This document shows, piece after piece, positions 1 through 64,000 of a DNA stretch of 64,000 nucleotides (positions are counted from its first letter, which is position 1; the number at the start of each line of letters is the position of its first letter). Made by a program: the position numbers and the translations under genes. This stretch comes from Candidatus Acidiferrales bacterium (GTDB lineage Bacteria; Acidobacteriota; Terriglobia; Acidiferrales; UBA7541): the NCBI GenBank assembly GCA_035934015.1, contig DASYYH010000016.1, positions 124,001 through 188,000 of the forward strand, written 5' to 3'. The notes under the pieces were generated by a model, which had not been told where the DNA came from, made no database searches, and saw only the letters and a program-made list of their open reading frames with translations.

Positions 1-122
1 AACACGCGCGCCACGCGCGACGCCAAGCGTCCCAGCGCCTGGTTCGTTGCATCGACCACGATCCAGTTCTTGCCAACGGAAAGCTCCTCCGCTTCCCGGC
101 CCCTCGGAATATACGTGCGCAT
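1..122 (-). CDS. rplM: 50S ribosomal protein L13, N-terminal part (runs off the window)
   Basis: Reverse-strand reading from the ATG at 122 gives about 40 residues. They begin MRTYIP and contain WIVVDATNQALGRLASRVA, which matches the conserved N-terminus of ribosomal protein L13. L13 is an early-assembling protein of the large ribosomal subunit, usually followed by rpsI. The rest of the gene lies outside the window. A strong sigma70-like promoter sits just upstream at 161-189. The segment is shorter than a normal gene only because the window ends. Confidence 0.9.
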   Translation of the reverse strand, partial: MRTYIPRGREAEELSVGKNWIVVDATNQALGRLASRVARV

Positions 123-160
123 CAGCTCAGACCGCCCTTTTCCTTTATAGACAAACGTTT

Positions 161-189
161 AAGATACGTTATCTGCGCGATTTTGTCAA
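161..189 (-). promoter_or_regulatory. sigma70-type promoter of rplM
   Basis: On the minus strand a perfect -35 box TTGACA (184-189) is followed, after exactly 17 bp, by -10 TATCTT (161-166). The rplM start codon is about 40 bp downstream. Strong consensus fits a ribosomal protein gene. Confidence 0.75.
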
Positions 190-306
190 CGCGCGCGGGC
201 GCACTTTAGCCCAAATCAGACCGCATTTTTCCGCGCAAACGGCCTCCAAAACTCGCGATGTGATAATGTCTGGACGGGTTCTCCGCATCCCAAAGATGAT
301 AGTTGC

Positions 307-666
307 TTGAAACGAGTCGCATTCATTCTCGTATGTGTGGCGCTTGCGGCGTGCATGGCCGCGTGCGGGCCGGATCTCTCCAAAGAGTCCGATGCGCAAC
401 TGAATTTGAATCCGCAGGAAGCCGCTGGGAGGCAAATTTACGAGCAGCGCTGCGCCGCATGCCACTATGCCTATTCGTCGAGGAGTTTGCATGGGCCGGG
501 CCTGGCGCGGCTTTACGAAAAAAAATATCTGCCCAGCGGATTGCCTGCGAATGACCGTTTCGTCGAGCAAACAATCATCAACGGCCGGAGGATGATGCCT
601 GCCGAAGGTCTAGACTTCACTCCGCAACAACTTAGTGATTTGATCGCATATTTGCACACCCTTTAG
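307..666 (+). CDS. small c-type cytochrome, probable lipoprotein
   Basis: A 119-residue protein with one haem-binding CxxCH motif (CAACH, residues 49-53). The N-terminus MKRVAFILVCVALAACMAACGP is a short signal sequence with lipoprotein-like cysteines at residues 16 and 20. It should therefore be exported, haem-loaded and possibly lipid anchored. A paired methionine (RMMP, near residue 95) is a plausible distal haem ligand. The start is TTG; no ATG in this frame would keep the signal sequence. The next gene on the strand (795) also encodes a CxxCH protein, so the two may form a small periplasmic electron-transfer unit. Family: cytochrome c class I-like; the partner is unknown. Confidence 0.8.
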   Translation: MKRVAFILVCVALAACMAACGPDLSKESDAQLNLNPQEAAGRQIYEQRCAACHYAYSSRSLHGPGLARLYEKKYLPSGLPANDRFVEQTIINGRRMMPAEGLDFTPQQLSDLIAYLHTL

Positions 667-794
667 GCTCTGTGGCGAAAGCCCCGCGGATTTCCCATTC
701 CAATTCATGTATGCCGCAGAATAGCTGCTAGCGGCGCATCGCTGTCGAGCGGCATTGACGAAACCCCATGGCTCCTGCAAGAATGGCCTGCGAG

Positions 795-1985
795 ATGCAA
801 TGGAAGAGGCTGTTTCGAGGGCCCTCTGCTCTCATGTTTTGCGCGGCCGTAAGTCTCTGCGCATCATGTTCGCATCAGCAAACGAATCTCGACAACTCCT
901 GGAATCACAGGGCCGCTGCCGCGTACCTCGATGAACGCGAGACCACATGGATGACCTACCCGCACGCGGCACGCGATCGCGGGACATTCTGCGTCTCGTG
1001 CCACACGGCGATGCCTTACGCTTTGTCACGCCAGGCCATCGACACGGCGTACGGTCTCTCCGCGCCAACGCTTGATGAGCGCAAGCTGATCGACAACGTC
1101 AGAACGCGCGTGAACCTCTGGAAAGAAATTCAGCCCTATTATCCGAGCCAGGCCCCCGCGTCGCGCGGAACCGAAGCCGTGCTCAATACGCTGATTCTTG
1201 CGAGCAACGACGCGCGGACTGGAAAGCTCAGCGCGGATACGCGTGCGGCATTCGGAGAAATGTGGTCTTTGCAGGAAACTGCTGGCTCTCTGCGCGGCGC
1301 CTGGCAATGGATTGAGTTCAATAACGAACCGTGGGAAGCGTACGACTCTGCGTTCTACGGCGCGACGCTCGCGGCGGTCGCCACGGGGTTGGCGCCGGAA
1401 AATTATCGCTCCGCTCCGGAAATTCAAGCGAATCTCCAGGCCCTGCGCGATTATTTCAGTCGCGAAGCTGCAGCGCAAACACTGCTGAATCGCGTATCGC
1501 TATTGTGGGCCTCCGCGGAAATTCCCGGAATCCTCACGGCGCAGCAACAAGAATCCATCGTCAATGAAATTTTGGCGAAGCAACAAGCCGACGGAGGCTG
1601 GTCCGCTTCGTCGCTGGTCGGGACGTGGAAACGGGCGGATAAAACACCGCTTGTGACGAAAAGCGATGGTTACGCAACGGGCCTTATCGTTTACGCGCTG
1701 GAGCAGACAGGGCTCGGCCACGATAATCCCCACGTCAAAGATGGCCTCGACTGGTTGGTTCAGAATCAGCATTGGAGTGGCCGCTGGGATGGCTATTCGC
1801 TGAACAGACGCCGCCTCAACCCATTCTCGAACCCCTCTGGCTTTATGGATGACGCTGCGACGGCCTATGCTGTGCTCGCGTTGACGAGCGCCCAAACGAA
1901 AACGGGCGAGAAGGCCGCGCTGCAGACAATACTCAACGCTCCGACGGCGCGCCACGCGGGAAATCCAGCAGGAAGCATTCCTTAG
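795..1985 (+). CDS. secreted protein with one CxxCH haem motif and a terpenoid-cyclase-like alpha/alpha toroid
   Basis: Counting from the ATG at 795 gives 396 residues; an in-frame ATG at 768 adds nine. The N-terminus has a hydrophobic export signal ending in a Cys-rich stretch (LCASCSHQQ). CVSCH (residues 66-70) is a haem c attachment motif. The remainder resembles the prenyltransferase/squalene-cyclase alpha/alpha toroid fold: it contains QQADGGW and WSGRWDGY repeats of the QW type and a DDAATAYAVLAL helix. No cyclase DxDD motif was seen, so cyclase activity is not suggested. Because it follows a small cytochrome, a redox or binding role in the periplasm is the inference. The substrate is unknown. 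Confidence 0.65.
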   Translation: MQWKRLFRGPSALMFCAAVSLCASCSHQQTNLDNSWNHRAAAAYLDERETTWMTYPHAARDRGTFCVSCHTAMPYALSRQAIDTAYGLSAPTLDERKLIDNVRTRVNLWKEIQPYYPSQAPASRGTEAVLNTLILASNDARTGKLSADTRAAFGEMWSLQETAGSLRGAWQWIEFNNEPWEAYDSAFYGATLAAVATGLAPENYRSAPEIQANLQALRDYFSREAAAQTLLNRVSLLWASAEIPGILTAQQQESIVNEILAKQQADGGWSASSLVGTWKRADKTPLVTKSDGYATGLIVYALEQTGLGHDNPHVKDGLDWLVQNQHWSGRWDGYSLNRRRLNPFSNPSGFMDDAATAYAVLALTSAQTKTGEKAALQTILNAPTARHAGNPAGSIP

Positions 1986-2022
1986 TCCGGGGTGAGTCAT
2001 TGCAGGGAACTAGCGAGGTTAA

Positions 2023-2048
2023 GGCAGGCGGGTATCGCCCCGCCTGCC
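2023..2048. terminator. strong hairpin between convergent genes, probable bidirectional terminator
   Basis: A perfect 10-bp inverted repeat, GGCAGGCGGG / CCCGCCTGCC with a 6-nt loop, lies between the convergent cytochrome gene (ends 1985) and bactofilin gene (ends 2069). Neither side has a long T tract, so rho-independent termination is likely but not certain. Confidence 0.55.
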
Positions 2049-2068
2049 ACGCGTAGGTTTCTCGAGGA

Positions 2069-2632
2069 CTAGTCCGAAGCGGAAACGGCGGTTTTCGAAG
2101 CGCTGGAACGCGCAAACGACTTATCGAGGTCGCCCGAACCATCGCCGGTCTTGTCGATCTCGATCGAGCCTTTGAAATAAGCGCCATCTTCGATCATGAT
2201 GCGCGCCGTCGTCAAATCTCCAACGACAGAGCCATCCTTCTTGATTTCGATGCGGTCGCGCGCACGCAGATTACCCTTGACGTTGCCGTAGACAACGACT
2301 TCGCGGGCGATGATGTCAGCCGTCACTTTCGCGCTGGCGCCAACGGTGAGCTTGCGCTCTTCGAGCTGGATCAATCCTTCAACGCTGCCGTCAACGCTCA
2401 AATCTTCGTTGCCAGTGATTTCGCCCTTCACGTGCAGACTTGCTCCAAGCCGCGCCGTGGCGCCGCTCGACGGTGCTGAATGCATAGGGTCGTTCATTGC
2501 CATTGCCGTTCCCTCCCAATTTGGCGATTGTGTCCTCGCCGGAGTCGCTGCCGATTTCTCCGGGACCGCAGGCCTGACAGGCTCGCTCGAACGAGTCGGC
2601 TGCGCCGGTTTTTTTTCGTTGCTGCCCCACAT
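2069..2632 (-). CDS. bactofilin family cytoskeletal protein
   Basis: A 187-residue protein starting at MWGSNEKK, preceded at good distance by GGAGG (minus strand), which decides this start over an upstream ATG. A disordered, Pro/Ser-rich N-terminal tail of about 60 residues leads into a beta-helical bactofilin (polymer-forming) domain. That domain has the characteristic short repeats (GEITGNEDLSVDGSVEG, YGNVKGNLRARDRIEI, TARIMIEDGAYFKG). Bactofilins polymerise without nucleotide and organise cell shape, envelope or chromosome-associated machinery. A short charged tail follows. It lies downstream of an SDR gene but has its own promoter at 2702-2730. Confidence 0.9.
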   Translation of the reverse strand: MWGSNEKKPAQPTRSSEPVRPAVPEKSAATPARTQSPNWEGTAMAMNDPMHSAPSSGATARLGASLHVKGEITGNEDLSVDGSVEGLIQLEERKLTVGASAKVTADIIAREVVVYGNVKGNLRARDRIEIKKDGSVVGDLTTARIMIEDGAYFKGSIEIDKTGDGSGDLDKSFARSSASKTAVSASD

Positions 2633-2701
2633 ATAGCCCTCCTCCAGGTCCGAAGGCGTACACCAAGACCAGCGAAGCAAACTTCGGGCTGAGGGACTAC
2701 G

Positions 2702-2730
2702 AATCTATGCCGGCCACGCGAGCGGGGCAA
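2702..2730 (-). promoter_or_regulatory. sigma70-like promoter of the bactofilin gene
   Basis: Minus strand: -35 TTGCCC (2725-2730), 17-bp spacer, -10 TAGATT (2702-2707), about 70 bp before the bactofilin ATG. Confidence 0.5.
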
Positions 2731-2818
2731 GAATAAATTTTCACGGCAGTGCCTGCCAGATACATGGGCAAAAGGACAGTCGCCTGGCTAAAGTCAGCAC
2801 GGTTTGAAAAATTCAGTT

Positions 2819-3682
2819 CTATGCGGACCGAGCCTCTTGAAACTTGCGGAAAAAGAGCTCGCGGTCCGGACGCACAGCGCCGATCGGCCATCCCGCGCTG
2901 ATGCCGCCATCTACAACAAGATTGTGCCCCGTGATCATGCGCGATGCATCGCTGGCGAGAAATACCGCCGCTTGCGCAATATCGTCGGCGCGTGCCACGC
3001 TGAGCAGCGGTTGCCATCGCGACATAACTGCACCAATGGCAGCCTCGGCGTATTCCGGATGGTCGTCCGCCTCATCCGCTTCACCCGCCGTCATGCCACT
3101 GTATTTCCCGAAAGCTCCTGTGGCAGTCATGCCCGGCGAAATTGAGTTCACGCGAATTCCCTTTTCTCCCAACTCTACCGCTGCGCAACGCGTCAGATGA
3201 ATGGAGGCTGCCTTCGCCGCCGCATAATAGTGCCCTCCCAGCCCCGCGCGGAATCCATTCACACTTGCAATCGTGATGATGCTACCGGATCCCTGGGGCG
3301 TCATTGCCCGCACCGCATATTTCATCCCGGCAAGCACGGCGCGCAGATGCACGGCGACGACGGCATCGAATTCCTTCAAATCCGCATCGGCGATGGTCGC
3401 AAACTGCGAGCCTCTCCCCGCGTTATTCACCAGGCAATCGAGCCACCCGAAGCATTTCACGGCATGATTGATCATTGCCTCGACGTCGGATTCGACCGAG
3501 ACATCCGTTTGTATAAAGGTCGCCCGGTCGCCGAGCTTCTGCGCGAGCTTCTCGCCTCTGTCCTTGCGCCGGCCGGCGATTACGACCTTTGCGCCTTCAC
3601 CGACGAATACCTCGGCCGTTCCCGCACCTATGCCGCTCGTCCCGCCGGTGATGACTGCCACTTTTCCTTCCAATGTCGCCAT
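2819..3682 (-). CDS. SDR-family oxidoreductase
   Basis: A 287-residue classical short-chain dehydrogenase/reductase. The nucleotide-binding TGGTSGIG motif is at residues 12-19, NNAG at about 86-89, catalytic Ser140 and the YxxxK pair Tyr153/Lys157. The C-terminal VDGG motif of this family is also present. The start at MATLEGK is supported by GGAGG just upstream, so an in-frame ATG 19 codons earlier is rejected. It probably reduces or oxidises a small alcohol/ketone with NAD(P); the substrate cannot be told. It lies about 80 bp downstream of lexA on the same strand and may be read through from it. Confidence 0.88.
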   Translation of the reverse strand: MATLEGKVAVITGGTSGIGAGTAEVFVGEGAKVVIAGRRKDRGEKLAQKLGDRATFIQTDVSVESDVEAMINHAVKCFGWLDCLVNNAGRGSQFATIADADLKEFDAVVAVHLRAVLAGMKYAVRAMTPQGSGSIITIASVNGFRAGLGGHYYAAAKAASIHLTRCAAVELGEKGIRVNSISPGMTATGAFGKYSGMTAGEADEADDHPEYAEAAIGAVMSRWQPLLSVARADDIAQAAVFLASDASRMITGHNLVVDGGISAGWPIGAVRPDRELFFRKFQEARSA

Positions 3683-3762
3683 GAGATTGACCTCCAAGTG
3701 GCGCGAATTGCCACAAAAAGAAGGGAAGCTCTCGTTCATCTCTTAATGCGGAGACCGAAATC

Positions 3763-4386
3763 TCAATACTTGCGTAGGACTCCGACAACGCGGCCCTGAA
3801 TTTTCACGTCTCCAGCTGGAACGACGATTGGAGCCATCTTCGAGTTGGCAGGTTGCAGGCGAATTTTCCCAGCGCCTTCACGATAATAGCGCTTCAGCGT
3901 GGCTTCCTCGTTGGCGATGAGCGCGACCACAATTTCGCCCTGGTTCGCGACCTGCGTTTGCTCGACGACAACGTAGTCGCCATCGAGGATGTGGTCTTCG
4001 TGCATGGAATCGCCCTTCACTTGCAGGACAAACGTGCTCGGTCCCCGCGAAAAATCCGAAAGCGAGATTGTTTCCCGGTCTTCCAGCGCTTCGAGAGGGG
4101 CGCCCGCGGCGATGCGTCCGACGAGCGGAAGGCTGGCGGAATGCCGCTCGATCACTTGCTTGCGCACGGGCTTCGGAAGCTGCGTCACTTCGATAGAGCG
4201 ACTCTGGTTGTAGCCGCGGCGGACGTAGCCCTTCTTTTCGAGCGTCGAAAGGTGCTTGTGCACGGTGGCGAGCGAGGTCAGCTTGAGTCCACGGGCAATT
4301 TCCTCGAAGCTCGGCGAATAGCCGCGCTTGTTCAGGAAAGTGACCAAATAATCGAGGACTTGTTTTTGCCGTTTCGTCAGCGCCAT
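3763..4386 (-). CDS. lexA: LexA repressor, SOS regulator with self-cleavage protease
   Basis: A 207-residue protein with all LexA parts: a winged helix-turn-helix at residues 1-65, the Ala94-Gly95 cleavage site in AAGAP, nucleophile Ser127 (GDSM) and general base Lys165 (TLKRYY). It represses DNA-damage genes until RecA filaments trigger self-cleavage. The start is fixed by GAGGAGGTG just upstream. The recognition-helix region (LTSLATVHKHLSTLEKKG) differs from the Escherichia coli sequence, so a different operator is expected. A candidate operator lies in its own promoter at 4420-4436, and a similar one is upstream of recA. Confidence 0.96.
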   Translation of the reverse strand: MALTKRQKQVLDYLVTFLNKRGYSPSFEEIARGLKLTSLATVHKHLSTLEKKGYVRRGYNQSRSIEVTQLPKPVRKQVIERHSASLPLVGRIAAGAPLEALEDRETISLSDFSRGPSTFVLQVKGDSMHEDHILDGDYVVVEQTQVANQGEIVVALIANEEATLKRYYREGAGKIRLQPANSKMAPIVVPAGDVKIQGRVVGVLRKY

Positions 4387-4413
4387 CGCGCACCTCCTCA
4401 GTGGAGCAGCGCC

Positions 4414-4442
4414 AGCATAGGCGAAGCAAAGGCGAAAGTCAA
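4414..4442 (-). promoter_or_regulatory. lexA promoter with candidate SOS operator (direct repeat)
   Basis: Minus strand: -35 TTGACT (4437-4442), 17-bp spacer, -10 TATGCT (4414-4419). The spacer (4420-4436) is exactly TTCGCC-N5-TTCGCC, an 11-bp-period direct repeat. The recA promoter carries TTTGCT-N5-TTCGCC at the same place. A repressor bound here would block both promoter boxes. Confidence 0.65.
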
Positions 4443-4473
4443 GCGCGAGCCACTTAAGGGTCAGCGCCGCAAC

Positions 4474-5826
4474 TCAGCGGTTGAAGGGATAATCCTGAAC
4501 CCAATGGAAGCCGCGGGTGACGAGGAGGAACTTCGTGCGGTCAAACAACTGAAGGTCTGCGTGGATTTTGTGGCCGTCCATCGAGCCGTCGAGAATCATT
4601 TCATCTGCGGATGGCTCCGAAAATGAAAAATCCGCGCTCCAATTCTTGTCGCTGGATTTGGATAGCTTGATGGTCTTCGCGGTCATGTCGACTTTTGGCA
4701 AGTAATACTTCGCCGTCTCATTCATGTCCTGAATGGTCATATATCGCGGCGAGTCAAAAACCAGGCGCCGCCAGCGCTCCGCATCGGTCAGCAGTGGCGG
4801 ATGCGGCTGCCCATCGACGGTAAGCTCTTGGACATTCCAGATGCCGTGGAGCGGCGATTTCGGCGCGCCGGGTCCGTAGACGTTATAGACGGAAATCGAG
4901 CCGTAGAGATTCGCGCCAACCAGCCACAGCCCGAAAAGGATCTGCACTATGAGTGCGATGCGGTTTGCGCGCTCGCCGCGGAAAAGCAATCTCTTCGGAC
5001 TCGCAGGCGCTGGGCGCTCGGAAAAGAATACGCTGCACAGCCTTTGCGAATCACCCGCGAGAAGAAATGCCGATACCAAAATCAAATGGAACGCGAGGAT
5101 CTTTACCGGAACATCATAGGTCATGTTCAACAGGAAGACTTGCGTCGCATCGGCCAAGCAAACAAGCGCCCCGAGCGTCGTAGTGCGCGGAAAAATTAAA
5201 AGAATTCCGCCAAGCATCTCCGCGGCGCCAGCGAAAACCTCGTAGGCTTGTGAAGCCCCGATCGAAGCCCAGAGAACACCCATTGGCGAAAGATTCCCGT
5301 AAGGCTCGAGCAGACGATTCAAGCTCGGGAACGGCATCTGCAGTGGAAGAATTTTCGCCGCGCCATACGAAAGCATGGTCGCGGAGAGTGCGAATCGCAG
5401 GATGACGTAAAACCACGAATACAACTTGCCGTAGCCCTCGCGTCTGCCGTCGAGAGCTGACCAAACGATCGTCCCCGCGATCGCCAGCGCCAGAATACAC
5501 GGAAGCTCAATCCAGTCGAACAACCGATCGCCGCTTCCCGTCAGTGCCGTCAGGATCGGGTGGGCAATGCCGAAGACATGGTGGCCGATCCAGACAATCA
5601 CAGCCTGTACAGGCCGCGTGTAATCCACTTCAAACGCGCCGTTGTCGTTCGTCGCCGCAAAAAACAACGACGTCAGCATCTGCGTAAAGAGGATGTACAA
5701 ACCCAAATAAAGAAAACAGAAGCGAAATGCGACACGCGTCGTTGCATTCCAGCACCCAGCAGAGTCGAGCACAGCCGGGTCGGTATCGACTCGGCATGCG
5801 GAGGCAGGTTGTTCTTCAGAGTTCAT
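4474..5826 (-). CDS. DoxX-like polytopic membrane protein with a soluble C-terminal domain
   Basis: About 450 residues when started at the ATG at 5826; an upstream extension would overlap the neighbouring regulator gene and lies before the promoter. Several hydrophobic helices are visible (for example FCFLYLGLYILF, GALVCLADATQVFLL, IALIVQILFGLWLVGANLYG). The middle has a DoxX-type arrangement: YGAAKILPLQMP, then a glycine-rich helix EMLGGILLIFPRTT. After the last helix comes a soluble domain of about 120 residues beginning HGIWNVQELTVDGQ, with a lipocalin-like beta pattern. The function of this family is poorly known. A near-consensus promoter is directly upstream at 5849-5876. Confidence 0.7.
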   Translation of the reverse strand: MNSEEQPASACRVDTDPAVLDSAGCWNATTRVAFRFCFLYLGLYILFTQMLTSLFFAATNDNGAFEVDYTRPVQAVIVWIGHHVFGIAHPILTALTGSGDRLFDWIELPCILALAIAGTIVWSALDGRREGYGKLYSWFYVILRFALSATMLSYGAAKILPLQMPFPSLNRLLEPYGNLSPMGVLWASIGASQAYEVFAGAAEMLGGILLIFPRTTTLGALVCLADATQVFLLNMTYDVPVKILAFHLILVSAFLLAGDSQRLCSVFFSERPAPASPKRLLFRGERANRIALIVQILFGLWLVGANLYGSISVYNVYGPGAPKSPLHGIWNVQELTVDGQPHPPLLTDAERWRRLVFDSPRYMTIQDMNETAKYYLPKVDMTAKTIKLSKSSDKNWSADFSFSEPSADEMILDGSMDGHKIHADLQLFDRTKFLLVTRGFHWVQDYPFNR

Positions 5827-5848
5827 CTGGATTCGCGCTCCGCGGGAA

Positions 5849-5876
5849 TTTATACACGCACAGGAGCGAGTGTCAA
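5849..5876 (-). promoter_or_regulatory. sigma70-type promoter of the DoxX-like gene
   Basis: Minus strand: perfect -35 TTGACA (5871-5876), 16-bp spacer, -10 TATAAA (5849-5854), 22 bp before the ATG at 5826. Confidence 0.7.
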
Positions 5877-5915
5877 GCGCGGGAGCATGAAGTGAAATGG
5901 AGGAGCGCCGTATGC

Positions 5916-6623
5916 CTAAAGCTGTACGCCGAATCGGGCCAGCATCTCGCGCTTGCCGCAGTTCGTCACGTCCAGCGCCCTGCTGTCGAGGTCTTGCACC
6001 ATCCATTTTCGCTTCAGCGCCGCCTTCAAAATCGCCGCGCCGAGCGCGCCGCCGATGTGCGGCTGCCTCTCGCTCCAATCAAGACACGCATACGCGAACC
6101 GCCGCCGTAGCGCGAGCGCCGCCGCAATATCGATCCCGCGAGCCTCGAACGCTTTTGCTCCCTTGGGAGTCAATTCGTACGTGTCGCCTCCGCCATCCTT
6201 CGAGTGCATGGAAATCCAGCCCAAGGCCTTAAATCGGTTATGCAGCAGCACGCCCGCTGTGCCCGCGATGTGATCGTAACAAGTTCTCGCGGCGCGCAGG
6301 CGGCTTGGCGTGTTTGGTACGAATCTCTGTGAAGGACGGCCCGCGAGGATGCTCAGCCCTTCCAGCGCCCGCGCCACGTGCGGGCCCTCCAGGCTGTAAT
6401 AATGGTGCTTGCCCTGGACGTGCACGCGAACCAGATGTTCCACCTTCAGCCGATTCAGGTGCACGCTCGCCGTTGACGGGCTCACCTCCGCCACTGCGGC
6501 GAGCTCCGTGCTCGTCCGCGCGTGGCCGTCCACCAGGCAATAGAGCATGCGCACGCGCGCCGGTTCCCCAATGGTGGCAGCAATTCGCGAAACGGCAAGG
6601 TCGGATTGTGACTCCGCATCCAC
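5916..6623 (-). CDS. ArsR-family winged-helix transcriptional regulator with C-terminal domain
   Basis: About 235 residues from a GTG at 6623. An ArsR-type helix-turn-helix is clear: [18 protein letters not shown], then [20 protein letters not shown] (recognition helix), and a wing [14 protein letters not shown]. The C-terminal 110 residues form a second helical domain with Cys and His residues ([26 protein letters not shown]). The whole has the length usual for the larger ArsR-like regulators. The GTG has no Shine-Dalgarno sequence, but a good -10 box ends six bases upstream, so translation is probably leaderless. The open frame continues upstream to 7112, but that part opposes the NIPSNAP-like gene and is not believed. 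Confidence 0.8.
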
Positions 6624-6629
6624 ATTTTG

Positions 6630-6667
6630 ATTGTAAACGAAGTGTCGTTGCCGGGCAACTGGTTTAC
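6630..6667 (-). promoter_or_regulatory. promoter of the ArsR-like gene, with inverted repeats
   Basis: Minus strand: -35 TTGCCC (6653-6658), 17-bp spacer, -10 TACAAT (6630-6635), only six bases before the GTG start. Two inverted repeats overlap it: GTTGCC-G-GGCAAC (6647-6659) and GTAAAC (6633-6638)/GTTTAC (6662-6667). They are candidate autoregulatory operator sites. Confidence 0.6.
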
Positions 6668-6734
6668 TGCCGGAGACGGCCGCGATTTCTCGCTCGACCG
6701 AGTTTCCGCGCGACCACAAAGGGGAATTCAGCTT

Positions 6735-7079
6735 ATGAAGATTCTGTGCCTGATCCGCTATCAGATTGACCCATTCCAGAAGGACGCTTTTAGAAAATAC
6801 GCCGAAAATTGGAGCGGCATCATTCCTCGCAATGGCGGCCATCTCGTCGGATATTTCCTTCCCTGCGAAGGAACGAACGACATCGCCTGGGGACTGATTG
6901 CCTTCGAGAGTCTCGCCGCCTACGAGCGATACCGGGCGCGCCTGCGGGCTGATTCGGAGGCAGTCGAGAATTTCGCGATGGCGCAGTCCATGCGCTTCAT
7001 TCTGCGCGAAGAGAGAAACTTCGTCGAAATCGTTGACGGCACCTTCGGCGTGCCGTCGACACTCCCGGCATGCGCATGA
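6735..7079 (+). CDS. NIPSNAP-like small alpha/beta-barrel protein
   Basis: 114 residues, starting at an ATG preceded by AAGGGG. The pattern [35 protein letters not shown], then a Gly/Leu strand, then [20 protein letters not shown], resembles the dimeric ferredoxin-like NIPSNAP family. These proteins often start with a beta strand and carry an aromatic YxRYR helix. The biochemical role is not established. It is divergently transcribed from the ArsR-like gene, so that regulator may control it. Its stop codon overlaps the start of the next small ORF (ATGA). Confidence 0.75.
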
Positions 7080-7228
7080 CGATTGGCGATCTGATTCGAG
7101 AATTATCGACACTGCCGACCGAGGAGCAATTTATCGCCGCGCTTCGCGTTCTGAAGATCGCCGACCGCTCGCCAGACTGGTATGACGCCATTGGCGCCTG
7201 GCGCGCCTATCACAGGCAACGCCGCTGA
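7076..7228 (+). CDS. 50-residue ORF translationally coupled to the NIPSNAP-like gene
   Basis: ATG at 7076 overlaps the preceding stop in an ATGA junction, and the frame stays open for 50 codons to TGA at 7228. The product begins [18 protein letters not shown] and is a charged, amphipathic, probably helical peptide rich in Arg, Ala and Leu ([21 protein letters not shown]). No family is recognised. The four-base overlap and protein-like composition support a real gene, but it is short and may be chance. Confidence 0.45.
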
Positions 7229-7280
7229 CGCGCCTTCCGCGCGTCGCACAAGGGCAACGGCGCATTGGCCATCGCCGTCG

Positions 7281-9749
7281 TTATTCCGCGCGAAGCGCTT
7301 CGACAGGATTGACGTTCGCCGCGCGCCGCGAAGGCAAATAGCTGGCGAGCAGCGCAATGGCGATGAGAATAGCCGTCACTCCTGCGTAAGTCACCGGATC
7401 CAGCGCGCTCACGCCGAAAAGCAACGACGACATCAGCCGCATAACGCCGAAGCCTGCGGCAAGGCCGCAAGCGACGCCGATGCCGGTGAGCAGCAATCCC
7501 TGCCGAACGAACATGCCGACGACACTATTTTGTTGTGCGCCGAGGGCGATACGGATGCCGATTTCGCGCGTCCGCTGCGAAACGGAATATGCGATCACGC
7601 CATAGAGTCCCACGGCTCCGAGCAGCAGCGCCATCGCGCCGGCGATTCCCAGCATCACGAGCGTGAAGGAAGTGCGCGCCATCGACTGGTTATAGAAATA
7701 ATCCAGGGTATGAATGCTGGAGAGCGGCAGACTGCTGTTGATGGACCAGACAGCCTGGCGGACTTCATTTAAGAAAGCCTGCGAGCCGGCGCGTGGCGTG
7801 CGGATCGAAAAAACCACTTCGCGGCGCAGATTGATCGGTGAGCTTTCGAACTTGGCGGCGAGTGTCGGCCAATAGGCGATGCTTGGCGCGGGTTTGTCCA
7901 TGCCGTCGTAATGAACGTCGCCCACCACGCCGATGATTTCGCGCCAATCGTCGATCGTGGAAACGCGTATGCGCTTGCCGATGGCGTTCTGAGGCGTGCG
8001 CCAGTAATCGCGCGCGAAATTTTCGGAGACCAGAGCGACAGGAAGCTTGTTGTAGATGTCGCTCCAGGCGAGATTTCTGCCGGCAATAAGCGGAATGTCC
8101 AGCGTGTGGAAATATTCTGGCGAAACGAATATGAACCGGCGCAGTGCGGGAAGCTCGCCTTGTGCGTAGGCGCGGTCCTGCGCAAAAACAGCATCATTCC
8201 AGGCGTTGCCATCCATAGGAATCGCATTCGAGAATGCCACCGAGGAGACTCCAGGAAGAGCGGCAATTTTGTCGGACATCTCCTGCTGGGCACGAACGAC
8301 GTTCACGGGATCCGGGACGCTGGTGCTGGGGATGTAAACGCTGAATGTTTGGACCTGTGCGGGGGAAAACCCCGGATTTACGTGCACTAATGCGCGGAAC
8401 GTGCGAATCATCAGGCCGGAACCGATCAGGAGGACCAAGGCGAGCGCAACCTGCACGGTGACAAGAACGTTGCGCGCGCGATGCCGTTCGCGACTCTGAC
8501 TCAGAGTGCGTCCCCCTTCGCGCAGACCGGTTCCTACGCGCGCGCCTGCATACTTAAGGATCGGTATCATTCCAAACAGAAGGCTCGTGAACAGGGAGAT
8601 GCCCAAGGTAAACAAAAGCACAGGAAGATCGATACCGATATCATTCAGGCGGGGTAGGCCAGATGGGGCCAATATGATCAGCAGGCGCAGTGCGGCCCAA
8701 GCGACTCCCAGTCCGAGAATGCTGCCCATCAAGCCGATGACGACGCTCTCGAAGAGCAATTCCCCGGCAATGCGTCCACGGCTGGCGCCAAGCGCGGCGC
8801 GAATGGCAAGTTCCTGCTGGCGGCCTTCTGTGCGGACAAGAAAGAGATTCGCGACGTTGGCGCAAGCAATCAGCAGAACCATTCCGATGCCGGCCATCAG
8901 AACCCACAAGAGGCTCCTGACGTTGCCGACGACGTCCTGCATCAAGGGACTCAAGTCCGGAGTGATGTGCGCCTTCTGGAAAAGCTCGACGCTGAAGCCG
9001 GGCGGTGGCGGGAAACTCCGCAGGACGATAGGAAGCATGCGTGCCACGTCAGCGTTGGCTTCCGCAAGAGTGACTCCCGCCCTGAGTCTTGCCAGGCCAT
9101 CGTAGCTAAACTGCCCAAGAAACGTCTTCGCGCGGTCAAACTGAATCGGAACTATCAAGGCTATGTCCGGCCTATCCAGAAAGCGAAAATCCTGCGGCAA
9201 TACGCCGATGATTTCCCGTGGCTTTCCGTCAGCAATGATTGTTCGCCCAATGGCGGAAGAGGAGCCGCCATACTTGTGCTGCCAGTAGCCGTACGTCAAA
9301 AGGATGGTGGCGGCCGACGATGGCAGAACGTCCTGCGCCGAGAACAGCCGGCCGAGCAGCGGACGAACACCAAGAATGGGCAACACTTCCTTTGTGACAT
9401 CCAGGGACGGCACTTGCTCAGGTTCACCGACGCCGGTGACACTGACGGAATCATTTTGGTATATACCGACGCTTTGAAATGCACGGCTCTGTTCGCTGTA
9501 AATGAAATAATTCGAAGGGGACATATCCAGTTGTGGAATGTTAAGACCCGGCGCCGTATGCCACACGCCGACCAGCCGCCCCGGCTCCGAATAAGGCAAG
9601 GGCTTCAGAAGAACTCCTTCAACCACGCTGAAAACGGCAGTATTCGCACCAATCCCGGCCGCGAGCATCAGCAGCGTAATGAATGTGAACATTGGCGCGC
9701 GGCCGAGCCGGCGGAAGACTTGCTTCAGTTGTGCGGCGAGAGAATCCAT
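7281..9749 (-). CDS. ADOP-family ABC transporter permease (MacB-like, duplicated FtsX domain)
   Basis: 822 residues. After a short cytosolic lead (MDSLAAQLKQVFRRLGRAP) comes a membrane helix, then a large MacB_PCD periplasmic domain (about 45-240) and an FtsX-type three-helix unit. A second periplasmic domain (about 440-640) and a second FtsX unit follow. This duplicated layout is the acidobacterial duplicated orphan permease (ADOP) type. It is called orphan because no ATPase gene is adjacent, and none is seen here. Such proteins probably work with a LolD/MacB-type ATPase encoded elsewhere, in efflux or lipoprotein export. GGAGG lies directly before the ATG. Confidence 0.9.
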   Translation of the reverse strand: MDSLAAQLKQVFRRLGRAPMFTFITLLMLAAGIGANTAVFSVVEGVLLKPLPYSEPGRLVGVWHTAPGLNIPQLDMSPSNYFIYSEQSRAFQSVGIYQNDSVSVTGVGEPEQVPSLDVTKEVLPILGVRPLLGRLFSAQDVLPSSAATILLTYGYWQHKYGGSSSAIGRTIIADGKPREIIGVLPQDFRFLDRPDIALIVPIQFDRAKTFLGQFSYDGLARLRAGVTLAEANADVARMLPIVLRSFPPPPGFSVELFQKAHITPDLSPLMQDVVGNVRSLLWVLMAGIGMVLLIACANVANLFLVRTEGRQQELAIRAALGASRGRIAGELLFESVVIGLMGSILGLGVAWAALRLLIILAPSGLPRLNDIGIDLPVLLFTLGISLFTSLLFGMIPILKYAGARVGTGLREGGRTLSQSRERHRARNVLVTVQVALALVLLIGSGLMIRTFRALVHVNPGFSPAQVQTFSVYIPSTSVPDPVNVVRAQQEMSDKIAALPGVSSVAFSNAIPMDGNAWNDAVFAQDRAYAQGELPALRRFIFVSPEYFHTLDIPLIAGRNLAWSDIYNKLPVALVSENFARDYWRTPQNAIGKRIRVSTIDDWREIIGVVGDVHYDGMDKPAPSIAYWPTLAAKFESSPINLRREVVFSIRTPRAGSQAFLNEVRQAVWSINSSLPLSSIHTLDYFYNQSMARTSFTLVMLGIAGAMALLLGAVGLYGVIAYSVSQRTREIGIRIALGAQQNSVVGMFVRQGLLLTGIGVACGLAAGFGVMRLMSSLLFGVSALDPVTYAGVTAILIAIALLASYLPSRRAANVNPVEALRAE

Positions 9750-10123
9750 CGGCAGGCCTCCGTGAGGAACCGCCCGCGGCTCTCTGATCGCACGCCTCGG
9801 CGCTCAGAATCCGGCCCTCAATCATCAGTACGCCAATGGATTAAGAAATGTTCCGCGAGGCCCGTCGGCCACGTTTGATCTTCGCCATCCTAAAGGGATT
9901 GAATCCTTCGCTTCGAATTTCTCGGCGAGCTGGCAATTGGGCGAGTCAAGCTGCGATGGGCATTTTCCGTTTTCGTACTCCTTGCGCTATGCTAGGCTTG
10001 GTGGTTCGCTTGGCGGGTAATTTCCCGTCGGGCGACTCGCATAAGAGTTCGGCGGCTTGCGCCGCGCATTTCGTGGCAGCGCTGCGAAGTCTCGCAGAAA
10101 GCCATCGAACGGGTGGAAAACAA
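9750..10123. other. 374-bp divergent intergenic region, ADOP permease / korA
   Basis: No convincing gene was seen. An open frame runs from 9848 into korA, but its first 92 residues have no recognisable domain and the conserved protein starts at 10124. A TATGCT box near 9993-9998 could be a -10 for korA, but its -35 is poor. Confidence 0.4.
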
Positions 10124-12085
10124 ATGGGATCGGATTTTTGCTGGATGATTGGCGGCCCGCAGGGAAGCGGCCTGAACGTCAGCGCGGAAATTCTTGCCAA
10201 AGCGCTCTCCCGCTCGGGCTATTACGTCTTCGGACAGATCGAATATCATTCGAATATCAAAGGCAAGCACAGCGCCTATAAATTGCGCATCTCCGGCGAG
10301 CACGTTTCCTCGCACCTCGACGCCGTGCATCTGCTCTCCTCGCTCGACGAGGAAACACTCATCGGCGACCTCTATCATGAATTCCCTGCCCATCGTGGCC
10401 ACGTCCATGAAATCGCCCCCGGCGGAGCGCTGCTCTACGACGTCGAACAGAAAAAATTCATCGAGTTGATCGGCCGCAAGGATATTTTCCTGTGGGAAAT
10501 GCCTTACGCGGAATTGCTCGACCGCGCGCTTACCGAGGCAGGCAAACCAGGCCAGGCTCGTGCGTATCGCATCATGACTAACACGCTCGCTCTCGGCGCT
10601 TCCGTGGGCGCTCTGGGATTCGATTTCGATCCCGTTGCGGAAGCCATTCGCGACAGCTTCGGCGCCAAGGCAGGGAAAGTCGCGGACTTGAACGTGAATG
10701 CCGCGCGCTATGCCTACGATTACGCAAAAGAAAGATTCGCGGGCCAGTTGAAATTCGCTCTGCCCGCTGCGCCTCCGAAGCGCGAACAGATACTGGTCAA
10801 AGGCTCGCAGGCCGTGGGCATGGCCAAAATCAAGGCCGGATGCGGCCTCCAGACATATTACCCGATCAGCCCTGCGACGGACGAAAGCGTTTATCTCGAA
10901 GGCTATCAGAGCGACCACAATCTCGTCGTGCTGCAGACCGAAGACGAAGTTTCCGCCATCGACGCGGCGGTGATGGGCGCGCACGGCGGCGTTCGCGCTT
11001 CCACTTCAACTTCCGGACCGGGATTTGCGCTTATGCCCGAAGGCCTTGGCTTCGCCGCCATCACTGAAGCGCCCGGACCTGTGCTCGTTCTCTATCAGCG
11101 CGGCGGTCCTTCCACCGGCTTGCCGACGCGCCAGGAACAGGGCGACTTGCTCTTCGCTCTCAACGCGGGACAGGGCGACATTCCGCGCATCGTCATGGCT
11201 TCGGGCGATATCGAAGAATGTTTTTACGACACGTTTGACGCCTTCAACTATGCCGACCGTTATCAGATCCCCGTGATTGTGCTGGTCGACAAACACATGG
11301 CGAGCTGCTATCAGACGCTGCCGCCGTTCAAGACTTCGCATTTGAAAGTTGATCGCGGCTTGGTCAAGCCCGCGAACACCAACGGCGACTATCAGCGCTA
11401 CGCATTCACCAAAGAAGGCGTCAGTCCGCGCTCCGTCCCCGGCCAGACCGGTGGAATTTTCTGGTCCACTTCCGACGAGCACGATCCGCGCGGCCACATC
11501 ACCGAAGGCATCGGCAATCGCCTCGCGATGATGGAAAAGCGCATGGGCAAGGTGGCGCTCGCGGCGCGCGAAATTCCTGACGGCAAGAAGTACATCTATC
11601 TCGGCCCCGCCGCGCCGCAGAAAATTCCCGTGCTGGCGGTCTGCTGGGGTTCGACAAAGGGCGCTGTGCACGACGCGCTCCACCATGCCGATCCGCATCA
11701 TGCCAAATACGCGATGCTGCACATCCGCCTGATGAGCCCCTTCCCATCCGAAGCCGCGAAAAATATTCTGTCGCGCGCCGAACGCGTCGTTTGCTTCGAC
11801 GGCAATTATTCCGGCCAGCTTGCGCGTCTCATCCGCACGGAGACCGGCATTTCCGTTCATCACAGCGTGGTGAAATACGACGGCCGTCCGTTCTCTGAAG
11901 ACGAGATCATGGTCGCGCTCGAGGCGGCAAAGCCCGGCGTGGGTGAACGGCTGGTGATTTCGCAGGGCCGCGTCGTCGAACCCGGCCATGGCAATCTGGA
12001 ATTCGACCAAATGCTCGAGCTGCGCGAAGCCAATCCGAAGATGCTAGCGCCAATGGTGCCGCTGCCGCCGGGCTATAACCGCTAA
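10124..12085 (+). CDS. korA: 2-oxoacid:acceptor oxidoreductase, fused gamma-alpha subunit
   Basis: 653 residues from ATG 10124. The N-terminal 190 residues form the gamma domain (GGPQGSGLNVSAEILAKALSRSGYYVFG), fused to the alpha pyrimidine-binding domain. The latter starts around KGSQAVGMAKIKAGCGLQTYYPISPATDES and contains TSGPGFALMPEGLGFA. A C-terminal transketolase-like domain follows. With the beta subunit just downstream it forms a 2-oxoglutarate (or pyruvate) ferredoxin oxidoreductase. This enzyme decarboxylates the 2-oxoacid to the acyl-CoA and reduces ferredoxin. The exact substrate cannot be read; 2-oxoglutarate is common for this two-subunit type. korB starts 31 bp after the stop. 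Confidence 0.9.
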   Translation: MGSDFCWMIGGPQGSGLNVSAEILAKALSRSGYYVFGQIEYHSNIKGKHSAYKLRISGEHVSSHLDAVHLLSSLDEETLIGDLYHEFPAHRGHVHEIAPGGALLYDVEQKKFIELIGRKDIFLWEMPYAELLDRALTEAGKPGQARAYRIMTNTLALGASVGALGFDFDPVAEAIRDSFGAKAGKVADLNVNAARYAYDYAKERFAGQLKFALPAAPPKREQILVKGSQAVGMAKIKAGCGLQTYYPISPATDESVYLEGYQSDHNLVVLQTEDEVSAIDAAVMGAHGGVRASTSTSGPGFALMPEGLGFAAITEAPGPVLVLYQRGGPSTGLPTRQEQGDLLFALNAGQGDIPRIVMASGDIEECFYDTFDAFNYADRYQIPVIVLVDKHMASCYQTLPPFKTSHLKVDRGLVKPANTNGDYQRYAFTKEGVSPRSVPGQTGGIFWSTSDEHDPRGHITEGIGNRLAMMEKRMGKVALAAREIPDGKKYIYLGPAAPQKIPVLAVCWGSTKGAVHDALHHADPHHAKYAMLHIRLMSPFPSEAAKNILSRAERVVCFDGNYSGQLARLIRTETGISVHHSVVKYDGRPFSEDEIMVALEAAKPGVGERLVISQGRVVEPGHGNLEFDQMLELREANPKMLAPMVPLPPGYNR

Positions 12086-12116
12086 ATCGAAGAAATCACA
12101 GGGTGAGGGATTTTTT

Positions 12117-13067
12117 ATGAGCACAGCGCCAACGGATGTGAAAACAGTTCAGCCGGCGGATTTCAAATCCGACATTCACAACGACTGGTGTCCCGGCTGC
12201 GGCGATTTCGGCGTCATTTCCGCCGTTCAGATGGCTCTCGCCAAGCTCCAGGTGCCGCCGCATCGCGTCGCGGTGATCAGTGGAATCGGCTGCGCCGGCA
12301 AGTCCGCGCACTACATGAACGCGTATTCGTTTCATACGCTTCATGGCCGCGTGATGCCCTCCGTGACGGCCATGAAGCTCGCGAATCACGATTTGACCGT
12401 CATCGGCGTGGGCGGCGACGGCGACGCTTACGGAATCGGCGGCGGCCATTTCGTCGCCGGCGGCAGGCGGAATCTGAATATCACGTATGTCGTGATGAAC
12501 AACGACGTCTACGCGCTGACGAAAGGCCAGGCCTCTCCTACCATCGCCAAGGGGCAAAAAACAAAATCGATGTCCGAAGCCTCCATCATGGACGCCATCA
12601 ATCCGATTCTCCTCGCTCTCGCCTGCGGATACACATTCGTCGCGCGTGGCTACGCTCTCGATACGAAATATCTTTCCGAAATTATCGCTCAGGCCATTGA
12701 GCATCGCGGCAGCGCGCTCGTCGACGTCCTGCAAACTTGCCCGACGTACAACGATCTGCACACCAAAGGATTTTACGCCGGACAGATCGAGGGCCAGCCG
12801 CGCCTCTATCGCCTCGATCAAACCGGCTACGACCCCATCGTCCACAATCCCGATGATCCGGTCGAAATCGCGCAGAAAAAAGCGCAGGCGTTACTGAAAT
12901 CGCAGGAACCCGGCGGAAGGATTCCGCTTGGCGTTTATTACAAGCTAGACGTTCCCACCTACGAGGATCACCTAAAGGCAAAAATCCCCGGCCTGCAGCA
13001 GAAGCCGCTCGCGGAACTGGATCTCTATCACCGCGACATCACGCCAAATCTGCAAGAGCTAATGTAA
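12117..13067 (+). CDS. korB: 2-oxoacid:acceptor oxidoreductase, beta subunit (TPP binding)
   Basis: 316 residues. DWCPGCG at residues 24-29 is the usual N-terminal signature of KorB. The thiamine diphosphate motif GDGDAYGIGGGH begins at about residue 100 and is followed by VVMNN. No separate four-cluster ferredoxin (delta) subunit is present, which fits the two-subunit class. AGGGTGAGGG precedes the ATG. It partners with korA upstream and probably feeds reduced ferredoxin to the cell. Confidence 0.93.
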   Translation: MSTAPTDVKTVQPADFKSDIHNDWCPGCGDFGVISAVQMALAKLQVPPHRVAVISGIGCAGKSAHYMNAYSFHTLHGRVMPSVTAMKLANHDLTVIGVGGDGDAYGIGGGHFVAGGRRNLNITYVVMNNDVYALTKGQASPTIAKGQKTKSMSEASIMDAINPILLALACGYTFVARGYALDTKYLSEIIAQAIEHRGSALVDVLQTCPTYNDLHTKGFYAGQIEGQPRLYRLDQTGYDPIVHNPDDPVEIAQKKAQALLKSQEPGGRIPLGVYYKLDVPTYEDHLKAKIPGLQQKPLAELDLYHRDITPNLQELM

Positions 13068-13113
13068 ACGGCCAGTGCCAGCCTTCAGCCTTCGATGAGA
13101 TTTTCGTAAATTG

Positions 13114-14145
13114 TTACTGTTTCGCGCGATTCTGGTTGCCCGCGCCGTGAACAGATTTGCATAGCGGGCAATAGGTCGGAGGCTCCGTGTTGTCCACACG
13201 GTGATCGACCGGCTTCAGCGTGCGCACGTACGCGAAGATCGATGCAAGATCGTCATCGGTCATTCCACGGAAGTCCTGCCACGGCATGATTGGACTGAGC
13301 TTGCGCGCCTTGACGTAACCGGTCCGCATGACCTGCTTGAAGAGAGCTTCATCGTAATAAGGAATCCCCGAGGGGGCCGGCGTTATGTTCGCGCTCGCGA
13401 CGCGTCCCCACGGACCCTCGAGAATGAAGCCCCCAGCGAACTCCATCCCCGGGAGAGGCATGCCGTGTGCGTCCTGCGGCGTGTGGCAATCCGTGCATGC
13501 GGCGATGGCAGCGACAAGATAAGCGCCGCGCGCGACGGGCGTGGAGGCATCCGGAGGAGGGACCGGCGCTGCGAGCGGTTGCGGCACATCGCGGATCAGA
13601 TACTTCACAGGAAAAATGATTTGCGTCGGCGGCAGCGGATTGTGGACAGGCTTGAGTGAGCGCAGGAAAACGATAACCGAGGCAAGATCTTCGTCCGACA
13701 TGCTGCGAAAATGCAGATACGGCATGATGGGAAAAAGCGTGCGGCCATCGTGGCCAATGCCTTCGCGGATCGCGCGAGCGAGTTGATCGTCAGACCATGA
13801 ACCCGCGCCCGTTTCCCGGTCCGGGGTCAGATTCGGCGCGACAACCTTGCCGGGCAAGTTGGCCAAGGGAAAAACTTCGCCTGCTCCTTCCATTCCAGGG
13901 GGAATGGGTATATCTGGCGCTGCCCAGTCATGCGGCGAGTGGCACCCCATGCAGTCAGCGACGTTTTCAACAAGGTAGCGCCCGCGCGCAAGGCGTTCCG
14001 GCGTGACGGCGAATGACCGATTGGTGAGCGGCCGCGCTCGCGGGCCGATGAACGGACGCCAGCCGATCGTGAACGTGATCGCTATGGCGAGAAGCGCAAC
14101 CATCGCCATACCGAGTATGCCGAGTATCCTCGCAAGTCTTCTCAT
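13114..14145 (-). CDS. membrane-anchored dihaem cytochrome c
   Basis: 343 residues. One N-terminal membrane helix (about 7-28) anchors the protein with the rest in the periplasm. Two haem motifs, CMGCH (65-69) and CTDCH (217-221), each lie in a cytochrome c class I-like domain. Each domain has a matching methionine in a PIMP motif (residues 139-142 and again near the C-terminus). The layout resembles the cytochrome subunit of membrane alcohol/aldehyde dehydrogenases, though no dehydrogenase gene is adjacent. It could shuttle electrons to a terminal oxidase. It is convergent with korB. Confidence 0.85.
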   Translation of the reverse strand: MRRLARILGILGMAMVALLAIAITFTIGWRPFIGPRARPLTNRSFAVTPERLARGRYLVENVADCMGCHSPHDWAAPDIPIPPGMEGAGEVFPLANLPGKVVAPNLTPDRETGAGSWSDDQLARAIREGIGHDGRTLFPIMPYLHFRSMSDEDLASVIVFLRSLKPVHNPLPPTQIIFPVKYLIRDVPQPLAAPVPPPDASTPVARGAYLVAAIAACTDCHTPQDAHGMPLPGMEFAGGFILEGPWGRVASANITPAPSGIPYYDEALFKQVMRTGYVKARKLSPIMPWQDFRGMTDDDLASIFAYVRTLKPVDHRVDNTEPPTYCPLCKSVHGAGNQNRAKQ

Positions 14146-14248
14146 AACCGGGCGAAGCTAGGGGAAGAGGCACAAAGATGCAAGGAAATTCTGGGCTGAG
14201 CCGGCCTGCAATGCACTCAACTCACAGTTTCAGTTTAGCGAAAGGTTT

Positions 14249-15559
14249 TTAACGAGGAGCTGAGGCCGCCGGTGCCCCAGCGAGACGGCTGGAAGATGAT
14301 GCAGGCGCCACCGCGCTGGCCACCGAAGTTCCCACTGGTGGCAGCAGCGCCATTTCTTTGTCGCGCACGGCCACGAATTCCACCATGTCGCGGCGCGCCA
14401 CGGGCTGCGATGGCGGCAGCGGCAGGCGTTCAAAATTCATAAACTGCCCGTGGCGCTCGATGCGGAAATCGAGATGCGGTCCCGTGGCCAGACCTGTCAT
14501 GCCAACGCGTCCGATCGTCTGCCCCTGCGTCACGCGCTCACCGGGGTGAACCAGAATGCGCGAGAGGTGCATGTAATAGGTTTCGTAGCCGTTGATGTGC
14601 TCGATCTTGACCAGATTTCCGTCGCCGCCTTTGCGCCCCGCAAAAATCACGCGGCCATCACCAATCGACTGTACCGGCGTGCCGGTCGGCGCCGCATAGT
14701 CCGTTCCCAGATGCGGGCGATAGACCTTCAAGATTGGATGAAAGCGGCTATAGCTGAAATGCGAAGTGACCACCGCTGCGAATTTCAGCGGCGAATGCAG
14801 AAAGGCCTTCTTCAGCGATTTACCGTCCGGCGTGTAGTAGGCAGGCACTCCTGCGGGATCGTGGAACAGCACGGCGCGATACGCGCGCCCATCGTTGACG
14901 TATTCCGCCGCCAGAATCTTGCCGTAGCCGATGAACTGATTGTTCTTGAGCCGCTTTTTCTCCACAACCACGCGAAACGTGTCGCCCGGTCGCGGGTCGG
15001 TGTAAAAATCCAAATCCCAGCTGAAAATGTCCGCCAGCCGCATCGCCAGTTCGGGCGACTCGCCCGCCTGCGCAACGGCGTCGAAAAGCGAATCGCCGAT
15101 TTTCCCTTCCACCGACGCAGTCTCCGTCTGAATCGGCTGCGCTTCGACAGTTGCCTCGAATTGCGCGCCGCGCCGCACCACGGTAAGAATGTGGTCGGGA
15201 TCGATCTGGTAGCACAGCATTAAGAGCTGCCCGAGCGCCGAGCGGCCAAGCATCAATTCATTGCCAGCATGCAGCGTGCGGAAATTAAACACGTGTTGGG
15301 CGGAGAGAACCACTTGAACCGTGGTGGCGGGATCGACTCCCATTTGCAAAAGCAAAGCTGCAAAAGGCATTCCGCGCGGTACACGACGAACCGTGAACTC
15401 AATCAAATTTTTTCGCGCAAGAATCGCCGCTTCCTGCGCCAGCACAATTTCATGCGCAAGGCGCTGTTGCACGGAATAGCGCGCATAGTAAGACGCCCCA
15501 ATGACGAGCAGCCCCGTCGCCACAATGACTGACCAGATGACGATTTTCTTCCGCGCCAA
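14249..15559 (-). CDS. membrane-anchored M23-family peptidase (lytic/divisome type)
   Basis: About 436 residues from a TTG at 15559, which has GGGAG seven bases upstream; an ATG at 15664 would add 35 unlikely residues. KKIVIWSVIVATGLLVIG is a membrane anchor. A middle domain of about 230 residues resembles the OapA/LysM-like region of MepM-type endopeptidases. The C-terminal LytM domain has HLGTDYAAP and GDGRVIFAG. The usual HLHF zinc ligand pair reads PHLDF here, so one ligand His is replaced by Asp. It probably cleaves peptidoglycan cross-links. It is downstream of the PBP-like gene on the same strand. Confidence 0.85.
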   Translation of the reverse strand: MARKKIVIWSVIVATGLLVIGASYYARYSVQQRLAHEIVLAQEAAILARKNLIEFTVRRVPRGMPFAALLLQMGVDPATTVQVVLSAQHVFNFRTLHAGNELMLGRSALGQLLMLCYQIDPDHILTVVRRGAQFEATVEAQPIQTETASVEGKIGDSLFDAVAQAGESPELAMRLADIFSWDLDFYTDPRPGDTFRVVVEKKRLKNNQFIGYGKILAAEYVNDGRAYRAVLFHDPAGVPAYYTPDGKSLKKAFLHSPLKFAAVVTSHFSYSRFHPILKVYRPHLGTDYAAPTGTPVQSIGDGRVIFAGRKGGDGNLVKIEHINGYETYYMHLSRILVHPGERVTQGQTIGRVGMTGLATGPHLDFRIERHGQFMNFERLPLPPSQPVARRDMVEFVAVRDKEMALLPPVGTSVASAVAPASSSSRLAGAPAASAPR

Positions 15560-15725
15560 CGAATTCTCCCAAGCTTCGCGCAGGCAACTGGAATCGCAGG
15601 ATAGCGCATTCGCTGGTCGCGCCAAAGCGGAAATGCGAAACCTTGCACACGCTTTAGCACTCATTTTTTGTCTGCTGATATTCAGAGTGAATTGCGCGGC
15701 GCGCCTGGATTTGTAGTTATAACGG

Positions 15726-16877
15726 TCAGCGCTCAGGAGTGGCCGTGGCCGTCGCGATCGGTTCGCTCGGCTTATCGGCAAAATACTTGCGCTCATAGAG
15801 GTCGTGATAAATCTTGCCCGCAACGTCGGCGGCATGCGGGCCATTGACGATTCGCGCGCGGCCGCGGAGCAAAACCACAAGGACAAGTTTCGGGCTCTCT
15901 TCCCCGGCATAAGAAGCGAACCAGCCGAGCCGGCCGCCCATGGTTTCATCGTTGCAAGTTCCCGTCTTGCCCAGCGCCTGCTCGCCCTCCGGGTCGTTGC
16001 TTTGTCTCGCAGTTCCGTAAAGAACTGCCGCGAGCATTCCCTGGCGAAGATCGGGAAGAAGCGGAGCAATCTGCAAAGTGCGGCGCACGCGCGGTTGAAA
16101 ATCCTGCGCATCCGCTTGTGATTGCGGATACTGCAGATAGTACATTGTCCCGCCGTTGGCGATGGTCGAAACGATAGCCGCCAGTTGCAGCGGCGTCATG
16201 CGAATTCCTTCACCGAAACTGCACATGCGCGCCACGCCGCCGTAGCGCGGCGGGTTTGCCGGAAGAACGCCGGGCTGCTCATCGGAAATATCGTAGCCGG
16301 CCCGCTCGCCGAGGCCGAACAGATGATCGTAATGCCAGACTGTGTCGAAGCCGAGCCGTCGTCCCAGCTCTTCGAAGTATGCGTTGTTCGAATGCGCGAG
16401 CGCCTCGGTCAAATCCATGTAGCGCCGGTAGCCGACGCGAATCATCGTGTCCGGATTGATGATTCCTTTCTCGAGCGCGGCTACGGCAATCACCGGCTTC
16501 GTCGTCGAGCAAGGCTCGAAGCCCGCGGAATACGCCAGCCTCTGATTGACGATGGAAAGCACCCGGCCATCGGAGGGATCTACCGCAACGACGGATCCAT
16601 TTTGCTTTCCGAGCGCATCGAGCGCGACTTGGCGCACGATGGGATCGTCGAACTGTGAATCGTCTCCCAACCCCGGATCCTGCACGTATGTCGGAGTTCC
16701 GCGATAACGGCGATACCGGCGATGCGTGGCGTTATTTGCTGATTTGGATGCCGTTGCACCGGAACGTGCCGGACCATTTGCCAATGCAAATGGCGCGAGA
16801 GAAATGAGTGCGAAAATAGAAAAAATGAGAGCGAGCTTCGCTAGTACGCGGTGCGAATTGGCTGGGAAAATTTTCAT
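15726..16877 (-). CDS. secreted penicillin-binding protein, transpeptidase domain
   Basis: 383 residues from ATG 16877. A signal peptide (LALIFSIFALISLAPFALANG) is followed by a basic, Arg/Tyr-rich linker (HRRYRRYRG). The transpeptidase motifs are complete: SxxK at Ser124-Lys127 (STTK), SxN at Ser163-Asn165 (SNN) and KTG at 304-306. This is the class B-type transpeptidase core without the usual dimerisation domain, so it is shorter than FtsI or PBP2. It should cross-link peptidoglycan or act as a related enzyme. It precedes an M23 peptidase, suggesting a small cell-wall remodelling operon. Promoter candidate at 16930-16959. Confidence 0.88.
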   Translation of the reverse strand: MKIFPANSHRVLAKLALIFSIFALISLAPFALANGPARSGATASKSANNATHRRYRRYRGTPTYVQDPGLGDDSQFDDPIVRQVALDALGKQNGSVVAVDPSDGRVLSIVNQRLAYSAGFEPCSTTKPVIAVAALEKGIINPDTMIRVGYRRYMDLTEALAHSNNAYFEELGRRLGFDTVWHYDHLFGLGERAGYDISDEQPGVLPANPPRYGGVARMCSFGEGIRMTPLQLAAIVSTIANGGTMYYLQYPQSQADAQDFQPRVRRTLQIAPLLPDLRQGMLAAVLYGTARQSNDPEGEQALGKTGTCNDETMGGRLGWFASYAGEESPKLVLVVLLRGRARIVNGPHAADVAGKIYHDLYERKYFADKPSEPIATATATPER

Positions 16878-16929
16878 AAAATTTAGCCGATATTCGGTTC
16901 CTGTCCCCCTGTGGCTTTGCTGCCAGCAC

Positions 16930-16959
16930 ATTCTAAGAAAATCGAGGGACTCGCCGCAA
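16930..16959 (-). promoter_or_regulatory. promoter of the PBP-like gene
   Basis: Minus strand: -35 TTGCGG (16954-16959), 18-bp spacer, -10 TAGAAT (16930-16935), about 50 bp before the ATG. Confidence 0.45.
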
Positions 16960-17125
16960 CTTAAAACAGACTAATCATTGCAGGTGGTAGCGGAAGTCAC
17001 AATAGTACTTGGATGCGGCGATGGCGATTCAGGTACTCGCTATGGGCAGCACTTTTGGGCCGGTACCTAACCCGGCGAAGACCGAATTGCCGCCGCCGGA
17101 AAGCCGCCTGGCAACGGCGCGCGCA

Positions 17126-18217
17126 TTATCGTGCGGCTTTGGCTTTGGCGATGGGTACGGGCTGCGGGCCCGATTTTGCCGCTTCGCCTTTGGCGTTCTC
17201 GGCGGACTTCTCCGCATCATGCCCGGGCACGGGCATGCCCAACTGTTTGCGCAGAGCTGCTTCGATTTTGTTGCGAATGTCGGCGTTTTCACGCAAGAAA
17301 ACACGCGCGTTTTCGCGTCCCTGGCCGAGGCGTTCGCCATTGAACGAAATCCACGTGCCGGATTTTTCGAGGATGTTGCGCGTGACACCCAAATCGAGCA
17401 AATCGCCTTCGCGCGAAACGCCTTCGCCGTAAAGAATGTCGAATTCGGCTTCGCGGAAGGGGGCGGCGACTTTGTTTTTCACAACTTTCGCGCGCGTGCG
17501 CGAGCCGATGACGCGATCGCCTTCTTTAATCGCCTGAATGCGGCGAATATCGAGGCGAATCGAGGCGTAGAATTTCAGTGCGCGGCCGCCCGTGGTCGTT
17601 TCCGGATTGCCGAACATGACGCCGATTTTCTCGCGAATCTGATTGATGAAAATGAGGCAGGTCTTCGACTTCGAAACGATGGCGGTGAGCTTGCGCAGCG
17701 CCTGCGACATCAGGCGCGCCTGCAAACCCATTTGCGGCTCGCCCATTTCGCCTTCGAGTTCGGCCTTGGGAACAAGCGCGGCGACGGAGTCCACGACGAC
17801 AATGTCGACGCCATTCGAGCGAATCAGCGCTTCCGCGATTTCGAGGGCTTGCTCGCCGTTGTCGGGCTGGGAGACGAGAAGGTTATCCACATCAACGCCG
17901 AGTTTGCGCGCGTAGGACGGATCGAGGGCGTGTTCCGCGTCGATGAATGCGGCTGTGCCGCCCGTTTTCTGCGCTTCGGCGATGACGTGCAGGGCGAGAG
18001 TGGTCTTGCCGCCGGACTCCGGGCCATAAATTTCGATGACGCGCCCGCGCGGCACGCCGCCGACGCCCAAAGCGGCGTCAATGGAAATCGAGCCCGTGGA
18101 AATCACGTTCACCGGCACGAGAACGTCTTTGGTCCCAAGGCGCATGATCGAGCCTTTGCCATATTGCTTTTCAATCTGCGCAATCGCCGCGTCCAGCATT
18201 TTGACTTTCTCTTCCAT
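17126..18217 (-). CDS. recA: RecA recombinase
   Basis: 363 residues from [17 protein letters not shown] just before this ATG fixes the start. Walker A is GPESGGKT (65-72), and the L1/L2 and core motifs of RecA are all present ([31 protein letters not shown]). A basic, Ala/Lys-rich tail ends the protein. RecA forms filaments on single-stranded DNA, drives strand exchange and activates LexA self-cleavage. Its promoter (18350-18378) carries a motif similar to that in the lexA promoter. Confidence 0.98.
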
Positions 18218-18349
18218 TTCCTCACCTCGCGTCATTTTTGCCTGCCTTTGGGATTTCCAGCTGACTGAAAATCCCCAGCCGCCGCTAATTATCGTTGCGG
18301 CAGTTTACCAGAGAGTTCCCTATCCGTCTCCGGTTCCGTCCAGAGCCAG

Positions 18350-18378
18350 AGATTAGCACAAGGCGAACAAAAAGCAAA
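18350..18378 (-). promoter_or_regulatory. recA promoter with candidate SOS operator
   Basis: Minus strand: -35 TTTGCT (18373-18378), 17-bp spacer, -10 TAATCT (18350-18355). TTTGCT-N5-TTCGCC occupies 18362-18378, the same spacing as the lexA TTCGCC-N5-TTCGCC. The leader to the recA ATG is about 130 nt. Confidence 0.6.
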
Positions 18379-18402
18379 GATTAATTTGCGCTTCCAAGTC
18401 TC

Positions 18403-19272
18403 CTATTTGCCCCGGCCGGAAGCGGCGCGCTTCGCGATTCCCTTCCCGAGGAATTCCAGGAGTTTCGCGTTCACTTCGTCTGCGTGCGTCCAAGTGATGG
18501 CGTGCGGTCCATCTTTGATTATGGCGTAAACGGCGTTCTTGATGAGCTTTGCCGTCCGCGCACCCGAAGCGCTGATGGGAAGGATTCGATCCGCGTCTCC
18601 GTGAAGAACCAGTGTGGGGACATCGATCTTCGCGACATCCTTGCGAAAATCCTCATGCCATGTTGGCACGCAGGCGAGGCTCGCAAAAGCGGAAGAGCCA
18701 GCGGCGAGGTTCCAACTGGCGCGGACTACCTCTTCGCTGATGCGCTTGCCCAAAAAAACGTCCGTGTTGTAGAAATTTTTGAAAAACTCAGTGAAGAACG
18801 CGTAGCGATCTGCGGCAACCGCTTTCGCGATTCCCTCGAAAACGCTGCCGTCGACACCTTCGGGATTGTCTGCCGCTTTGAGCAGATAGGGCGGGACGCC
18901 TGCAACGATAACGGCTTTGCTGACGCCTTTGCTGCCGTATTTTCCGATGTAGCGCGCTACTTCTCCGCCGCCCATGGAAAAACCAACGAGCGTGAAATTG
19001 TTCAGCTTGAGATGCGTGACGAGTTTACGCAAATCCGCGGCAAACGTGTCGTAGTTATATCCCGTCGTGGGCTGGCTCGACCGACCGAATCCGCGGCGGT
19101 CGTACGTGATGACGCGGTAGCCTTGAGCCAAGAGCGCTGCAGTCTGCTTTTCCCATGCAGAGCCGCTGAGCGGATATCCATGGATCAATACAACAGGGTT
19201 TCCCGATCCATGGTCTTCGTAATAGAGGCTGATATCTCCGGAATTCTCTTTGCCAACGGTGACGTATGGCAT
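18403..19272 (-). CDS. alpha/beta hydrolase, non-haem chloroperoxidase-like
   Basis: 289 residues. The alpha/beta hydrolase fold motifs are HGYPLSGSAWEKQ (oxyanion region), the nucleophile elbow GFSMGG, HGDADRILP with the acid Asp, and the catalytic His in DGPHAITWTH. These belong to the cofactor-free haloperoxidase/esterase group. The true substrate is unknown; perhydrolase or ester hydrolase activity is typical. AAGGAGAAGCAC precedes the ATG. It lies 75 bp downstream of the 3-hydroxyacyl-CoA dehydrogenase and may be co-transcribed. Confidence 0.88.
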   Translation of the reverse strand: MPYVTVGKENSGDISLYYEDHGSGNPVVLIHGYPLSGSAWEKQTAALLAQGYRVITYDRRGFGRSSQPTTGYNYDTFAADLRKLVTHLKLNNFTLVGFSMGGGEVARYIGKYGSKGVSKAVIVAGVPPYLLKAADNPEGVDGSVFEGIAKAVAADRYAFFTEFFKNFYNTDVFLGKRISEEVVRASWNLAAGSSAFASLACVPTWHEDFRKDVAKIDVPTLVLHGDADRILPISASGARTAKLIKNAVYAIIKDGPHAITWTHADEVNAKLLEFLGKGIAKRAASGRGK

Positions 19273-19347
19273 GTGCTTCTCCTTTGCGGGAAATTTATGC
19301 GTTCGCCCGGGCTGGCTATCTTGGACGAGGTGAGGATTGACATTGCT

Positions 19348-20205
19348 TCAGTACCTGTAAAAGCCGCGGCCGGATTTGCGGCCCAGCCAGCCGGCAGCGA
19401 CATATTTTCTGAGCAGCGGGCAGGCACGATATTTCGGATCGCCCAAGCCCGTTTGCAGAACTTCCAGAATATCCACACAAACATCGAGGCCGATGAAGTC
19501 GGCGAGTTCGAGCGGGCCCATGGGATGATTCATGCCCATCTTCATGACGGCGTCAACGGCTTCGGGCGTGGCGACGCCTTCCATGACGGCGTAGGCAGCC
19601 TCGTTGATGAGCGGCATGAGGACGCGATTGGAAACGAAGCCGGGCGCGTCATTGACGGCGACGGGATTCTTGTCGAGTTTTTTGCATAGCTCCATTGTTG
19701 TGCTGAACGTCTCTTCGCTGGTTTGCAGGCCGCGAATGACTTCGACGAGCGTCATCACCGGCACGGGATTCATGAAGTGCATGCCGATGAAATTTTCCGG
19801 GCGGCTGGTTTTCGCAGCGAGCGCAGTGACAGAAATCGAAGATGTGTTGCTGGCGAGAATAACTCCCGGGCGCAAGAGAGCGTCGGCTTCTTTCAGCACG
19901 CGTTCCTTCAGCTCGCGCTGCTCGGGAACGGCTTCGACGGCGAGATCGGCGGCAGCGAGATCCGCCGCGGCCGCGGTGGTGCGGATTCGTTTGAGAATTT
20001 CGGGCTTTTCGGCTTCGGTGATTTTCGCTTTTTTCACTTCGCGGTCGAGATTCTTCGAGATGGCGTCGAGCGCGCGATCTAGGAATTTCTGATCAACATC
20101 GCGGAGAATTACGCTGTAGCCAGATTTGGCGAAAACGTGAGCGATGCCGTTGCCCATGGTGCCAGCACCCAGGACAGCGACGGTTTTGATTTGGTCGATT
20201 GACAT
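19348..20205 (-). CDS. 3-hydroxybutyryl-CoA (3-hydroxyacyl-CoA) dehydrogenase
   Basis: 285 residues, the length of single-domain 3-hydroxybutyryl-CoA dehydrogenases. The NAD-binding motif GAGTMGNGIA starts at residue 13. A conserved GMHFMNPVPVMTLVEV segment with the catalytic His follows. The C-terminal dimerisation domain holds NDAPGFVSNRVLMP and MGMNHPMGPLELADFIGLD. It interconverts 3-hydroxyacyl-CoA and 3-oxoacyl-CoA, in fatty-acid degradation or butyrate-type metabolism. With the thiolase at 23.6 kb it could form part of that pathway. GAGGCTTGA precedes the ATG. Confidence 0.93.
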   Translation of the reverse strand: MSIDQIKTVAVLGAGTMGNGIAHVFAKSGYSVILRDVDQKFLDRALDAISKNLDREVKKAKITEAEKPEILKRIRTTAAAADLAAADLAVEAVPEQRELKERVLKEADALLRPGVILASNTSSISVTALAAKTSRPENFIGMHFMNPVPVMTLVEVIRGLQTSEETFSTTMELCKKLDKNPVAVNDAPGFVSNRVLMPLINEAAYAVMEGVATPEAVDAVMKMGMNHPMGPLELADFIGLDVCVDILEVLQTGLGDPKYRACPLLRKYVAAGWLGRKSGRGFYRY

Positions 20206-20248
20206 TCAAGCCTCAGAGAAAACGAAATCGAAAATAAAATGCGAGGAA

Positions 20249-20277
20249 AGCATATCCCAGCCGCCATGGATAGTCGA
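20249..20277 (-). promoter_or_regulatory. promoter of the 3-hydroxyacyl-CoA dehydrogenase gene
   Basis: Minus strand: -35 TCGACT (20272-20277), 17-bp spacer, -10 TATGCT (20249-20254), about 45 bp before the ATG. Confidence 0.4.
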
Positions 20278-20357
20278 CAGATGAGCAATGATGAGAATTA
20301 GGAGCAATCAAAAGCGATGTCCGGAATCGGACAGTACGATAGAAAAAACGGCGAAAA

Positions 20358-20438
20358 AACTCGATTAGGAATGCGCCCGATCGTTTGTTTTCTGTGAGTT
20401 GTATGAAGTTCTAATTCTCCATAGAAACTCGATTAGGA
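20358..20438. repeat. two 13-bp direct repeats upstream of the dehydrogenase gene
   Basis: AACTCGATTAGGA occurs at 20358-20370 and again at 20426-20438, both within the intergenic region. They could be binding sites for a regulator of the downstream gene or chance copies. Confidence 0.4.
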
Positions 20439-20449
20439 TTTTGGAAGCG

Positions 20450-20530
20450 CATAAAAAGCGAAAAGCCGCGTCGCCGCGGCCCCGTCGTCTTTCCCTCCCA
20501 CTGACTTCTGCGACTGGCATAGCCAGTCAG
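20450..20530 (-). ncRNA. candidate small RNA of about 80 nt
   Basis: A complete minus-strand transcription unit without an ORF is visible in the 396-bp gap 20206-20601. It has a perfect -35 TTGACA (20560-20565), a weak -10 TACATG (20537-20542) and a hairpin GACTGGC/GCCAGTC (20512-20528). It ends in a terminator: GCCGCG, GCGA loop, CGCGGC (20465-20480), followed by T-rich sequence. No known RNA family was recognised. It could instead be an attenuated leader of the dehydrogenase gene, since it points toward it. Confidence 0.45.
20453..20480 (-). terminator. rho-independent terminator of the candidate small RNA
   Basis: Minus strand: a 6-bp GC stem (GCCGCG/CGCGGC) closed by a GCGA tetraloop of the GNRA type at 20465-20480, then TTTTCGCTTTTT. 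Confidence 0.6.
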
Positions 20531-20536
20531 TAACGA

Positions 20537-20565
20537 CATGTAACACTTTATAACTATGATGTCAA
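20537..20565 (-). promoter_or_regulatory. promoter of the candidate small RNA
   Basis: Minus strand: -35 TTGACA (20560-20565), 17-bp spacer, -10 TACATG (20537-20542). The -35 is perfect and the -10 is poor. Confidence 0.4.
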
Positions 20566-20601
20566 GAGAAAAACACTTGGCCGCGGGCGGGCGATACCGC
20601 G

Positions 20602-21171
20602 CTACATTGCAATGCCCCTATCGCGGGAGTGGCGGTAGCGCCAGACCTTGGCGGAAAAAAGAATCAGAAGAAAGAGCGTGCTCAGTTCGACGGTCAACTG
20701 GGTCATTCTCAGGACAGGAGACCCGAAAACAGGCTTACTGTTGACTATAGTGAACTCGAACGGGCGCAGAGCGTTTATCCGGGAAAAGAGCTCGCTGATA
20801 AGACCATTCACCAAGAAATAGTAGCTCAGCGTCATAGAAATCGGATGTGCATAGGCCCAGAAACCCCTGTTCTGGCGCGAGGCCGCGTAGTAACCAAGCA
20901 GCGTAAAGAAGAGCGCATTAATAGCAAGCCAGTGAAAAAGACCAAAAACGTCTGGGCCCGGAGCTGCGCTGCGAACGAGAGGAATGTCAAAGCGGTAGAT
21001 CAAGAGCGAGAGGCCCATGGCGACGACCATGGAAATTGTATAGCCGAGTCCGCGAAACTTGTGGCGTGGCGTGCCCTTGGCGGCGACGAGATTCCAAGCG
21101 CCAAAAACAAGCGCGGCGATGCAGCCGATGGTGTGAATCCAACCGATGATGGAAATGTCAGCGATGTGCAT
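20602..21171 (-). CDS. DUF2306-like polytopic membrane protein
   Basis: 189 residues with about five hydrophobic helices (GWIHTIGCIAALVFGAWNLV, YTISMVVAMGLSLLIY, FHWLAINALFFTLLGYYA and others). The H-x-I-x-C helix at the start, a basic loop TPRHKFRGLGY and the later HPISMTLSYYF match the predicted-membrane family DUF2306. Its function is unknown; histidines in the helices could bind haem or metal, but this is not shown. It is the last gene of a three-gene operon (22050 to 20602). Confidence 0.65.
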   Translation of the reverse strand: MHIADISIIGWIHTIGCIAALVFGAWNLVAAKGTPRHKFRGLGYTISMVVAMGLSLLIYRFDIPLVRSAAPGPDVFGLFHWLAINALFFTLLGYYAASRQNRGFWAYAHPISMTLSYYFLVNGLISELFSRINALRPFEFTIVNSKPVFGSPVLRMTQLTVELSTLFLLILFSAKVWRYRHSRDRGIAM

Positions 21172-21186
21172 GGAACCCTCCTTGCG

Positions 21187-21492
21187 TTATTCCTGTCCAA
21201 CGATTTCGCGGAGAAAAGCGACGTAATCCTCGAAGGCGCGGCGACCGGTTTTTGTGAGGCGCACGCGAGTGCGCGGCTTCTTGCCGACGAAATCTTTCTC
21301 GACTTCGACGTAGCCGGACTGCTCGAGAGTGACGATGTGGGCACCAAGATTGCCGTCCGTTGCACCGACGATGACTTTGAGGCGCATGAACTCCAGTTGT
21401 TCGCGCGCAGGCAAAGCCTTCAGTGCAGCCATGATTTTCAGGCGCTGCGGCTGATGAATGATGGGATCAGGCTGGCCGGTCTTGAAGTCCAC
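21187..21492 (-). CDS. winged-helix transcriptional regulator (HTH_34 type)
   Basis: 101 residues from a GTG start with GGAG upstream. A single winged helix is clear: PQRLKIMAALKALPAREQLEF, then LKVIVGATDGNLGAHIVTLEQSGYVEVEK, then a basic wing KKPRTRVRLTKTGRRAFEDYV. This is the compact MarR/ArsR-like family that often regulates adjacent membrane protein genes. It lies between two membrane protein genes, with a 3-bp gap after the first and 15 bp before the second. It probably controls this operon, perhaps through the promoter at 22078-22107. Confidence 0.85.
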   Translation of the reverse strand: MDFKTGQPDPIIHQPQRLKIMAALKALPAREQLEFMRLKVIVGATDGNLGAHIVTLEQSGYVEVEKDFVGKKPRTRVRLTKTGRRAFEDYVAFLREIVGQE

Positions 21493-21495
21493 GCC

Positions 21496-22050
21496 TCAAA
21501 TGCTCCTGAGCCAAAAACCACCGAGAATCAATGCGCCACCGCCTACGACAGCCATCCACAACAGAAAGTACTGGCGAAGCCAAAAGTATCCCCCAACGGT
21601 GAGCAGGCCGAGCGCGAGGCCCAGCAGCGCGATTCGCGCGGCCCGCGTCCAAATACCGAGAATGACGTACAAGAGGGCGATCAAGATGGGGAAAAAGGCG
21701 TCAATCTGCGCGCTGGACCTAGGCGGTAGAACCGCGAAAGAGGCGCCAGTAAACAGATAAAGAGCAAGTAGTGTCGCTGTGTAGCGCCAGCTAAAAGAAG
21801 CCCGCGTGCGTTTGACTCCCGCGCGCCAGCTGATCCAGAAGCTTCCGATGGTTCCGACGACGATTAATACTGCCCAGACCAACCAGTCTCGCGGCCTTGC
21901 GTAGATGACAGCGTAGCCGATGGTCCAGATGATGCCCCAAAGGAACAGATGCGGCGAAGATTTCTGATAGCGATAAGCAGTGGCGCTCTGCCGTTCGGCG
22001 TTTTCGATGTCGTGCAGGGCGCTCGCAGCTTCTTGTGGGGGAATGGGCAT
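21496..22050 (-). CDS. hypothetical membrane protein, first gene of the operon
   Basis: 184 residues: a cytosolic N-terminus of about 35 residues (rich in Ala, Glu, Arg) and five to six membrane helices (FLWGIIWTIGYAVIYA, WLVWAVLIVVGTIGSFWI, ATLLALYLFTGASFAVL, FFPILIALLYVILGIWT, ALLGLALGLLTVGGYFW, LLWMAVVGGGALILGGFWL). No family is recognised. GAGGAG precedes the ATG. It is followed within a few bases by the winged-helix regulator, an arrangement common for PadR/HTH_34 regulators paired with a membrane protein. Confidence 0.65.
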   Translation of the reverse strand: MPIPPQEAASALHDIENAERQSATAYRYQKSSPHLFLWGIIWTIGYAVIYARPRDWLVWAVLIVVGTIGSFWISWRAGVKRTRASFSWRYTATLLALYLFTGASFAVLPPRSSAQIDAFFPILIALLYVILGIWTRAARIALLGLALGLLTVGGYFWLRQYFLLWMAVVGGGALILGGFWLRSI

Positions 22051-22077
22051 GAGAAACTCCTCTCTCCCAATCAGCGT

Positions 22078-22107
22078 ACTCTATTGTACAGAGAACTCTG
22101 ACGTCAA
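22078..22107 (-). promoter_or_regulatory. promoter of the membrane protein / regulator operon
   Basis: Minus strand: -35 TTGACG (22102-22107), 18-bp spacer, -10 TAGAGT (22078-22083). The spacer holds a short palindrome (AGAGTTCTCT) and GTAC repeats that could bind the operon's regulator. Confidence 0.5.
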
Positions 22108-22153
22108 TGACTATTTTCCAAAGCGTGCGGCTATTGGCGAAGAGTTGCTGAAG

Positions 22154-22903
22154 CTACTGCGGAGGGGTGGCGTCGATGACTTCGCGGACGATTTGGCGGG
22201 CGCGGGATTCGTCGGCAGGAAGGACGCGGATGGCAAAAGTTCCGTGGCCGTCGGCAGAAGCAGAGGGCGAAACGGAGGCGGAAGCCGATTCGGGGCCGGA
22301 GGCGGACTCTTCATCGGGACGGGCGACGTAGCAGGCGATGCCGATTTCGGCAAGGCAGGATTTGAGGACATCGGCGAGAGTTTCATCGGCGCCGGACCAG
22401 ATTTCGGCGGAAGCATCTTCGGGAAATAGTTCGCGGGCGGTGTTTTCGCGGCGAATGTTGTCGGGGCCCTCGTTGCTCTCGTCGGGGATTTCGGCGCTGG
22501 CGTCGTCTTCGCCGGCAACATCGAGCGTGGGGGATGAGGCGGCATCGGCGTTCAAGGGATTGGCGAGGACGGAGTCGCGAATGGATTCAGCTTGCGGGAG
22601 GTTGGCGATGGGGACCCAGATTTCCAGATCGACATGCTCGGAAGTGAAGACGAGGCGGGCGTCGAGTTCTTCTTTATTGTAGGGAATGTGGGCGCTCTCG
22701 AGAGCGAGAGTCAGCGCAGAGTAGACGCCGCCGCTCGCGCCCTTCCAGAGCAGGACAGGATGGTCGAGCTGGCGTTGCGCGGGAGACGCGAGCGAGTGGT
22801 CGGCATCCTCTTCGGGCGGCAAAGAGTCGACGAGATCGACGTCGCACTGATTGCAATGCGCGAAGCCGCGGCGAAATTCGTATTTGCAAACGGGACAGAA
22901 CAT
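22154..22903 (-). CDS. zinc-ribbon protein with a DUF2007-like domain
   Basis: 249 residues. The N-terminus MFCPVCKYEFRRGFAHCNQC is a four-Cys zinc ribbon (Cys3, Cys6, Cys17, Cys20). A DUF2007-like putative signal-transducing domain follows (VLLWKGASGGVYSALTLALESAHIPY ... DLEIWVPIANLPQAESI). An acidic, Ser-rich low-complexity region comes next, then a second similar fold near residues 165-245. Function unknown; zinc-ribbon plus DUF2007 proteins are thought to be regulatory or scaffold proteins. The ATG is only nine bases past the -10 box (22913-22918), so the mRNA is probably leaderless. Confidence 0.6.
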   Translation of the reverse strand: MFCPVCKYEFRRGFAHCNQCDVDLVDSLPPEEDADHSLASPAQRQLDHPVLLWKGASGGVYSALTLALESAHIPYNKEELDARLVFTSEHVDLEIWVPIANLPQAESIRDSVLANPLNADAASSPTLDVAGEDDASAEIPDESNEGPDNIRRENTARELFPEDASAEIWSGADETLADVLKSCLAEIGIACYVARPDEESASGPESASASVSPSASADGHGTFAIRVLPADESRARQIVREVIDATPPQ

Positions 22904-22912
22904 TGAAAATGA

Positions 22913-22941
22913 ATCTTACAATGCGGGCGGGAGAATGCAAA
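22913..22941 (-). promoter_or_regulatory. promoter of the zinc-ribbon gene (leaderless)
   Basis: Minus strand: -35 TTTGCA (22936-22941), 17-bp spacer, -10 TAAGAT (22913-22918). Nine bases separate the -10 from the ATG at 22903, leaving almost no 5' leader. Confidence 0.5.
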
Positions 22942-23065
22942 CCGCGGCCCGTTAGAGGCTACGTTATCATTTATTCGCTCCTCTTGCAGCTCGCCGTTGA
23001 CGTTACGGCCTTTCTGCTTATTTTTACTGTAGAGGCTTTCCGAGGGCAGAGGAGGTAAGAAAGCT

Positions 23066-23588
23066 ATGAGAGCAATTATATTGATGGTTGCCATCGGCGC
23101 GTCGCTCGCGCTGGCAGGTGCAGGTTGCTCAGCTTTATCCCGCGGAAAGTGCCCCAATGGACAAAACACAGCTGCTCAACGTTTACAGTGGGCTTCGGTC
23201 CGAAATACCGCAATGGAAGGCCCAAGCTCAGAAGTTCGCTCCGGATGTGAACGGCACGTACGCGACCGCTCTGAGAATAATGAAAAGAGATCTTCTGAAA
23301 ACACTAAATGATCTAACTAAGACGCTGGACAATGCTAAAGATGAGGAATTTGCGAATCAATCGGACGTTGCATTTGTTGAGTGCCGCGTCAAAGACGATC
23401 TAGGCGACATTGCGGAAACCTTTGATACGCAGAACGTCGCTGAGGGCTCCTCTGGCAGCGCTTCCGAAGGTTTGGTGGCACGCATGTTCGAGGACGCTTC
23501 CACAATTGGTCCATACCAAAGAACTCTGCGCATCGACCTAGAAAATCGCTTGCGGGAAATGGCGCTGCTATCCAGCAAAAGTCACTGA
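23066..23588 (+). pseudogene. exported hypothetical protein gene, probably frameshifted
   Basis: At 23066 an ATG follows AGGAGG and starts a convincing signal peptide (MRAIILMVAIGASLALAGAG). This frame soon degenerates into Arg/Ser-rich sequence and ends at 23311. The next frame (from about 23120 to the stop at 23588) is protein-like: YPAESAPMDKTQLLNVYSG ... ALRIMKRDLLKTLNDLTKTL, an alpha-helical product. Joining them requires a +1 shift near 23115-23135, next to the tandem GCAGGTGCAGGT. Either the gene is broken or there is a sequencing error. The second frame alone could start at ATG 23157 (143 residues). No family is recognised. Confidence 0.5.
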
Positions 23589-23624
23589 GCGGATTCGTGG
23601 TTCGCATAGCACCATAAGGCCAGT

Positions 23625-24809
23625 CTACATGCGTTCGACGGCCATGGCTACGGCGTTGCCGCCTCCGAGGCAAAGGGCCGCGATGCCGCGCTTCAGGTTG
23701 CGGCGCTGCAATTCGTAGAGCAGCGTGACGAGTACGCGCGCGCCGCTGGCGCCGATGGGATGGCCGAGGGCGACGGCGCCGCCATTGACATTGATTTTTT
23801 CGGGATTGAGCTTCAGCTCGCGCGCGACGGCTATGGCCTGCACGGCGAAGGCTTCGTTGAGTTCGATGAGGTCGACGTCCTTGTCGCGATCCCAGCCCGT
23901 TTTCTTGAGCAGCTTATTGACTGCTTCAACGGGCGCCATCATGACCCATTTTGGTTCGAGGCCGCCGACGGCTTGCGCGATGATGCGCGCCAGGGGCTTT
24001 TTGCCGAGGCGCTGCGCGTTGCGTTCGCTGGTGACGACTACGACTGCGGCGCCGTCGTTGGTGCCCGGAGCATTACCAGCGGTGACAGTGCCGTCTTTTT
24101 TAAATGCCGGACGGAGCTTCGCGAGAGCTTCGAGCGATGTGTCTTCACGGGGCGTTTCGTCTTTGCTGATAACGATGGGATCGCCTTTTTTCTGCGGAAT
24201 TTCCACGGGAACGATTTGCGCTTCGAAGAAACAGGACTTCATGGCGCGGACGGCTTTCTGATGGCTTTCGAGCGCGTATTGATCCTGCTCCTGACGCGAG
24301 ATTTTGTATTTTTCGGCGACGAGTTCGGCGGTGACGCCCATGTGATAGTCCTCGTAGGCTTCCCAGAGGCCGTCATGGACCATGGAGTCGATCAACTGGC
24401 CGTTGCCGAGGCGATAGCCGGTGCGCGCTTGCGTGAGGAGATAAGGGCAATTGGACATGGATTCCATGCCACCGGCGACGAGGATTTCGGATTCTCCGGT
24501 AATGACGGCTTGTGCGGCGAGGCCGACGGATTTGAGACCTGAGCCGCAGACTTTGTTGATGGTCATAGCGGCGACGTGATAATCGAGGCCACCTTTGAGC
24601 GCGGCCTGGCGCGCGGGATTTTGTCCGAGGCCGGCCTGGACGACGTTGCCCATGATGCATTCGTCCACGGATTTGGGATCGATGCCGGCGCGGCGAACGG
24701 ATTCGGCGACGACTTTCGCGCCAAGTTCGGGTGCAGTGAGAGAAGATAATCCGCCCATGAATTTTCCCATGGGCGTGCGGACGGCGCTTAAAATGACGGG
24801 CTGTTCCAT
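23625..24809 (-). CDS. acetyl-CoA acetyltransferase (thiolase)
   Basis: 394 residues, the normal thiolase length, from ATG 24809 with AGGAG upstream. The catalytic Cys88 is in NKVCGSG, the active-site His in [11 protein letters not shown], and the second Cys in ALCLGGGNA near the C-terminus. It condenses two acetyl-CoA or cleaves 3-oxoacyl-CoA. Its promoter (24866-24894) is overlapped by a perfect palindrome, suggesting a repressor responsive to acyl-CoA or fatty acid. The related dehydrogenase gene lies 3.4 kb away. Confidence 0.95.
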
Positions 24810-24851
24810 GATGATGTCTCCTGACAAGAACAAATATAAGATGCGACGAAC

Positions 24852-24871
24852 TATACTGAAGAAACAGTATA
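24852..24871 (-). promoter_or_regulatory. palindromic operator over the thiolase promoter
   Basis: TATACTG-N6-CAGTATA is a perfect 7-bp inverted repeat (24852-24858, 24865-24871) lying across the -10 box and the likely transcription start of the thiolase gene. Its size fits a TetR-type dimer site. Confidence 0.6.
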
Positions 24872-24894
24872 AGCGGCGGGAAGGAAGGGGTCAA
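24866..24894 (-). promoter_or_regulatory. sigma70-type thiolase promoter
   Basis: Minus strand: -35 TTGACC (24889-24894), 17-bp spacer, -10 TATACT (24866-24871). Near-consensus; the -10 is half of the palindrome. Confidence 0.7.
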
Positions 24895-25016
24895 TTTGGG
24901 CGAAATCTAGAACGCGTGAGCGTTAGACTTGCGTGGCTTGACAGGCGGCGGAAACGGATGTGTAGTTGCGCCGGTCGAGATTTGAGTTTGCGCGAAAAGA
25001 GGGAGAGGAGAGCGAG

Positions 25017-25556
25017 ATGAAACGCGGAGTGATGCTAATGATTGTGTGCGGAGTGATTTGTGTTTTGGCGCCGGCGATGGCGGCGAACGGACAGGGACTT
25101 TCGCCGGAGCAGCAGAACCTGAATGTTTCGGCGGGGCGATGGGTGTTTCACGGAACGTCAAAAAGCAGGACGGGAAAGACGAGTTCGTTCACATGGAATG
25201 AGAACTGCGAATGGTCGCCGAATCATTTGTATCTGGAGTGCACGTTCAGCAATGTGTGGGGAGGAAGAGCGGTGGAGTCGCTTGTTGTGGACACGTACAA
25301 CACGGCGGATCACACGTACTGGCATTACGAACTCTACGCAGCGGGAGAAAAAGGCGACAATCCGTTCGTTTCGCGGATGGAAGTCAATGGGAATACCTGG
25401 ATTGAATACGGGCGAAAGGCCGTGCCGGGGAAAACGACGGGAGAGCGGATTGTCTACAACTGGGGTCCTCCGGGACACGTCAAAGTGGCGATTGAAACTT
25501 CGAAGGACGGCGTGAACTGGACGGCGATGGATGAGGGCGAAGGAGTGAAGCTATAA
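25017..25556 (+). CDS. secreted beta-rich hypothetical protein
   Basis: 179 residues from the ATG at 25017 after GGAGAG. A cleavable signal peptide (about 1-24: GVMLMIVCGVICVLAPAMAANG) leads to a mature domain of about 150 residues. It has repeated aromatic strands (GRWVFHGTSKSRTG, TWNENCEWSPNHLYLECTF, TYWHYELYA). The pattern resembles the DUF1579-like lipocalin-type proteins common in Acidobacteriota. Two cysteines (ENCEW and LECTF) could form a disulphide. Function unknown. Confidence 0.6.
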   Translation: MKRGVMLMIVCGVICVLAPAMAANGQGLSPEQQNLNVSAGRWVFHGTSKSRTGKTSSFTWNENCEWSPNHLYLECTFSNVWGGRAVESLVVDTYNTADHTYWHYELYAAGEKGDNPFVSRMEVNGNTWIEYGRKAVPGKTTGERIVYNWGPPGHVKVAIETSKDGVNWTAMDEGEGVKL

Positions 25557-25721
25557 ACCATCGGGGTCGGCCCTGGCGCGGCCAATGGCCCCGCAATAAT
25601 CCTTCTTGCGGATTTCCAGTGAGATGGAATATAAGCCAGCGTTAAGTAGAGCATTTATGAATATCGCAGCCAAATACGTGCGGTGCGCGAGCGGTATGCG
25701 ACACGCGGAAAGGAAATGACG

Positions 25722-26123
25722 ATGAAAAAATACTGGATGCTGGCGTTTGGTGTTGGGGTCGCGTTGACGGCGACGGCGCAAAAGAAGCCCAAACCTTTGC
25801 CGATGCCGCCAGCGACATCTCATGGACTGCCGATGAGCAACTACGCTTGCTCTTACAACCAATCGATGTCCGGAGCGAACGGCGTCGACTATTGGAGCGT
25901 CATGGTGTTCGCGGAATACGGACCGAAACACAAGCGATATTGGACAAAGTCGCTCGGGACGTTTCCCGGAGGCGAATCTGTGGCGACGCACGGCTCGGAA
26001 TCGGCAGCATCCGGCGCACCGAATGGAATGGTTCTGGACAAAGCCGACTATGGAGAAGCGGGGAAAAAGTGCATGGCGTGGGAAGAGGCTGTTCAGCAAG
26101 GAGGTCGATCGAGCAGTAAATGA
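25722..26123 (+). CDS. small secreted hypothetical protein
   Basis: 133 residues from the ATG at 25722, eight bases after AAAGGA; another ATG lies at 25716. Signal peptide MKKYWMLAFGVGVALTATA. The mature part begins with a basic, proline-rich stretch (QKKPKPLPMPP). A region with Tyr, Trp and Gly (NYACSYNQSMSGANGVDYWSV, YGPKHKRYW) and two Cys follows. No family is recognised. Confidence 0.5.
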   Translation: MKKYWMLAFGVGVALTATAQKKPKPLPMPPATSHGLPMSNYACSYNQSMSGANGVDYWSVMVFAEYGPKHKRYWTKSLGTFPGGESVATHGSESAASGAPNGMVLDKADYGEAGKKCMAWEEAVQQGGRSSSK

Positions 26124-26194
26124 GGATTGCGCGGACGGAAGGCTGAGTGCATTCGCCGACCGGAATCGTGGCCGGTGAGCGATCCTGCGGAAAT

Positions 26195-26224
26195 TTGGAG
26201 CGGCGGCGGGAAGCGCGATAGAAT
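26195..26224 (+). promoter_or_regulatory. promoter of the helicase-nuclease gene
   Basis: -35 TTGGAG (26195-26200), 18-bp spacer, -10 TAGAAT (26219-26224). The ATG is 15 bases beyond the -10, so the leader is very short. A TTG at 26225 touches the -10 box and cannot be the start. Confidence 0.5.
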
Positions 26225-26239
26225 TTGTTTCTCAACAGG

Positions 26240-29230
26240 ATGCCGGCCACTACTTCAGATGCATTTGCGGAGCTGAACGCGGAACAACTTGCCGTGGTGG
26301 AGCACGGCGAAGGGCCGCTGCTCGTCGTGGCGGGCGCAGGAACGGGCAAAACGCGCGTCATCACGCGGCGAATTTGCCATCTCCTCGAAACGAATCCTGG
26401 ACTTTCCGGCGAAAACATACTCGGGCTGACGTTCACGGACAAAGCCGCGGGCGAGATGAAATCGCGTGTGGTGAAAGCCGCGGGCGCGCGCGCCGATGGC
26501 GTGTGGCTGAGCACGTTTCACAAATTCTGCCTGGACAAAATTCTGTGCGAAGCGAATCAATCACTGCGCGGCATCGACGAGGTGGAGCACTGGGTCCTGC
26601 TGCGGCGGAACATTCGCGAGCTTGCGCTAAAGCATTTCACGCGGCTGGCGTCGCCGGGCGAATTTTTGAGCGACTTCGTGAAGTTTTTTTCGCGCTGCCA
26701 GGACGAGCTGGTGACGGCGGAAGATTATCAGCAGTACGTCGGCGGATTGCGCAAGGCCCATGAGGCGAGGAAAAGCTCGCTCGATGACGAAGCACGTGCA
26801 GCGGAAGAAGAAAATCTGGCGCGGCAGGAAGAAGTGGCGCGGGCATATCGCATCAGCGAGCGGCTGCAGCGCGAAAAGAACCTGATTACGTTCGGCGGAC
26901 AACTGATGCAGGCAGTACAACTGCTGCAACGGGACAAGGAACGGCTCGAACGGCTGCGCGAACAATATCACTACGTGCTCGTAGACGAATTTCAGGACAC
27001 GAATATTGCGCAGCTCGAATTGCTGTGGCTGCTGGCGGGCAAGCACCACAACATCGTCGCGGTGGGCGACGACAATCAGGCGATTTACCGGTTTCGCGGC
27101 GCGTCGTTCGGAAGCTTCACGATTTTCTTTGAGCGATTCTGCGAAGCGGCGAAGGGAGCGCGCGCGGAGGGACTGCCACTGAAATCGCTGACGCAGAATT
27201 ACCGTTCGACGAAGCGAATTCTGGACATCGCCAGCCAGGTGATCCAGCACAACGAGCGCCCGACTTTTTTGCCGCATCGCGGATTGAATACGGAAAATCC
27301 GGCGGGAGAGAAGATTCGCATCGCGGAATTTGCCACGCCGGAGGAAGAGGCGTGGTGGGTGGCGAACGAAATCGGACGACTTCACGACGCAGGACGAAAA
27401 TGGCGAAGTTGTGCGGTGCTCTACCGCAAACATACGCACCGCACGCGAATCGTCGATGTGCTGCGGCGCAAAAAGATTCCGTTTCTGATTCGCGGGCTTT
27501 CGGTGCTGTCGAACACGCTGGTGCGCGATCTGCTGGCGTATTTGCGACTGGTGGCGATTCGTTCGGACAATGTGGCATGCGCGCGCGTGGTTGCGGCGCC
27601 GTACTGGGGATTCGAGCCGCAGGATCTGGTGCGCATGGCGGAGCGCGGCGGTGGGAAACGATCGCTGCTGGACGTGCTGGAAGCGCCGCAGGGCGAGCTG
27701 GCGTTCCGGCCGGAGATGAAGACGGCAGAGCTGCTGCAATTCTTGAAAGAATTGCGGCAACTTGCGGCGCGAGCGAATGCGACGAATGTCTTTGACCGGC
27801 TCGTGGCGGGACTCGCGCTTTCGCCGCTGCCTTCGGATGCGGACCGGCTGAACCTGGAGCGCTTCGCAGCGTTCCTGGCAGAATGGGAGAGCAAGAGCGA
27901 AGAAAAATCGCTCGCGGCGTTCATCGAATACTTCGATTTTTTTCTGGAAGCGGGCGGCGAGATTACGCAGACGGAAGAGCCAGCGGACGATGCGGTGCAG
28001 CTCATGACGGTGCATGCGGCGAAGGGACTGGAGTTCGATCATGTCTTTTTGCTGACGCTCTCCGATGGAGATTTTCCGGCGCGGCCGCAAGCGCCGGTGC
28101 TCGAATTCCCCGCCGAGTTGATGAAAGAGGAGCAGCCCAAAGGTGAATTCCGCATTCAGGAGGAGCGGCGGCTTTTTTACGTGGCGATGACGCGCGCGCG
28201 GCGGCTGCTGACACTTTGTACCGTGGTGAACAAGCGCAAGAAGCCTTCGCCGTTCCTTGAAGACATTCTCGAGGATCCTAAAGTGAAGGCGATGCACGCG
28301 GAACAACTGGCGCCGAAAGTCCGCGTACCGACGGAGGAAGAAACGGTGGGGTCGCTGCCGGCGGATCCTGAGCGGCCGCAACTTTTCCCGGCGATTGCCG
28401 CAGATTCGCGCGCCTATTCGCGGATTGCGCTGTGGACCAAGGCGTACCATCCACCGAGCGGCGAGCCGCTGCAACTGAGCGCGTCGGCGATCGAGACGTA
28501 CAAGAGCTGCCCGATGAAATACCTTCTGCAGCAAGTCTGGGGAATTCGCGGCGGGCCGCAGGCGATGATGACATTCGGAAACGTGATGCACACGACGATT
28601 CGCGAATTCGTGCGCGAAATTCGCAAGAGGCGAAATGTGCCGTTCGAAGAAGTGGCCGCGATTTTCGAACGCGAATGGCGAGCTGCTGGGTTTCAGGACG
28701 ACTACCAGGAAGAAGAGTACCGCAAAGCGGGACTCGAGCAACTGCAGGCATTTTGCGCCAGCTATGCGAAGGAACCGGCGGACGTGCTGCATCAGGAGAA
28801 GGCGTTTGAGCTGCCGCTCGATCCGAACGTGGTAATTCTAGGACGCATGGACCAAATCAACCGGATCCAGGACGGCGGGCCGCGCGCGATTGAGATTATC
28901 GATTACAAAACGGGCAATCCGAAGCAAGCGAAACAAGCGGACCAAAGCTTGCAATTGAGCTTATATGCGATTGCGGCGGAGGAAGTGCTGGAGCTCGAGC
29001 CGGAACGATTGATTTTTTACAATCTGACGACGAACGAAGCTGTGGAAACGACGCGCAAGGGAAAAACCCTGAAAAAAGCGAAGGACGCCGTTGCCGAAGT
29101 CGCAGAGCTGATTCGCGCGGGAGAATTTCCAGCGAAGCCGAATTTTTTCATTTGCCGGCGCTGCGATTACCGGCCGATTTGCGCCGCACACGAGCAACTG
29201 ATCGCCATTCAACCCGCGGACGAAAACTGA
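26240..29230 (+). CDS. UvrD/Rep-type helicase fused to a PD-(D/E)XK nuclease with Fe-S cluster
   Basis: 996 residues. The first 700 form a superfamily 1 helicase: Walker A AGAGTGKT (31-38), LVDEFQDTN motif II, GDDNQAIYRFRGA motif III and LMTVHAAKGLEFDHVFL motif V. The last 250 form a PD-(D/E)XK nuclease with EIIDYKTGN as the active-site core. Four cysteines (KSCPMKY early in the domain, and CRRCDYRPIC at the end) make the AddB-like iron-sulphur staple. This is a single-chain RecBCD/AddAB analogue for double-strand break processing. No second subunit gene is adjacent. Confidence 0.88.
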   Translation: MPATTSDAFAELNAEQLAVVEHGEGPLLVVAGAGTGKTRVITRRICHLLETNPGLSGENILGLTFTDKAAGEMKSRVVKAAGARADGVWLSTFHKFCLDKILCEANQSLRGIDEVEHWVLLRRNIRELALKHFTRLASPGEFLSDFVKFFSRCQDELVTAEDYQQYVGGLRKAHEARKSSLDDEARAAEEENLARQEEVARAYRISERLQREKNLITFGGQLMQAVQLLQRDKERLERLREQYHYVLVDEFQDTNIAQLELLWLLAGKHHNIVAVGDDNQAIYRFRGASFGSFTIFFERFCEAAKGARAEGLPLKSLTQNYRSTKRILDIASQVIQHNERPTFLPHRGLNTENPAGEKIRIAEFATPEEEAWWVANEIGRLHDAGRKWRSCAVLYRKHTHRTRIVDVLRRKKIPFLIRGLSVLSNTLVRDLLAYLRLVAIRSDNVACARVVAAPYWGFEPQDLVRMAERGGGKRSLLDVLEAPQGELAFRPEMKTAELLQFLKELRQLAARANATNVFDRLVAGLALSPLPSDADRLNLERFAAFLAEWESKSEEKSLAAFIEYFDFFLEAGGEITQTEEPADDAVQLMTVHAAKGLEFDHVFLLTLSDGDFPARPQAPVLEFPAELMKEEQPKGEFRIQEERRLFYVAMTRARRLLTLCTVVNKRKKPSPFLEDILEDPKVKAMHAEQLAPKVRVPTEEETVGSLPADPERPQLFPAIAADSRAYSRIALWTKAYHPPSGEPLQLSASAIETYKSCPMKYLLQQVWGIRGGPQAMMTFGNVMHTTIREFVREIRKRRNVPFEEVAAIFEREWRAAGFQDDYQEEEYRKAGLEQLQAFCASYAKEPADVLHQEKAFELPLDPNVVILGRMDQINRIQDGGPRAIEIIDYKTGNPKQAKQADQSLQLSLYAIAAEEVLELEPERLIFYNLTTNEAVETTRKGKTLKKAKDAVAEVAELIRAGEFPAKPNFFICRRCDYRPICAAHEQLIAIQPADEN

Positions 29231-29241
29231 AAGAAAATAAA

Positions 29242-29266
29242 AAGGGCAGCCATTACGGCTGCCCTT
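29242..29266 (-). terminator. rho-independent terminator between convergent genes
   Basis: A 10-bp hairpin (AAGGGCAGCC/GGCTGCCCTT, 5-nt loop) follows the helicase stop. On the minus strand it is followed by TTTATTTTC, so it best terminates the VWA gene at 29456-30523. It may also stop the helicase transcript. Confidence 0.75.
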
Positions 29267-29455
29267 CGGTGAACCATTTTTGCGGCCTCTGAAAACTTTC
29301 CAGCAGCCGCGCGCATGAACTACGGAAGCGATCTCCCCACAAACTTCCCGCGAATCAGGCGCGCTTTACCGGCACGCATCTCATCCGCATCATTCTTCTA
29401 TACGGTCGGCTGCCCGGGATGTCAAGCGCAAAAAAAAAAGAGGAAGCGCGAAACG

Positions 29456-30523
29456 TCAGGGCTGAAGCTGAGCGAAATAACCCTGGCGCGCGGTGACGGA
29501 AAGATTTGGGCGCTCGACGCGGACTTCGAGGCTGTGATAATTGCCGCGACCGGCGGTGTTCGTGGGACTGAAGACGAGCGTGTATTGATTGCGCGCTTCC
29601 TCGGTCAGCTCTGCGTACATGCGTTCGAGATCACCCTGCTTGAGAGCATGAAAAACATCGCCGCCCGTCGTGTGCGTGTACGAGGAGAGATGGCCAACGC
29701 CTTCGGGGCGGTCGAGAATGCCGCCCACGGCAATGGCGTAAACAGTGATGTTAGAGGAAAGCAACGATTGAAGCGTGGTGTTGAGATTCCACTGATTGTA
29801 ACGAGCATTCGTCCCATCAGAAATGATGAAGATGATCTTACGGCGGTCGCGGTTGCGCGTGCGGAGCATATCGGCGGCGTAATGAACAGCGTCGTCGAGG
29901 TGCTTCGTGACGCCACTCGTGCTCGCCACGACGGGAATATTCGCGCCGGGGCCGATGGGCTGGCCATTGAGACGCGGAGGCGAGGTCATAGCCATGGATG
30001 GAGAAGTGGAATCGCGCGAATCGAGAGCGTCTTTTTCGCTGGTGCGGATGTCTTTCAGCTTGGCGAAGAGCGTGTCGTTGTTGGAAGTAAAATCGAGCAC
30101 AGTCTTCGGATATTCATCGAAGCGAACCAGGGCGACTTCGTCGTTCGGTCCGAATCCGGCTGCGACACTGTCGAGGCTTTGCTGAACCGCCTGTGCAGCT
30201 CTGGCCTCCAAATCATCGTCCAGAAGGACGACAACGGACATTGGCAGGGCCCGGCCAGAAAAGTTCGTGATGACTTGCTGGACGCCATCCTGAAAGACGC
30301 GGAAGTCCTCTTCCTCCAGATTGGCGACGAGATTTCCCTGAGCGTCTTTTACGGTTACGGGGACGACGACCGCTTTGGATGGAATCACAATCCTGGGCGG
30401 CTTATTTTGCTGCGGGGGCTTCGACTGTGCGGCGCCGATTTGCGATGAGCCGGAACCGGACTGGGCGCTAAGGCACATGGGGAATAGAAGTGCAGCGAGC
30501 AGCAGCGCCAAGGATCGCTTCAT
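29456..30523 (-). CDS. VWA-domain secreted protein (acidobacterial family), altered MIDAS
   Basis: 355 residues from MKRS at 30523, with GGGGGA upstream. A signal peptide (LALLLAALLFPMCLSAQSG) is followed by a Pro/Gln-rich linker and a beta domain (VVPVTVKDAQGNLVANLEEEDFRVFQDG) typical of the acidobacterial VWFA-related family. The von Willebrand A domain starts at SVVVLLDDDLEARAAQ, where the metal-binding DxSxS reads DDDLE. The other two paralogues here keep DTSGS and DTSNS. The end FAQLQP follows a beta strand shared with them. Extracellular adhesion or binding is the usual guess. Confidence 0.85.
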   Translation of the reverse strand: MKRSLALLLAALLFPMCLSAQSGSGSSQIGAAQSKPPQQNKPPRIVIPSKAVVVPVTVKDAQGNLVANLEEEDFRVFQDGVQQVITNFSGRALPMSVVVLLDDDLEARAAQAVQQSLDSVAAGFGPNDEVALVRFDEYPKTVLDFTSNNDTLFAKLKDIRTSEKDALDSRDSTSPSMAMTSPPRLNGQPIGPGANIPVVASTSGVTKHLDDAVHYAADMLRTRNRDRRKIIFIISDGTNARYNQWNLNTTLQSLLSSNITVYAIAVGGILDRPEGVGHLSSYTHTTGGDVFHALKQGDLERMYAELTEEARNQYTLVFSPTNTAGRGNYHSLEVRVERPNLSVTARQGYFAQLQP

Positions 30524-30636
30524 TGTTACCATCCCCCTGATTGAAGTTCTTCGTGGACGCGCGGTACAGGGTGCGGCAAACTATCCCGGCAGCCAGACAC
30601 ATCCGTTCGGAAGGGAGCCGCATCGAACTATCCGCG

Positions 30637-31761
30637 ATGAAGAACCTTCAAAAGTATACAACGATTCCACAAACAATTACCGCACGAAGCGCGTGCGCGG
30701 CGGCGATTCTGGCCGGGCTGGCGATTCTGGCCGCTCCGCAGATTTGGATGCACGGGACTGGCATTGCGTGGGCTGCATCGCGCGCAGCAGCGGCATCGCG
30801 GAATGCGGTGCCGCAAATTCCGGTGCAAATTCCTGTGAAGAAACCGAAAGGCGAAGGCCAGAACCAACAACTGCCACAGACGGGAACGACGCGGATTCAA
30901 GTGAAGTTGGTGCGGCTGTACGTGACGGTGCGCGACAAGCATGGAGCGATCATTCAGGGCCTGGGCCAAAACGACTTCCATGTGTACGAAGATGGCGTGG
31001 AGCAAAAGATCGCGTTTTTTTCGAAGGATATGACCGATCCGATCACGCTGGCGATGATGATTGACACGAGCGGAAGCCAGCAAAACCTGCTGGAGGCGGA
31101 AAAGCAAACGGCGGACCGATTTGTGCGGGATATTTTGAAAAAGGGCGACCTGGCGATGGCGGTGTCGTTTGACGCCGAAGTGCACATGCTGGCGGACTTC
31201 ACGGACGACCAGGAATTGCTGCAACAGGCCTTCGAAAAAGCGGAAATCTTTGTGCCAACGGGTCTGGGCCCAACGAATCAACCAACTCCCAGCACTGTGC
31301 TATACGACGCAATCTATCGCGTGTGTAATGAAAAAATGCCGGAAGAAGCGGGACGGAAGGCGCTCATCATACTGACGGACGCGGAAGACGAAGGGAGCAC
31401 GGAGACCGAAAAGGACGCGATTCTGGCGGCGCAAAACGCGAACGCGGTAGTTCACTTTCTGCTGATCGCGGAACGCGCCGCTTATTTCTTGAGCGGACAG
31501 ATGTACACGGGCGGGGCGGTGGCGCACGAAATGGCGAACCAAACCGGCGGACGCGTGATTTCGATTCGGAATGACAACGATCTGGACAAGGCCTTCGGAG
31601 AAATTTCGCAGGAGCTACGCAGCCAGTACATCGTCGCGTACTACCCTTCGAATACGAAAGCGGATGGGACGTTCCGCAAGATCAAAGTGGAAACCACGGA
31701 TAAGAACCTGCGCACGCTGACGCGCGCGGGTTATTACGCACCAAGCAGCGCAAACGAGTAA
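30637..31761 (+). CDS. VWA-domain secreted protein, acidobacterial family
   Basis: 374 residues from ATG 30637; an upstream in-frame extension is unlikely. Hydrophobic export signal (ACAAAILAGLAILAAP), a short Pro/Lys linker, a beta domain (VKLVRLYVTVRDKHGAIIQGLGQNDFHVYEDG), then a VWA domain with an intact MIDAS DTSGS (MMIDTSGSQ). The C-terminal segment (RSQYIVAYYPSNTKADGTFRKIKVET) is the shared tail strand. Two further paralogues lie on the minus strand at 29.5 and 31.8 kb, so this is a local gene family. Confidence 0.88.
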   Translation: MKNLQKYTTIPQTITARSACAAAILAGLAILAAPQIWMHGTGIAWAASRAAAASRNAVPQIPVQIPVKKPKGEGQNQQLPQTGTTRIQVKLVRLYVTVRDKHGAIIQGLGQNDFHVYEDGVEQKIAFFSKDMTDPITLAMMIDTSGSQQNLLEAEKQTADRFVRDILKKGDLAMAVSFDAEVHMLADFTDDQELLQQAFEKAEIFVPTGLGPTNQPTPSTVLYDAIYRVCNEKMPEEAGRKALIILTDAEDEGSTETEKDAILAAQNANAVVHFLLIAERAAYFLSGQMYTGGAVAHEMANQTGGRVISIRNDNDLDKAFGEISQELRSQYIVAYYPSNTKADGTFRKIKVETTDKNLRTLTRAGYYAPSSANE

Positions 31762-31819
31762 CAAACCCCTCTGGAGTTTGAGAATAGCCGATTCGCTCCA
31801 CTGGAAAAGCGCGGGCGAG

Positions 31820-32857
31820 CTACTTCTGCGGGGATGCGCCCGTACCGGGCTGGCCAGAAATCGAAGCGACTGGAGCAACGGCGAAATAACCCTTGCGAGA
31901 ACGAACCGTGAGACCCCTGCGATCGACGCGAAGATTCACGCTGTGGAACCTCCCGTCCAATACGGCATACGGAGGCGAATAACCAATCAAATATTGGCTG
32001 CGCAATTCGGTTCCGATGTCGAGGAATGACTGGGCGAGGTCGTCGACGCGATAAGGAAAGAAAACGCGGCCACCTGTTTCATCGGCGTATTCTTCCAGAA
32101 TCTTATCGCCTTCGGATTTTATGGCTTTCACCGCGCTGGTGCCGTCCGTCGTTGTCCAGTCGTTATTGGAGCTGATGGCATAGATGGAGACGCCGGCGCG
32201 GTCGGCCATCTGAATGGCGTCGCTCAGAGGATGGTCGCTGAGATTATCGTCGCCGTCACTGATGACAACCAGAACTCGGCGGACATCCGGATTCGGGCCC
32301 TCGGCTAAAGGAGCGCTGACAAGTTTTTGGCTGGCGGCGTAAATCGCGTCGTTCAGCGCCGTACCGCCGCCGGAATTCTGCTTTTGAATCACCTCGCTCA
32401 ATTCACCCACGTCATCGGTGTAGTCCTGAACCACTTCGGGTTCGGTATCAAAGGTCATCAGGAAGGCCTGGTCGCGATTGCGGCGAATCACGTTATATAG
32501 AAAATCGATTGCCGCGTCCTGCTCGAAATGCAGGCGCAGACGAATGCTATTGGAAGTGTCGAGGAGAACGCCGATGCGCAAGGGCAAATCGGCCTGGCGT
32601 GCGAAATAGGTGATGTCCTGCTTCTTGCCGTCTTCGGTGACAGAAAAATCGTTCTTGGTGAGATCGGTGACGAATTTGTCTCTGCGGTCAGTGACAGCGG
32701 CGACGAGATGAACCAAGCCTACGTGGATGACCGTTTTGGGCGGTGGGCCCTGCTGTTGGGGAGGCGGAGGAGGCAACTGAGTCTGCTGCGCGGAGGCGGC
32801 CGCGGCAAGCAGGAGAAACGTCAAAACAGCGAGCGAGATTTTCAGAGTTTTGCGCAC
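31820..32857 (-). CDS. VWA-domain secreted protein, acidobacterial family, leaderless candidate
   Basis: 345 residues from a GTG at 32857. Signal peptide MRKTLKISLAVLTFLLLAAAASAQ, Pro/Gln linker, beta domain (HVGLVHLVAAVTDRRDKFVTDLTKNDFSVTEDG), VWA domain with MIDAS DTSNS (LLDTSNS). The C-terminal strand RSQYLIGYSPPYAVLDGRFHSVNLRV is shared by the family. The GTG has no Shine-Dalgarno. A TTGACG-N18-TATAAT promoter inside the rluD stop region ends 11 bases upstream. It may also be read from the ileS-lspA-lgt-rluD operon. Confidence 0.88.
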   Translation of the reverse strand: MRKTLKISLAVLTFLLLAAAASAQQTQLPPPPPQQQGPPPKTVIHVGLVHLVAAVTDRRDKFVTDLTKNDFSVTEDGKKQDITYFARQADLPLRIGVLLDTSNSIRLRLHFEQDAAIDFLYNVIRRNRDQAFLMTFDTEPEVVQDYTDDVGELSEVIQKQNSGGGTALNDAIYAASQKLVSAPLAEGPNPDVRRVLVVISDGDDNLSDHPLSDAIQMADRAGVSIYAISSNNDWTTTDGTSAVKAIKSEGDKILEEYADETGGRVFFPYRVDDLAQSFLDIGTELRSQYLIGYSPPYAVLDGRFHSVNLRVDRRGLTVRSRKGYFAVAPVASISGQPGTGASPQK

Positions 32858-32868
32858 GACGAAATTTA

Positions 32869-32898
32869 ATTATAGGTACGGCTCCAGCACAGCGTCAA
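32869..32898 (-). promoter_or_regulatory. near-consensus promoter inside the 3' end of rluD
   Basis: Minus strand: -35 TTGACG (32893-32898), 18-bp spacer, perfect -10 TATAAT (32869-32874), 11 bases before the VWA gene's GTG. It overlaps the rluD stop codon. Confidence 0.65.
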
Positions 32899-33859
32899 TC
32901 GAATCCGCAGTGACCCCGGCGGTTCGGCCGATCTCACGCAAGTAATCAGCCAAGCCGCGGGGCAACGACGCGCGGACGTCAATTGGCGTCAGGTTTATTG
33001 GATGCAGAAAACGGAGGCGGAAGGCATGCAAAAAATTGCGGCCAAGGGCGGGAAGCAGCGCGGAGCCTACGATTGGTTCGCGAGGTGCGCCATAGAGCGT
33101 ATCGCCGACAATGGGATGCCCGAGCGCGGAAAAGTGGACGCGAATCTGATGCGTGCGGCCCGTGTGGAGATCGGCTTCAAGAAACGTGAAGCCATCGATG
33201 CGCCGGAGGACGCGAAAATCGGTGCGAGCGGCGCGGCCTTCGCGGCGGCGAGTGGTCATGCGGATGCGGCGATGGAGGTCGCGTGCGATGGGCAGCTCGA
33301 TACGGCCGGAGTCGCTTTTCATCTTGCCGTGGACCAAGGCGAGATACGTTTTCTCGATTTCGCGGTTGCGAAATTGGTTGACGAGAACGCGATGGGCTTT
33401 GTCGTTGCGCGCCACGATGAGAGCGCCCGAAGTTTCGCGGTCAAGGCGATGGACGATTCCGGGGCGCGATTCGCCACCGAGCGAAGAAAGCGAAGCTCCA
33501 GCGCCGAATTCGTGAACGAGGGCGTTGGCGAGCGTACCGGTTTTCACACCCGCGCCGGGATGGACGATCATTCCTGCCGGTTTATTGACGACGGCGACAT
33601 CATCGTCACGATAGAGGATTTCGAGCGGGATCGCTTCGGGCCGCGTTTCCGGCGGCGAAGCGGGCGGTATCTCAACAACAAGAGCGTCGCCTGCCTCGAT
33701 GCGATGCGACGGCTTCGCAGACTTGCCGTTGATGCGCACATGGCCGCGCTCGACGAGAGATTGCACGCGCGTGCGGCTTAGGTCGGGAAGCTGCGCGGCG
33801 AGAAAACGATCGAGGCGCTGGCCGGCGGCTTCCGCGTTCGCGGTGAAGCGGAAGTTAAT
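32870..33859 (-). CDS. rluD: 23S rRNA pseudouridine synthase, RluD type, probable ATT start
   Basis: 329 residues if started at ATT 33859, which follows GGAGG by six bases. The first in-frame GTG (33766) would delete half of the S4 RNA-binding domain, beginning after GQRLDRFLAAQLPDL. No ATG, GTG or TTG was found in frame in between or just upstream. The catalytic motif HRLDRETSG carries the active-site Asp, and GRTHQIRVHF is also present. RluD modifies helix 69 of 23S rRNA. The ATT overlaps the stop of lgt, indicating coupled translation in the ileS-lspA-lgt-rluD operon. Confidence 0.85.
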   Translation of the reverse strand: MNFRFTANAEAAGQRLDRFLAAQLPDLSRTRVQSLVERGHVRINGKSAKPSHRIEAGDALVVEIPPASPPETRPEAIPLEILYRDDDVAVVNKPAGMIVHPGAGVKTGTLANALVHEFGAGASLSSLGGESRPGIVHRLDRETSGALIVARNDKAHRVLVNQFRNREIEKTYLALVHGKMKSDSGRIELPIARDLHRRIRMTTRRREGRAARTDFRVLRRIDGFTFLEADLHTGRTHQIRVHFSALGHPIVGDTLYGAPREPIVGSALLPALGRNFLHAFRLRFLHPINLTPIDVRASLPRGLADYLREIGRTAGVTADSIDAVLEPYL

Positions 33860-34694
33860 GGTGCGCCTCCGCGGGAGCAGCGTGCGCGACTGCGTGGGCG
33901 TGACGCGCGCGCTTTGCGCTCCAGCGCCAAATCCACACGCCGATGCAGATCATCACGAGACTGACGACCTGCATCAGCGAAAATCTTCCACGGAGAAACA
34001 ATGTACGCCCCGGATCGCCGCGAACGAATTCGATCACGCCGCGTTCGAAACCATAAAGGAGAAAATAGGCCGCAAAAATTTCGCCTTTGAAGCGCTGCTT
34101 GCGGGCCAAGAAAATCAGAATCAGAAAATTGACGAATTCGGCCGACGATTCGTAAAGCTGCGTGGGATGAAGAGGAATGTTCAGAGGCGTGCCGACGATT
34201 TCGGCCGCCTTGGGATTGGTGAAAATGACGCCCCAGGGAAGCCAGGTTGGCTTGCCATAGCAGCAGCCGGCGGCGAAACAGCCGAGACGGCCAATCGCGT
34301 GGCCGAGAGGCAAACCGGCGCAATAACTATCCGCGAGAGGCAAAAGCGGGAGGCGCTGAAAATGCGTGTAGAGGAGCGCGACGAGGATGGCGCCGATGAC
34401 GCCGCCATAAAACGTGCCGCCGGATTTCAATGTAGCGAGGGTGAAGATCTCGGACGCGTGGCGGGAATAGTAGCCGGCACCGGCAAGAATGTACCAGAGC
34501 TTGGCGGCAACAAGCGACACGAGCACCATGTAGATGCCGAGATTCCAGACGCGATCAGGATCGAGGCCGACGCGTTTGGCGTAGCAGCGCGCATACCAGA
34601 GACCGAGAAGAACACCTAAGGCAACGAGGACACCGTAGGAATAGATGGGGAGAGGGCCCCACGGAGTCGGAATTGTCCCCAAAAGGGGATGCAT
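33855..34694 (-). CDS. lgt: prolipoprotein diacylglyceryl transferase
   Basis: 279 residues and about seven membrane helices. The start is MHPLLGTIPTPWGPLPIYSYGV, with a conserved HAIGRLGCFAAGCCYGKPT motif (the Lgt signature Arg/Gly region) and a C-terminal His-rich tail. It transfers diacylglycerol from phosphatidylglycerol to the lipobox Cys of prolipoproteins in the inner membrane. It lies two bases after lspA, the next enzyme of the same pathway. Confidence 0.95.
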   Translation of the reverse strand: MHPLLGTIPTPWGPLPIYSYGVLVALGVLLGLWYARCYAKRVGLDPDRVWNLGIYMVLVSLVAAKLWYILAGAGYYSRHASEIFTLATLKSGGTFYGGVIGAILVALLYTHFQRLPLLPLADSYCAGLPLGHAIGRLGCFAAGCCYGKPTWLPWGVIFTNPKAAEIVGTPLNIPLHPTQLYESSAEFVNFLILIFLARKQRFKGEIFAAYFLLYGFERGVIEFVRGDPGRTLFLRGRFSLMQVVSLVMICIGVWIWRWSAKRARHAHAVAHAAPAEAHH

Positions 34695-34696
34695 CG

Positions 34697-35209
34697 TCAG
34701 GCTCCTTGACTCTTGCTACTACGCCCCCAATCGCGGAAGAGTTCCACTAAAACCAGCGCAGCGCCGATGACGATGGAGGAATCAGCGACATTGAATGTGG
34801 GCCAATGATGAGAATAGACATGGAAGTCGATGAAGTCGGTGACGCCATTGCGCATGAGACGGTCGAGAACGTTGCCGAGTGCGCCGCCCAGAATCATGGC
34901 CATGCCGATCTGTCCCGTGCGGCCACCGGCGCGTTCCGCGGCCAGCAAACAGACCAGGAAAAAAATCACGACGACGGAAAAAAACACGAGAAACAGGCGC
35001 ACAGTGGGCGAATGAGAGTCGGCAAAGAGGCTGAAGGCCACGCCGGGATTATAGGTGTGCGTCAGATTCAGAAGCCCGGGAATAACAGTGTGGAGATAGT
35101 CCATCGAAGTGTATTTCTCGATGATGTGCTTGGAGAGCTGGTCGGCAGCGAGGACAGCGACAATGATCACGATCAGCCAGCGCCACGCGATGCTGCGAGA
35201 AGAGGCCAT
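34697..35209 (-). CDS. lspA: lipoprotein signal peptidase (signal peptidase II)
   Basis: 170 residues with four membrane helices. The catalytic aspartates are in the family motifs GNVLDRLMRNGVTDF and FNVADSSIVIG. It removes signal peptides from diacylated prolipoproteins, after Lgt. It follows ileS by three bases, the classical ileS-lspA order. The leading RSIAWRWLIVIIVAVLAADQ is the first membrane helix. Confidence 0.96.
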   Translation of the reverse strand: MASSRSIAWRWLIVIIVAVLAADQLSKHIIEKYTSMDYLHTVIPGLLNLTHTYNPGVAFSLFADSHSPTVRLFLVFFSVVVIFFLVCLLAAERAGGRTGQIGMAMILGGALGNVLDRLMRNGVTDFIDFHVYSHHWPTFNVADSSIVIGAALVLVELFRDWGRSSKSQGA

Positions 35210-35212
35210 AAG

Positions 35213-38059
35213 CTAGCTGCTCCCGACCGCGCTGTTCTGAGTGCGCTCGATTTCCGCGAGGGCGGCGACACAACGTTCGCAGACCGTTGGGTAATCGGAG
35301 CTCTCGCCGACGTGGACGGAATAGTTCCAGCAGCGGTCGCATTTCTTACCATCGGCGCGCGCGATTTCGATTTCGTCAACGGGACCAGCGGCCGCAGCTG
35401 TTGCAGATGTACCGTTTGCCGCGTTCACGTGAACCTGAGAGACGATGAGGATCTGCGGGAGCCAGGAGGAGTAATTCTTCAAGAGGTCGAGTGTCTCGCC
35501 GCGCGCGCGCATCTGGACGCTAGCTTCGAGGGCGCTGTTGATGACCTTGGCGTTGCGCGCTTCCTCGAGTTTCTTCAACACTTGCTCGCGAATGGCCATC
35601 AGCGATTCCCAATTTTCGCGCTTGGTTGAATCGACCTGTGGCGCAAGCTCCTGCCGTGCAGGGAAAAGCATCATATGAATGCTTTCGGGATCGCCGGAGA
35701 CGCGAGGAAAATGTTTCCAGACTTCTTCGGCGGTGAAAACGAGAATGGGCGCGGCGAGGCGGAGGAGCGCACTCGTGATGCGATACATGGCCGTCTGCGC
35801 AGAGCGGCGGCTCTTATTGCGACGCGCGAACGTATAGAGGCGGTCTTTCAGCACATCGAAATAAAATGCGCTTAGATCGACGACCATGAAATCGTGGAGA
35901 GCGTGGAAGACGCGATGGAATTCGAAAGCGTCATACCACGCGCGGCATTGCGCGATGAGTTCGCCGGCGCGATGGAGCATCCAGGCGTCCATTTCGAGAA
36001 GCTCGGCGTCGGAGACCATGTCGCGCGCGGGATCGAAGCCGGCGAGATTGCCGAGAGCGAATCGGAACGTGTTGCGAATCTTGCGATAGGATTCGGCAAG
36101 CTGCACCATCATGCCTTCCGAGAAGCGCATGTCGGTCTGATAATCCTGCGAAGTGACCCACAGACGCAGCAGATCGGCACCCCATTTTTCGCAGATTTCG
36201 CGCGGAAGCTCGCCGTTGCCGGCGGATTTCGACATGGGACGGCCTTCGGCATCGAGCGTCCAACCATGCGTGACGACCTGCTTATAAGGAGCGCGGCCGC
36301 GCGTGCCCATGGCGACGAGCAAAGAACTTTGAAACCAGCCGCGATATTGATCGGGGCCTTCGAGATAGACGTCGGCGGGCCACATTTCGCCTTTGAGCAC
36401 GGCGAGACTCGTCGAGCCGGATTCGAACCACACGTCGAGAATGTCTTTTTCCTTGCGGAAACGCGACGAGCCGCACGAGCATTTTGTGCCCGGAGGCAAT
36501 AGCTCCTCGGCGGAATGCGTGAACCACGCGTCGGCGCCTTCCCTTTCGAACCAGGAGATGACGTTGCGAAGCGCGCGAAAATCCTTCAACTGCTGGCCGC
36601 ATTGCTCGCAATAGAAAACAATCAGAGGCACGCCCCAGAAACGCTGGCGGGAGATGCACCAATCGGGACGTTCGGAGACCATGCTACTGAGGCGATCTTC
36701 ACCCCACGCCGGCGACCACTTTACTTTGTGGATTTCCTCGAGCGAACGCTTGCGCAGATCGTCGTGCTGGAGATTGATGAACCACTGCTCTGTGGCACGG
36801 AAAATCACGGGATTGTGACAGCGCCAGCAGTGCGGATAGCTGTGCTGAAGTTTGCCCTGAGCGAGCAGCGCTCCCCGCGATTGGAGGAGGTTGATGACGA
36901 TGGGATTCGCTTCAAAAACGCTCTTGCCTTTGTATTCCGGCAAGCCTTCGATGAAACGGCCTTCGTCGTCAAGAGGCGCATAGGTCTCGATGCCGTATTT
37001 CTGGCCGGTGCGAAAGTCATCCGCGCCGTGGCCGGGAGCGGTGTGGACGATTCCGGTGCCTTGATCGAGCGTGACGTAGTCGGCGAGGACGGCGGGTTCG
37101 AGGCGATCGAGAAAGGGATGGCGAAATTTCAGGCGCGCGGTTTCGAGTTCGCTGCCTTTATACGTTGCGACAACTTTTGACTCTGTATAACCACAAGCCT
37201 CGGCGACGCTGCGGCGAAGCTGGTCGGCGATGAGATAGATTTCCCCGGTCGTCGTTTCGACTGCTGCATATTGGAAATCAGGATGAAAGGCGAGCGCCAT
37301 GCTGGCGGGGATGGTCCACGGCGTGGTGGTCCAGATGACGGCATAGACATTTTTGCCTTTGAGCGCGGCGGGGACTTTTCCAGCATTGACGGCATCCTGA
37401 GAGAGCTGGAAGCGAACGTAGATCGAGGGGCTGGTGTGATTTTCGTATTCGACTTCGGCTTCGGCGAGCGCCGTGCGATCGTGCAGGCACCAATAGACGG
37501 GCTTGAGACCTTTGTAGACGTAGCCCTTTTCATAAAACGTGAGGAAGGCGCTGGCGATGACGGCCTCGTGGTCATGGTCCATCGTCAGATAAGGCGATTC
37601 CCACTGGCCAAGGATGCCGAGGCGCTTGAAGTCGCGGCGGTTGGAGTCAATGTACTTAGTGGCGAAGGCGCGGCACAGGCGGCGAAACTCAGCGGCCGAA
37701 ACGCTGTGCTTTTTTCCGCCAAGGTCTTTTTCAACTTTAGTCTCGATGGGCAAGCCGTGGCAATCCCAGCCGGGAATATAGGGCACACGGAAGCCGGCCA
37801 TAGTTTTGGATTTGACGACCATGTCCTTACAGATTTTGTTCAGGCCCGTACCAAGGTGGATGTCCCCCGTGGGGTAAGGAGGGCCATCGTGGAAGACAAA
37901 AAGTGGTGCGCCGGCTCGGATTTCCTGGACGCGGTGGTAAAGGCCGTACTGGTCCCACAGGGCGAGTTGCTGAGGCTCGCGAGAGGGCAACTGGGCCTTC
38001 ATGGGAAAATCGGTGCGGGGAAGATTGATTGTGCTTTTGAGGTCAAGCAGTTTCGTCAT
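35213..38059 (-). CDS. ileS: isoleucyl-tRNA synthetase
   Basis: 948 residues. The class I signature HLGT occurs in PTGDIHLGTGLNK and the second signature is MSKSAGN. The editing (CP1) domain and anticodon-binding region follow, and a C-terminal zinc finger is present (CDRCWNYSVHVGESSDYPTVCERC). It charges tRNA-Ile and edits misactivated valine. It heads the operon ileS-lspA-lgt-rluD. The ATG follows a weak GGGTCC. Divergent from a TonB-like gene. Confidence 0.98.
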   Translation of the reverse strand: MTKLLDLKSTINLPRTDFPMKAQLPSREPQQLALWDQYGLYHRVQEIRAGAPLFVFHDGPPYPTGDIHLGTGLNKICKDMVVKSKTMAGFRVPYIPGWDCHGLPIETKVEKDLGGKKHSVSAAEFRRLCRAFATKYIDSNRRDFKRLGILGQWESPYLTMDHDHEAVIASAFLTFYEKGYVYKGLKPVYWCLHDRTALAEAEVEYENHTSPSIYVRFQLSQDAVNAGKVPAALKGKNVYAVIWTTTPWTIPASMALAFHPDFQYAAVETTTGEIYLIADQLRRSVAEACGYTESKVVATYKGSELETARLKFRHPFLDRLEPAVLADYVTLDQGTGIVHTAPGHGADDFRTGQKYGIETYAPLDDEGRFIEGLPEYKGKSVFEANPIVINLLQSRGALLAQGKLQHSYPHCWRCHNPVIFRATEQWFINLQHDDLRKRSLEEIHKVKWSPAWGEDRLSSMVSERPDWCISRQRFWGVPLIVFYCEQCGQQLKDFRALRNVISWFEREGADAWFTHSAEELLPPGTKCSCGSSRFRKEKDILDVWFESGSTSLAVLKGEMWPADVYLEGPDQYRGWFQSSLLVAMGTRGRAPYKQVVTHGWTLDAEGRPMSKSAGNGELPREICEKWGADLLRLWVTSQDYQTDMRFSEGMMVQLAESYRKIRNTFRFALGNLAGFDPARDMVSDAELLEMDAWMLHRAGELIAQCRAWYDAFEFHRVFHALHDFMVVDLSAFYFDVLKDRLYTFARRNKSRRSAQTAMYRITSALLRLAAPILVFTAEEVWKHFPRVSGDPESIHMMLFPARQELAPQVDSTKRENWESLMAIREQVLKKLEEARNAKVINSALEASVQMRARGETLDLLKNYSSWLPQILIVSQVHVNAANGTSATAAAAGPVDEIEIARADGKKCDRCWNYSVHVGESSDYPTVCERCVAALAEIERTQNSAVGSS

Positions 38060-38129
38060 GGACCCTTTTCTCAGCCTATTTTGCTATTCTAGTGTGACGG
38101 GCGCGTCGCTGCACCGAGCATGATTATGG

Positions 38130-38135
38130 TACAAT
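38130..38135 (+). promoter_or_regulatory. extended -10 promoter of the TonB-like gene
   Basis: TGGTACAAT near 38127-38135 has an extended -10 (TGn) with TACAAT at 38130-38135. The -35 is weak. A leader of about 120 nt follows, with CTTTCCA (38175-38181) able to pair with TGGAAAG (38212-38218). Confidence 0.4.
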
Positions 38136-38258
38136 GAAAAGCAGTTAGGTGTCAGCCGCAGGAGGGCGTACATCCTTTCCAGCCCCTTGGAATCTAAGCA
38201 ATGGAAAGCCGATTTGGGAGCGTGATGGTGTAGGCAGAAGGACCGCATAGGCCGACCA

Positions 38259-39428
38259 ATGGACGAGCAGAAAAAGGCGCAGACGGGCGAAGAAGCCCGG
38301 TTGGATCTTAGGTACTCGCGAATCGCGGTGGCCCGCGAATCGTGGTGGGCGGTGTTTCTCTCGAACGTCAAGGAATTCCTGACTGAACGGCCGATCAAAG
38401 TGCCGCGCGGCACTCCCTCGGCGGCGTTTCAGCCCTCGCGATTCGGTGCCAGCCTTAAAGACAATTTCAAAGAATGGCTGCGACCGCTGCCGCCTTCGGC
38501 GCGAAAGCCCATCCACTCGGACATGCTGGTCACGTCGCAAGGCTGGTTTGCGATGTTCTGGGACCGCATCCACGAAGCGGTTGCGCCGCGAAAACTCCCT
38601 CCGCTGGAAGTGACGAGCCAGCCGATTCCTGTTCCGGAGATCTGGTCGAAGAACCAGCAATTTACGAAAGTGCAGGCGCTCTCGCTTACGGCGCACGTCG
38701 TGGTTATCGTGCTGATTATTTTGCCGCTGCTGCCGGAGTTTATGTCGCCGCCCACGCAGGCGGCTTCGACGAGAGTAACGGAGATTCCGATTTCGGAGTA
38801 TCTGCCCAAGCTGGCAATGGGCAACAAGCGCGCAGGAGGCGGCGGAGGCCGCGCCGATAATCTTCCCGCCGCGCGAGGACGGCTACCTAAGTTTGCGACG
38901 ACGCAATTTGCCGCCCCGCTTACAAGGCCACCCGAGCACGCGAAACTGACAGTTGATCCGACCGTCGTGGTGCCGCCGAACATCCACATACCGAATCCCG
39001 ACCTTCCGAATTATGGCGATCCGGTTTCGAAGCTGGTGAACGATTCAATGGGGAGCGGCAGCGGAAGCGGAATTGGAAATGGCAATGGCGCCGGAATCGG
39101 ACAAGGCGAGGGGTATGGCGTGGGTGGCGGAACACCGAATGCGGGTGAAAATGGCTATGGGGTTCCAGTGTGCGTTTATTGCCCTGACCCCAAGTACTCT
39201 GATGACGGATTCAAACTGAAGATTCAGGGGGCTGTGGTGCTGGATATAGTAGTGGGCGTAGACGGACGCGCTACCAACATTCATGTCGCAAAGGGGCTGG
39301 GCTACGGACTGGACGAAGAGGCTGTAAAGTCTGTGCGCGATATCTACCACTTCAAGCCGGCTATGGGGCCTGACGGACGCCCGGCTGCGGTGCGCATGGA
39401 AATCGAAGTTGATTTCCGGCTTTACTGA
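38259..39428 (+). CDS. TonB-like energy transducer with internal membrane helix
   Basis: 389 residues. An N-terminal cytosolic region of about 135 residues is followed by one membrane helix (about 141-160: LSLTAHVVVIVLIILPLLPE). A Pro/Ala linker and a Gly-rich stretch come next (GSGSGSGIGNGNGAGIGQG, about 250-280). A C-terminal domain of about 90 residues (VVLDIVVGVDGRATNIHVAKGLGYGLDEEAVKSVRDIYHFKPA) matches the TonB_C fold. The long cytosolic region before the membrane helix is unusual for TonB. It probably passes energy to TonB-dependent receptors. No ExbBD genes are nearby. Confidence 0.75.
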   Translation: MDEQKKAQTGEEARLDLRYSRIAVARESWWAVFLSNVKEFLTERPIKVPRGTPSAAFQPSRFGASLKDNFKEWLRPLPPSARKPIHSDMLVTSQGWFAMFWDRIHEAVAPRKLPPLEVTSQPIPVPEIWSKNQQFTKVQALSLTAHVVVIVLIILPLLPEFMSPPTQAASTRVTEIPISEYLPKLAMGNKRAGGGGGRADNLPAARGRLPKFATTQFAAPLTRPPEHAKLTVDPTVVVPPNIHIPNPDLPNYGDPVSKLVNDSMGSGSGSGIGNGNGAGIGQGEGYGVGGGTPNAGENGYGVPVCVYCPDPKYSDDGFKLKIQGAVVLDIVVGVDGRATNIHVAKGLGYGLDEEAVKSVRDIYHFKPAMGPDGRPAAVRMEIEVDFRLY

Positions 39429-39576
39429 TTGGCAGCAACCTCACCTGCTGATGTATCACCGAATTCTTCTTGCTAACTTCAGTTTGTGCGCCAGCTTTCT
39501 GAAGCGTGCGCGCGGAATGATTCATATCTCGGCACAGCGATGAAAACTGGCGTGAATGACGCGGGCGCGCCTCTGC

Positions 39577-39582
39577 TAGGAT
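39577..39582 (+). promoter_or_regulatory. -10 box for the secreted protein gene at 39590
   Basis: TGCTAGGAT is an extended -10 (TAGGAT at 39577-39582). Only seven bases separate it from the ATG at 39590, so the mRNA is probably leaderless. No good -35 was seen. Confidence 0.4.
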
Positions 39583-39589
39583 ACGCGGC

Positions 39590-40450
39590 ATGAGAGGACC
39601 GCGGAATGCGGCACTGGGCTTCGGGATTTTCTTTGCCCTACTCCCTTTGGGCATGGTGCAACGCGCCTGCGCGCAAACGGGGTCCGTCATGTTTAGCGTC
39701 CATCTGACACCTTCCGCCGGCATTGCGGAGCCAGTTCGAGGCTTGCCCTTTTGCCTGCTTCGCAAAAGCTACACGGAGATTGAAAAGGAAGCTGATGAGG
39801 CTGTGCCAAAGCCGGACCTGAATACTTTTATCGATGCGCTCACGGTTTCCAAGGAACTGAAAAATTGGATGAAGAAACACCATACGGCGCAACTCACAGG
39901 ACAGGATTTCATCCAAAGCCTGACGCCGGACGACATCATCAACGTGAAGGAATTCTGGAACGCCTATTTCAAGCTGAATGCGCCAAACAAAAATTTCGGT
40001 TTCCCGGTGCCCAAATTCAAAGAAAGCGACGCCAAGACAGATCCGGAGAAATATCAGAAGGAATTGGATGAGTACCACGCGAAGGTGAAGCGATACATCC
40101 TTCTGCATCCGGAGAGCAAGGACGGGATGGACTCCTCGCTGGATTCGATCGATCCGAGCGCGAAATGGAACGCCAAGCAGGAGGCGCGCGGACCTGCGAT
40201 CAAGCGGCTCGTGATGGATTTTACGCAGTCGAAATACTTCGTAGCGCAAACGCAAACAGACATCAATGGAAATGCGGGGTTCACCGGCGTACCGCCCGGA
40301 AACTACTGGATCACGTCGCTCAGCGTTGAAGCGCAAGTAGACGACGTGAACGCGAGATGGGATGTTCCAGCAACAATCCACGCGGGCGCAGAAACGCGCG
40401 TCGCACTTTCCAATTACAACGCTGCGGCTCCGGCGAAACCGACGCCTTAG
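39590..40450 (+). CDS. secreted hypothetical protein, carboxypeptidase-regulatory-like tail
   Basis: 286 residues. Signal peptide of about 28 residues ending in Ala-Gln. The mature protein starts with a beta strand region (GSVMFSVHLTPSAGIAEPVRGLPF). A charged helical segment of about 150 residues follows, rich in Lys, Asp and Glu (KELDEYHAKVKRYILLHPESKDGMDS). The C-terminal segment QTQTDINGNAGFTGVPPGNYWITSLS has the carboxypeptidase regulatory (CarboxypepD_reg) pattern. Function unknown. Confidence 0.65.
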   Translation: MRGPRNAALGFGIFFALLPLGMVQRACAQTGSVMFSVHLTPSAGIAEPVRGLPFCLLRKSYTEIEKEADEAVPKPDLNTFIDALTVSKELKNWMKKHHTAQLTGQDFIQSLTPDDIINVKEFWNAYFKLNAPNKNFGFPVPKFKESDAKTDPEKYQKELDEYHAKVKRYILLHPESKDGMDSSLDSIDPSAKWNAKQEARGPAIKRLVMDFTQSKYFVAQTQTDINGNAGFTGVPPGNYWITSLSVEAQVDDVNARWDVPATIHAGAETRVALSNYNAAAPAKPTP

Positions 40451-40530
40451 AGTCGATCCCCGATTTTGCATTTCCTCGTATGGCAAGTACACTTCCGTCG
40501 TGGCTCATCCTCGACTGGATTGAAGGAATT

Positions 40531-41103
40531 GTGAGTCTAAAGGACGACTCGATCACCGAACTTGTTGCGGCGCTGTCTTCGGCCGAGCGGCAGGCGCGAG
40601 AGAGCGCGGCGCGCGAACTCTACAGGCGAGGCCGCGAGCTAGCCGAGAGCGCGATTGTGAAATGGCGGACGGAGCCCGAAATTGGGAAACTCCTGTCGGA
40701 TCATGCCACGGTGGGCATCGTGGTGACACCAGAACATTTTTTCGCGATTCGCAAAGCTCTCGGGAACCCGCGGTTGGCGCAGGTTCCGCCAGATCAGGAC
40801 GCGGAGGAATTCGAGTGGGATGCCGGAGACGGAGCGCATCTGGACATCCTGACAACACGCGAGCTGGGCGGTACGGGGGCGATCGCGCGATTTCTGGCGA
40901 AAATGGGGGAAGGAATTCAGCAGGTCGAATTTCTCACTCCGGATGTCACCAGGGCGGCGGAATTGATTCACACGAGGCTCGGGATTGCGGCGATTTATCC
41001 CAGCACGCGCGCGGGTGCGGATGGGACGCGGGTCAATTTTTTCCTGACCGACGTGCCAAACGGCAAAAAAATCCTGATCGAACTGGTGGAAAAAACAAGA
41101 TAG
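40531..41103 (+). CDS. HEAT-like helix plus VOC-like domain protein
   Basis: 190 residues from a GTG at 40531 that follows AAGGA closely; an ATG at 40480 adds 17 residues. The N-terminal 60 residues form helices (TELVAALSSAERQARESAARELYRRGRELA) as in HEAT/helical-repeat proteins. The rest, HLDILTTRELGGTGAIARFLAKMGEGIQQVEF, then ELIHTRLGIAAIYPSTRAGADGTRVNFFLTD, has the beta-alpha-beta pattern of VOC (glyoxalase/methylmalonyl-CoA epimerase) domains. Function is unknown and an epimerase role is not established. Confidence 0.6.
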   Translation: MSLKDDSITELVAALSSAERQARESAARELYRRGRELAESAIVKWRTEPEIGKLLSDHATVGIVVTPEHFFAIRKALGNPRLAQVPPDQDAEEFEWDAGDGAHLDILTTRELGGTGAIARFLAKMGEGIQQVEFLTPDVTRAAELIHTRLGIAAIYPSTRAGADGTRVNFFLTDVPNGKKILIELVEKTR

Positions 41104-41225
41104 ATAATATTCAGTGATTTTTGGCGCCATAGCAATCCAGACCAACCCTTCTGCGCGTTATTACATCTGTGAGGCTTACTGCGCGAACTACGATAATGAA
41201 AATTTCATCACAATTTCTTCCAGCA

Positions 41226-41255
41226 TTGACAACGGGGATCACGCGCCAGTAATCA
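41226..41255 (+). promoter_or_regulatory. promoter of the AhpD-like gene
   Basis: Perfect -35 TTGACA (41226-41231), 18-bp spacer, -10 TAATCA (41250-41255). GAGGGGTG precedes the ATG at 41282. Confidence 0.55.
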
Positions 41256-41281
41256 TCACAGGAAAACCTGAGGGGTGACAC

Positions 41282-41812
41282 ATGCCGTACGTGGATGAAG
41301 TCGAGGCCAGGGATGCAGGTCCAGAACTGCGCGAGATTTATGCGAAGATTGAGAAAAATTTCGGATTCCTGCCACATTTTTTCAAGGCGCTCGGGCCGCT
41401 GCCGGAAGTGATTCAGGCCCAATTGGAGATAATGGGAGCAATTATGCGCGAAGGCGCGCTTCCGGCAAGCATAAAGGAACAGATCGGCGTGGTGGTGAGC
41501 GGGATCAATTCCTCGATGTATTGCATCGCTATCCATATGGAAGTGCTACGGCAGTTTGGAATCGAGAAGCCTATGGCGCGCAAACTGGCGACGGATTATA
41601 TGAACGCGCCCGTAGACGACAAGACAAAGGCATTATTCCGTTTCGCCGAGAAATTGACGAAGGCTCCAGCGGACATCGAGGATTCCGACGCTGAGGAAGT
41701 GATACGCGCGGGCTGGAACAAAGCAGCGCTCCGCGAGACAGCACTCACTGTGGCAATCTTCAATTACATCAATCGCGTATCGCTCGGGCTTGGACTGGTG
41801 GCAGACTTCTGA
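41282..41812 (+). CDS. carboxymuconolactone decarboxylase/AhpD-like protein
   Basis: 176 residues with the helical CMD/AhpD fold (EVIQAQLEIMGAIMREGALPASIKEQIGVVVSG). The family's CxxCxxxH redox motif is incomplete: this protein has SMYCIAIH, with only the second Cys and the His. It therefore probably cannot use the AhpD disulphide cycle. Peroxidase-related CMD proteins are often annotated for this fold, but the activity here is uncertain. It has its own promoter. Confidence 0.75.
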   Translation: MPYVDEVEARDAGPELREIYAKIEKNFGFLPHFFKALGPLPEVIQAQLEIMGAIMREGALPASIKEQIGVVVSGINSSMYCIAIHMEVLRQFGIEKPMARKLATDYMNAPVDDKTKALFRFAEKLTKAPADIEDSDAEEVIRAGWNKAALRETALTVAIFNYINRVSLGLGLVADF

Positions 41813-41871
41813 GCATCACGGCACTCCAATAGAGCAATGGTGCGCCCGAGAAAGAGAAGACTCAGGACAAG

Positions 41872-42372
41872 CTAGGCGAACGGGTTTTCGTCCGCTGTCG
41901 GACCATAGACCACGGGAACGGGTACATCCAGAAGCCGGAGATAAACTGACAACTGGCCGCGATGGTGATACATGTGATTCAGCATGTTCGTTCGCAGCGC
42001 GGCGACGCGAGTCTTGCGCGTTAGCTCCTTGCCTTTGAAAACCAGGCGCCAACTCCCAAGCGCGGACTGCTCGGTCAGCTTGCCGAGGGCTTCTTCACCG
42101 TTGCGAGCGTTTTTTTCGAAAGCGGCGCGAATTTCTTCTACGCCAGGGATGGCCGCAGGCGGAGCAATGCCGGCGGCGAATTCATCCGATGAGACGATCT
42201 TTTCGGCCAGGCCGAAAATATTGGCAACGTGCAGGGCCAGTTCGCCGAGAGATCTGGATTTCGGATGCGGTTTCCAAGCGAGCTTATCTCCCGGAACTCT
42301 CTCCAACATGCGGCGAGTCGCCGGCACTTCTTCGCGAAATTCGTTCAAGATGGATTCGACTATAGACGCCAT
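41872..42372 (-). CDS. DinB-family protein
   Basis: 166 residues with a four-helix bundle. The three metal-binding His positions of DinB proteins are LALHVANIF near residue 48 and NHMYHHRGQL near residue 130. DinB-like proteins bind divalent metal and are thiol-S-transferase-like or of unknown activity. The name is historical and gives no DNA repair role. GGAGAAACGG precedes the ATG. It is convergent with the AhpD-like gene. Confidence 0.85.
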   Translation of the reverse strand: MASIVESILNEFREEVPATRRMLERVPGDKLAWKPHPKSRSLGELALHVANIFGLAEKIVSSDEFAAGIAPPAAIPGVEEIRAAFEKNARNGEEALGKLTEQSALGSWRLVFKGKELTRKTRVAALRTNMLNHMYHHRGQLSVYLRLLDVPVPVVYGPTADENPFA

Positions 42373-42438
42373 TCCGTTTCTCCTCTCTGAAGTCCAATTC
42401 CAAGAAATTTCTTGCGCGTGCTAGCGACTTCCCTGCAT

Positions 42439-45120
42439 CTAATGCCGGTCGCCGCTCTGTTCGATGAGCTTGGATACGAGGGCGGTCCAGCCCGTTTGAT
42501 GACTCGCGCCGAGGCCCGCGCCGTTTTCGCCGTGAAAATATTCATAAAACAAGATGAGATTGCGCCAATGAGGATCGGTCTGGAACAAATCGTTCGTTCC
42601 GTAAACCGGCCGCCGACCATCCTTGTCTGCGAGAAAAATTTTCGCGAGCCGGCGGGAGAGATCGACGGCGACTTCCCAAAGTGTCCGCTGCTGGCCGGAG
42701 CCATACGGATATTCGACCTTCAGATCATCGCCATAGTAATAGTGATAGCGCTGAAGCGACTCGATAAGCAGGAAATTCGGAGGGAACCACACAGGCCCGC
42801 GCCAATTGGAATTGCCGCCGAATAGACCAGTGGTGGATTCGGCGGGCTCATAGTCAACGGCATGCTGCTGGCCATCGAGCGTCAAAACAAAAGGGTGATC
42901 CTTGTGGTATTTCGAAAGCGAGCGAATTCCATAAGGCGAAAGAAATTCGCTTTCGTCCAGCATAAAACGCATCACGCGCAGCATTTTTCGCTTGTTGGTG
43001 ATGGCCAGAAGCAAGCGCCGGGAACCCTTAGCGTTCCGCTGGGTCATGTCGACGTGCTCGGGAACGTCCGGGTGATGCTGTAGGAACCAATTCATACGGC
43101 GCTCGAAATCCGGCAGGCGAGCGATGTCTTCCGGATCAAAGGTCTCCACGGCAAAGAGCGGAATTAATCCAACCATGGAGCGGATTTTCATGGCAACCTG
43201 TTCGTGATCGGAGAAATGCGTGACGTCGTAATAGAAACCATCCTCTTCGTCCCACAGACCATTTTTTTCGCCGCCCATGTTGTTCATCGCATCGGCGATA
43301 TAGACGAAATGCTCGAAAAATTTACTGGCGACGTCTTCGTACACGGAGTCCTCTCGCGCGAGTTCCATGGCCATAGCCAGCATATTGAGGCAAAACATGG
43401 CCATCCAGCTTGTGCTGTCGGATTGGTCAATGTAACCACCGCCGGGCAGAGGCATGGAGCGATCGAAAACCCCGATGTTGTCCAGACCGAGGAAGCCTCC
43501 TTCGAAAACATTCCTTCCAAGTGGGTCCTTACGATTAACCCACCATGTGAAATTCAGGAGAAGCTTCTGGAAGACGCGCTCGAGAAACCGGCGATCCGCC
43601 CTGCCGCGGACGCGGCCCTCAATTTTGTAGACGCGCCACGCAGCCCAAGCGTGTACGGGCGGATTCGCATCAGAGAAATTCCACTCATAGGCCGGAATTT
43701 GGCCGTTCGGATGCATGAACCATTCGCGAAGAAAGAGTACGAGCTGGCTCTTGGCGAAGTCCGGATCGATCGTGGCCATAGCGACGCAATGGAATGCCAA
43801 GTCCCAAGCAGCGAACCACGGGTACTCCCATTTGTCGGGCATGGAGATGACGTCGGCGGTATAAAGATGGGTCCACTCGTGATTGCGGCCTCTGAGCCTG
43901 TCAGGGGAAGGAGCGGGCTGGCCGGGATCTCCGGTTAGCCAAGTCTTTACATCGTAGTGATACGACTGCTTGCCCCAAAGCAATCCCGCAAACGCCTGGC
44001 GCTGGACGATCTCCGCATCAGCGCTCATGCCGTGGTAGATACGACGGGTGTAAAACTGGTCGGCTTCGCGGATGCGCTGAGAGAAAGTGGATTCGAAATC
44101 CGGCCCGAAGAAATCGGAAACGGATAATGGAGACTCACCGGATTCCTGTATCGGTGATTGATCCGACAGCCGCATACGAATCGAAAAACTGGCGCCCGGC
44201 TGCAGCTGCACCTGATAATGCGCGGCAACTTTCGTGCCGTTCTGCGCCGAATTGACGGCGTCCTTCTGACCGTGAACGACATAATTGTCGATGCCATCTT
44301 TGACGTAAGGAGATGGATTCTTCAAACCGTAAAGCAGCGCTATATTCGTCTCGTTTTCAGTGAAGAGGAGCTCGGGCGCGCCTTCGGCGACGAGCCAGCG
44401 CTTGCCGTAGTCCGCCTGGTTGCCCTCGATGATAGCGGTGCCCATGGGCGAAGGAATTTGCTGAGCATAGGCGGTGCGGACAAGGCCACCCCAAATCCAC
44501 GTGTTGCGGAACCACAGCGTTGGGAGGAGATGCAACGGCGCGGGATCGGGACCGCGATTGATGGCAGTGATACGAATCAGGATTTCTTCGACATCTTCCT
44601 TGCAATATTCGACGAAAACGTCGAAGTAGCGATTCTCTTTGAACACGCCGGTATCGATCAGCTCGAATTCAGGATCAGTACGCGTGCGGCGCTCATTTTC
44701 GGAGACGAGCTGTTCATAGGGAAATGCGGCTTGCGGATACTTATAAAGGCATTTGAGGTAAGAGCTGGTTGGCGTGGCGTCCAGATAATAATAGTATTCC
44801 TTCACGTCCTCGCCGTGATTTCCCTGAAGATTCGTGAGCCCGAAGAGGCGCTCCTTTAAGATAGGATCGCGCTCGTTCCAAAGTGCCAAAGCGAAGCAGT
44901 AACGTTGGTGGCGATCGCTGAAACCGGCGATTCCATCTTCCCCCCAACGATAGGCACGCGAGCGGGCATGCTGGTGCGGCAAATAATCCCATGCATCACC
45001 GTTGGGACTGTAGTCCTCGCGGACGGTACCCCACTGGCGCTCGGAGAGATAAGGCCCCCATCGTTTCCAATGCACTTTGCGCTGGCGGGATTCTTCCAGG
45101 CGCCGCTCTTCGGCCGTCAT
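42439..45120 (-). CDS. GH63-type glucosidase / MGH1-like glycoside hydrolase
   Basis: 893 residues from MTAEERR, with GGAGGAG upstream; an earlier ATG is rejected. The sequence starts [22 protein letters not shown], a typical opening of this bacterial glucosidase family. The later (alpha/alpha)6 barrel has [51 protein letters not shown] and [15 protein letters not shown]. It probably hydrolyses alpha-glucosides, possibly glucosylglycerate or mannosylglycerate. No signal peptide is seen, so it is cytosolic. It lies next to an SGNH esterase and a GH27 enzyme, together a carbohydrate-degradation locus. Confidence 0.9.
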
Positions 45121-45196
45121 TCGCCGCTCCTCCGGCAATCGAAACACAACATCGTATCTCATTCGACGGCGGCGGCGCTACGAGAGCTGCCTCTGA

Positions 45197-46486
45197 TTAC
45201 CGGTGGCGATGTTTTCGTGCAGGAGGCGCTGAATGGAAATATTGTGCAGCGGCGCGGCCCATGGCGTTATAACCGGCGTCCCCCGGATGCAGATGATCTC
45301 CTGAATCGTAAGCCGGCAAGAACTGGCCTGGCTTATTGGGATCGCGCGTAGCTTTGTCGAAATCGATCACACCATCAAAGACGCCACTGCTGCGGATCCA
45401 GCTATTAACCGCCTCGCGCTGAGCTTCGCCGCCCGGAGTCTCATAAAATGCACCCTCGAACGGCGTCAGCGTACCGCCCAAAACCAAAAGGCCGTGCGCA
45501 TGCGCGCGTTCGGCAATCTGTTGAAGAGCAGCAATGATGTCCTGAGCGGTCACGGCTTGGGCGTCGTACTTTCCACCAACCATGTTTGGCCAGCCGATAT
45601 CGTTGATTCCTTCGAGAACGATAAGATAGCGGACGCCATCCTGGGCGAGGACATCGCGATCGAAGCGTGCGAGTGCGCTTGGACCCGCCACATCATGCAA
45701 GAGCCGGTTTCCGGAGATTCCTTCGTTGAGGACTGCTAAATGTGTATTGGCGCGTCCTGCGAGCTGCTCGGCGAGAATATCCGGCCAGCGATGGTTTGCG
45801 TCGAGGGTGGAATACGCACCATCGGTGATGGAGTCGCCGAGGGTCACAATAGCGGCAGTTCGGCGATCGGCAAGGACCTCGACACCGGAAAGCCAGTACC
45901 AAGATTTCTCGGTGCTGGCGGTGGGCATATCGATACTGGAAGTGAAGTCGCCCTCACCGGAAATGTAGGTGGTCTGATTGCCGAGTGCGTGCCAGGAGGC
46001 AGGGCCCGTGGATGCGGGAAGAAACACGCTAACTGAGAGGCGAGATAGCGGCGGCACATGCAAATGCACGGGATCGCTCAGCACCATTGCGCCGGGTGGG
46101 ATGGTGAAAGACTGCTGGCCGCCGAACGTCAGCAGGCGATCCGTTCCGGGAACGACCGCAGCTCCTTTGTCCGTCACCGCTATATGTACGCGGCCCAGCG
46201 TGACAGCAGCACTGCCAAAAACGTTGGAAAATCGGACGCGCAATTCCTCTCCGCCGATGCTTACATGCGCGATCATGCGCACAGTCTGATTGCTAAATCC
46301 GGTGTCCAACGATTCCTGCTGCGCGGCATCCGCGGGCGGCATTTGCGGAGACGCGGCCCACGTACCCACCCAGTGTTCTGCCGTCTCATGAGTCTGTGCG
46401 CCCATCCTATAAGGCAGAGAGAGAACAATTAAGAGAATCGCCGCGACTCGAACTAGAAATTGCACTGCGCGCGAGACAGAGTTCAT
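45197..46486 (-). CDS. secreted SGNH/GDSL-family esterase
   Basis: 429 residues from the ATG at 46486, with GGAGGAG upstream. A signal peptide (FLVRVAAILLIVLSLPYRMGAQ) is followed by an N-terminal beta domain of about 180 residues. The SGNH hydrolase core has catalytic GDSITDG, the oxyanion GISGN and GINDIG, and DHLHPGDAGY with the Asp-His pair. Such enzymes deacetylate or hydrolyse polysaccharide side groups. It neighbours GH63 and GH27 enzymes, consistent with plant-polysaccharide use. The frame continues upstream to 46747 but this is not supported. Confidence 0.9.
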   Translation of the reverse strand: MNSVSRAVQFLVRVAAILLIVLSLPYRMGAQTHETAEHWVGTWAASPQMPPADAAQQESLDTGFSNQTVRMIAHVSIGGEELRVRFSNVFGSAAVTLGRVHIAVTDKGAAVVPGTDRLLTFGGQQSFTIPPGAMVLSDPVHLHVPPLSRLSVSVFLPASTGPASWHALGNQTTYISGEGDFTSSIDMPTASTEKSWYWLSGVEVLADRRTAAIVTLGDSITDGAYSTLDANHRWPDILAEQLAGRANTHLAVLNEGISGNRLLHDVAGPSALARFDRDVLAQDGVRYLIVLEGINDIGWPNMVGGKYDAQAVTAQDIIAALQQIAERAHAHGLLVLGGTLTPFEGAFYETPGGEAQREAVNSWIRSSGVFDGVIDFDKATRDPNKPGQFLPAYDSGDHLHPGDAGYNAMGRAAAQYFHSAPPARKHRHR

Positions 46487-46753
46487 GGTCTCCTCCAAGG
46501 CGGCGCGAGTATACGCTGAGAAACTTCGGCAACTCCACAATTTCGAGTTTCTCCAGAAGGCCGACGCGAGCCAAATTTCGGGACTGCGCCGGATCTCCGA
46601 GAAGCTCTGAACTCCTTCAGCATCCAATTTCGGTAGCGCTGGCGATGATGTACACTCTCCCGCAGGAATCGTGGCAAGCAGAAGGCTTTTTGTGGATTTG
46701 AGCACGCCATGCTCGGTGGCGATTTCAAACACAGAGAGGTTAGACATAAACGG

Positions 46754-48316
46754 ATGGAACGCTCAAATGACTTCTCGCAATTAGGATCGGCGCTTACGAA
46801 GGCAAGGCTTTGCGCATTTTTGTCGCTGCTGTTTTTCGCGCTTCCCTCCTCCGCCCAAACCAACGTCACCGGATTTTGGGATTTCCAAATGCCCACAGGA
46901 GACGGGAATTTTCACCACTTATACCTGGATTTGAAGCAGGACGGCGGGACGGTGACGGGCAAGGTCATGTATGAGGCGAATCGCAGCACGCCCATCAGCG
47001 ACGGAAGCATACGCAATGGCGTGCTTCATTTCATCGTGAACTTCTGGCGACCGCCGCAGGTGCGGAAGGTCACGTACGACGGGGTGGTGAAAGACGGCGA
47101 GATCATGCTGACCTCCACGTTTCCTGGCAGGCCGGAGGTGAAAGGGACAGCCATTCGCACCAGCCCTAGCATTCTGCTGCCGCCGGCTCGCCTGCCTATT
47201 CCTGCGCTGAACAATGTGCCAGATAACGGCTTGGCACGGACGCCGCCGATGGGCTGGAACAGCTGGAACAAGTTTGCTGGAAAAGTGAATGACCAAGACG
47301 TCCGCGAGATGGCCGACGCGATGGTATCGAGCGGCATGAAGGCAGCGGGCTATACGTACATCAACATCGACGACACATGGGAAGGCTCGCGAGATGCGAA
47401 TGGAAATATTACAAGCAATCTGAAATTTCCGAACATGAAGGCACTCGCGGATTATGTTCATTCGAAGGGATTGAAAATCGGAATCTACTCTTCGCCAGGG
47501 CCCAAGACTTGCGCCGGCTACGAAGGAAGTTATGGCCATGAGCAACAGGACGCAGATACGTACGCGGCGTGGGGTTTCGACTACCTGAAGTACGATTGGT
47601 GCAGCGCAGAAGAAATCTACAAGAATACCGAAATGCAAGCGGTATACCAGAAAATGGGAGATGCTTTGCTGAAGACCGGCCGGCCGATCGTTTTCAGTCT
47701 GTGCCAGTACGGCGAGGATGGAGTTTGGACATGGGGAGCGAAGGTCGGCGGAAATCTGTGGCGTACGACCGACGACATTCAGGATAACTGGAAAGCGATG
47801 TCGGGGATCGGATTTTCACAATTTGACATCGCCAAGTATATTCAGCCGGGGCACTGGAACGATCCCGATATGCTGGAGATCGGCAACGGCGGCATGAGCG
47901 ATGAGGAATACCGGACGCACATGAGCCTGTGGTCGATGCTGGCGGCGCCGCTGCTTGCAGGCAACGATTTGCGGACAATGTCGGAAGCGATTAAGGACAT
48001 CCTCACGAATCGGGAAGTGATCGCGATCGATCAGGATCCCGATGGAACACCCGTGAAGAGAATTCCCGATTCCGAATCTACTGCGGTTGTCTTAGCGCGG
48101 CGGCTCCAGGGAGGGGCGATGGCAATTGGCCTCTTCAATAAGGCCGATCAGCCGCAGAGCGTCACTGTGCAATGGAGTGACGCCGGCGTGACGACCAAGA
48201 TGCTGAAGGTGAGGGACCTTTGGAAACATGCTGATGTGCAGACTTCGGGACCGAGCTATACAGCGACCGTTCCGGCACACGGAGTCGTTCTGCTGCGAGT
48301 GACGCCAACACCGTAG
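46754..48316 (+). CDS. secreted GH27 alpha-galactosidase with N-terminal accessory domain
   Basis: 520 residues from MERSNDF at 46754. Signal peptide (ARLCAFLSLLFFALPSSAQ). A beta-rich domain of about 120 residues (VTGFWDFQMPTGDGNFHHLYLDLKQDGGTVTG) precedes the catalytic TIM barrel. The barrel contains TPPMGWNSWNKF, YINIDDTWEG, the nucleophile Asp in YLKYDWCSA and the acid/base Asp in RTTDDIQD. A C-terminal beta domain follows. It removes terminal alpha-linked galactose. It is divergent from the SGNH esterase. Confidence 0.95.
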   Translation: MERSNDFSQLGSALTKARLCAFLSLLFFALPSSAQTNVTGFWDFQMPTGDGNFHHLYLDLKQDGGTVTGKVMYEANRSTPISDGSIRNGVLHFIVNFWRPPQVRKVTYDGVVKDGEIMLTSTFPGRPEVKGTAIRTSPSILLPPARLPIPALNNVPDNGLARTPPMGWNSWNKFAGKVNDQDVREMADAMVSSGMKAAGYTYINIDDTWEGSRDANGNITSNLKFPNMKALADYVHSKGLKIGIYSSPGPKTCAGYEGSYGHEQQDADTYAAWGFDYLKYDWCSAEEIYKNTEMQAVYQKMGDALLKTGRPIVFSLCQYGEDGVWTWGAKVGGNLWRTTDDIQDNWKAMSGIGFSQFDIAKYIQPGHWNDPDMLEIGNGGMSDEEYRTHMSLWSMLAAPLLAGNDLRTMSEAIKDILTNREVIAIDQDPDGTPVKRIPDSESTAVVLARRLQGGAMAIGLFNKADQPQSVTVQWSDAGVTTKMLKVRDLWKHADVQTSGPSYTATVPAHGVVLLRVTPTP

Positions 48317-48385
48317 GGCATTTGTTGAAAAATACGAGCACTTGGAATGAGAGGCGAAAGCGGCCTTATTATCTTGCCTGAAGTT

Positions 48386-48460
48386 TGGCTGGGAGGCCTG
48401 GACTCGAACCAGGATAATCAGATCCAGAGTCTGATGTACTACCGATTGTACGACCTCCCA
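48386..48460 (-). tRNA. tRNA-Gln (anticodon CTG)
   Basis: Reverse strand: a 7-bp acceptor stem (TGGGAGG pairs with CCTCCCA), D loop, anticodon stem TCAGA/TCTGA with loop CTCTGGA (anticodon CTG at 48425-48427), T arm CCTGGTTCGAGTCCAGG and an encoded CCA 3' end. Anticodon CTG reads CAG, glutamine. Promoter at 48502-48530. Confidence 0.93.
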
Positions 48461-48501
48461 TCCGTGCAAAACGAAAACAGCAGGGCGAGAATCCATTTAT
48501 T

Positions 48502-48530
48502 ACTTTATGCACGAACGCATTTTTCGTCAA
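48502..48530 (-). promoter_or_regulatory. promoter of tRNA-Gln
   Basis: Minus strand: -35 TTGACG (48525-48530), 17-bp spacer, -10 TAAAGT (48502-48507), about 40 bp before the tRNA 5' end. Confidence 0.65.
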
Positions 48531-48585
48531 CCGCTTCAGACGTGAACGGACAAACCTTCTGAAATGAGGGTCATGCCGCCGCAAG

Positions 48586-48614
48586 TTGTAATTGCCATCC
48601 AGCATTTGTAATCC
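48586..48614 (+). promoter_or_regulatory. possible promoter of the PilZ-like/TonB gene
   Basis: -35 TTGTAA (48586-48591), 17-bp spacer, -10 TAATCC (48609-48614). It would give a leader of about 135 nt containing the hairpin at 48661-48682. Confidence 0.4.
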
Positions 48615-48660
48615 AGACCGACAAAAAACTCTCTCCGCATACCTCACCCCTTCGAACAGC

Positions 48661-48682
48661 GGCCTGTACTCCGGTACAGGCC
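48661..48682 (+). repeat. 9-bp inverted repeat in the leader of the PilZ-like/TonB gene
   Basis: GGCCTGTAC-TCCG-GTACAGGCC is a perfect 9-bp hairpin with a 4-nt loop. No T tract follows, so it is not an obvious terminator; an operator or RNA structural element is possible. Confidence 0.55.
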
Positions 48683-48755
48683 TCGAGAAATTAAGTCCAG
48701 TACTATTGCGGCGGCCGTCGCAGCAGCGGAAAATTTATATAGAGGGTAGCGCGCG

Positions 48756-50531
48756 ATGGCGAGTTCGACGACAGAGATCCCGGTTTCTCCAGCAAGCCCA
48801 AAGACAAAATCGAACGAAACGCTGGAAGCAGAAGCCATCGGGATGGAAACAGCCGTCCGCGTACATGGTTCCCAAATCACCGCCGTAGTTCTGGAATCCA
48901 CCGAGCACGTTGAACCGTTTGAGGAAGACACGACCACGATGATCGTGTTTCCGCGCGGCGGCGTCGTCAAATTGCGCGCGCGAGTGCGCACGGGCCACGC
49001 GCTGGTGCTGACAAATCTGCAAAGCAAGCAAACGGCGCTCTGCCGAATTGTGCAAGTCAACAGCGCTGGGACGGCGTCGAGTTACGTCAAACTCGAGTTC
49101 ATTCAACCGGCTCCGGGATTTTGGAACATACACTTCCCTTCCGATCCACAGTCTGCGGCTGCAGTGAAACAACCGGCGCCGGCTGCCGAATCCATTGCTC
49201 CGCCAATTTCGGCGAAGCCGGCAATTCCAGCCGCTGCCATTGTTCCCGCAACGCCGCGAATCGATGTGGCGCCCATTACCGTAAGCGCTGCCAGCCCCGC
49301 CGTTCGAGAGACTTCGATTCCGGTACCAGTGGAAAAAAAGCCTGTCGTCGCTGCTCCGCCGACAATTGAATATGCGGCACCGAAGATCGGACAGCAGGAA
49401 GAACTCGTACCGCTGGCGAACGAACAGCCGGCTATCGAAATGAAGATTGGAATTCCGACGAAACCGTTGGTGGCGCCAGCGAAGCCGCCGGTTCCAGCAG
49501 CGTCGAGCCGTTCCAATGCCAATTCCGCCCCGACGATGCGCGGCAGTTCGGAGCCACCGGCCTTTGACACGCTTTCGACCGAAGAAGAAGTTTTTTCGCG
49601 CGAGCCCGAAGTGACGCGGCCGAGCCCAGTCAACATTCAAACATCATTTGATCCTTCTTCGATCTCGCAGCCCGCGGCAGCAAAGCCGCGATCGCACGCC
49701 TTTGCTATCACCAGCATTGTCATAGTTGTTCTGGGACTTGCGGCAGGAGCGGGATATTATCTGCGGAACCATCCACTGCCCTTTGGGCTCTTGCAGAGAT
49801 CGAGGGCTAATTCCGTTGCCGCGCAGACGTCGGCAACTCCAGCGGCGTCGCAACCGACGGCACCGCCGTCGAGTGCAGTGCCCACGCCGCCCCTGAGCGA
49901 TTCTCCGGCGGCAAAGACGGCAAGCTTCGCAGAAACCGGTCACGCCAGCACGCCGCCGCAAACGGCGATTACAGTTACGCCAGTGCACAGCGGAGAGAAA
50001 GTCATCAATTCCGATGAGGATCAGGCATCCTCGAATACCTCGGCGAATATCTACGCCGGGGATCTATCTGCACATGCTGCAATCACGCCCCACGCAGCGG
50101 CCACCATCAGCGCACAACCTCCGGAAATCGGCGGCACGAATGCAGTTGGCACGGCAGCGGAAGGATTGAACTCGCTTGTTCCGGGAAGCACCGGATCGAA
50201 TCTTCCCACTCCGGCATCACCTCCGCCGGTTGCGTCGAAACCCCTACCGGTGCAAGGCGGGCGCGCTACGCCCCCGAAGTTGATGCATTCGGTAAATCCG
50301 ATCTACCCTCAGGCTGCTATCACGTCGCAGATCGAAGGCGATGTACAGATCGAGGCACAGATCGACGCAAAAGGGAAAGTGACGTCCGCCAAAGTGCTTA
50401 AGGGTCCGACTGTGTTACAAACCGCCGCGATCGATGCGGTCCGCCAATGGAGATACTCCCCCGCGACCCTGGATGGCAAACCGGTGGCGACGGAATATGT
50501 AGTGATGGTTAACTTTCGTCTGCACCGGTAA
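48756..50531 (+). CDS. PilZ-like domain fused through a membrane helix to a TonB C-terminal domain
   Basis: 591 residues. Residues 30-128 resemble a PilZ fold (FEEDTTTMIVFPRGGVVKLRARVRTGHALVLTNLQSKQTALCRIVQV) of the degenerate acidobacterial kind; no RxxxR c-di-GMP motif was seen. A Pro/Ala-rich region of about 180 residues follows, then one membrane helix (about 315-336) and a second disordered region. A TonB_C domain ends it (MHSVNPIYPQAAITSQIEGDVQIEAQID ... RQWRYSPATLDGKPV, about 505-591). The cytosolic PilZ-like part may sense a signal and control an envelope-spanning TonB domain. It has its own possible promoter. Confidence 0.7.
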   Translation: MASSTTEIPVSPASPKTKSNETLEAEAIGMETAVRVHGSQITAVVLESTEHVEPFEEDTTTMIVFPRGGVVKLRARVRTGHALVLTNLQSKQTALCRIVQVNSAGTASSYVKLEFIQPAPGFWNIHFPSDPQSAAAVKQPAPAAESIAPPISAKPAIPAAAIVPATPRIDVAPITVSAASPAVRETSIPVPVEKKPVVAAPPTIEYAAPKIGQQEELVPLANEQPAIEMKIGIPTKPLVAPAKPPVPAASSRSNANSAPTMRGSSEPPAFDTLSTEEEVFSREPEVTRPSPVNIQTSFDPSSISQPAAAKPRSHAFAITSIVIVVLGLAAGAGYYLRNHPLPFGLLQRSRANSVAAQTSATPAASQPTAPPSSAVPTPPLSDSPAAKTASFAETGHASTPPQTAITVTPVHSGEKVINSDEDQASSNTSANIYAGDLSAHAAITPHAAATISAQPPEIGGTNAVGTAAEGLNSLVPGSTGSNLPTPASPPPVASKPLPVQGGRATPPKLMHSVNPIYPQAAITSQIEGDVQIEAQIDAKGKVTSAKVLKGPTVLQTAAIDAVRQWRYSPATLDGKPVATEYVVMVNFRLHR

Positions 50532-50576
50532 ACTAAAAGCCTCGATTAACTACAAATCCCATCCTGCGGATGGTCA

Positions 50577-51722
50577 CTAGCCAGCGGGAACCAGTCTTTT
50601 ATTGCGGATGTAATAGTATGCTCCACGCCATTCGATGCGGCGCTTGAAGAAACTCGTCAGCCAGACAACGAATGCGAAAGCATCGCGCACGGGCACGAGA
50701 TACATCTTCTTGCGCAGCAAAGGATCGTTTACGCCCCAAACACCGACGGTCCAGGCCATCGTGCCACGTAGTACGGCATATCCCGCCAAATAAAAAACCG
50801 AAAGCTGCCACCATGGCGCTATCGCAGCTGCAAGAATGGCCCAGGGCAGGCCCTGCGTGAAGATCAGAGAAAAGTGGCCCCAGGGCTGAGAATGCTTCAT
50901 CGTCAAATTCCAACGGACCTGGTGGCGAAAACACTGCGCCAGCGTCTGCGTCGGAAAAACAGTGAACACGGGGAAAGTGGTGACCTCGACGCGGTAGCCG
51001 AGGGCATGGATGCGATGGCCTAGTTCGTAATCGTCGGAGAAATGATCCACAAGCGCTTCGAAGCCACCAATCTGCGCCAACCGCTCCTTCGTTGTCGCCA
51101 TTGTGGCCCCGAGAGTGAAATCCACGCCACCAAGTTGCCAGGCGGAGAGCACACCTGCGTCGAAATCCGACGTGTTTCCGAGCGCCTCCATTTCGGAAAC
51201 GAGCGTTCCATCGGTAATGCCGCGATAAAGGCACGTGACGGCGCCAACTTTAGGATCGGCGAACGGTCCCGCGACGGCGTAAAGGTAGCCGGGGGCGACG
51301 CGAATGTCGCTGTCGCTGATGATGAGAATGTCGTACTGCGCTTCGCGCACCATGCGGCAGAGTTTGTTCACTTTATCGCCGGTGCCCAAGGGCTCGGCTC
51401 CGATGAGTAAGCGAATCTTGCATTGCGGAAAATCCTGCATCAGTTTGTGAATGATCGGTATGGCTGGATCGGAATCTTCCGTGACGCCAAAGATGATTTC
51501 AAACTCGGGATATTCCTGGCGGCAAAAACTTGCATAGTTTTCGTAGGCTTCGCGGTCGAGCCCGCGCACAGGCTTCAGCACGCTGACGGGCGGCGTGAAA
51601 TCTTTTTGGATGGGAGGGCGATTGCGAAAGAAACGCCGCGCGGCAGTAATGGCCAGCAAATAGTATCCGAAAGGACCGATTGCCAAAGCCAGCAGCGACC
51701 AGCGCAGGATTTCATGCCACAT
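50577..51722 (-). CDS. hpnI: hopanoid glycosyltransferase HpnI (GT21/ceramide glucosyltransferase-like)
   Basis: 381 residues. An N-terminal membrane helix precedes a GT2/21-type catalytic domain. It contains PPVSVLKPVRGLDREAYENYASFCRQEYPEFEIIFGVTEDSDPA, then DILIISDSDIRV (the DxD), SDDYELGHRIHALG and QVRWNLTMKHSQP (QxxRW). Two more membrane helices follow. HpnI transfers N-acetylglucosamine to bacteriohopanetetrol in cyclitol-ether hopanoid synthesis. It is the last gene of an operon with two EamA-like genes and hpnJ. No hpnK was seen in the window. Confidence 0.85.
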   Translation of the reverse strand: MWHEILRWSLLALAIGPFGYYLLAITAARRFFRNRPPIQKDFTPPVSVLKPVRGLDREAYENYASFCRQEYPEFEIIFGVTEDSDPAIPIIHKLMQDFPQCKIRLLIGAEPLGTGDKVNKLCRMVREAQYDILIISDSDIRVAPGYLYAVAGPFADPKVGAVTCLYRGITDGTLVSEMEALGNTSDFDAGVLSAWQLGGVDFTLGATMATTKERLAQIGGFEALVDHFSDDYELGHRIHALGYRVEVTTFPVFTVFPTQTLAQCFRHQVRWNLTMKHSQPWGHFSLIFTQGLPWAILAAAIAPWWQLSVFYLAGYAVLRGTMAWTVGVWGVNDPLLRKKMYLVPVRDAFAFVVWLTSFFKRRIEWRGAYYYIRNKRLVPAG

Positions 51723-51767
51723 GCCGTGTCCTTGGCGCGCGCCCAGATCGCGCGATGAATCCTTGGG

Positions 51768-52142
51768 TCAAGCTACGCAGACTAGAACGACTCCGAGGCA
51801 GACCAGCAGGACGCCGATCCAGCGCTTAGGCTCGACTTGCTCACCGAGAAGAAACTTGCCGCCCAAGGCGCCAACGACATAGCTGAGCGCCGTGACCGGC
51901 ACGACGAAGCTGACATTTTCCCAGGAAAGCAGCGCGAGGAGCGCGAAAAACGACAAAGTCATCAAGCTGATTCCGAACCACATCCAGCCAACGCGGAAAG
52001 CGCTGAAGATGGTCCGGAGCAAGTGACGCGGATGGAAACGCTGCACCTCGCCGATGTGCTTCATCGCGCGCGTGACCGCGAGCTCTCCTCCCGTTCCGCC
52101 GAAAATGATGATGGCCAGCGAAATGGCGTCGCGAACGCTCAT
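51768..52142 (-). CDS. EamA/SMR-like four-helix membrane protein (pair member 2)
   Basis: 124 residues with four predicted membrane helices and no soluble domain. The N-terminal helix and the final GVLLVCLGVVLVCVA helix match small multidrug resistance/EamA half-transporters such as ArnE and ArnF. An internal Glu (GGTGGELAVTRAMKHIGE) sits near the first helix. The start overlaps the stop of the previous EamA-like gene (ATGA at 52139-52142). Heterodimer formation with it is likely. Its position in the hpnJ-hpnI operon suggests transport or flipping of a hopanoid or lipid-linked sugar; this is an inference. Confidence 0.7.
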   Translation of the reverse strand: MSVRDAISLAIIIFGGTGGELAVTRAMKHIGEVQRFHPRHLLRTIFSAFRVGWMWFGISLMTLSFFALLALLSWENVSFVVPVTALSYVVGALGGKFLLGEQVEPKRWIGVLLVCLGVVLVCVA

Positions 52143-52555
52143 CCTTCCTCCGTCGTTCGCGGCGGCGTGCCGCCAACGAGCACCACGCCGATGAAAATCA
52201 CAAGCACACCAATCCAGCGCATCCAGGGAATCGCTTCGCCAAGGAGCAAATAACCCAGCACGGCGACAACCAGGTAACCCGTCGCGGAGGCCGGCTGCAC
52301 ATAGCTATAGTCGGCCCAGGAAAGCACCAAAAGATAAGCGATGAAGAATAGAAACAGGGAGGAGATTCCCAGCCAGATCGAGCCGGTATGAAATGTCCTA
52401 TCGAATGTGGCAAACAGCGCCTCAGGCCGCCAATTCGACACGGCGCCAATTTGTTTCATGCCCTTGCGGAGCAATACGTCACCGAGCGGCCCGAAAAGCG
52501 CCATCAGACTGATCAGAAGGATCGTCTTGCCGTGCAAACGATGTGAAAAACTCAT
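52139..52555 (-). CDS. EamA/SMR-like four-helix membrane protein (pair member 1)
   Basis: 138 residues with four membrane helices. It resembles the 124-residue neighbour and the ArnE/ArnF flippase subunits: ISLMALFGPLGDVLLRKGMKQIGAVSN, an aromatic third helix (LFLFFIAYLLVLSWADYSYVQPASATGYLVVAVLGYLLLGEAIPWMRWIGVLVIFIGVVLV). The acidic Asp in the first helix could be the transport proton carrier. It overlaps the hpnJ stop and the next gene by four bases each. Confidence 0.7.
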   Translation of the reverse strand: MSFSHRLHGKTILLISLMALFGPLGDVLLRKGMKQIGAVSNWRPEALFATFDRTFHTGSIWLGISSLFLFFIAYLLVLSWADYSYVQPASATGYLVVAVLGYLLLGEAIPWMRWIGVLVIFIGVVLVGGTPPRTTEEG

Positions 52556-54087
52556 GCGCCCTGGGTTTCTGTCGGAAATTCTGTGTTCGAATGAGACGAA
52601 ATTGGCTGGACGCTGATTGATGGCGGCTCTTTAGATGCGGGCGCCTTGCCCGTCTTGGCGTATTTTCCGCGCTCCGAGCGCAGTTTCATGAAGGATACAG
52701 CCTCATGGAACAGGCGCTTCCGTTCGTTCGCATCCCAGAGGGCTTCGCGGACAATGCGCCACACAACGCGCGGACGGAAATAGTAAGAATCATAGAAGCG
52801 ATTCACCGCGTCCATCATTTGCTCGCGGTTCAGGCCCGGATAGACGAGATGCGGCAACTGATGGCCGCCGGAATCGGCGAGAGCTTCCGTAGCCAAGAAC
52901 CCGTTGGCGTTTGCCAAGGTGTAAAGTTCCGTGCCCGGGTAGGCATGGGCCATCGAGACTTGAATCGTTTCACAATCGAGGTCGCGCGCAAAATCAATCG
53001 TGCGCTGAATTGTTTCTTTGGTCTCGCCGGGAAGTCCAATGATGAAATCGCCGTGAATGCGAATGCCGACCTTCTTGCAATTGGCGGCGAAGCTGCGAGC
53101 CATCTCGACCGTCGCGCCCTTCTTGATGTTCTTGAGAATTTGCGGATCGCCGGACTCGAAGCCGACGATAAAGAGACGCGCTCCAGCGTCGGCCATGGCT
53201 TTCAAGGTTTCGTAGTCGCTGTGCACGCGCGCTGTGCAGGACCACCGGAAGCCCACGGGCTTGAAACGCTTGCAAAGTTCGATGACACGATCCTTGCGGA
53301 TATTGAATGTATCGTCATCGAAGAAGAATTCTTTTGCTTGCGGAAACAACTTGTGAGCTTGCTCGAATTCGCGGGCCACACTGTCGACGGAGCGTACACG
53401 CCAGGTGTGCCCCGAGAGCGTCTGCGGCCAAAGGCAGAACGTGCACTGGGCCGGACAGCCGCGCGAAGTATAAAACGAAACGAATGGATGAAGCAGGAAC
53501 GGCACGTTATAGCGTTCGATCGTCAAATCGCGCTTGTAGACGTCCGTCGCGAAGGGCAGCTCGTCGAGCTCGGCTGTATGGAGCGGAGGCCGCGTGGGAT
53601 TGTGAACCACCTGGCCGTCCTTGATATAGCTGGCGTTGGCAATTTCGCTGAGCGGTTTGCCATTGGCATAATCGACGACGGCGTAATCGAACTCGCCGCG
53701 CACGATGAAATCGATGTCCGAGCTAGCCATCAGGCTTTCATTGGGCTTGATTTGCACATGCGGGCCAACGAAGGCGATTTTCAGGCTGGGCTTCATTTCC
53801 TTCATGGCGCGAGCCATCTTCAGGTCGCTCTCGAAACCGACCGTGGACGTGAACAGGACGACAAATTCATAGTCTTTGGCGATTTCGACGGTTTGCTTGG
53901 GAGTTACTTTATGCGGAGGAGCATCGAGCAAACGACTGCCGGGCAGCATGCCCGCGGGATACGTCAGCCAAACCGGATACCAATAGGACTCGATCTCACG
54001 CGTAGCCGGCCAGCGCGAACTTGCGCCGCCATCGAAATTCTCAAAGCTCGGTGGATTGAGCAAAAGCGTTTTCATTACAGACGCCAT
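52552..54087 (-). CDS. hpnJ: hopanoid radical-SAM enzyme HpnJ
   Basis: 511 residues. A B12-binding-like N-terminal domain (LLLNPPSFENFDGG ... KIAFVGPHVQ) is followed by a radical-SAM domain with CPAQCTFC (the [4Fe-4S] CxxxCxxC site) in YTSRGCPAQCTFCLWPQT. A final helical segment follows. HpnJ contracts or rearranges the glucosamine ring in bacteriohopanetetrol cyclitol-ether synthesis. GGAGGATG precedes the ATG at 54087. Its stop overlaps the first EamA-like gene. Confidence 0.9.
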   Translation of the reverse strand: MASVMKTLLLNPPSFENFDGGASSRWPATREIESYWYPVWLTYPAGMLPGSRLLDAPPHKVTPKQTVEIAKDYEFVVLFTSTVGFESDLKMARAMKEMKPSLKIAFVGPHVQIKPNESLMASSDIDFIVRGEFDYAVVDYANGKPLSEIANASYIKDGQVVHNPTRPPLHTAELDELPFATDVYKRDLTIERYNVPFLLHPFVSFYTSRGCPAQCTFCLWPQTLSGHTWRVRSVDSVAREFEQAHKLFPQAKEFFFDDDTFNIRKDRVIELCKRFKPVGFRWSCTARVHSDYETLKAMADAGARLFIVGFESGDPQILKNIKKGATVEMARSFAANCKKVGIRIHGDFIIGLPGETKETIQRTIDFARDLDCETIQVSMAHAYPGTELYTLANANGFLATEALADSGGHQLPHLVYPGLNREQMMDAVNRFYDSYYFRPRVVWRIVREALWDANERKRLFHEAVSFMKLRSERGKYAKTGKAPASKEPPSISVQPISSHSNTEFPTETQGA

Positions 54088-54200
54088 TCAACATCCTCCT
54101 CGTGCGGGACGGCACGATAGGTAATACTCCGCAGGGTTGAAAAAACCATTCTACTCGAATTCACACCCCTGCGAATAGAAATCGTTTGCGAAAAGTTCCC

Positions 54201-55589
54201 TCAGTGGAACGCTTGTGCCAATTGCCCAGTGGCTTGCAGAAGATCAACCTCCGCGCGCTCCCGGGCAAGATCCGCGTCCAAGAACGCCAGCCACTTGTCA
54301 TTTTCCTTGACCCGCGCCTGCTCCAGGTCGCGGAGCTTGGCCTGGCCCTGATCGAATTCCACCTGCTTGCTTTGGAGCTGCTCCTGCGCGAGTTCCAAGT
54401 CTAAACGCGCTACTTCGCTTCCTGCCTCTTTTTCCTTCAACGTACGGATTTTTTCTTCCGCGCCCATGCGCACAGTCGTTTTTTGATTGGCTAATTCGAG
54501 TTCGGCCTCATTCAATTGGCTCTTTGCCAGTGCGGCATTGGCTGACGTTCGCGCGGCGAAAATCGGAATGGTTATCTGCACGCCCACGTTCACGTTGTTT
54601 TGCTGGTACTGGCGAAAATATTGCTGGTAATTGTTGATGTCGCTCAAGACGCTATATTCGCCAACGAACGAAATCGTAGGCCAGTAGGCATCCTTCGCGC
54701 CACGATACACATGATCACGCGCACTGCGCACGTTTTCAGCCTCCCGAATGGCAAAACTGTGGTCCACTGCCGCGCCGACTAAATTATTTGATGCAGAAAT
54801 GCCCGGCTGCGCGGGAAGTTGTTCGGAAAGGGAAACCTGGAGAGGTGTATCGGGAGCAAGTCCAGCCAATTCGCGAATCTGGCTGGATAGAGTCTCATCC
54901 CGGCTTTGATATTCCACGATCTTTTGCTCTGTTTTTGCCAAATTAAGTTCGTCTTCGGTCAGCGTCGCGGGAAGTTCGAGGCCCGCCTGGGCACGCTCGC
55001 GCGTCACATCCAGGATCTTTTGCTGACTTTGCTGGTCATCGAGCAGCAGCGCGAGGGAGTGGCGAACGGCAGCCAATTCGAGATAATCCAGGGCAGCATC
55101 GGCCATTACCTTGTCGCGTGTATTCTGATATTCGAGTTCCTGGTTCTTGGCCAGATCTTCATCGGAATGCTGAATTCCGCGTTTGACTGGATCGAAGATG
55201 TCCTGACTATAAGCAAGCTCAAAAACCGAGGGGACCGAGCCACTGGGCGTTTCGGGAATGCCATTGGTGTAGATATAGCCGGCCCCCGTGTAGAGGTTGG
55301 GATGAAAATCAGAGCGGTCGAGCCCCGCCTGATTCTTCGCCACAACGTAGCGCGCGCGGGCAAGTGCCAGCTCAGGGCTGTGTTGCATCGCCATCGTCAC
55401 GATCTTATCGAGTGTGAGAACTTGCGTGCCATCGGGGGACTGCGCAGATTCAGCTTGTGGCAACGCGGTCACGGCTCCGGTCTGGCTCTGAAGCTGGAGT
55501 TTTATGGAGTGCGGCGCTTCCTGCGCCAAAATCGGCGCGCCAAAAAGTATCCCAACAAATACAAACGTCCATGCGAGATTTTTTTTCAT
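54201..55589 (-). CDS. TolC-family outer membrane efflux protein
   Basis: 462 residues from the ATG at 55589 (a longer start would overlap the permease gene). Signal peptide (NLAWTFVFVGILFGAPILAQ). Long coiled-coil helices such as ARARYVVAKNQAGLDRSDFHPNLYTGAGY and repeated LAKSQLNEAELELANQK show the TolC alpha-barrel duplication. It forms the outer-membrane channel of a tripartite exporter. The start lies eight bases after the permease stop; the membrane fusion and ATPase genes of such a system are not adjacent. Confidence 0.85.
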   Translation of the reverse strand: MKKNLAWTFVFVGILFGAPILAQEAPHSIKLQLQSQTGAVTALPQAESAQSPDGTQVLTLDKIVTMAMQHSPELALARARYVVAKNQAGLDRSDFHPNLYTGAGYIYTNGIPETPSGSVPSVFELAYSQDIFDPVKRGIQHSDEDLAKNQELEYQNTRDKVMADAALDYLELAAVRHSLALLLDDQQSQQKILDVTRERAQAGLELPATLTEDELNLAKTEQKIVEYQSRDETLSSQIRELAGLAPDTPLQVSLSEQLPAQPGISASNNLVGAAVDHSFAIREAENVRSARDHVYRGAKDAYWPTISFVGEYSVLSDINNYQQYFRQYQQNNVNVGVQITIPIFAARTSANAALAKSQLNEAELELANQKTTVRMGAEEKIRTLKEKEAGSEVARLDLELAQEQLQSKQVEFDQGQAKLRDLEQARVKENDKWLAFLDADLARERAEVDLLQATGQLAQAFH

Positions 55590-55596
55590 TTTCGTC

Positions 55597-56811
55597 TCAT
55601 TCGTAGTGGAGTGACTCAACTGCCTGAAGTTTAGCTGCCTTACTTGCCGGAAGATAACCGAAAAAAACGCCTGTCGCGCACGAAACGGTAAACGCTAAGA
55701 GCACGGAGCCCCAGGAAACCGGAATAGAGATGTTGCCGAGGTCAGGAAAAAGCTGCACAACGGCGGAAATCGCGAACGGAATCATCACACCAATGAAAAC
55801 GCCGACAATCGCGCCGAGCCCGCTGATGAGCGCCGCCTCCATAAGAAATTGATAGAGGATTTCCTGCTGGCGAGCCCCAACCGCTTTGCGGATTCCGATT
55901 TCTCTCGTTCGCTCAGTGACACTGACAAGCATGATATTCATGATGCCGATCCCGCTGATCACCAAGGCAATCATAGCGATGAGCAGGAGGACAATTGTCA
56001 GTGCCAGCGAAATATTTCTAGCCGCCTCCAGGATGGAAGATAAGTTTTGCACCTGATACTCTGCACCGGGGCGGTGCCGGCTTCTTAAAATATCGCCGAC
56101 ATCCTGAGTCGCAAGGGGAACATCCTGCGGATTATCAGCCTGGGCGTAAAAGGTCTTGATGAAATTCTGACCCGTGAAATACTGAATCAATGGGAAAGGA
56201 ACGAGCGCGGAGTCCGTCGTGATTTCAGTCTGCCCAAAGGTTTGAGCTCGTTCGCGGAAAACGCCAATCACTACGAAGCTTAGATCGCCGATATGGATGT
56301 TTTTCCCCACCGGGTCTTCGTAGGGGAATGCCAGTTTGGCCAGATGTTCGGTCAGCAGACATACTTTGCTGCTGGTTATGAAATCTCCGTCATCGAAATA
56401 ACGCCCGCTGACGATAAGCAGATTGCGAATGCGCTGAAACTCTTGCGTCACGCCAACCAAACTTGCTGGACGCGCACCCTCGTCTGCGCCGACCGGCATG
56501 GAAATGTCGTGCGTTCCAGCGACCGCCGAGACTTGCGGGATGCCGCGTTTGATCGCTTCCATGTCGCCAAGAGAGATCTGGTCCGATATGGCGGAAGGCT
56601 GTCCGAATGGCGTCGTCAGAGATGCATAAACGATGTTCGAGCCGACGGCTTCGATTTCTCCGATAATAAATTGCTTGCCGGCAAGAGCTACAGTGACAAC
56701 AAGGATGATGCAGGCGCTGCCGATGACGACGCCGAGCATGGTGAGCATCGCGCGCATTTTGTTGGCGCGCAGCGACTCCATCGCCAAATTCCATGTTTCA
56801 GACCAGACCAT
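55597..56811 (-). CDS. MacB-like ABC permease (orphan, no ATPase gene)
   Basis: 404 residues: one N-terminal membrane helix (about 25-45), a MacB_PCD periplasmic domain (about 55-250), then three FtsX-type membrane helices (LTIVLLLIAMIALVISGIGIMNIMLV, ALISGLGAIVGVFIGVMIPFAISAVV, WGSVLLAFTVSCATGVFFGY). It is the permease of a MacAB- or LolCDE-like system. A TolC-like gene follows at once, but no ATPase or adaptor gene is present, so partners may be encoded elsewhere. Its family relates to that of the ADOP permease at 7.3 kb, which is duplicated. Confidence 0.88.
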   Translation of the reverse strand: MVWSETWNLAMESLRANKMRAMLTMLGVVIGSACIILVVTVALAGKQFIIGEIEAVGSNIVYASLTTPFGQPSAISDQISLGDMEAIKRGIPQVSAVAGTHDISMPVGADEGARPASLVGVTQEFQRIRNLLIVSGRYFDDGDFITSSKVCLLTEHLAKLAFPYEDPVGKNIHIGDLSFVVIGVFRERAQTFGQTEITTDSALVPFPLIQYFTGQNFIKTFYAQADNPQDVPLATQDVGDILRSRHRPGAEYQVQNLSSILEAARNISLALTIVLLLIAMIALVISGIGIMNIMLVSVTERTREIGIRKAVGARQQEILYQFLMEAALISGLGAIVGVFIGVMIPFAISAVVQLFPDLGNISIPVSWGSVLLAFTVSCATGVFFGYLPASKAAKLQAVESLHYE

Positions 56812-56887
56812 GCTGTTAGCCTTTTCTCACGGCGTGTGCGCTTCGCCTCACTATAGCAAATCCGAATTCTGCGGAGTCGGATAATTC

Positions 56888-56916
56888 TTGACGCACACAG
56901 CAGCACCCATTAGGAT
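56888..56916 (+). promoter_or_regulatory. promoter of the GT2 gene
   Basis: -35 TTGACG (56888-56893), 17-bp spacer, -10 TAGGAT (56911-56916), about 130 bp before the ATG at 57047. Confidence 0.6.
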
Positions 56917-57046
56917 GCGGCAAGTGAGCTCTTGGAACACTTCAAGAATCGCTGTGCATCGCAAACCGCAGGGACTAACTTACAAGCTTCAGGAGAAGTC
57001 CCAATCAGAAACGGCAACAGAAAGCAAGAAATCTGACGGAGTGTGA

Positions 57047-57850
57047 ATGATCCAAGGTAAGAGCATCGCTGTTGTCATGCCCGCCTATAATGCCGAGAAA
57101 ACACTGGAAGCAACTCTTCACGATCTTCCCGATGTAGTTGATATGAAAATTCTGGTGGACGATTCGAGCACGGATGGGACCGTGAAGCTCGCCGAGAAAC
57201 TCGGCTTGCAGGTTTTCGTGCATGACCGCAATTATGGATATGGGCGCAACCAGCAGACGTGTTATCGCGAGGCGCTGGCTGCGGGCGCCGATATCGTGGT
57301 GATGCTGCATCCCGATTATCAGTACAATCCCGCTCTGGTCCCGTCGCTGGCGGGGCTTATTGCCTGCGGCAGCTGCGATGTGGCGCTGGGCTCGCGCATT
57401 CTTGGCGGCGGGGCGATCCGCGGAGGAATGCCGCTTTACAAATATATTTCCAATCGATTTCTGACCGCCTTTGAAAATCTCCTGCTCGGCGCTAAGCTCT
57501 CTGAATATCACACTGGCTACCGTGCGTTCAGCCGCGAAGTTCTGCTGGCGCTTCCGCTGCTGGAAGATTCGGATGATTTCGTATTCGACAATGAAGTCCT
57601 GGCACAAGTGCTCTACTTCGGATTTCGAGTCGGCGAAATTTCCTGCCCGGCGCGGTATTTCGAAGAGGCATCGTCGATTAATTTTCGCCGAAGTGTGCGC
57701 TATGGTTTGGGTGTCGTGGCGACTTCTTTGAAATTTGCGCTTCAGAAATGGGGACTGATGCGCTTTCGCATTTTCAAGGAAACCGGGCGCAAGCTTGATC
57801 TGAAATACTATTCGAATGGTGCGCGCAAAGTTGTATCCGCCCGTGTGTGA
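57047..57850 (+). CDS. family 2 glycosyltransferase, polyprenol-phosphate mannosyltransferase-like
   Basis: 267 residues with the GT2 fold: VVMPAYNAEKTLEATLHDLP, then ILVDDSSTDGT (donor Asp residues) and the acceptor-site motif MLHPDYQY in the DxD region. The pattern resembles dolichol-phosphate mannosyltransferases, which make polyprenol-phosphate sugars at the membrane. No membrane helices are visible. It starts a + strand set with a GT-C-like protein (57968) and a 2-oxoglutarate oxygenase (59568), suggesting glycan assembly. The true sugar is unknown. Confidence 0.85.
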   Translation: MIQGKSIAVVMPAYNAEKTLEATLHDLPDVVDMKILVDDSSTDGTVKLAEKLGLQVFVHDRNYGYGRNQQTCYREALAAGADIVVMLHPDYQYNPALVPSLAGLIACGSCDVALGSRILGGGAIRGGMPLYKYISNRFLTAFENLLLGAKLSEYHTGYRAFSREVLLALPLLEDSDDFVFDNEVLAQVLYFGFRVGEISCPARYFEEASSINFRRSVRYGLGVVATSLKFALQKWGLMRFRIFKETGRKLDLKYYSNGARKVVSARV

Positions 57851-57967
57851 GCTGTGCAGCCAGCTGTTGCACATATTGCCAGTGAACTTGGTCCTCCCCA
57901 AGGCCCCGCAAGAAACGGAAAAAATGCCGAATAAAGCGGCGCAGCCGAATTCTCGAGGGAGACCCGC

Positions 57968-59437
57968 GTGAAGCGCAAAGAAATCGGTTTTCTACTCCTC
58001 CTGACATTTGGCGCGCTGCTCGTTCACGGCTACCATCCGCGCGCGGAAGATGCGGAAATCTATGTTTCCGCGATTGTCAGGTTTCTTCATCCTTCGTATT
58101 ACCCGTTCGGGCGGGAATTTTTCGAAGCCAATTCGCACCTGACGCTTTTCCCCCATTTGATCGCCTGGACGGCGCGATTCACGCACCTTTCGCTCGATTG
58201 GGCGCTTTTCTCTTGGTATCTCGCGTCGATATTCCTCTTCCTTCTTGCATGCTGGAAAATCGCTTCGAAGTGCTTCTCGACCGCTGCCGGACGTTGGGGT
58301 GCGGTGACGATGGTTGCTGCGCTGCTGACGTTGCCGGTTGCGGGCACGTCACTCTACATTTTCGATGAGTACCTGAATCCGCGATCCATTTCCGCTTTTG
58401 CCGTTCTCTTTGCGATCGACGCGGCGCTGGACAAGAAATACCTGCTCACGGTGCTATGGCTGGCGATTACAGCTGTAGTCCACCCTTTCATGACCGTTTT
58501 CGGACTGTTCTTTGTCGCGCTGCTTCTGATTCTCGAAAAACTTAAGCAACGATCGTCCGCTGCATCGTCAGCCGCATTGCTGCTCTTTCTACCCGTTGCG
58601 CGAATCTTTGGAAAACAGCCCTCGGCGGTATACTGGCAATGTCTGGAGGATCACCGCTATTATTTTCTGCCGCGTTGGGAATGGTACGAATGGCTCGGAA
58701 TTCTCGCGCCTCTGGCAATTCTCTGGTGGATCATCCGAATCGCGCGGCGACGGGGAAATGCCGCATTTGAGAGACTGGCCGAAGTCACGTTGGTGTTCGA
58801 GGCAATTTGCTTCGCGGCAGGGTTGATTGTCACGATTCCACACAGTCTGGAAATTCTCACGCCCTATCAGCCGATGAGGAGCCTGCAACTTGTCTACACG
58901 CTTTTCTTCTTGTTTGCCGGTGGCTTGATCGGAGAAGCAATTCTGAAAGGTCGTGTGGTGCGCTGGCTGCTGCTCTTTGCTCCGCTGTGTGCTGGAATGT
59001 GCTTCGCGCAATTGCAGCTTTTTCCGGCTACACAGCACGTGGAATGGCCTGGCGCGGCGCCGGAGAACGCCTGGCTTAAGGCGTTTGTCTGGATTCGAGG
59101 AAACACGGCTCCCGACGCCATTTTTGCGCTCGATCCTCACTACATGGCATTGCCCGAAGAAAACTATCAAGGCTTTCGCGCCAACGCCGAGCGCAGCCGA
59201 TTGGCCGACGGAGAAAAAGATTGGAGCGCAGCGGTGCTCTATCCCTGGCTTCCGCTCGCCGATGACTGCGAAGCGCAAGTACGAGCAGCGAATGGATGGA
59301 AGCATTTTCGTGCGGCTGACTTTGAGCGCTTGAAAAAAACCTATGGCGTGACCTGGGTCGTCATCCAACAGCCCGCGCCAGCGGACATACATTGCGCCTA
59401 TCAAAACGCGGCGGTAGCAGTTTGTGCGATTCCGTGA
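57968..59437 (+). CDS. polytopic membrane protein, GT-C-like
   Basis: 489 residues from a GTG at 57968 with GAGGGAGA upstream. About ten membrane helices are visible: FLLLLTFGALLVHGY, WYLASIFLFLLACWK, MVAALLTLPVAGTSLYIF, and several Leu-rich ones. An acidic residue in the first extracytoplasmic loop (HPRAEDAEIY) fits the GT-C fold, in which Asp/Glu residues in loop 1 catalyse transfer from polyprenol-phosphate sugars. The C-terminal 100 residues look soluble. No exact family is recognised. It follows the GT2 gene, which could make its donor. Confidence 0.55.
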   Translation: MKRKEIGFLLLLTFGALLVHGYHPRAEDAEIYVSAIVRFLHPSYYPFGREFFEANSHLTLFPHLIAWTARFTHLSLDWALFSWYLASIFLFLLACWKIASKCFSTAAGRWGAVTMVAALLTLPVAGTSLYIFDEYLNPRSISAFAVLFAIDAALDKKYLLTVLWLAITAVVHPFMTVFGLFFVALLLILEKLKQRSSAASSAALLLFLPVARIFGKQPSAVYWQCLEDHRYYFLPRWEWYEWLGILAPLAILWWIIRIARRRGNAAFERLAEVTLVFEAICFAAGLIVTIPHSLEILTPYQPMRSLQLVYTLFFLFAGGLIGEAILKGRVVRWLLLFAPLCAGMCFAQLQLFPATQHVEWPGAAPENAWLKAFVWIRGNTAPDAIFALDPHYMALPEENYQGFRANAERSRLADGEKDWSAAVLYPWLPLADDCEAQVRAANGWKHFRAADFERLKKTYGVTWVVIQQPAPADIHCAYQNAAVAVCAIP

Positions 59438-59567
59438 TGCGCTTGTTACAATGTGTTTCACAAATGCGAACTCTGTTTTATACTCCGGCGGCGCAACGAA
59501 ACATGTTGATGCATCATCGAACTTTTTTTCGGCGCCAATGTTAGAGACGAAGAAAGACAGGCAATCC

Positions 59568-60434
59568 ATGGCGACTGCAACGGCCACAACGGAAAGACCG
59601 CGGCTTTTCCCCTATAGTCGCTGGGCTTTGGAGTTGCCGGCACTGTCGAAAAGATACAAGGAAGCGACGCCGTTCCCGCATATTCATCTGGATAATTTTC
59701 TTGATGCGGCGACCGCGCGTGCGCTGGCCGACGAATTTCCCGCTCCATCGAGCGACGCCTGGATTCAGTACAAACATTTCAACGAAAACAAGTCCGGCCT
59801 CACCAAGCGAGAGATGTTTCCGAGCGTGCTCGGCAAAGTGGTCGACGAATTGAACTCTGCCGATTTTCTTGCATGGCTCTCGGAACTGACTGGAATTCAG
59901 AATCTCTTATCCGATCCGACGCTTGAGGGTGGCGGCTTGCATCAATCCTCGCGAGGCGGATTCTTGAACCTGCACGCCGATTTCACCATGCATCATCATC
60001 AGAAAAACTGGCGGCGCAGGCTGAACCTGATTCTTTATTTGAATCCGGAGTGGCAGGCGGATTGGGGTGGAGCGATTGAATTATGGGACAAGGACATGCA
60101 GCATTGTGCTGCAAGCGTTCCGCCGCTTCTGAATCATGTCCTTGTTTTCAGCACTACTGACGAGTCATATCACGGCTTCCCGGAAAAACTCACATGCCCG
60201 GAAAACGTCTCTCGCAAGAGCCTGGCACTCTACTACTACACGATTGAAACCGATCCCAACTGCATTGGGCACTCAACGAACTATCAAGCGCGCCCCAACG
60301 ACACGAAAGCCAAGGCCGCAATGATCTGGCTCGACAAGAAAGCCGTCCATCTCTATTCACGCGCTAAAGAAACCTTTGGGATAGGCGATGACTTAGCCAG
60401 CAAGGTGCTTGGTTTTCTGTCGCGGAAGAAGTAA
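59568..60434 (+). CDS. 2-oxoglutarate/Fe(II)-dependent dioxygenase
   Basis: 288 residues from the ATG at 59568; upstream in-frame ATGs are possible. The Fe-binding triad is HxD in NLHADFT, the distal His in DESYHGFPEK, with Arg (SRKSLALYYYT) for 2-oxoglutarate. A jelly-roll fold with FLNLHADF and WGGAIELWDKDM resembles prolyl-hydroxylase-like enzymes. It probably hydroxylates a sugar, lipid or peptide. It is convergent with the rml operon and follows the glycosyltransferase genes. Confidence 0.85.
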   Translation: MATATATTERPRLFPYSRWALELPALSKRYKEATPFPHIHLDNFLDAATARALADEFPAPSSDAWIQYKHFNENKSGLTKREMFPSVLGKVVDELNSADFLAWLSELTGIQNLLSDPTLEGGGLHQSSRGGFLNLHADFTMHHHQKNWRRRLNLILYLNPEWQADWGGAIELWDKDMQHCAASVPPLLNHVLVFSTTDESYHGFPEKLTCPENVSRKSLALYYYTIETDPNCIGHSTNYQARPNDTKAKAAMIWLDKKAVHLYSRAKETFGIGDDLASKVLGFLSRKK

Positions 60435-60465
60435 TTACGCAAAAATCCAGCAGCAAATCAAAAGT

Positions 60466-61320
60466 TCATTGATTTTCGTTTGCCAACTGCGCCAGATAGC
60501 GTTGGACCGCATCCGGCCACGGAGGCAGCAACGGCAACCCTTCACGCTTTAGCCGCGCATTCTCCAGCCGCGAGTTTTTTGGCCGCATCGCAGGACGATT
60601 TTCCTCTTCGCTCGTTATCGGAATCACAGGGATGTTCGGAAAGCCAGCCTGGCGAAGGATTTCGCGCGTGAAATCGATGCGCGAGGTGAACCCTTGATTC
60701 GTCAAGTGGTAGATACCGTGCGGCCCGCGCGCAAGGATTTGCTCGATGCCGGCTGCGGCGTCGAATGTGTACGTGGGTGCGAACTGTAAGCCCTCGACGA
60801 TGCGAAGCGGTTCGCCTTTGCGCCCCTTGCCCACGACGAGCGCGACAAAATTCCTGCGGTACGGCCCGAAGACACTGCAGATGCGAACAATCCATGACCG
60901 TTCGAGGTGGCGCTGCACTTCCCTTTCGCCTTGCAATTTGCTTTTGCCATAGACGCTCAGTGGCCGTGGTTCGTCCTCTTCCACGTACGGCTCGGCCTTT
61001 GTCCCATCGAACACGTAATCCGTACTGATGTGCATCATGCCAATGCCCAGGCGTTTGCAAGCAAGCGCAATATTGCCAGGACCTTCGGCATTTACGCGAA
61101 AGGCGAGCTCCCGCTGCGTTTCGCAAGCGTCCACGTTGGTAAATCCCGCCGCATTTACAACGACATCGGGCTGAGCAGATTCCACAGCGCGAGCGATGGC
61201 TGCCGCATCCGTGATGTCCGCTTCGCCATGCGAAACAGCAGAAATTTCGTGGCGTGGAGCCAGGACTTCGGCAATCGCCCGAGCAAGCATCCCTTGTTTG
61301 CCGGTGAGAAAGATTTTCAA
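60466..61320 (-). CDS. rmlD: dTDP-4-dehydrorhamnose reductase
   Basis: 284 residues. The extended SDR fold has FLTGKQGMLARAIAE (nucleotide binding), NAAGFTNVDACETQ, and the YxxxK catalytic pair in VYGKSKLQGE. It reduces dTDP-4-keto-L-rhamnose to dTDP-L-rhamnose. It is the last gene of the operon: rmlB ends six bases upstream, and the order is rmlA-rmlC-rmlB-rmlD. Confidence 0.95.
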   Translation of the reverse strand: MKIFLTGKQGMLARAIAEVLAPRHEISAVSHGEADITDAAAIARAVESAQPDVVVNAAGFTNVDACETQRELAFRVNAEGPGNIALACKRLGIGMMHISTDYVFDGTKAEPYVEEDEPRPLSVYGKSKLQGEREVQRHLERSWIVRICSVFGPYRRNFVALVVGKGRKGEPLRIVEGLQFAPTYTFDAAAGIEQILARGPHGIYHLTNQGFTSRIDFTREILRQAGFPNIPVIPITSEEENRPAMRPKNSRLENARLKREGLPLLPPWPDAVQRYLAQLANENQ

Positions 61321-61326
61321 GGCAGT

Positions 61327-62355
61327 TCAGAGTTCGGCGAGAGTGGTCCGTCGCTTCACATAGAATTTTTCGTAATAGGCTTGATATTCGCCGCTCGTGG
61401 CCGCATGCACCCAGTCAATGTGTTTGCGATACCAATCGACCGTGTGCTCGAGTCCGGCATCGAGCTCGACTTTGGGCTCCCAGCCCAGTTCATGGCGAAT
61501 CTTCGAATCGTCCAGGGCATAACGGCGATCGTGGCCGGGGCGATCCTGAACAAATTCGATCAAACCATCCGGCTTATCGAGGAGCTTCAACAAACTGCGT
61601 ACGATTCCAATGTTCGGTACGGGCCGGCCGGAGCCGATATTGTAGATTTCCCCAACGCGGCCTTTCTGAAGTACGGCATCGAGCGCGCGGCAGTGGTCTT
61701 CAACAAAAATCCAGTCGCGCTCGTTCGACCCATCGCCATAGACGGGCAGCTTCTTGCTTTCGAATGCATTCGAAATCATCAGGGGAATCAGTTTCTCGGG
61801 AAATTGATACGGGCCGTAGTTATTTGTGCAGCGCGTGATTACCGCCGGGAATTTGTGCGTTTGCACATAGCTTCGAACGAGCAGATCCGCAGCAGCTTTG
61901 CTGGCAGCGTATGGACTATTCGGAGCAAGAACCGACTGTTCCGTGGCAGACTCTTTCGGCGCCATGCTGCCGTAGACTTCGTCAGTGCTCACATGCAGAA
62001 AGCGCGGAATCTTGCGCTTGCGCGCGGCTTCCATCATGACGAGCGTCCCTTCGACATTGGTGCGAAGGAATTCGCGCGCGCCGGCGATGCTGCGATCGAC
62101 ATGGCTTTCCGCAGCGAAATGCACAATGGCGTCGGCGGGGTCCGCGAGGGCCTCTTCAACGGCCTCTGCGTCGCAAATGTCACCGCGCACAAAACGGTAA
62201 TTCGGCGACGCGTCAATATCCTCGAGGTTCTGAAGATTTCCGGCGTATGTGAGCTTGTCGAAATTGAGGATTTCCGCGTCAGGGTATGCGCCAAGAAAAT
62301 AGCGGATAAAATTGGATCCGATGAAGCCCGCGCCGCCCGTGACCACAAGTTTCAT
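61327..62355 (-). CDS. rmlB: dTDP-glucose 4,6-dehydratase
   Basis: 342 residues. The NAD-binding motif TGGAGFIGS is at residues 6-14. Conserved SDR motifs are HFAAESHVDRS, the catalytic TDEVYGS and the YAASK (YxxxK) pair. It converts dTDP-glucose to dTDP-4-keto-6-deoxyglucose. The gap to rmlC is 18 bp. Confidence 0.97.
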   Translation of the reverse strand: MKLVVTGGAGFIGSNFIRYFLGAYPDAEILNFDKLTYAGNLQNLEDIDASPNYRFVRGDICDAEAVEEALADPADAIVHFAAESHVDRSIAGAREFLRTNVEGTLVMMEAARKRKIPRFLHVSTDEVYGSMAPKESATEQSVLAPNSPYAASKAAADLLVRSYVQTHKFPAVITRCTNNYGPYQFPEKLIPLMISNAFESKKLPVYGDGSNERDWIFVEDHCRALDAVLQKGRVGEIYNIGSGRPVPNIGIVRSLLKLLDKPDGLIEFVQDRPGHDRRYALDDSKIRHELGWEPKVELDAGLEHTVDWYRKHIDWVHAATSGEYQAYYEKFYVKRRTTLAEL

Positions 62356-62373
62356 CGTTGACGTTCCGCGATT

Positions 62374-62829
62374 CTATTTGAGTTGAATGTCCCAGTTGTA
62401 AGGGATGCTGGGATCATTGTAAGGCAAACGAAACTCGTCCGGCTCGGAGTGGCGATACGCTTCCGTGGTACAATTGATCACAATGGCTTCCGTCTCGCTG
62501 ACGCATTTGAATCCGTGATAAACGAAATTCGGGATCTGTACAAGAATCGCGTTGTGTTCGCCCTGAAAGAATTCATTCACCTCGCGATAGGTCGGCGATT
62601 TCTCACGCGCATCATAAAGAACTAGCTTGATCATTCCTTTGACGGTGCAAAAGCTATCGATCTGCAGTTTGTGGTAATGCCAGCCCTTCACCACGCCCGG
62701 GTATGCCGTGGTCATGTACAACTGGCCGAATTTGATGAATTCCTTGTCGTCCTGCCGCAGGATTTCCATCAAACGCCCGCGTTCGTCAGGAATCATCTTG
62801 AGCTGCTTGACGCGAACGCCCTGGATCAT
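62374..62829 (-). CDS. rmlC: dTDP-4-dehydrorhamnose 3,5-epimerase-like cupin
   Basis: 151 residues, shorter than the usual RmlC of about 180. The cupin has DERGRLMEIL, then VVKGWHYHK where RmlC usually has RGLHxQ, and VYHGFKCVSETEAIVIN. The catalytic His of GWHYH is present, but the surrounding sequence is divergent, so it may be a related sugar epimerase or isomerase. Position between rmlA and rmlB supports an RmlC role. It overlaps rmlA by four bases. Confidence 0.75.
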   Translation of the reverse strand: MIQGVRVKQLKMIPDERGRLMEILRQDDKEFIKFGQLYMTTAYPGVVKGWHYHKLQIDSFCTVKGMIKLVLYDAREKSPTYREVNEFFQGEHNAILVQIPNFVYHGFKCVSETEAIVINCTTEAYRHSEPDEFRLPYNDPSIPYNWDIQLK

Positions 62830-63611
62830 CGTTTCCCGCCCGCTTGCTGCGATTTTGTTCCGCTCGCCGCCGCTTCCAGTTTGTTCGCGCCGCCCTTAGC
62901 CACCAGGTTATTCGCGAGCAGCAGCGACTCAAAGGTTCCCGCGTCGGTCCACCAACCTTCGATAACGCTGTAGTGCAGCGAGCCTTCCTGAATGTATTGG
63001 TTATTCAGATCGGTAATCTCCAGTTCTCCGCGTCCGGAAGGTTTGAGCGTGCGGATTTTTTCGAACACGGTTGTGTCGTAGATGTAGTAGCCGGTCACTG
63101 CATAGTTGGACTTAGGCTGCTTGGGTTTTTCCTCGATGCGCACGATACGATCGCCGTCGAACACCGGAACACCGAAACGCTCGGGATGCGGCACTTCTTT
63201 CAGGAAAATATGCGCGCCCGCCCCGCCGCGGCGAAATTCATCGCATCCGGCAATAATGTTCGTCTCGATGATGTTGTCGCCCAGGACGACGCAAATCGGA
63301 TGCCCATCCGCAAAATGCTCGGCGAGGCGCAAAGCGTCAGCGATGCCTCCTTCGCCTTCCTGATACGCATAGCAAAGATGGCGCAGGTGAAAATCTTTTC
63401 CGTTGCCGAGCAACCGTAAAAAATCGCCGGCGCTGTGTCCACCGGTGACTAAAAGAATGTCGAGGATTCCGGCGTTTGCCAGAGTTTGAATCGGGTAAAA
63501 CACCATCGGTTGGTCGTAAATCGGCAGCAGGTGCTTATTTGTGACGCGGGTGAGGGGAAACAAGCGGGATCCGGTCCCGCCGGCGAGAACGACTCCCTTC
63601 ATTGTGGACAT
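62826..63611 (-). CDS. rmlA: glucose-1-phosphate thymidylyltransferase
   Basis: 261 residues from ATG 63611 with GGAGG upstream. The nucleotidyltransferase signature GGTGSRLFPLT opens the protein and is followed by HLLPIYDQPM. The VVLGDNI and PKSNYAVTGYYIYD motifs are also typical. It makes dTDP-glucose from glucose-1-phosphate and dTTP, starting dTDP-rhamnose synthesis. It is preceded by a TPR gene and overlaps rmlC. Confidence 0.96.
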   Translation of the reverse strand: MSTMKGVVLAGGTGSRLFPLTRVTNKHLLPIYDQPMVFYPIQTLANAGILDILLVTGGHSAGDFLRLLGNGKDFHLRHLCYAYQEGEGGIADALRLAEHFADGHPICVVLGDNIIETNIIAGCDEFRRGGAGAHIFLKEVPHPERFGVPVFDGDRIVRIEEKPKQPKSNYAVTGYYIYDTTVFEKIRTLKPSGRGELEITDLNNQYIQEGSLHYSVIEGWWTDAGTFESLLLANNLVAKGGANKLEAAASGTKSQQAGGKR

Positions 63612-63645
63612 TCGCGCGTGCCTCCAAACAATTTGCCGCGACCGA

Positions 63646-64000
63646 TCAACGCATTGACTTTTCGAGGTTGTCGAGCGCCTGGCGCGCCGCCTTATTTCCA
63701 GCGTCGAGTTGCAGGGCAGCGCGGTATTGCTCGGACGCAGCAACCTTGTCGCCCTGTTTTTCGTAAAGCGCTCCCAGCCAATAACGCGCCCTCGAATGGG
63801 ATGGCCAGTCACTGCGCTGTGGCGAGCGGGCAATATAGGACTTCAATTCCTCTTCCGCAAGGGTTAGATCCGTGTCGCTGATGACCCTGGTTTCGCCATG
63901 GTAAAAAGTCAGCCGGGGGTCCCTCGGATCCGTGGCTTCGGCCTGGGTGATCACTTGCTGCAACGCCGCACTGTTTTGTTTCTTGGCATAGTAATCGGCG
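63646..64000 (-). CDS. TPR-repeat protein, C-terminal part (runs off the window)
   Basis: At least 118 residues; the frame is still open at the window end, so the start is missing. Two TPR-like helical pairs are visible, including ARYWLGALYEKQGDKVAASEQYRAALQLDAGNKAARQAL. A membrane or export signal cannot be seen. It is 34 bp upstream of rmlA on the same strand and may be part of a glycan export or assembly operon. Confidence 0.7.
   Translation of the reverse strand, partial: ADYYAKKQNSAALQQVITQAEATDPRDPRLTFYHGETRVISDTDLTLAEEELKSYIARSPQRSDWPSHSRARYWLGALYEKQGDKVAASEQYRAALQLDAGNKAARQALDNLEKSMR

Follow-up and report, generated by a model that had tools for sequence, protein, structure and literature searches.

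A tandem pair of SMR/EamA-type membrane proteins tied to HpnI is a candidate hopanoid flippase of Acidobacteriota

Hopanoids are sterol-like bacterial lipids that account for much of the molecular fossil record. To our knowledge, no protein has been named for the step in which polyol hopanoids cross the inner membrane. A pair of small membrane proteins, here called E1 and E2, is encoded between hpnJ and hpnI in an acidobacterial genome and represents a concrete candidate for this step, since E2 is fused to HpnI in some relatives and the pair occurs where HpnL and HpnN are both absent. On balance, E1 and E2 are probably the two halves of an ArnE/ArnF-like flippase for HpnI-glycosylated hopanoids, acting in the place of HpnL.

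The window, the whole 64,000-nucleotide stretch of DNA that was analysed (G000:C16:124001-188000), comes from a 3.37-Mb assembly that is 98.6% complete. The same-strand gene string that contains the pair is made up as follows, in the direction of reading:

55597..56811, minus strand: MacB-like FtsX permease without an ATPase domain (MacB_PCD and FtsX), the first gene of the string
54201..55619, minus strand: TolC-like outer membrane protein (OEP; PF02321, 6.7e-37), directly 5' of hpnJ
52552..54087, minus strand: hpnJ, 511 aa (TIGR03471, 735 bits; cut-off 577.6), a B12-binding radical SAM enzyme of the bacteriohopanetetrol (BHT) cyclitol ether branch
52139..52555, minus strand: E1, 138 aa, four-helix SMR/EamA-type subunit (Pfam EamA, 35.6 bits, 1.4e-8)
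51768..52142, minus strand: E2, 124 aa, four-helix SMR/EamA-type subunit (Pfam EamA, 30.8 bits, 3.9e-7)
50577..51722, minus strand: hpnI, 381 aa (TIGR03472, 350 bits; cut-off 310), a GT21-type glycosyltransferase that adds GlcNAc to BHT

A first-pass annotation had described two four-helix, EamA/SMR-like genes of 138 and 124 residues between hpnJ and hpnI, and this is confirmed by the coordinates and by Pfam, with both proteins above the EamA cut-off of 28.2 bits. The ATGA overlaps that it had claimed at hpnJ/E1 and at E1/E2 are likewise borne out by coordinates and sequence, and E2 is separated from hpnI by a gap of 45 nt. Its span, 51768-54087, runs from hpnJ through E2, so that hpnI falls outside, and the gene string begins farther up than it had placed it, with the MacB-like permease followed by the TolC-like protein. 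A promoter and terminator scan gave scores that shuffled sequences reached as well. Just 5' of the operon, at 57047-59437 on the plus strand of the window, lie a divergent polyprenol-phosphate-type GT2 gene and a gene for a large membrane protein with a weak DUF6798 match. The shc and hpnH genes adjoin each other elsewhere in the genome.

GTDB genomes scanned with an HpnJ alignment yielded 80 loci, nearly all from Acidobacteriota, of which 76 extend for 1 kb or more past hpnJ and were counted for the pair. Both E1 and E2 are present within 2.5 kb downstream of hpnJ in 67 of the 76, a recurrence that puts the arrangement far beyond chance. Among the others, one locus has E1 alone and eight have neither gene nearby, although in two of these eight the pair is found farther down the same contig. 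The first-pass annotation had left it to other Acidobacteriota to tell whether the pair belongs with hpnJ, hpnI and hpnK; it lies mainly beside hpnJ and hpnI rather than away from hopanoid genes, and the gene orders include both J-E1-E2-I and J-K-E1-E2-I (L071, L101 and L108). The order is I-K-J-E1-E2 in a Nitrospirae-labelled MAG (L129), while in a cyanobacterium-labelled MAG the pair adjoins HpnI about 15 kb from hpnJ. In the Acidobacteriaceae, the pair follows hpnJ and HpnI is not nearby. One locus, hpnJ-E1-hpnI (L055:8503-10134), is missing E2 and represents a natural single-subunit case. In another (L056:5415-6797), a gene assigned by Pfam match to the pyridoxal-dependent decarboxylases separates the TolC-like gene from hpnJ, and L057, L058, L060 and L062 also have a gene at this position.

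This linkage already largely refutes, and makes highly improbable, the view that a conventional exporter of drugs, polyamines or cations has come to lie in the operon by chance. EamA/SMR proteins do include drug and polyamine exporters (PMC9574504). However, the pair is conserved in more than one class and also in a small number of MAGs that carry the label of other phyla, it is lost together with HpnI, E2 can be fused to HpnI, and ArnE is a better match than EmrE or MdtIJ.

The tightest partner of the pair is HpnI rather than HpnJ. In 61 related whole genomes, which were searched with E1 and E2 profiles and for HpnI, HpnJ, SHC and HpnK, the pair and HpnI occurred together in 47 genomes and were both missing from 12; HpnI alone was found in two (G034, which is 72% complete, and G060) and the pair alone in none (Fisher p = 5e-11, uncorrected for kinship). 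HpnI was counted as present if its match exceeded about 150 bits, with the addition of a strong fragment in G034. Three genomes without hpnJ (G013, G024 and G049) keep the pair and HpnI, and HpnJ has been demoted as the main partner on this account. Two of them, G013 and G024, are also without an HpnK-like gene, yet have the order MacB-OEP-E1-E2-HpnI, with shc and hpnH elsewhere (as neighbours in G024). The earlier assignment of the pair to the hpnJ-hpnI operon thus holds as a linkage to hopanoid genes, while co-occurrence, fusions and the G013 and G024 genomes place its closest tie with HpnI.

The fusions are especially direct. E2 is continuous in frame with HpnI, with no stop between them, in ten genomes from four genera (g2, g4, g7 and g13). 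On a maximum likelihood tree of 80 HpnI sequences, the fused state needs two changes, forced by well-supported branches; the fusion therefore arose at least twice, one origin followed by loss being less simple on the tree. Most second copies of the pair also adjoin an HpnI-type gene. There are exceptions to the association: the pair is weak and not beside HpnI in G053, and it has no adjacent HpnI on G036:C154 (L141). Conversely, G060 and G061 (L066) have HpnI without the pair, and L055 has HpnI with E1 only, so HpnI can work without the pair. The HpnI proteins of G053, G060 and L066, none with a pair beside it, group together in a single clade, as expected if the pair was lost once. A second HpnI-type clade, with 100/100 support, consists of L135, L139, L140, L142, L147, L150 and L189; E1/E2-type genes adjoin these as well, often on the opposite strand. 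Strict co-divergence of this clade with its own pairs was considered and rejected, since the E2 copies there come from at least two sources.

The same evidence bears on a reading without transport, in which the pair would serve HpnI (and HpnJ) as a membrane partner, either offering BHT to the enzyme or tethering the enzymes to one another. The direct fusion of E2 to HpnI would agree with such a role, as would the position of the pair next to both enzymes. However, proteobacterial HpnI occurs without the pair (L164-L168), as does some acidobacterial HpnI, and the SMR fold and the conserved carboxylate in the first transmembrane helix (TM1) point to transport, making a purely structural role unlikely.

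A further complication is the nature of the lipid. HpnI is a GT21 protein, and this family includes ceramide glucosyltransferase. HpnI might then glycosylate a non-hopanoid lipid here, such as ceramide or diacylglycerol, and the pair would flip that glycolipid. The genome that invites this reading is G049, which is 96% complete and has E1-E2-HpnI (L143, on G049:C15), while neither shc nor hpnH was detected in it above threshold. The G049 module may serve a non-hopanoid lipid. Against this, HpnI of the window passes the HpnI cut-off and its gene sits with hpnJ, and shc is present in nearly all the other genomes with the pair. In the window's genome and in G024, shc lies next to hpnH, so that one missing contig could account for the absence of both from G049. 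We therefore give little credence to a different lipid as the general substrate.

SD1 and SD3 Acidobacteria were reported to lack hpnK in a 2017 survey (PMC5462960). The window's genome nevertheless encodes a full-length HpnK-like protein away from the operon, with a score of 218.5 bits, just below the cut-off of 232.6. Roughly half of the relatives have comparable matches, and three of these exceed the cut-off. This bears on the published gap, as many genomes from the group reported to be without hpnK (PMC5462960) do encode an HpnK-like protein, albeit at an unlinked site. The HpnK-like deacetylase gene of the window's genome (L034:9709-10578; G000:C3, about 359.7-360.6 kb) overlaps a gene for an ArnC-like glycosyltransferase. 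A similar unit lies beside hpnJ in G026 (L045), where the ArnC-like neighbour was judged by position and length, and in G059 (L050) an HpnK-like protein of similar score follows hpnI inside the operon, joined to an ArnC-like glycosyltransferase. The pair had also been considered as a stand-in for a missing HpnK. This was dropped, as HpnK-like genes are found elsewhere in many of the genomes and J-K-E1-E2-I loci hold both.

These two-gene units give rise to another reading, namely that the HpnK-like and ArnC-like proteins make undecaprenyl-phosphate-GlcN and that E1/E2 flips this polyprenyl-phosphate amino sugar. The occurrence of the unit in G000, G026 and G059, in the last within the operon itself, speaks for it, and so does ArnE as the nearest SMR relative. 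However, the window's genome has the unit at a site unlinked to the pair, genera g2, g4 and g10 keep the pair and HpnI without an HpnK-like protein, and the E2 fusions are to HpnI, with none seen to the ArnC-like protein. An amino-sugar carrier is accordingly an improbable substrate.

The hopanoid flippase reading also fits the distribution of other membrane proteins. Neither HpnN nor HpnL (TIGR03476) gave a match over the cut-off in any of the 61 genomes. In a passage of PMC12583986 that cites Doughty 2011, HpnN is described as a hopanoid transporter to the outer membrane. The first-pass statement that no transporter for such hopanoids is known was accordingly too strong, as HpnN is known from that passage (PMC12583986), even if it is absent here; the gap is the flip across the inner membrane. 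Six loci of Proteobacteria and of an Omnitrophota MAG (L164-L168 and L079) have no pair, and in each an HpnL-type gene is adjacent or close to hpnI. HpnL belongs to the LPG_synthase_TM family (PF03706), which is also the family of the MprF flippase domain. Its function has not been established (PMC12583986). The absence of HpnL from the 61 genomes and the presence of an HpnL-type gene next to hpnI in the pairless loci suggest that the same task is carried out by HpnL in some bacteria and by the E1/E2 pair in others. The rule that we propose is that bacteria making HpnI carry either HpnL or the E1/E2 pair.

Of 68 loci, 33 have a TolC-like homologue no more than 2.5 kb upstream of hpnJ, and 12 also have a clearly similar MacB-like permease there. 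The order MacB-OEP-(J)-E1-E2-I is conserved in relatives, several of which have genes for an HlyD-type adaptor and a TPR protein preceding the MacB-like and TolC-like genes. An ATPase was not identified in the string. The TolC-like protein is a candidate outer-membrane partner and the MacB-like permease a candidate periplasmic extractor. It is conceivable, though rather doubtful at present, that these genes make up a complete export route that differs from the one in Proteobacteria. In it, HpnI would glycosylate BHT while joined to an SMR-type flippase, the flippase would bring the product to the periplasmic leaflet, and the MacB-like and TolC-like proteins would lead on to the outer membrane, with the whole taking the place of both HpnL and HpnN in Acidobacteriota. 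Among titles and abstracts of an open-access collection, no publication was found that connects hopanoids in this way with proteins of the EamA, SMR or MacB/TolC type.

An AlphaFold2 model of E1 has four long helices and a short one (pLDDT 90). The best solved folds for it are EmrE (Z = 11.7) and Gdx-Clo (Z = 11.5), with an rmsd of about 3 Å over 103-109 residues; non-SMR matches reach Z values of up to 9.3, a moderate margin for a helical bundle. As modelled, E1 thus has the SMR fold. The fold search covered E1 only; E2 has four helices by alignment and in a low-confidence model of a natural E2-HpnI fusion (pLDDT 55) that was kept out of the search. In a profile comparison with E. coli EmrE, MdtI, MdtJ, ArnE and ArnF, ArnE came out on top for both E1 (E = 7e-11) and E2 (E = 3e-11), well ahead of the others, while ArnF barely matches either profile, though it is the partner of ArnE in E. 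coli. The curated models are not passed: E2 scores 27.5 bits (2.7e-6) against a cut-off of 92 for ArnE (NF011625), and E1 scores 18.9 bits against 92 for ArnE and 17.2 against 99 for ArnF. Membership of the lipid-type SMRs is thus suggested by likeness, with scores below the curated ArnE/ArnF cut-offs. Neither protein matches the HpnL family (PF03706 and TIGR03476), both matching EamA instead. When E1 and E2 were compared by sequence with PDB chains, only weak matches came up (NIPA2 and SLC35B1), which were set aside.

The TM1 motif is G-[D/N]-x4-x-GM in E1, with D26 in the window, and G-[E/D] in E2, with E20. At the column of the central TM1 glutamate of SMR proteins, E1 has Asp in 25 and Asn in 19 of 44 sequences, and E2 has Glu in 25, Asp in 16 and Asn in one of 42, so that a carboxylate is present in 41 of the 42. 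Lipid-type SMRs often have this glutamate replaced by Asn and have a tyrosine switch in TM3 (PMC9574504). The tyrosine is absent from the aligned column, where the alignment is of low identity and E1 has Leu or Met and E2 Val or Ile. Paired SMRs are antiparallel heterodimers encoded by adjacent genes with opposite Arg/Lys bias (PMC9574504). Loops 1 and 3 of E2 have a mean of 6.6 more Lys/Arg residues than the termini and loop 2, an excess seen in all 42 sequences, and E2 should therefore have an N-out/C-out topology. The fusion to HpnI also puts the C-terminus of E2 outside, given the one helix that precedes the glycosyltransferase domain, taken as cytoplasmic. The charge bias of E1 is weak, opposite to that of E2 in 26 of 44 sequences and the same way in 14, with an opposite mean, and E1 is predicted to be N-in. 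Since E2 is strongly N-out while E1 leans weakly the opposite way, charge distribution makes an antiparallel E1/E2 heterodimer likely.

The proposed pathway would begin with HpnI, which, with its glycosyltransferase domain on the cytoplasmic face, would add the amino-sugar head to BHT. In genomes that also have HpnJ and an HpnK-like deacetylase, this head would be converted to a cyclitol ether. E1/E2 would then take the HpnI product laterally from the inner leaflet, with the polar head held around the TM1 carboxylate of E2 and the ring system remaining in the bilayer, and release it into the periplasmic leaflet. In genomes without HpnN, the MacB-like permease and the TolC-like protein may then move the product on towards the outer membrane. 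In Proteobacteria, the unrelated HpnL, encoded next to hpnI, would do the flipping. The heterodimer, transport as such, the substrate, its direction and the hand-over to MacB/TolC are what we infer from the genomic and structural likenesses. The ArnE/ArnF-type, hopanoid-linked flippase pair put forward in the first-pass annotation stands as the best-supported reading, by the linkage to hpnJ and hpnI and with ArnE as the nearest relative; the emphasis among its partners and the claim about transporters have changed.

Among known systems, the undecaprenyl-phosphate-L-Ara4N flippase ArnE/ArnF is similarly encoded by tandem overlapping four-helix genes inside a glycolipid biosynthesis operon. However, ArnE/ArnF belongs to an undecaprenyl phosphate pathway and E1/E2 to a hopanoid pathway; the TM1 residue is Gln in ArnE, Asp or Asn in E1 and Glu or Asp in E2; E2 can be fused to a glycosyltransferase; the tyrosine switch is missing at the aligned column of E1/E2; and E1/E2 scores fall far below the curated ArnE/ArnF cut-offs. 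The multidrug and guanidinium exporters EmrE and Gdx share the fold with E1 and have an acidic residue in the middle of TM1 in common with the pair, with 11-14% identity only in structural alignment, whereas E1/E2 is a tandem pair with a long loop 1 and a lipid-synthesis context. The first-pass annotation had raised a family with an unrelated substrate, such as a quaternary ammonium compound, as a possible outcome; the nearest E. coli SMR relative is instead ArnE, a glycolipid flippase subunit. HpnL resembles the pair as an integral membrane protein encoded beside hpnI, hpnJ and hpnK in Proteobacteria, but the families are unrelated. HpnN, an RND protein, moves hopanoids between membranes according to a passage of PMC12583986; it is likewise unrelated and acts towards the outer membrane rather than as a leaflet flippase. 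With E1/E2, the lipid subtype of SMR proteins, known from ArnE/ArnF, would be widened to a second class of lipids.
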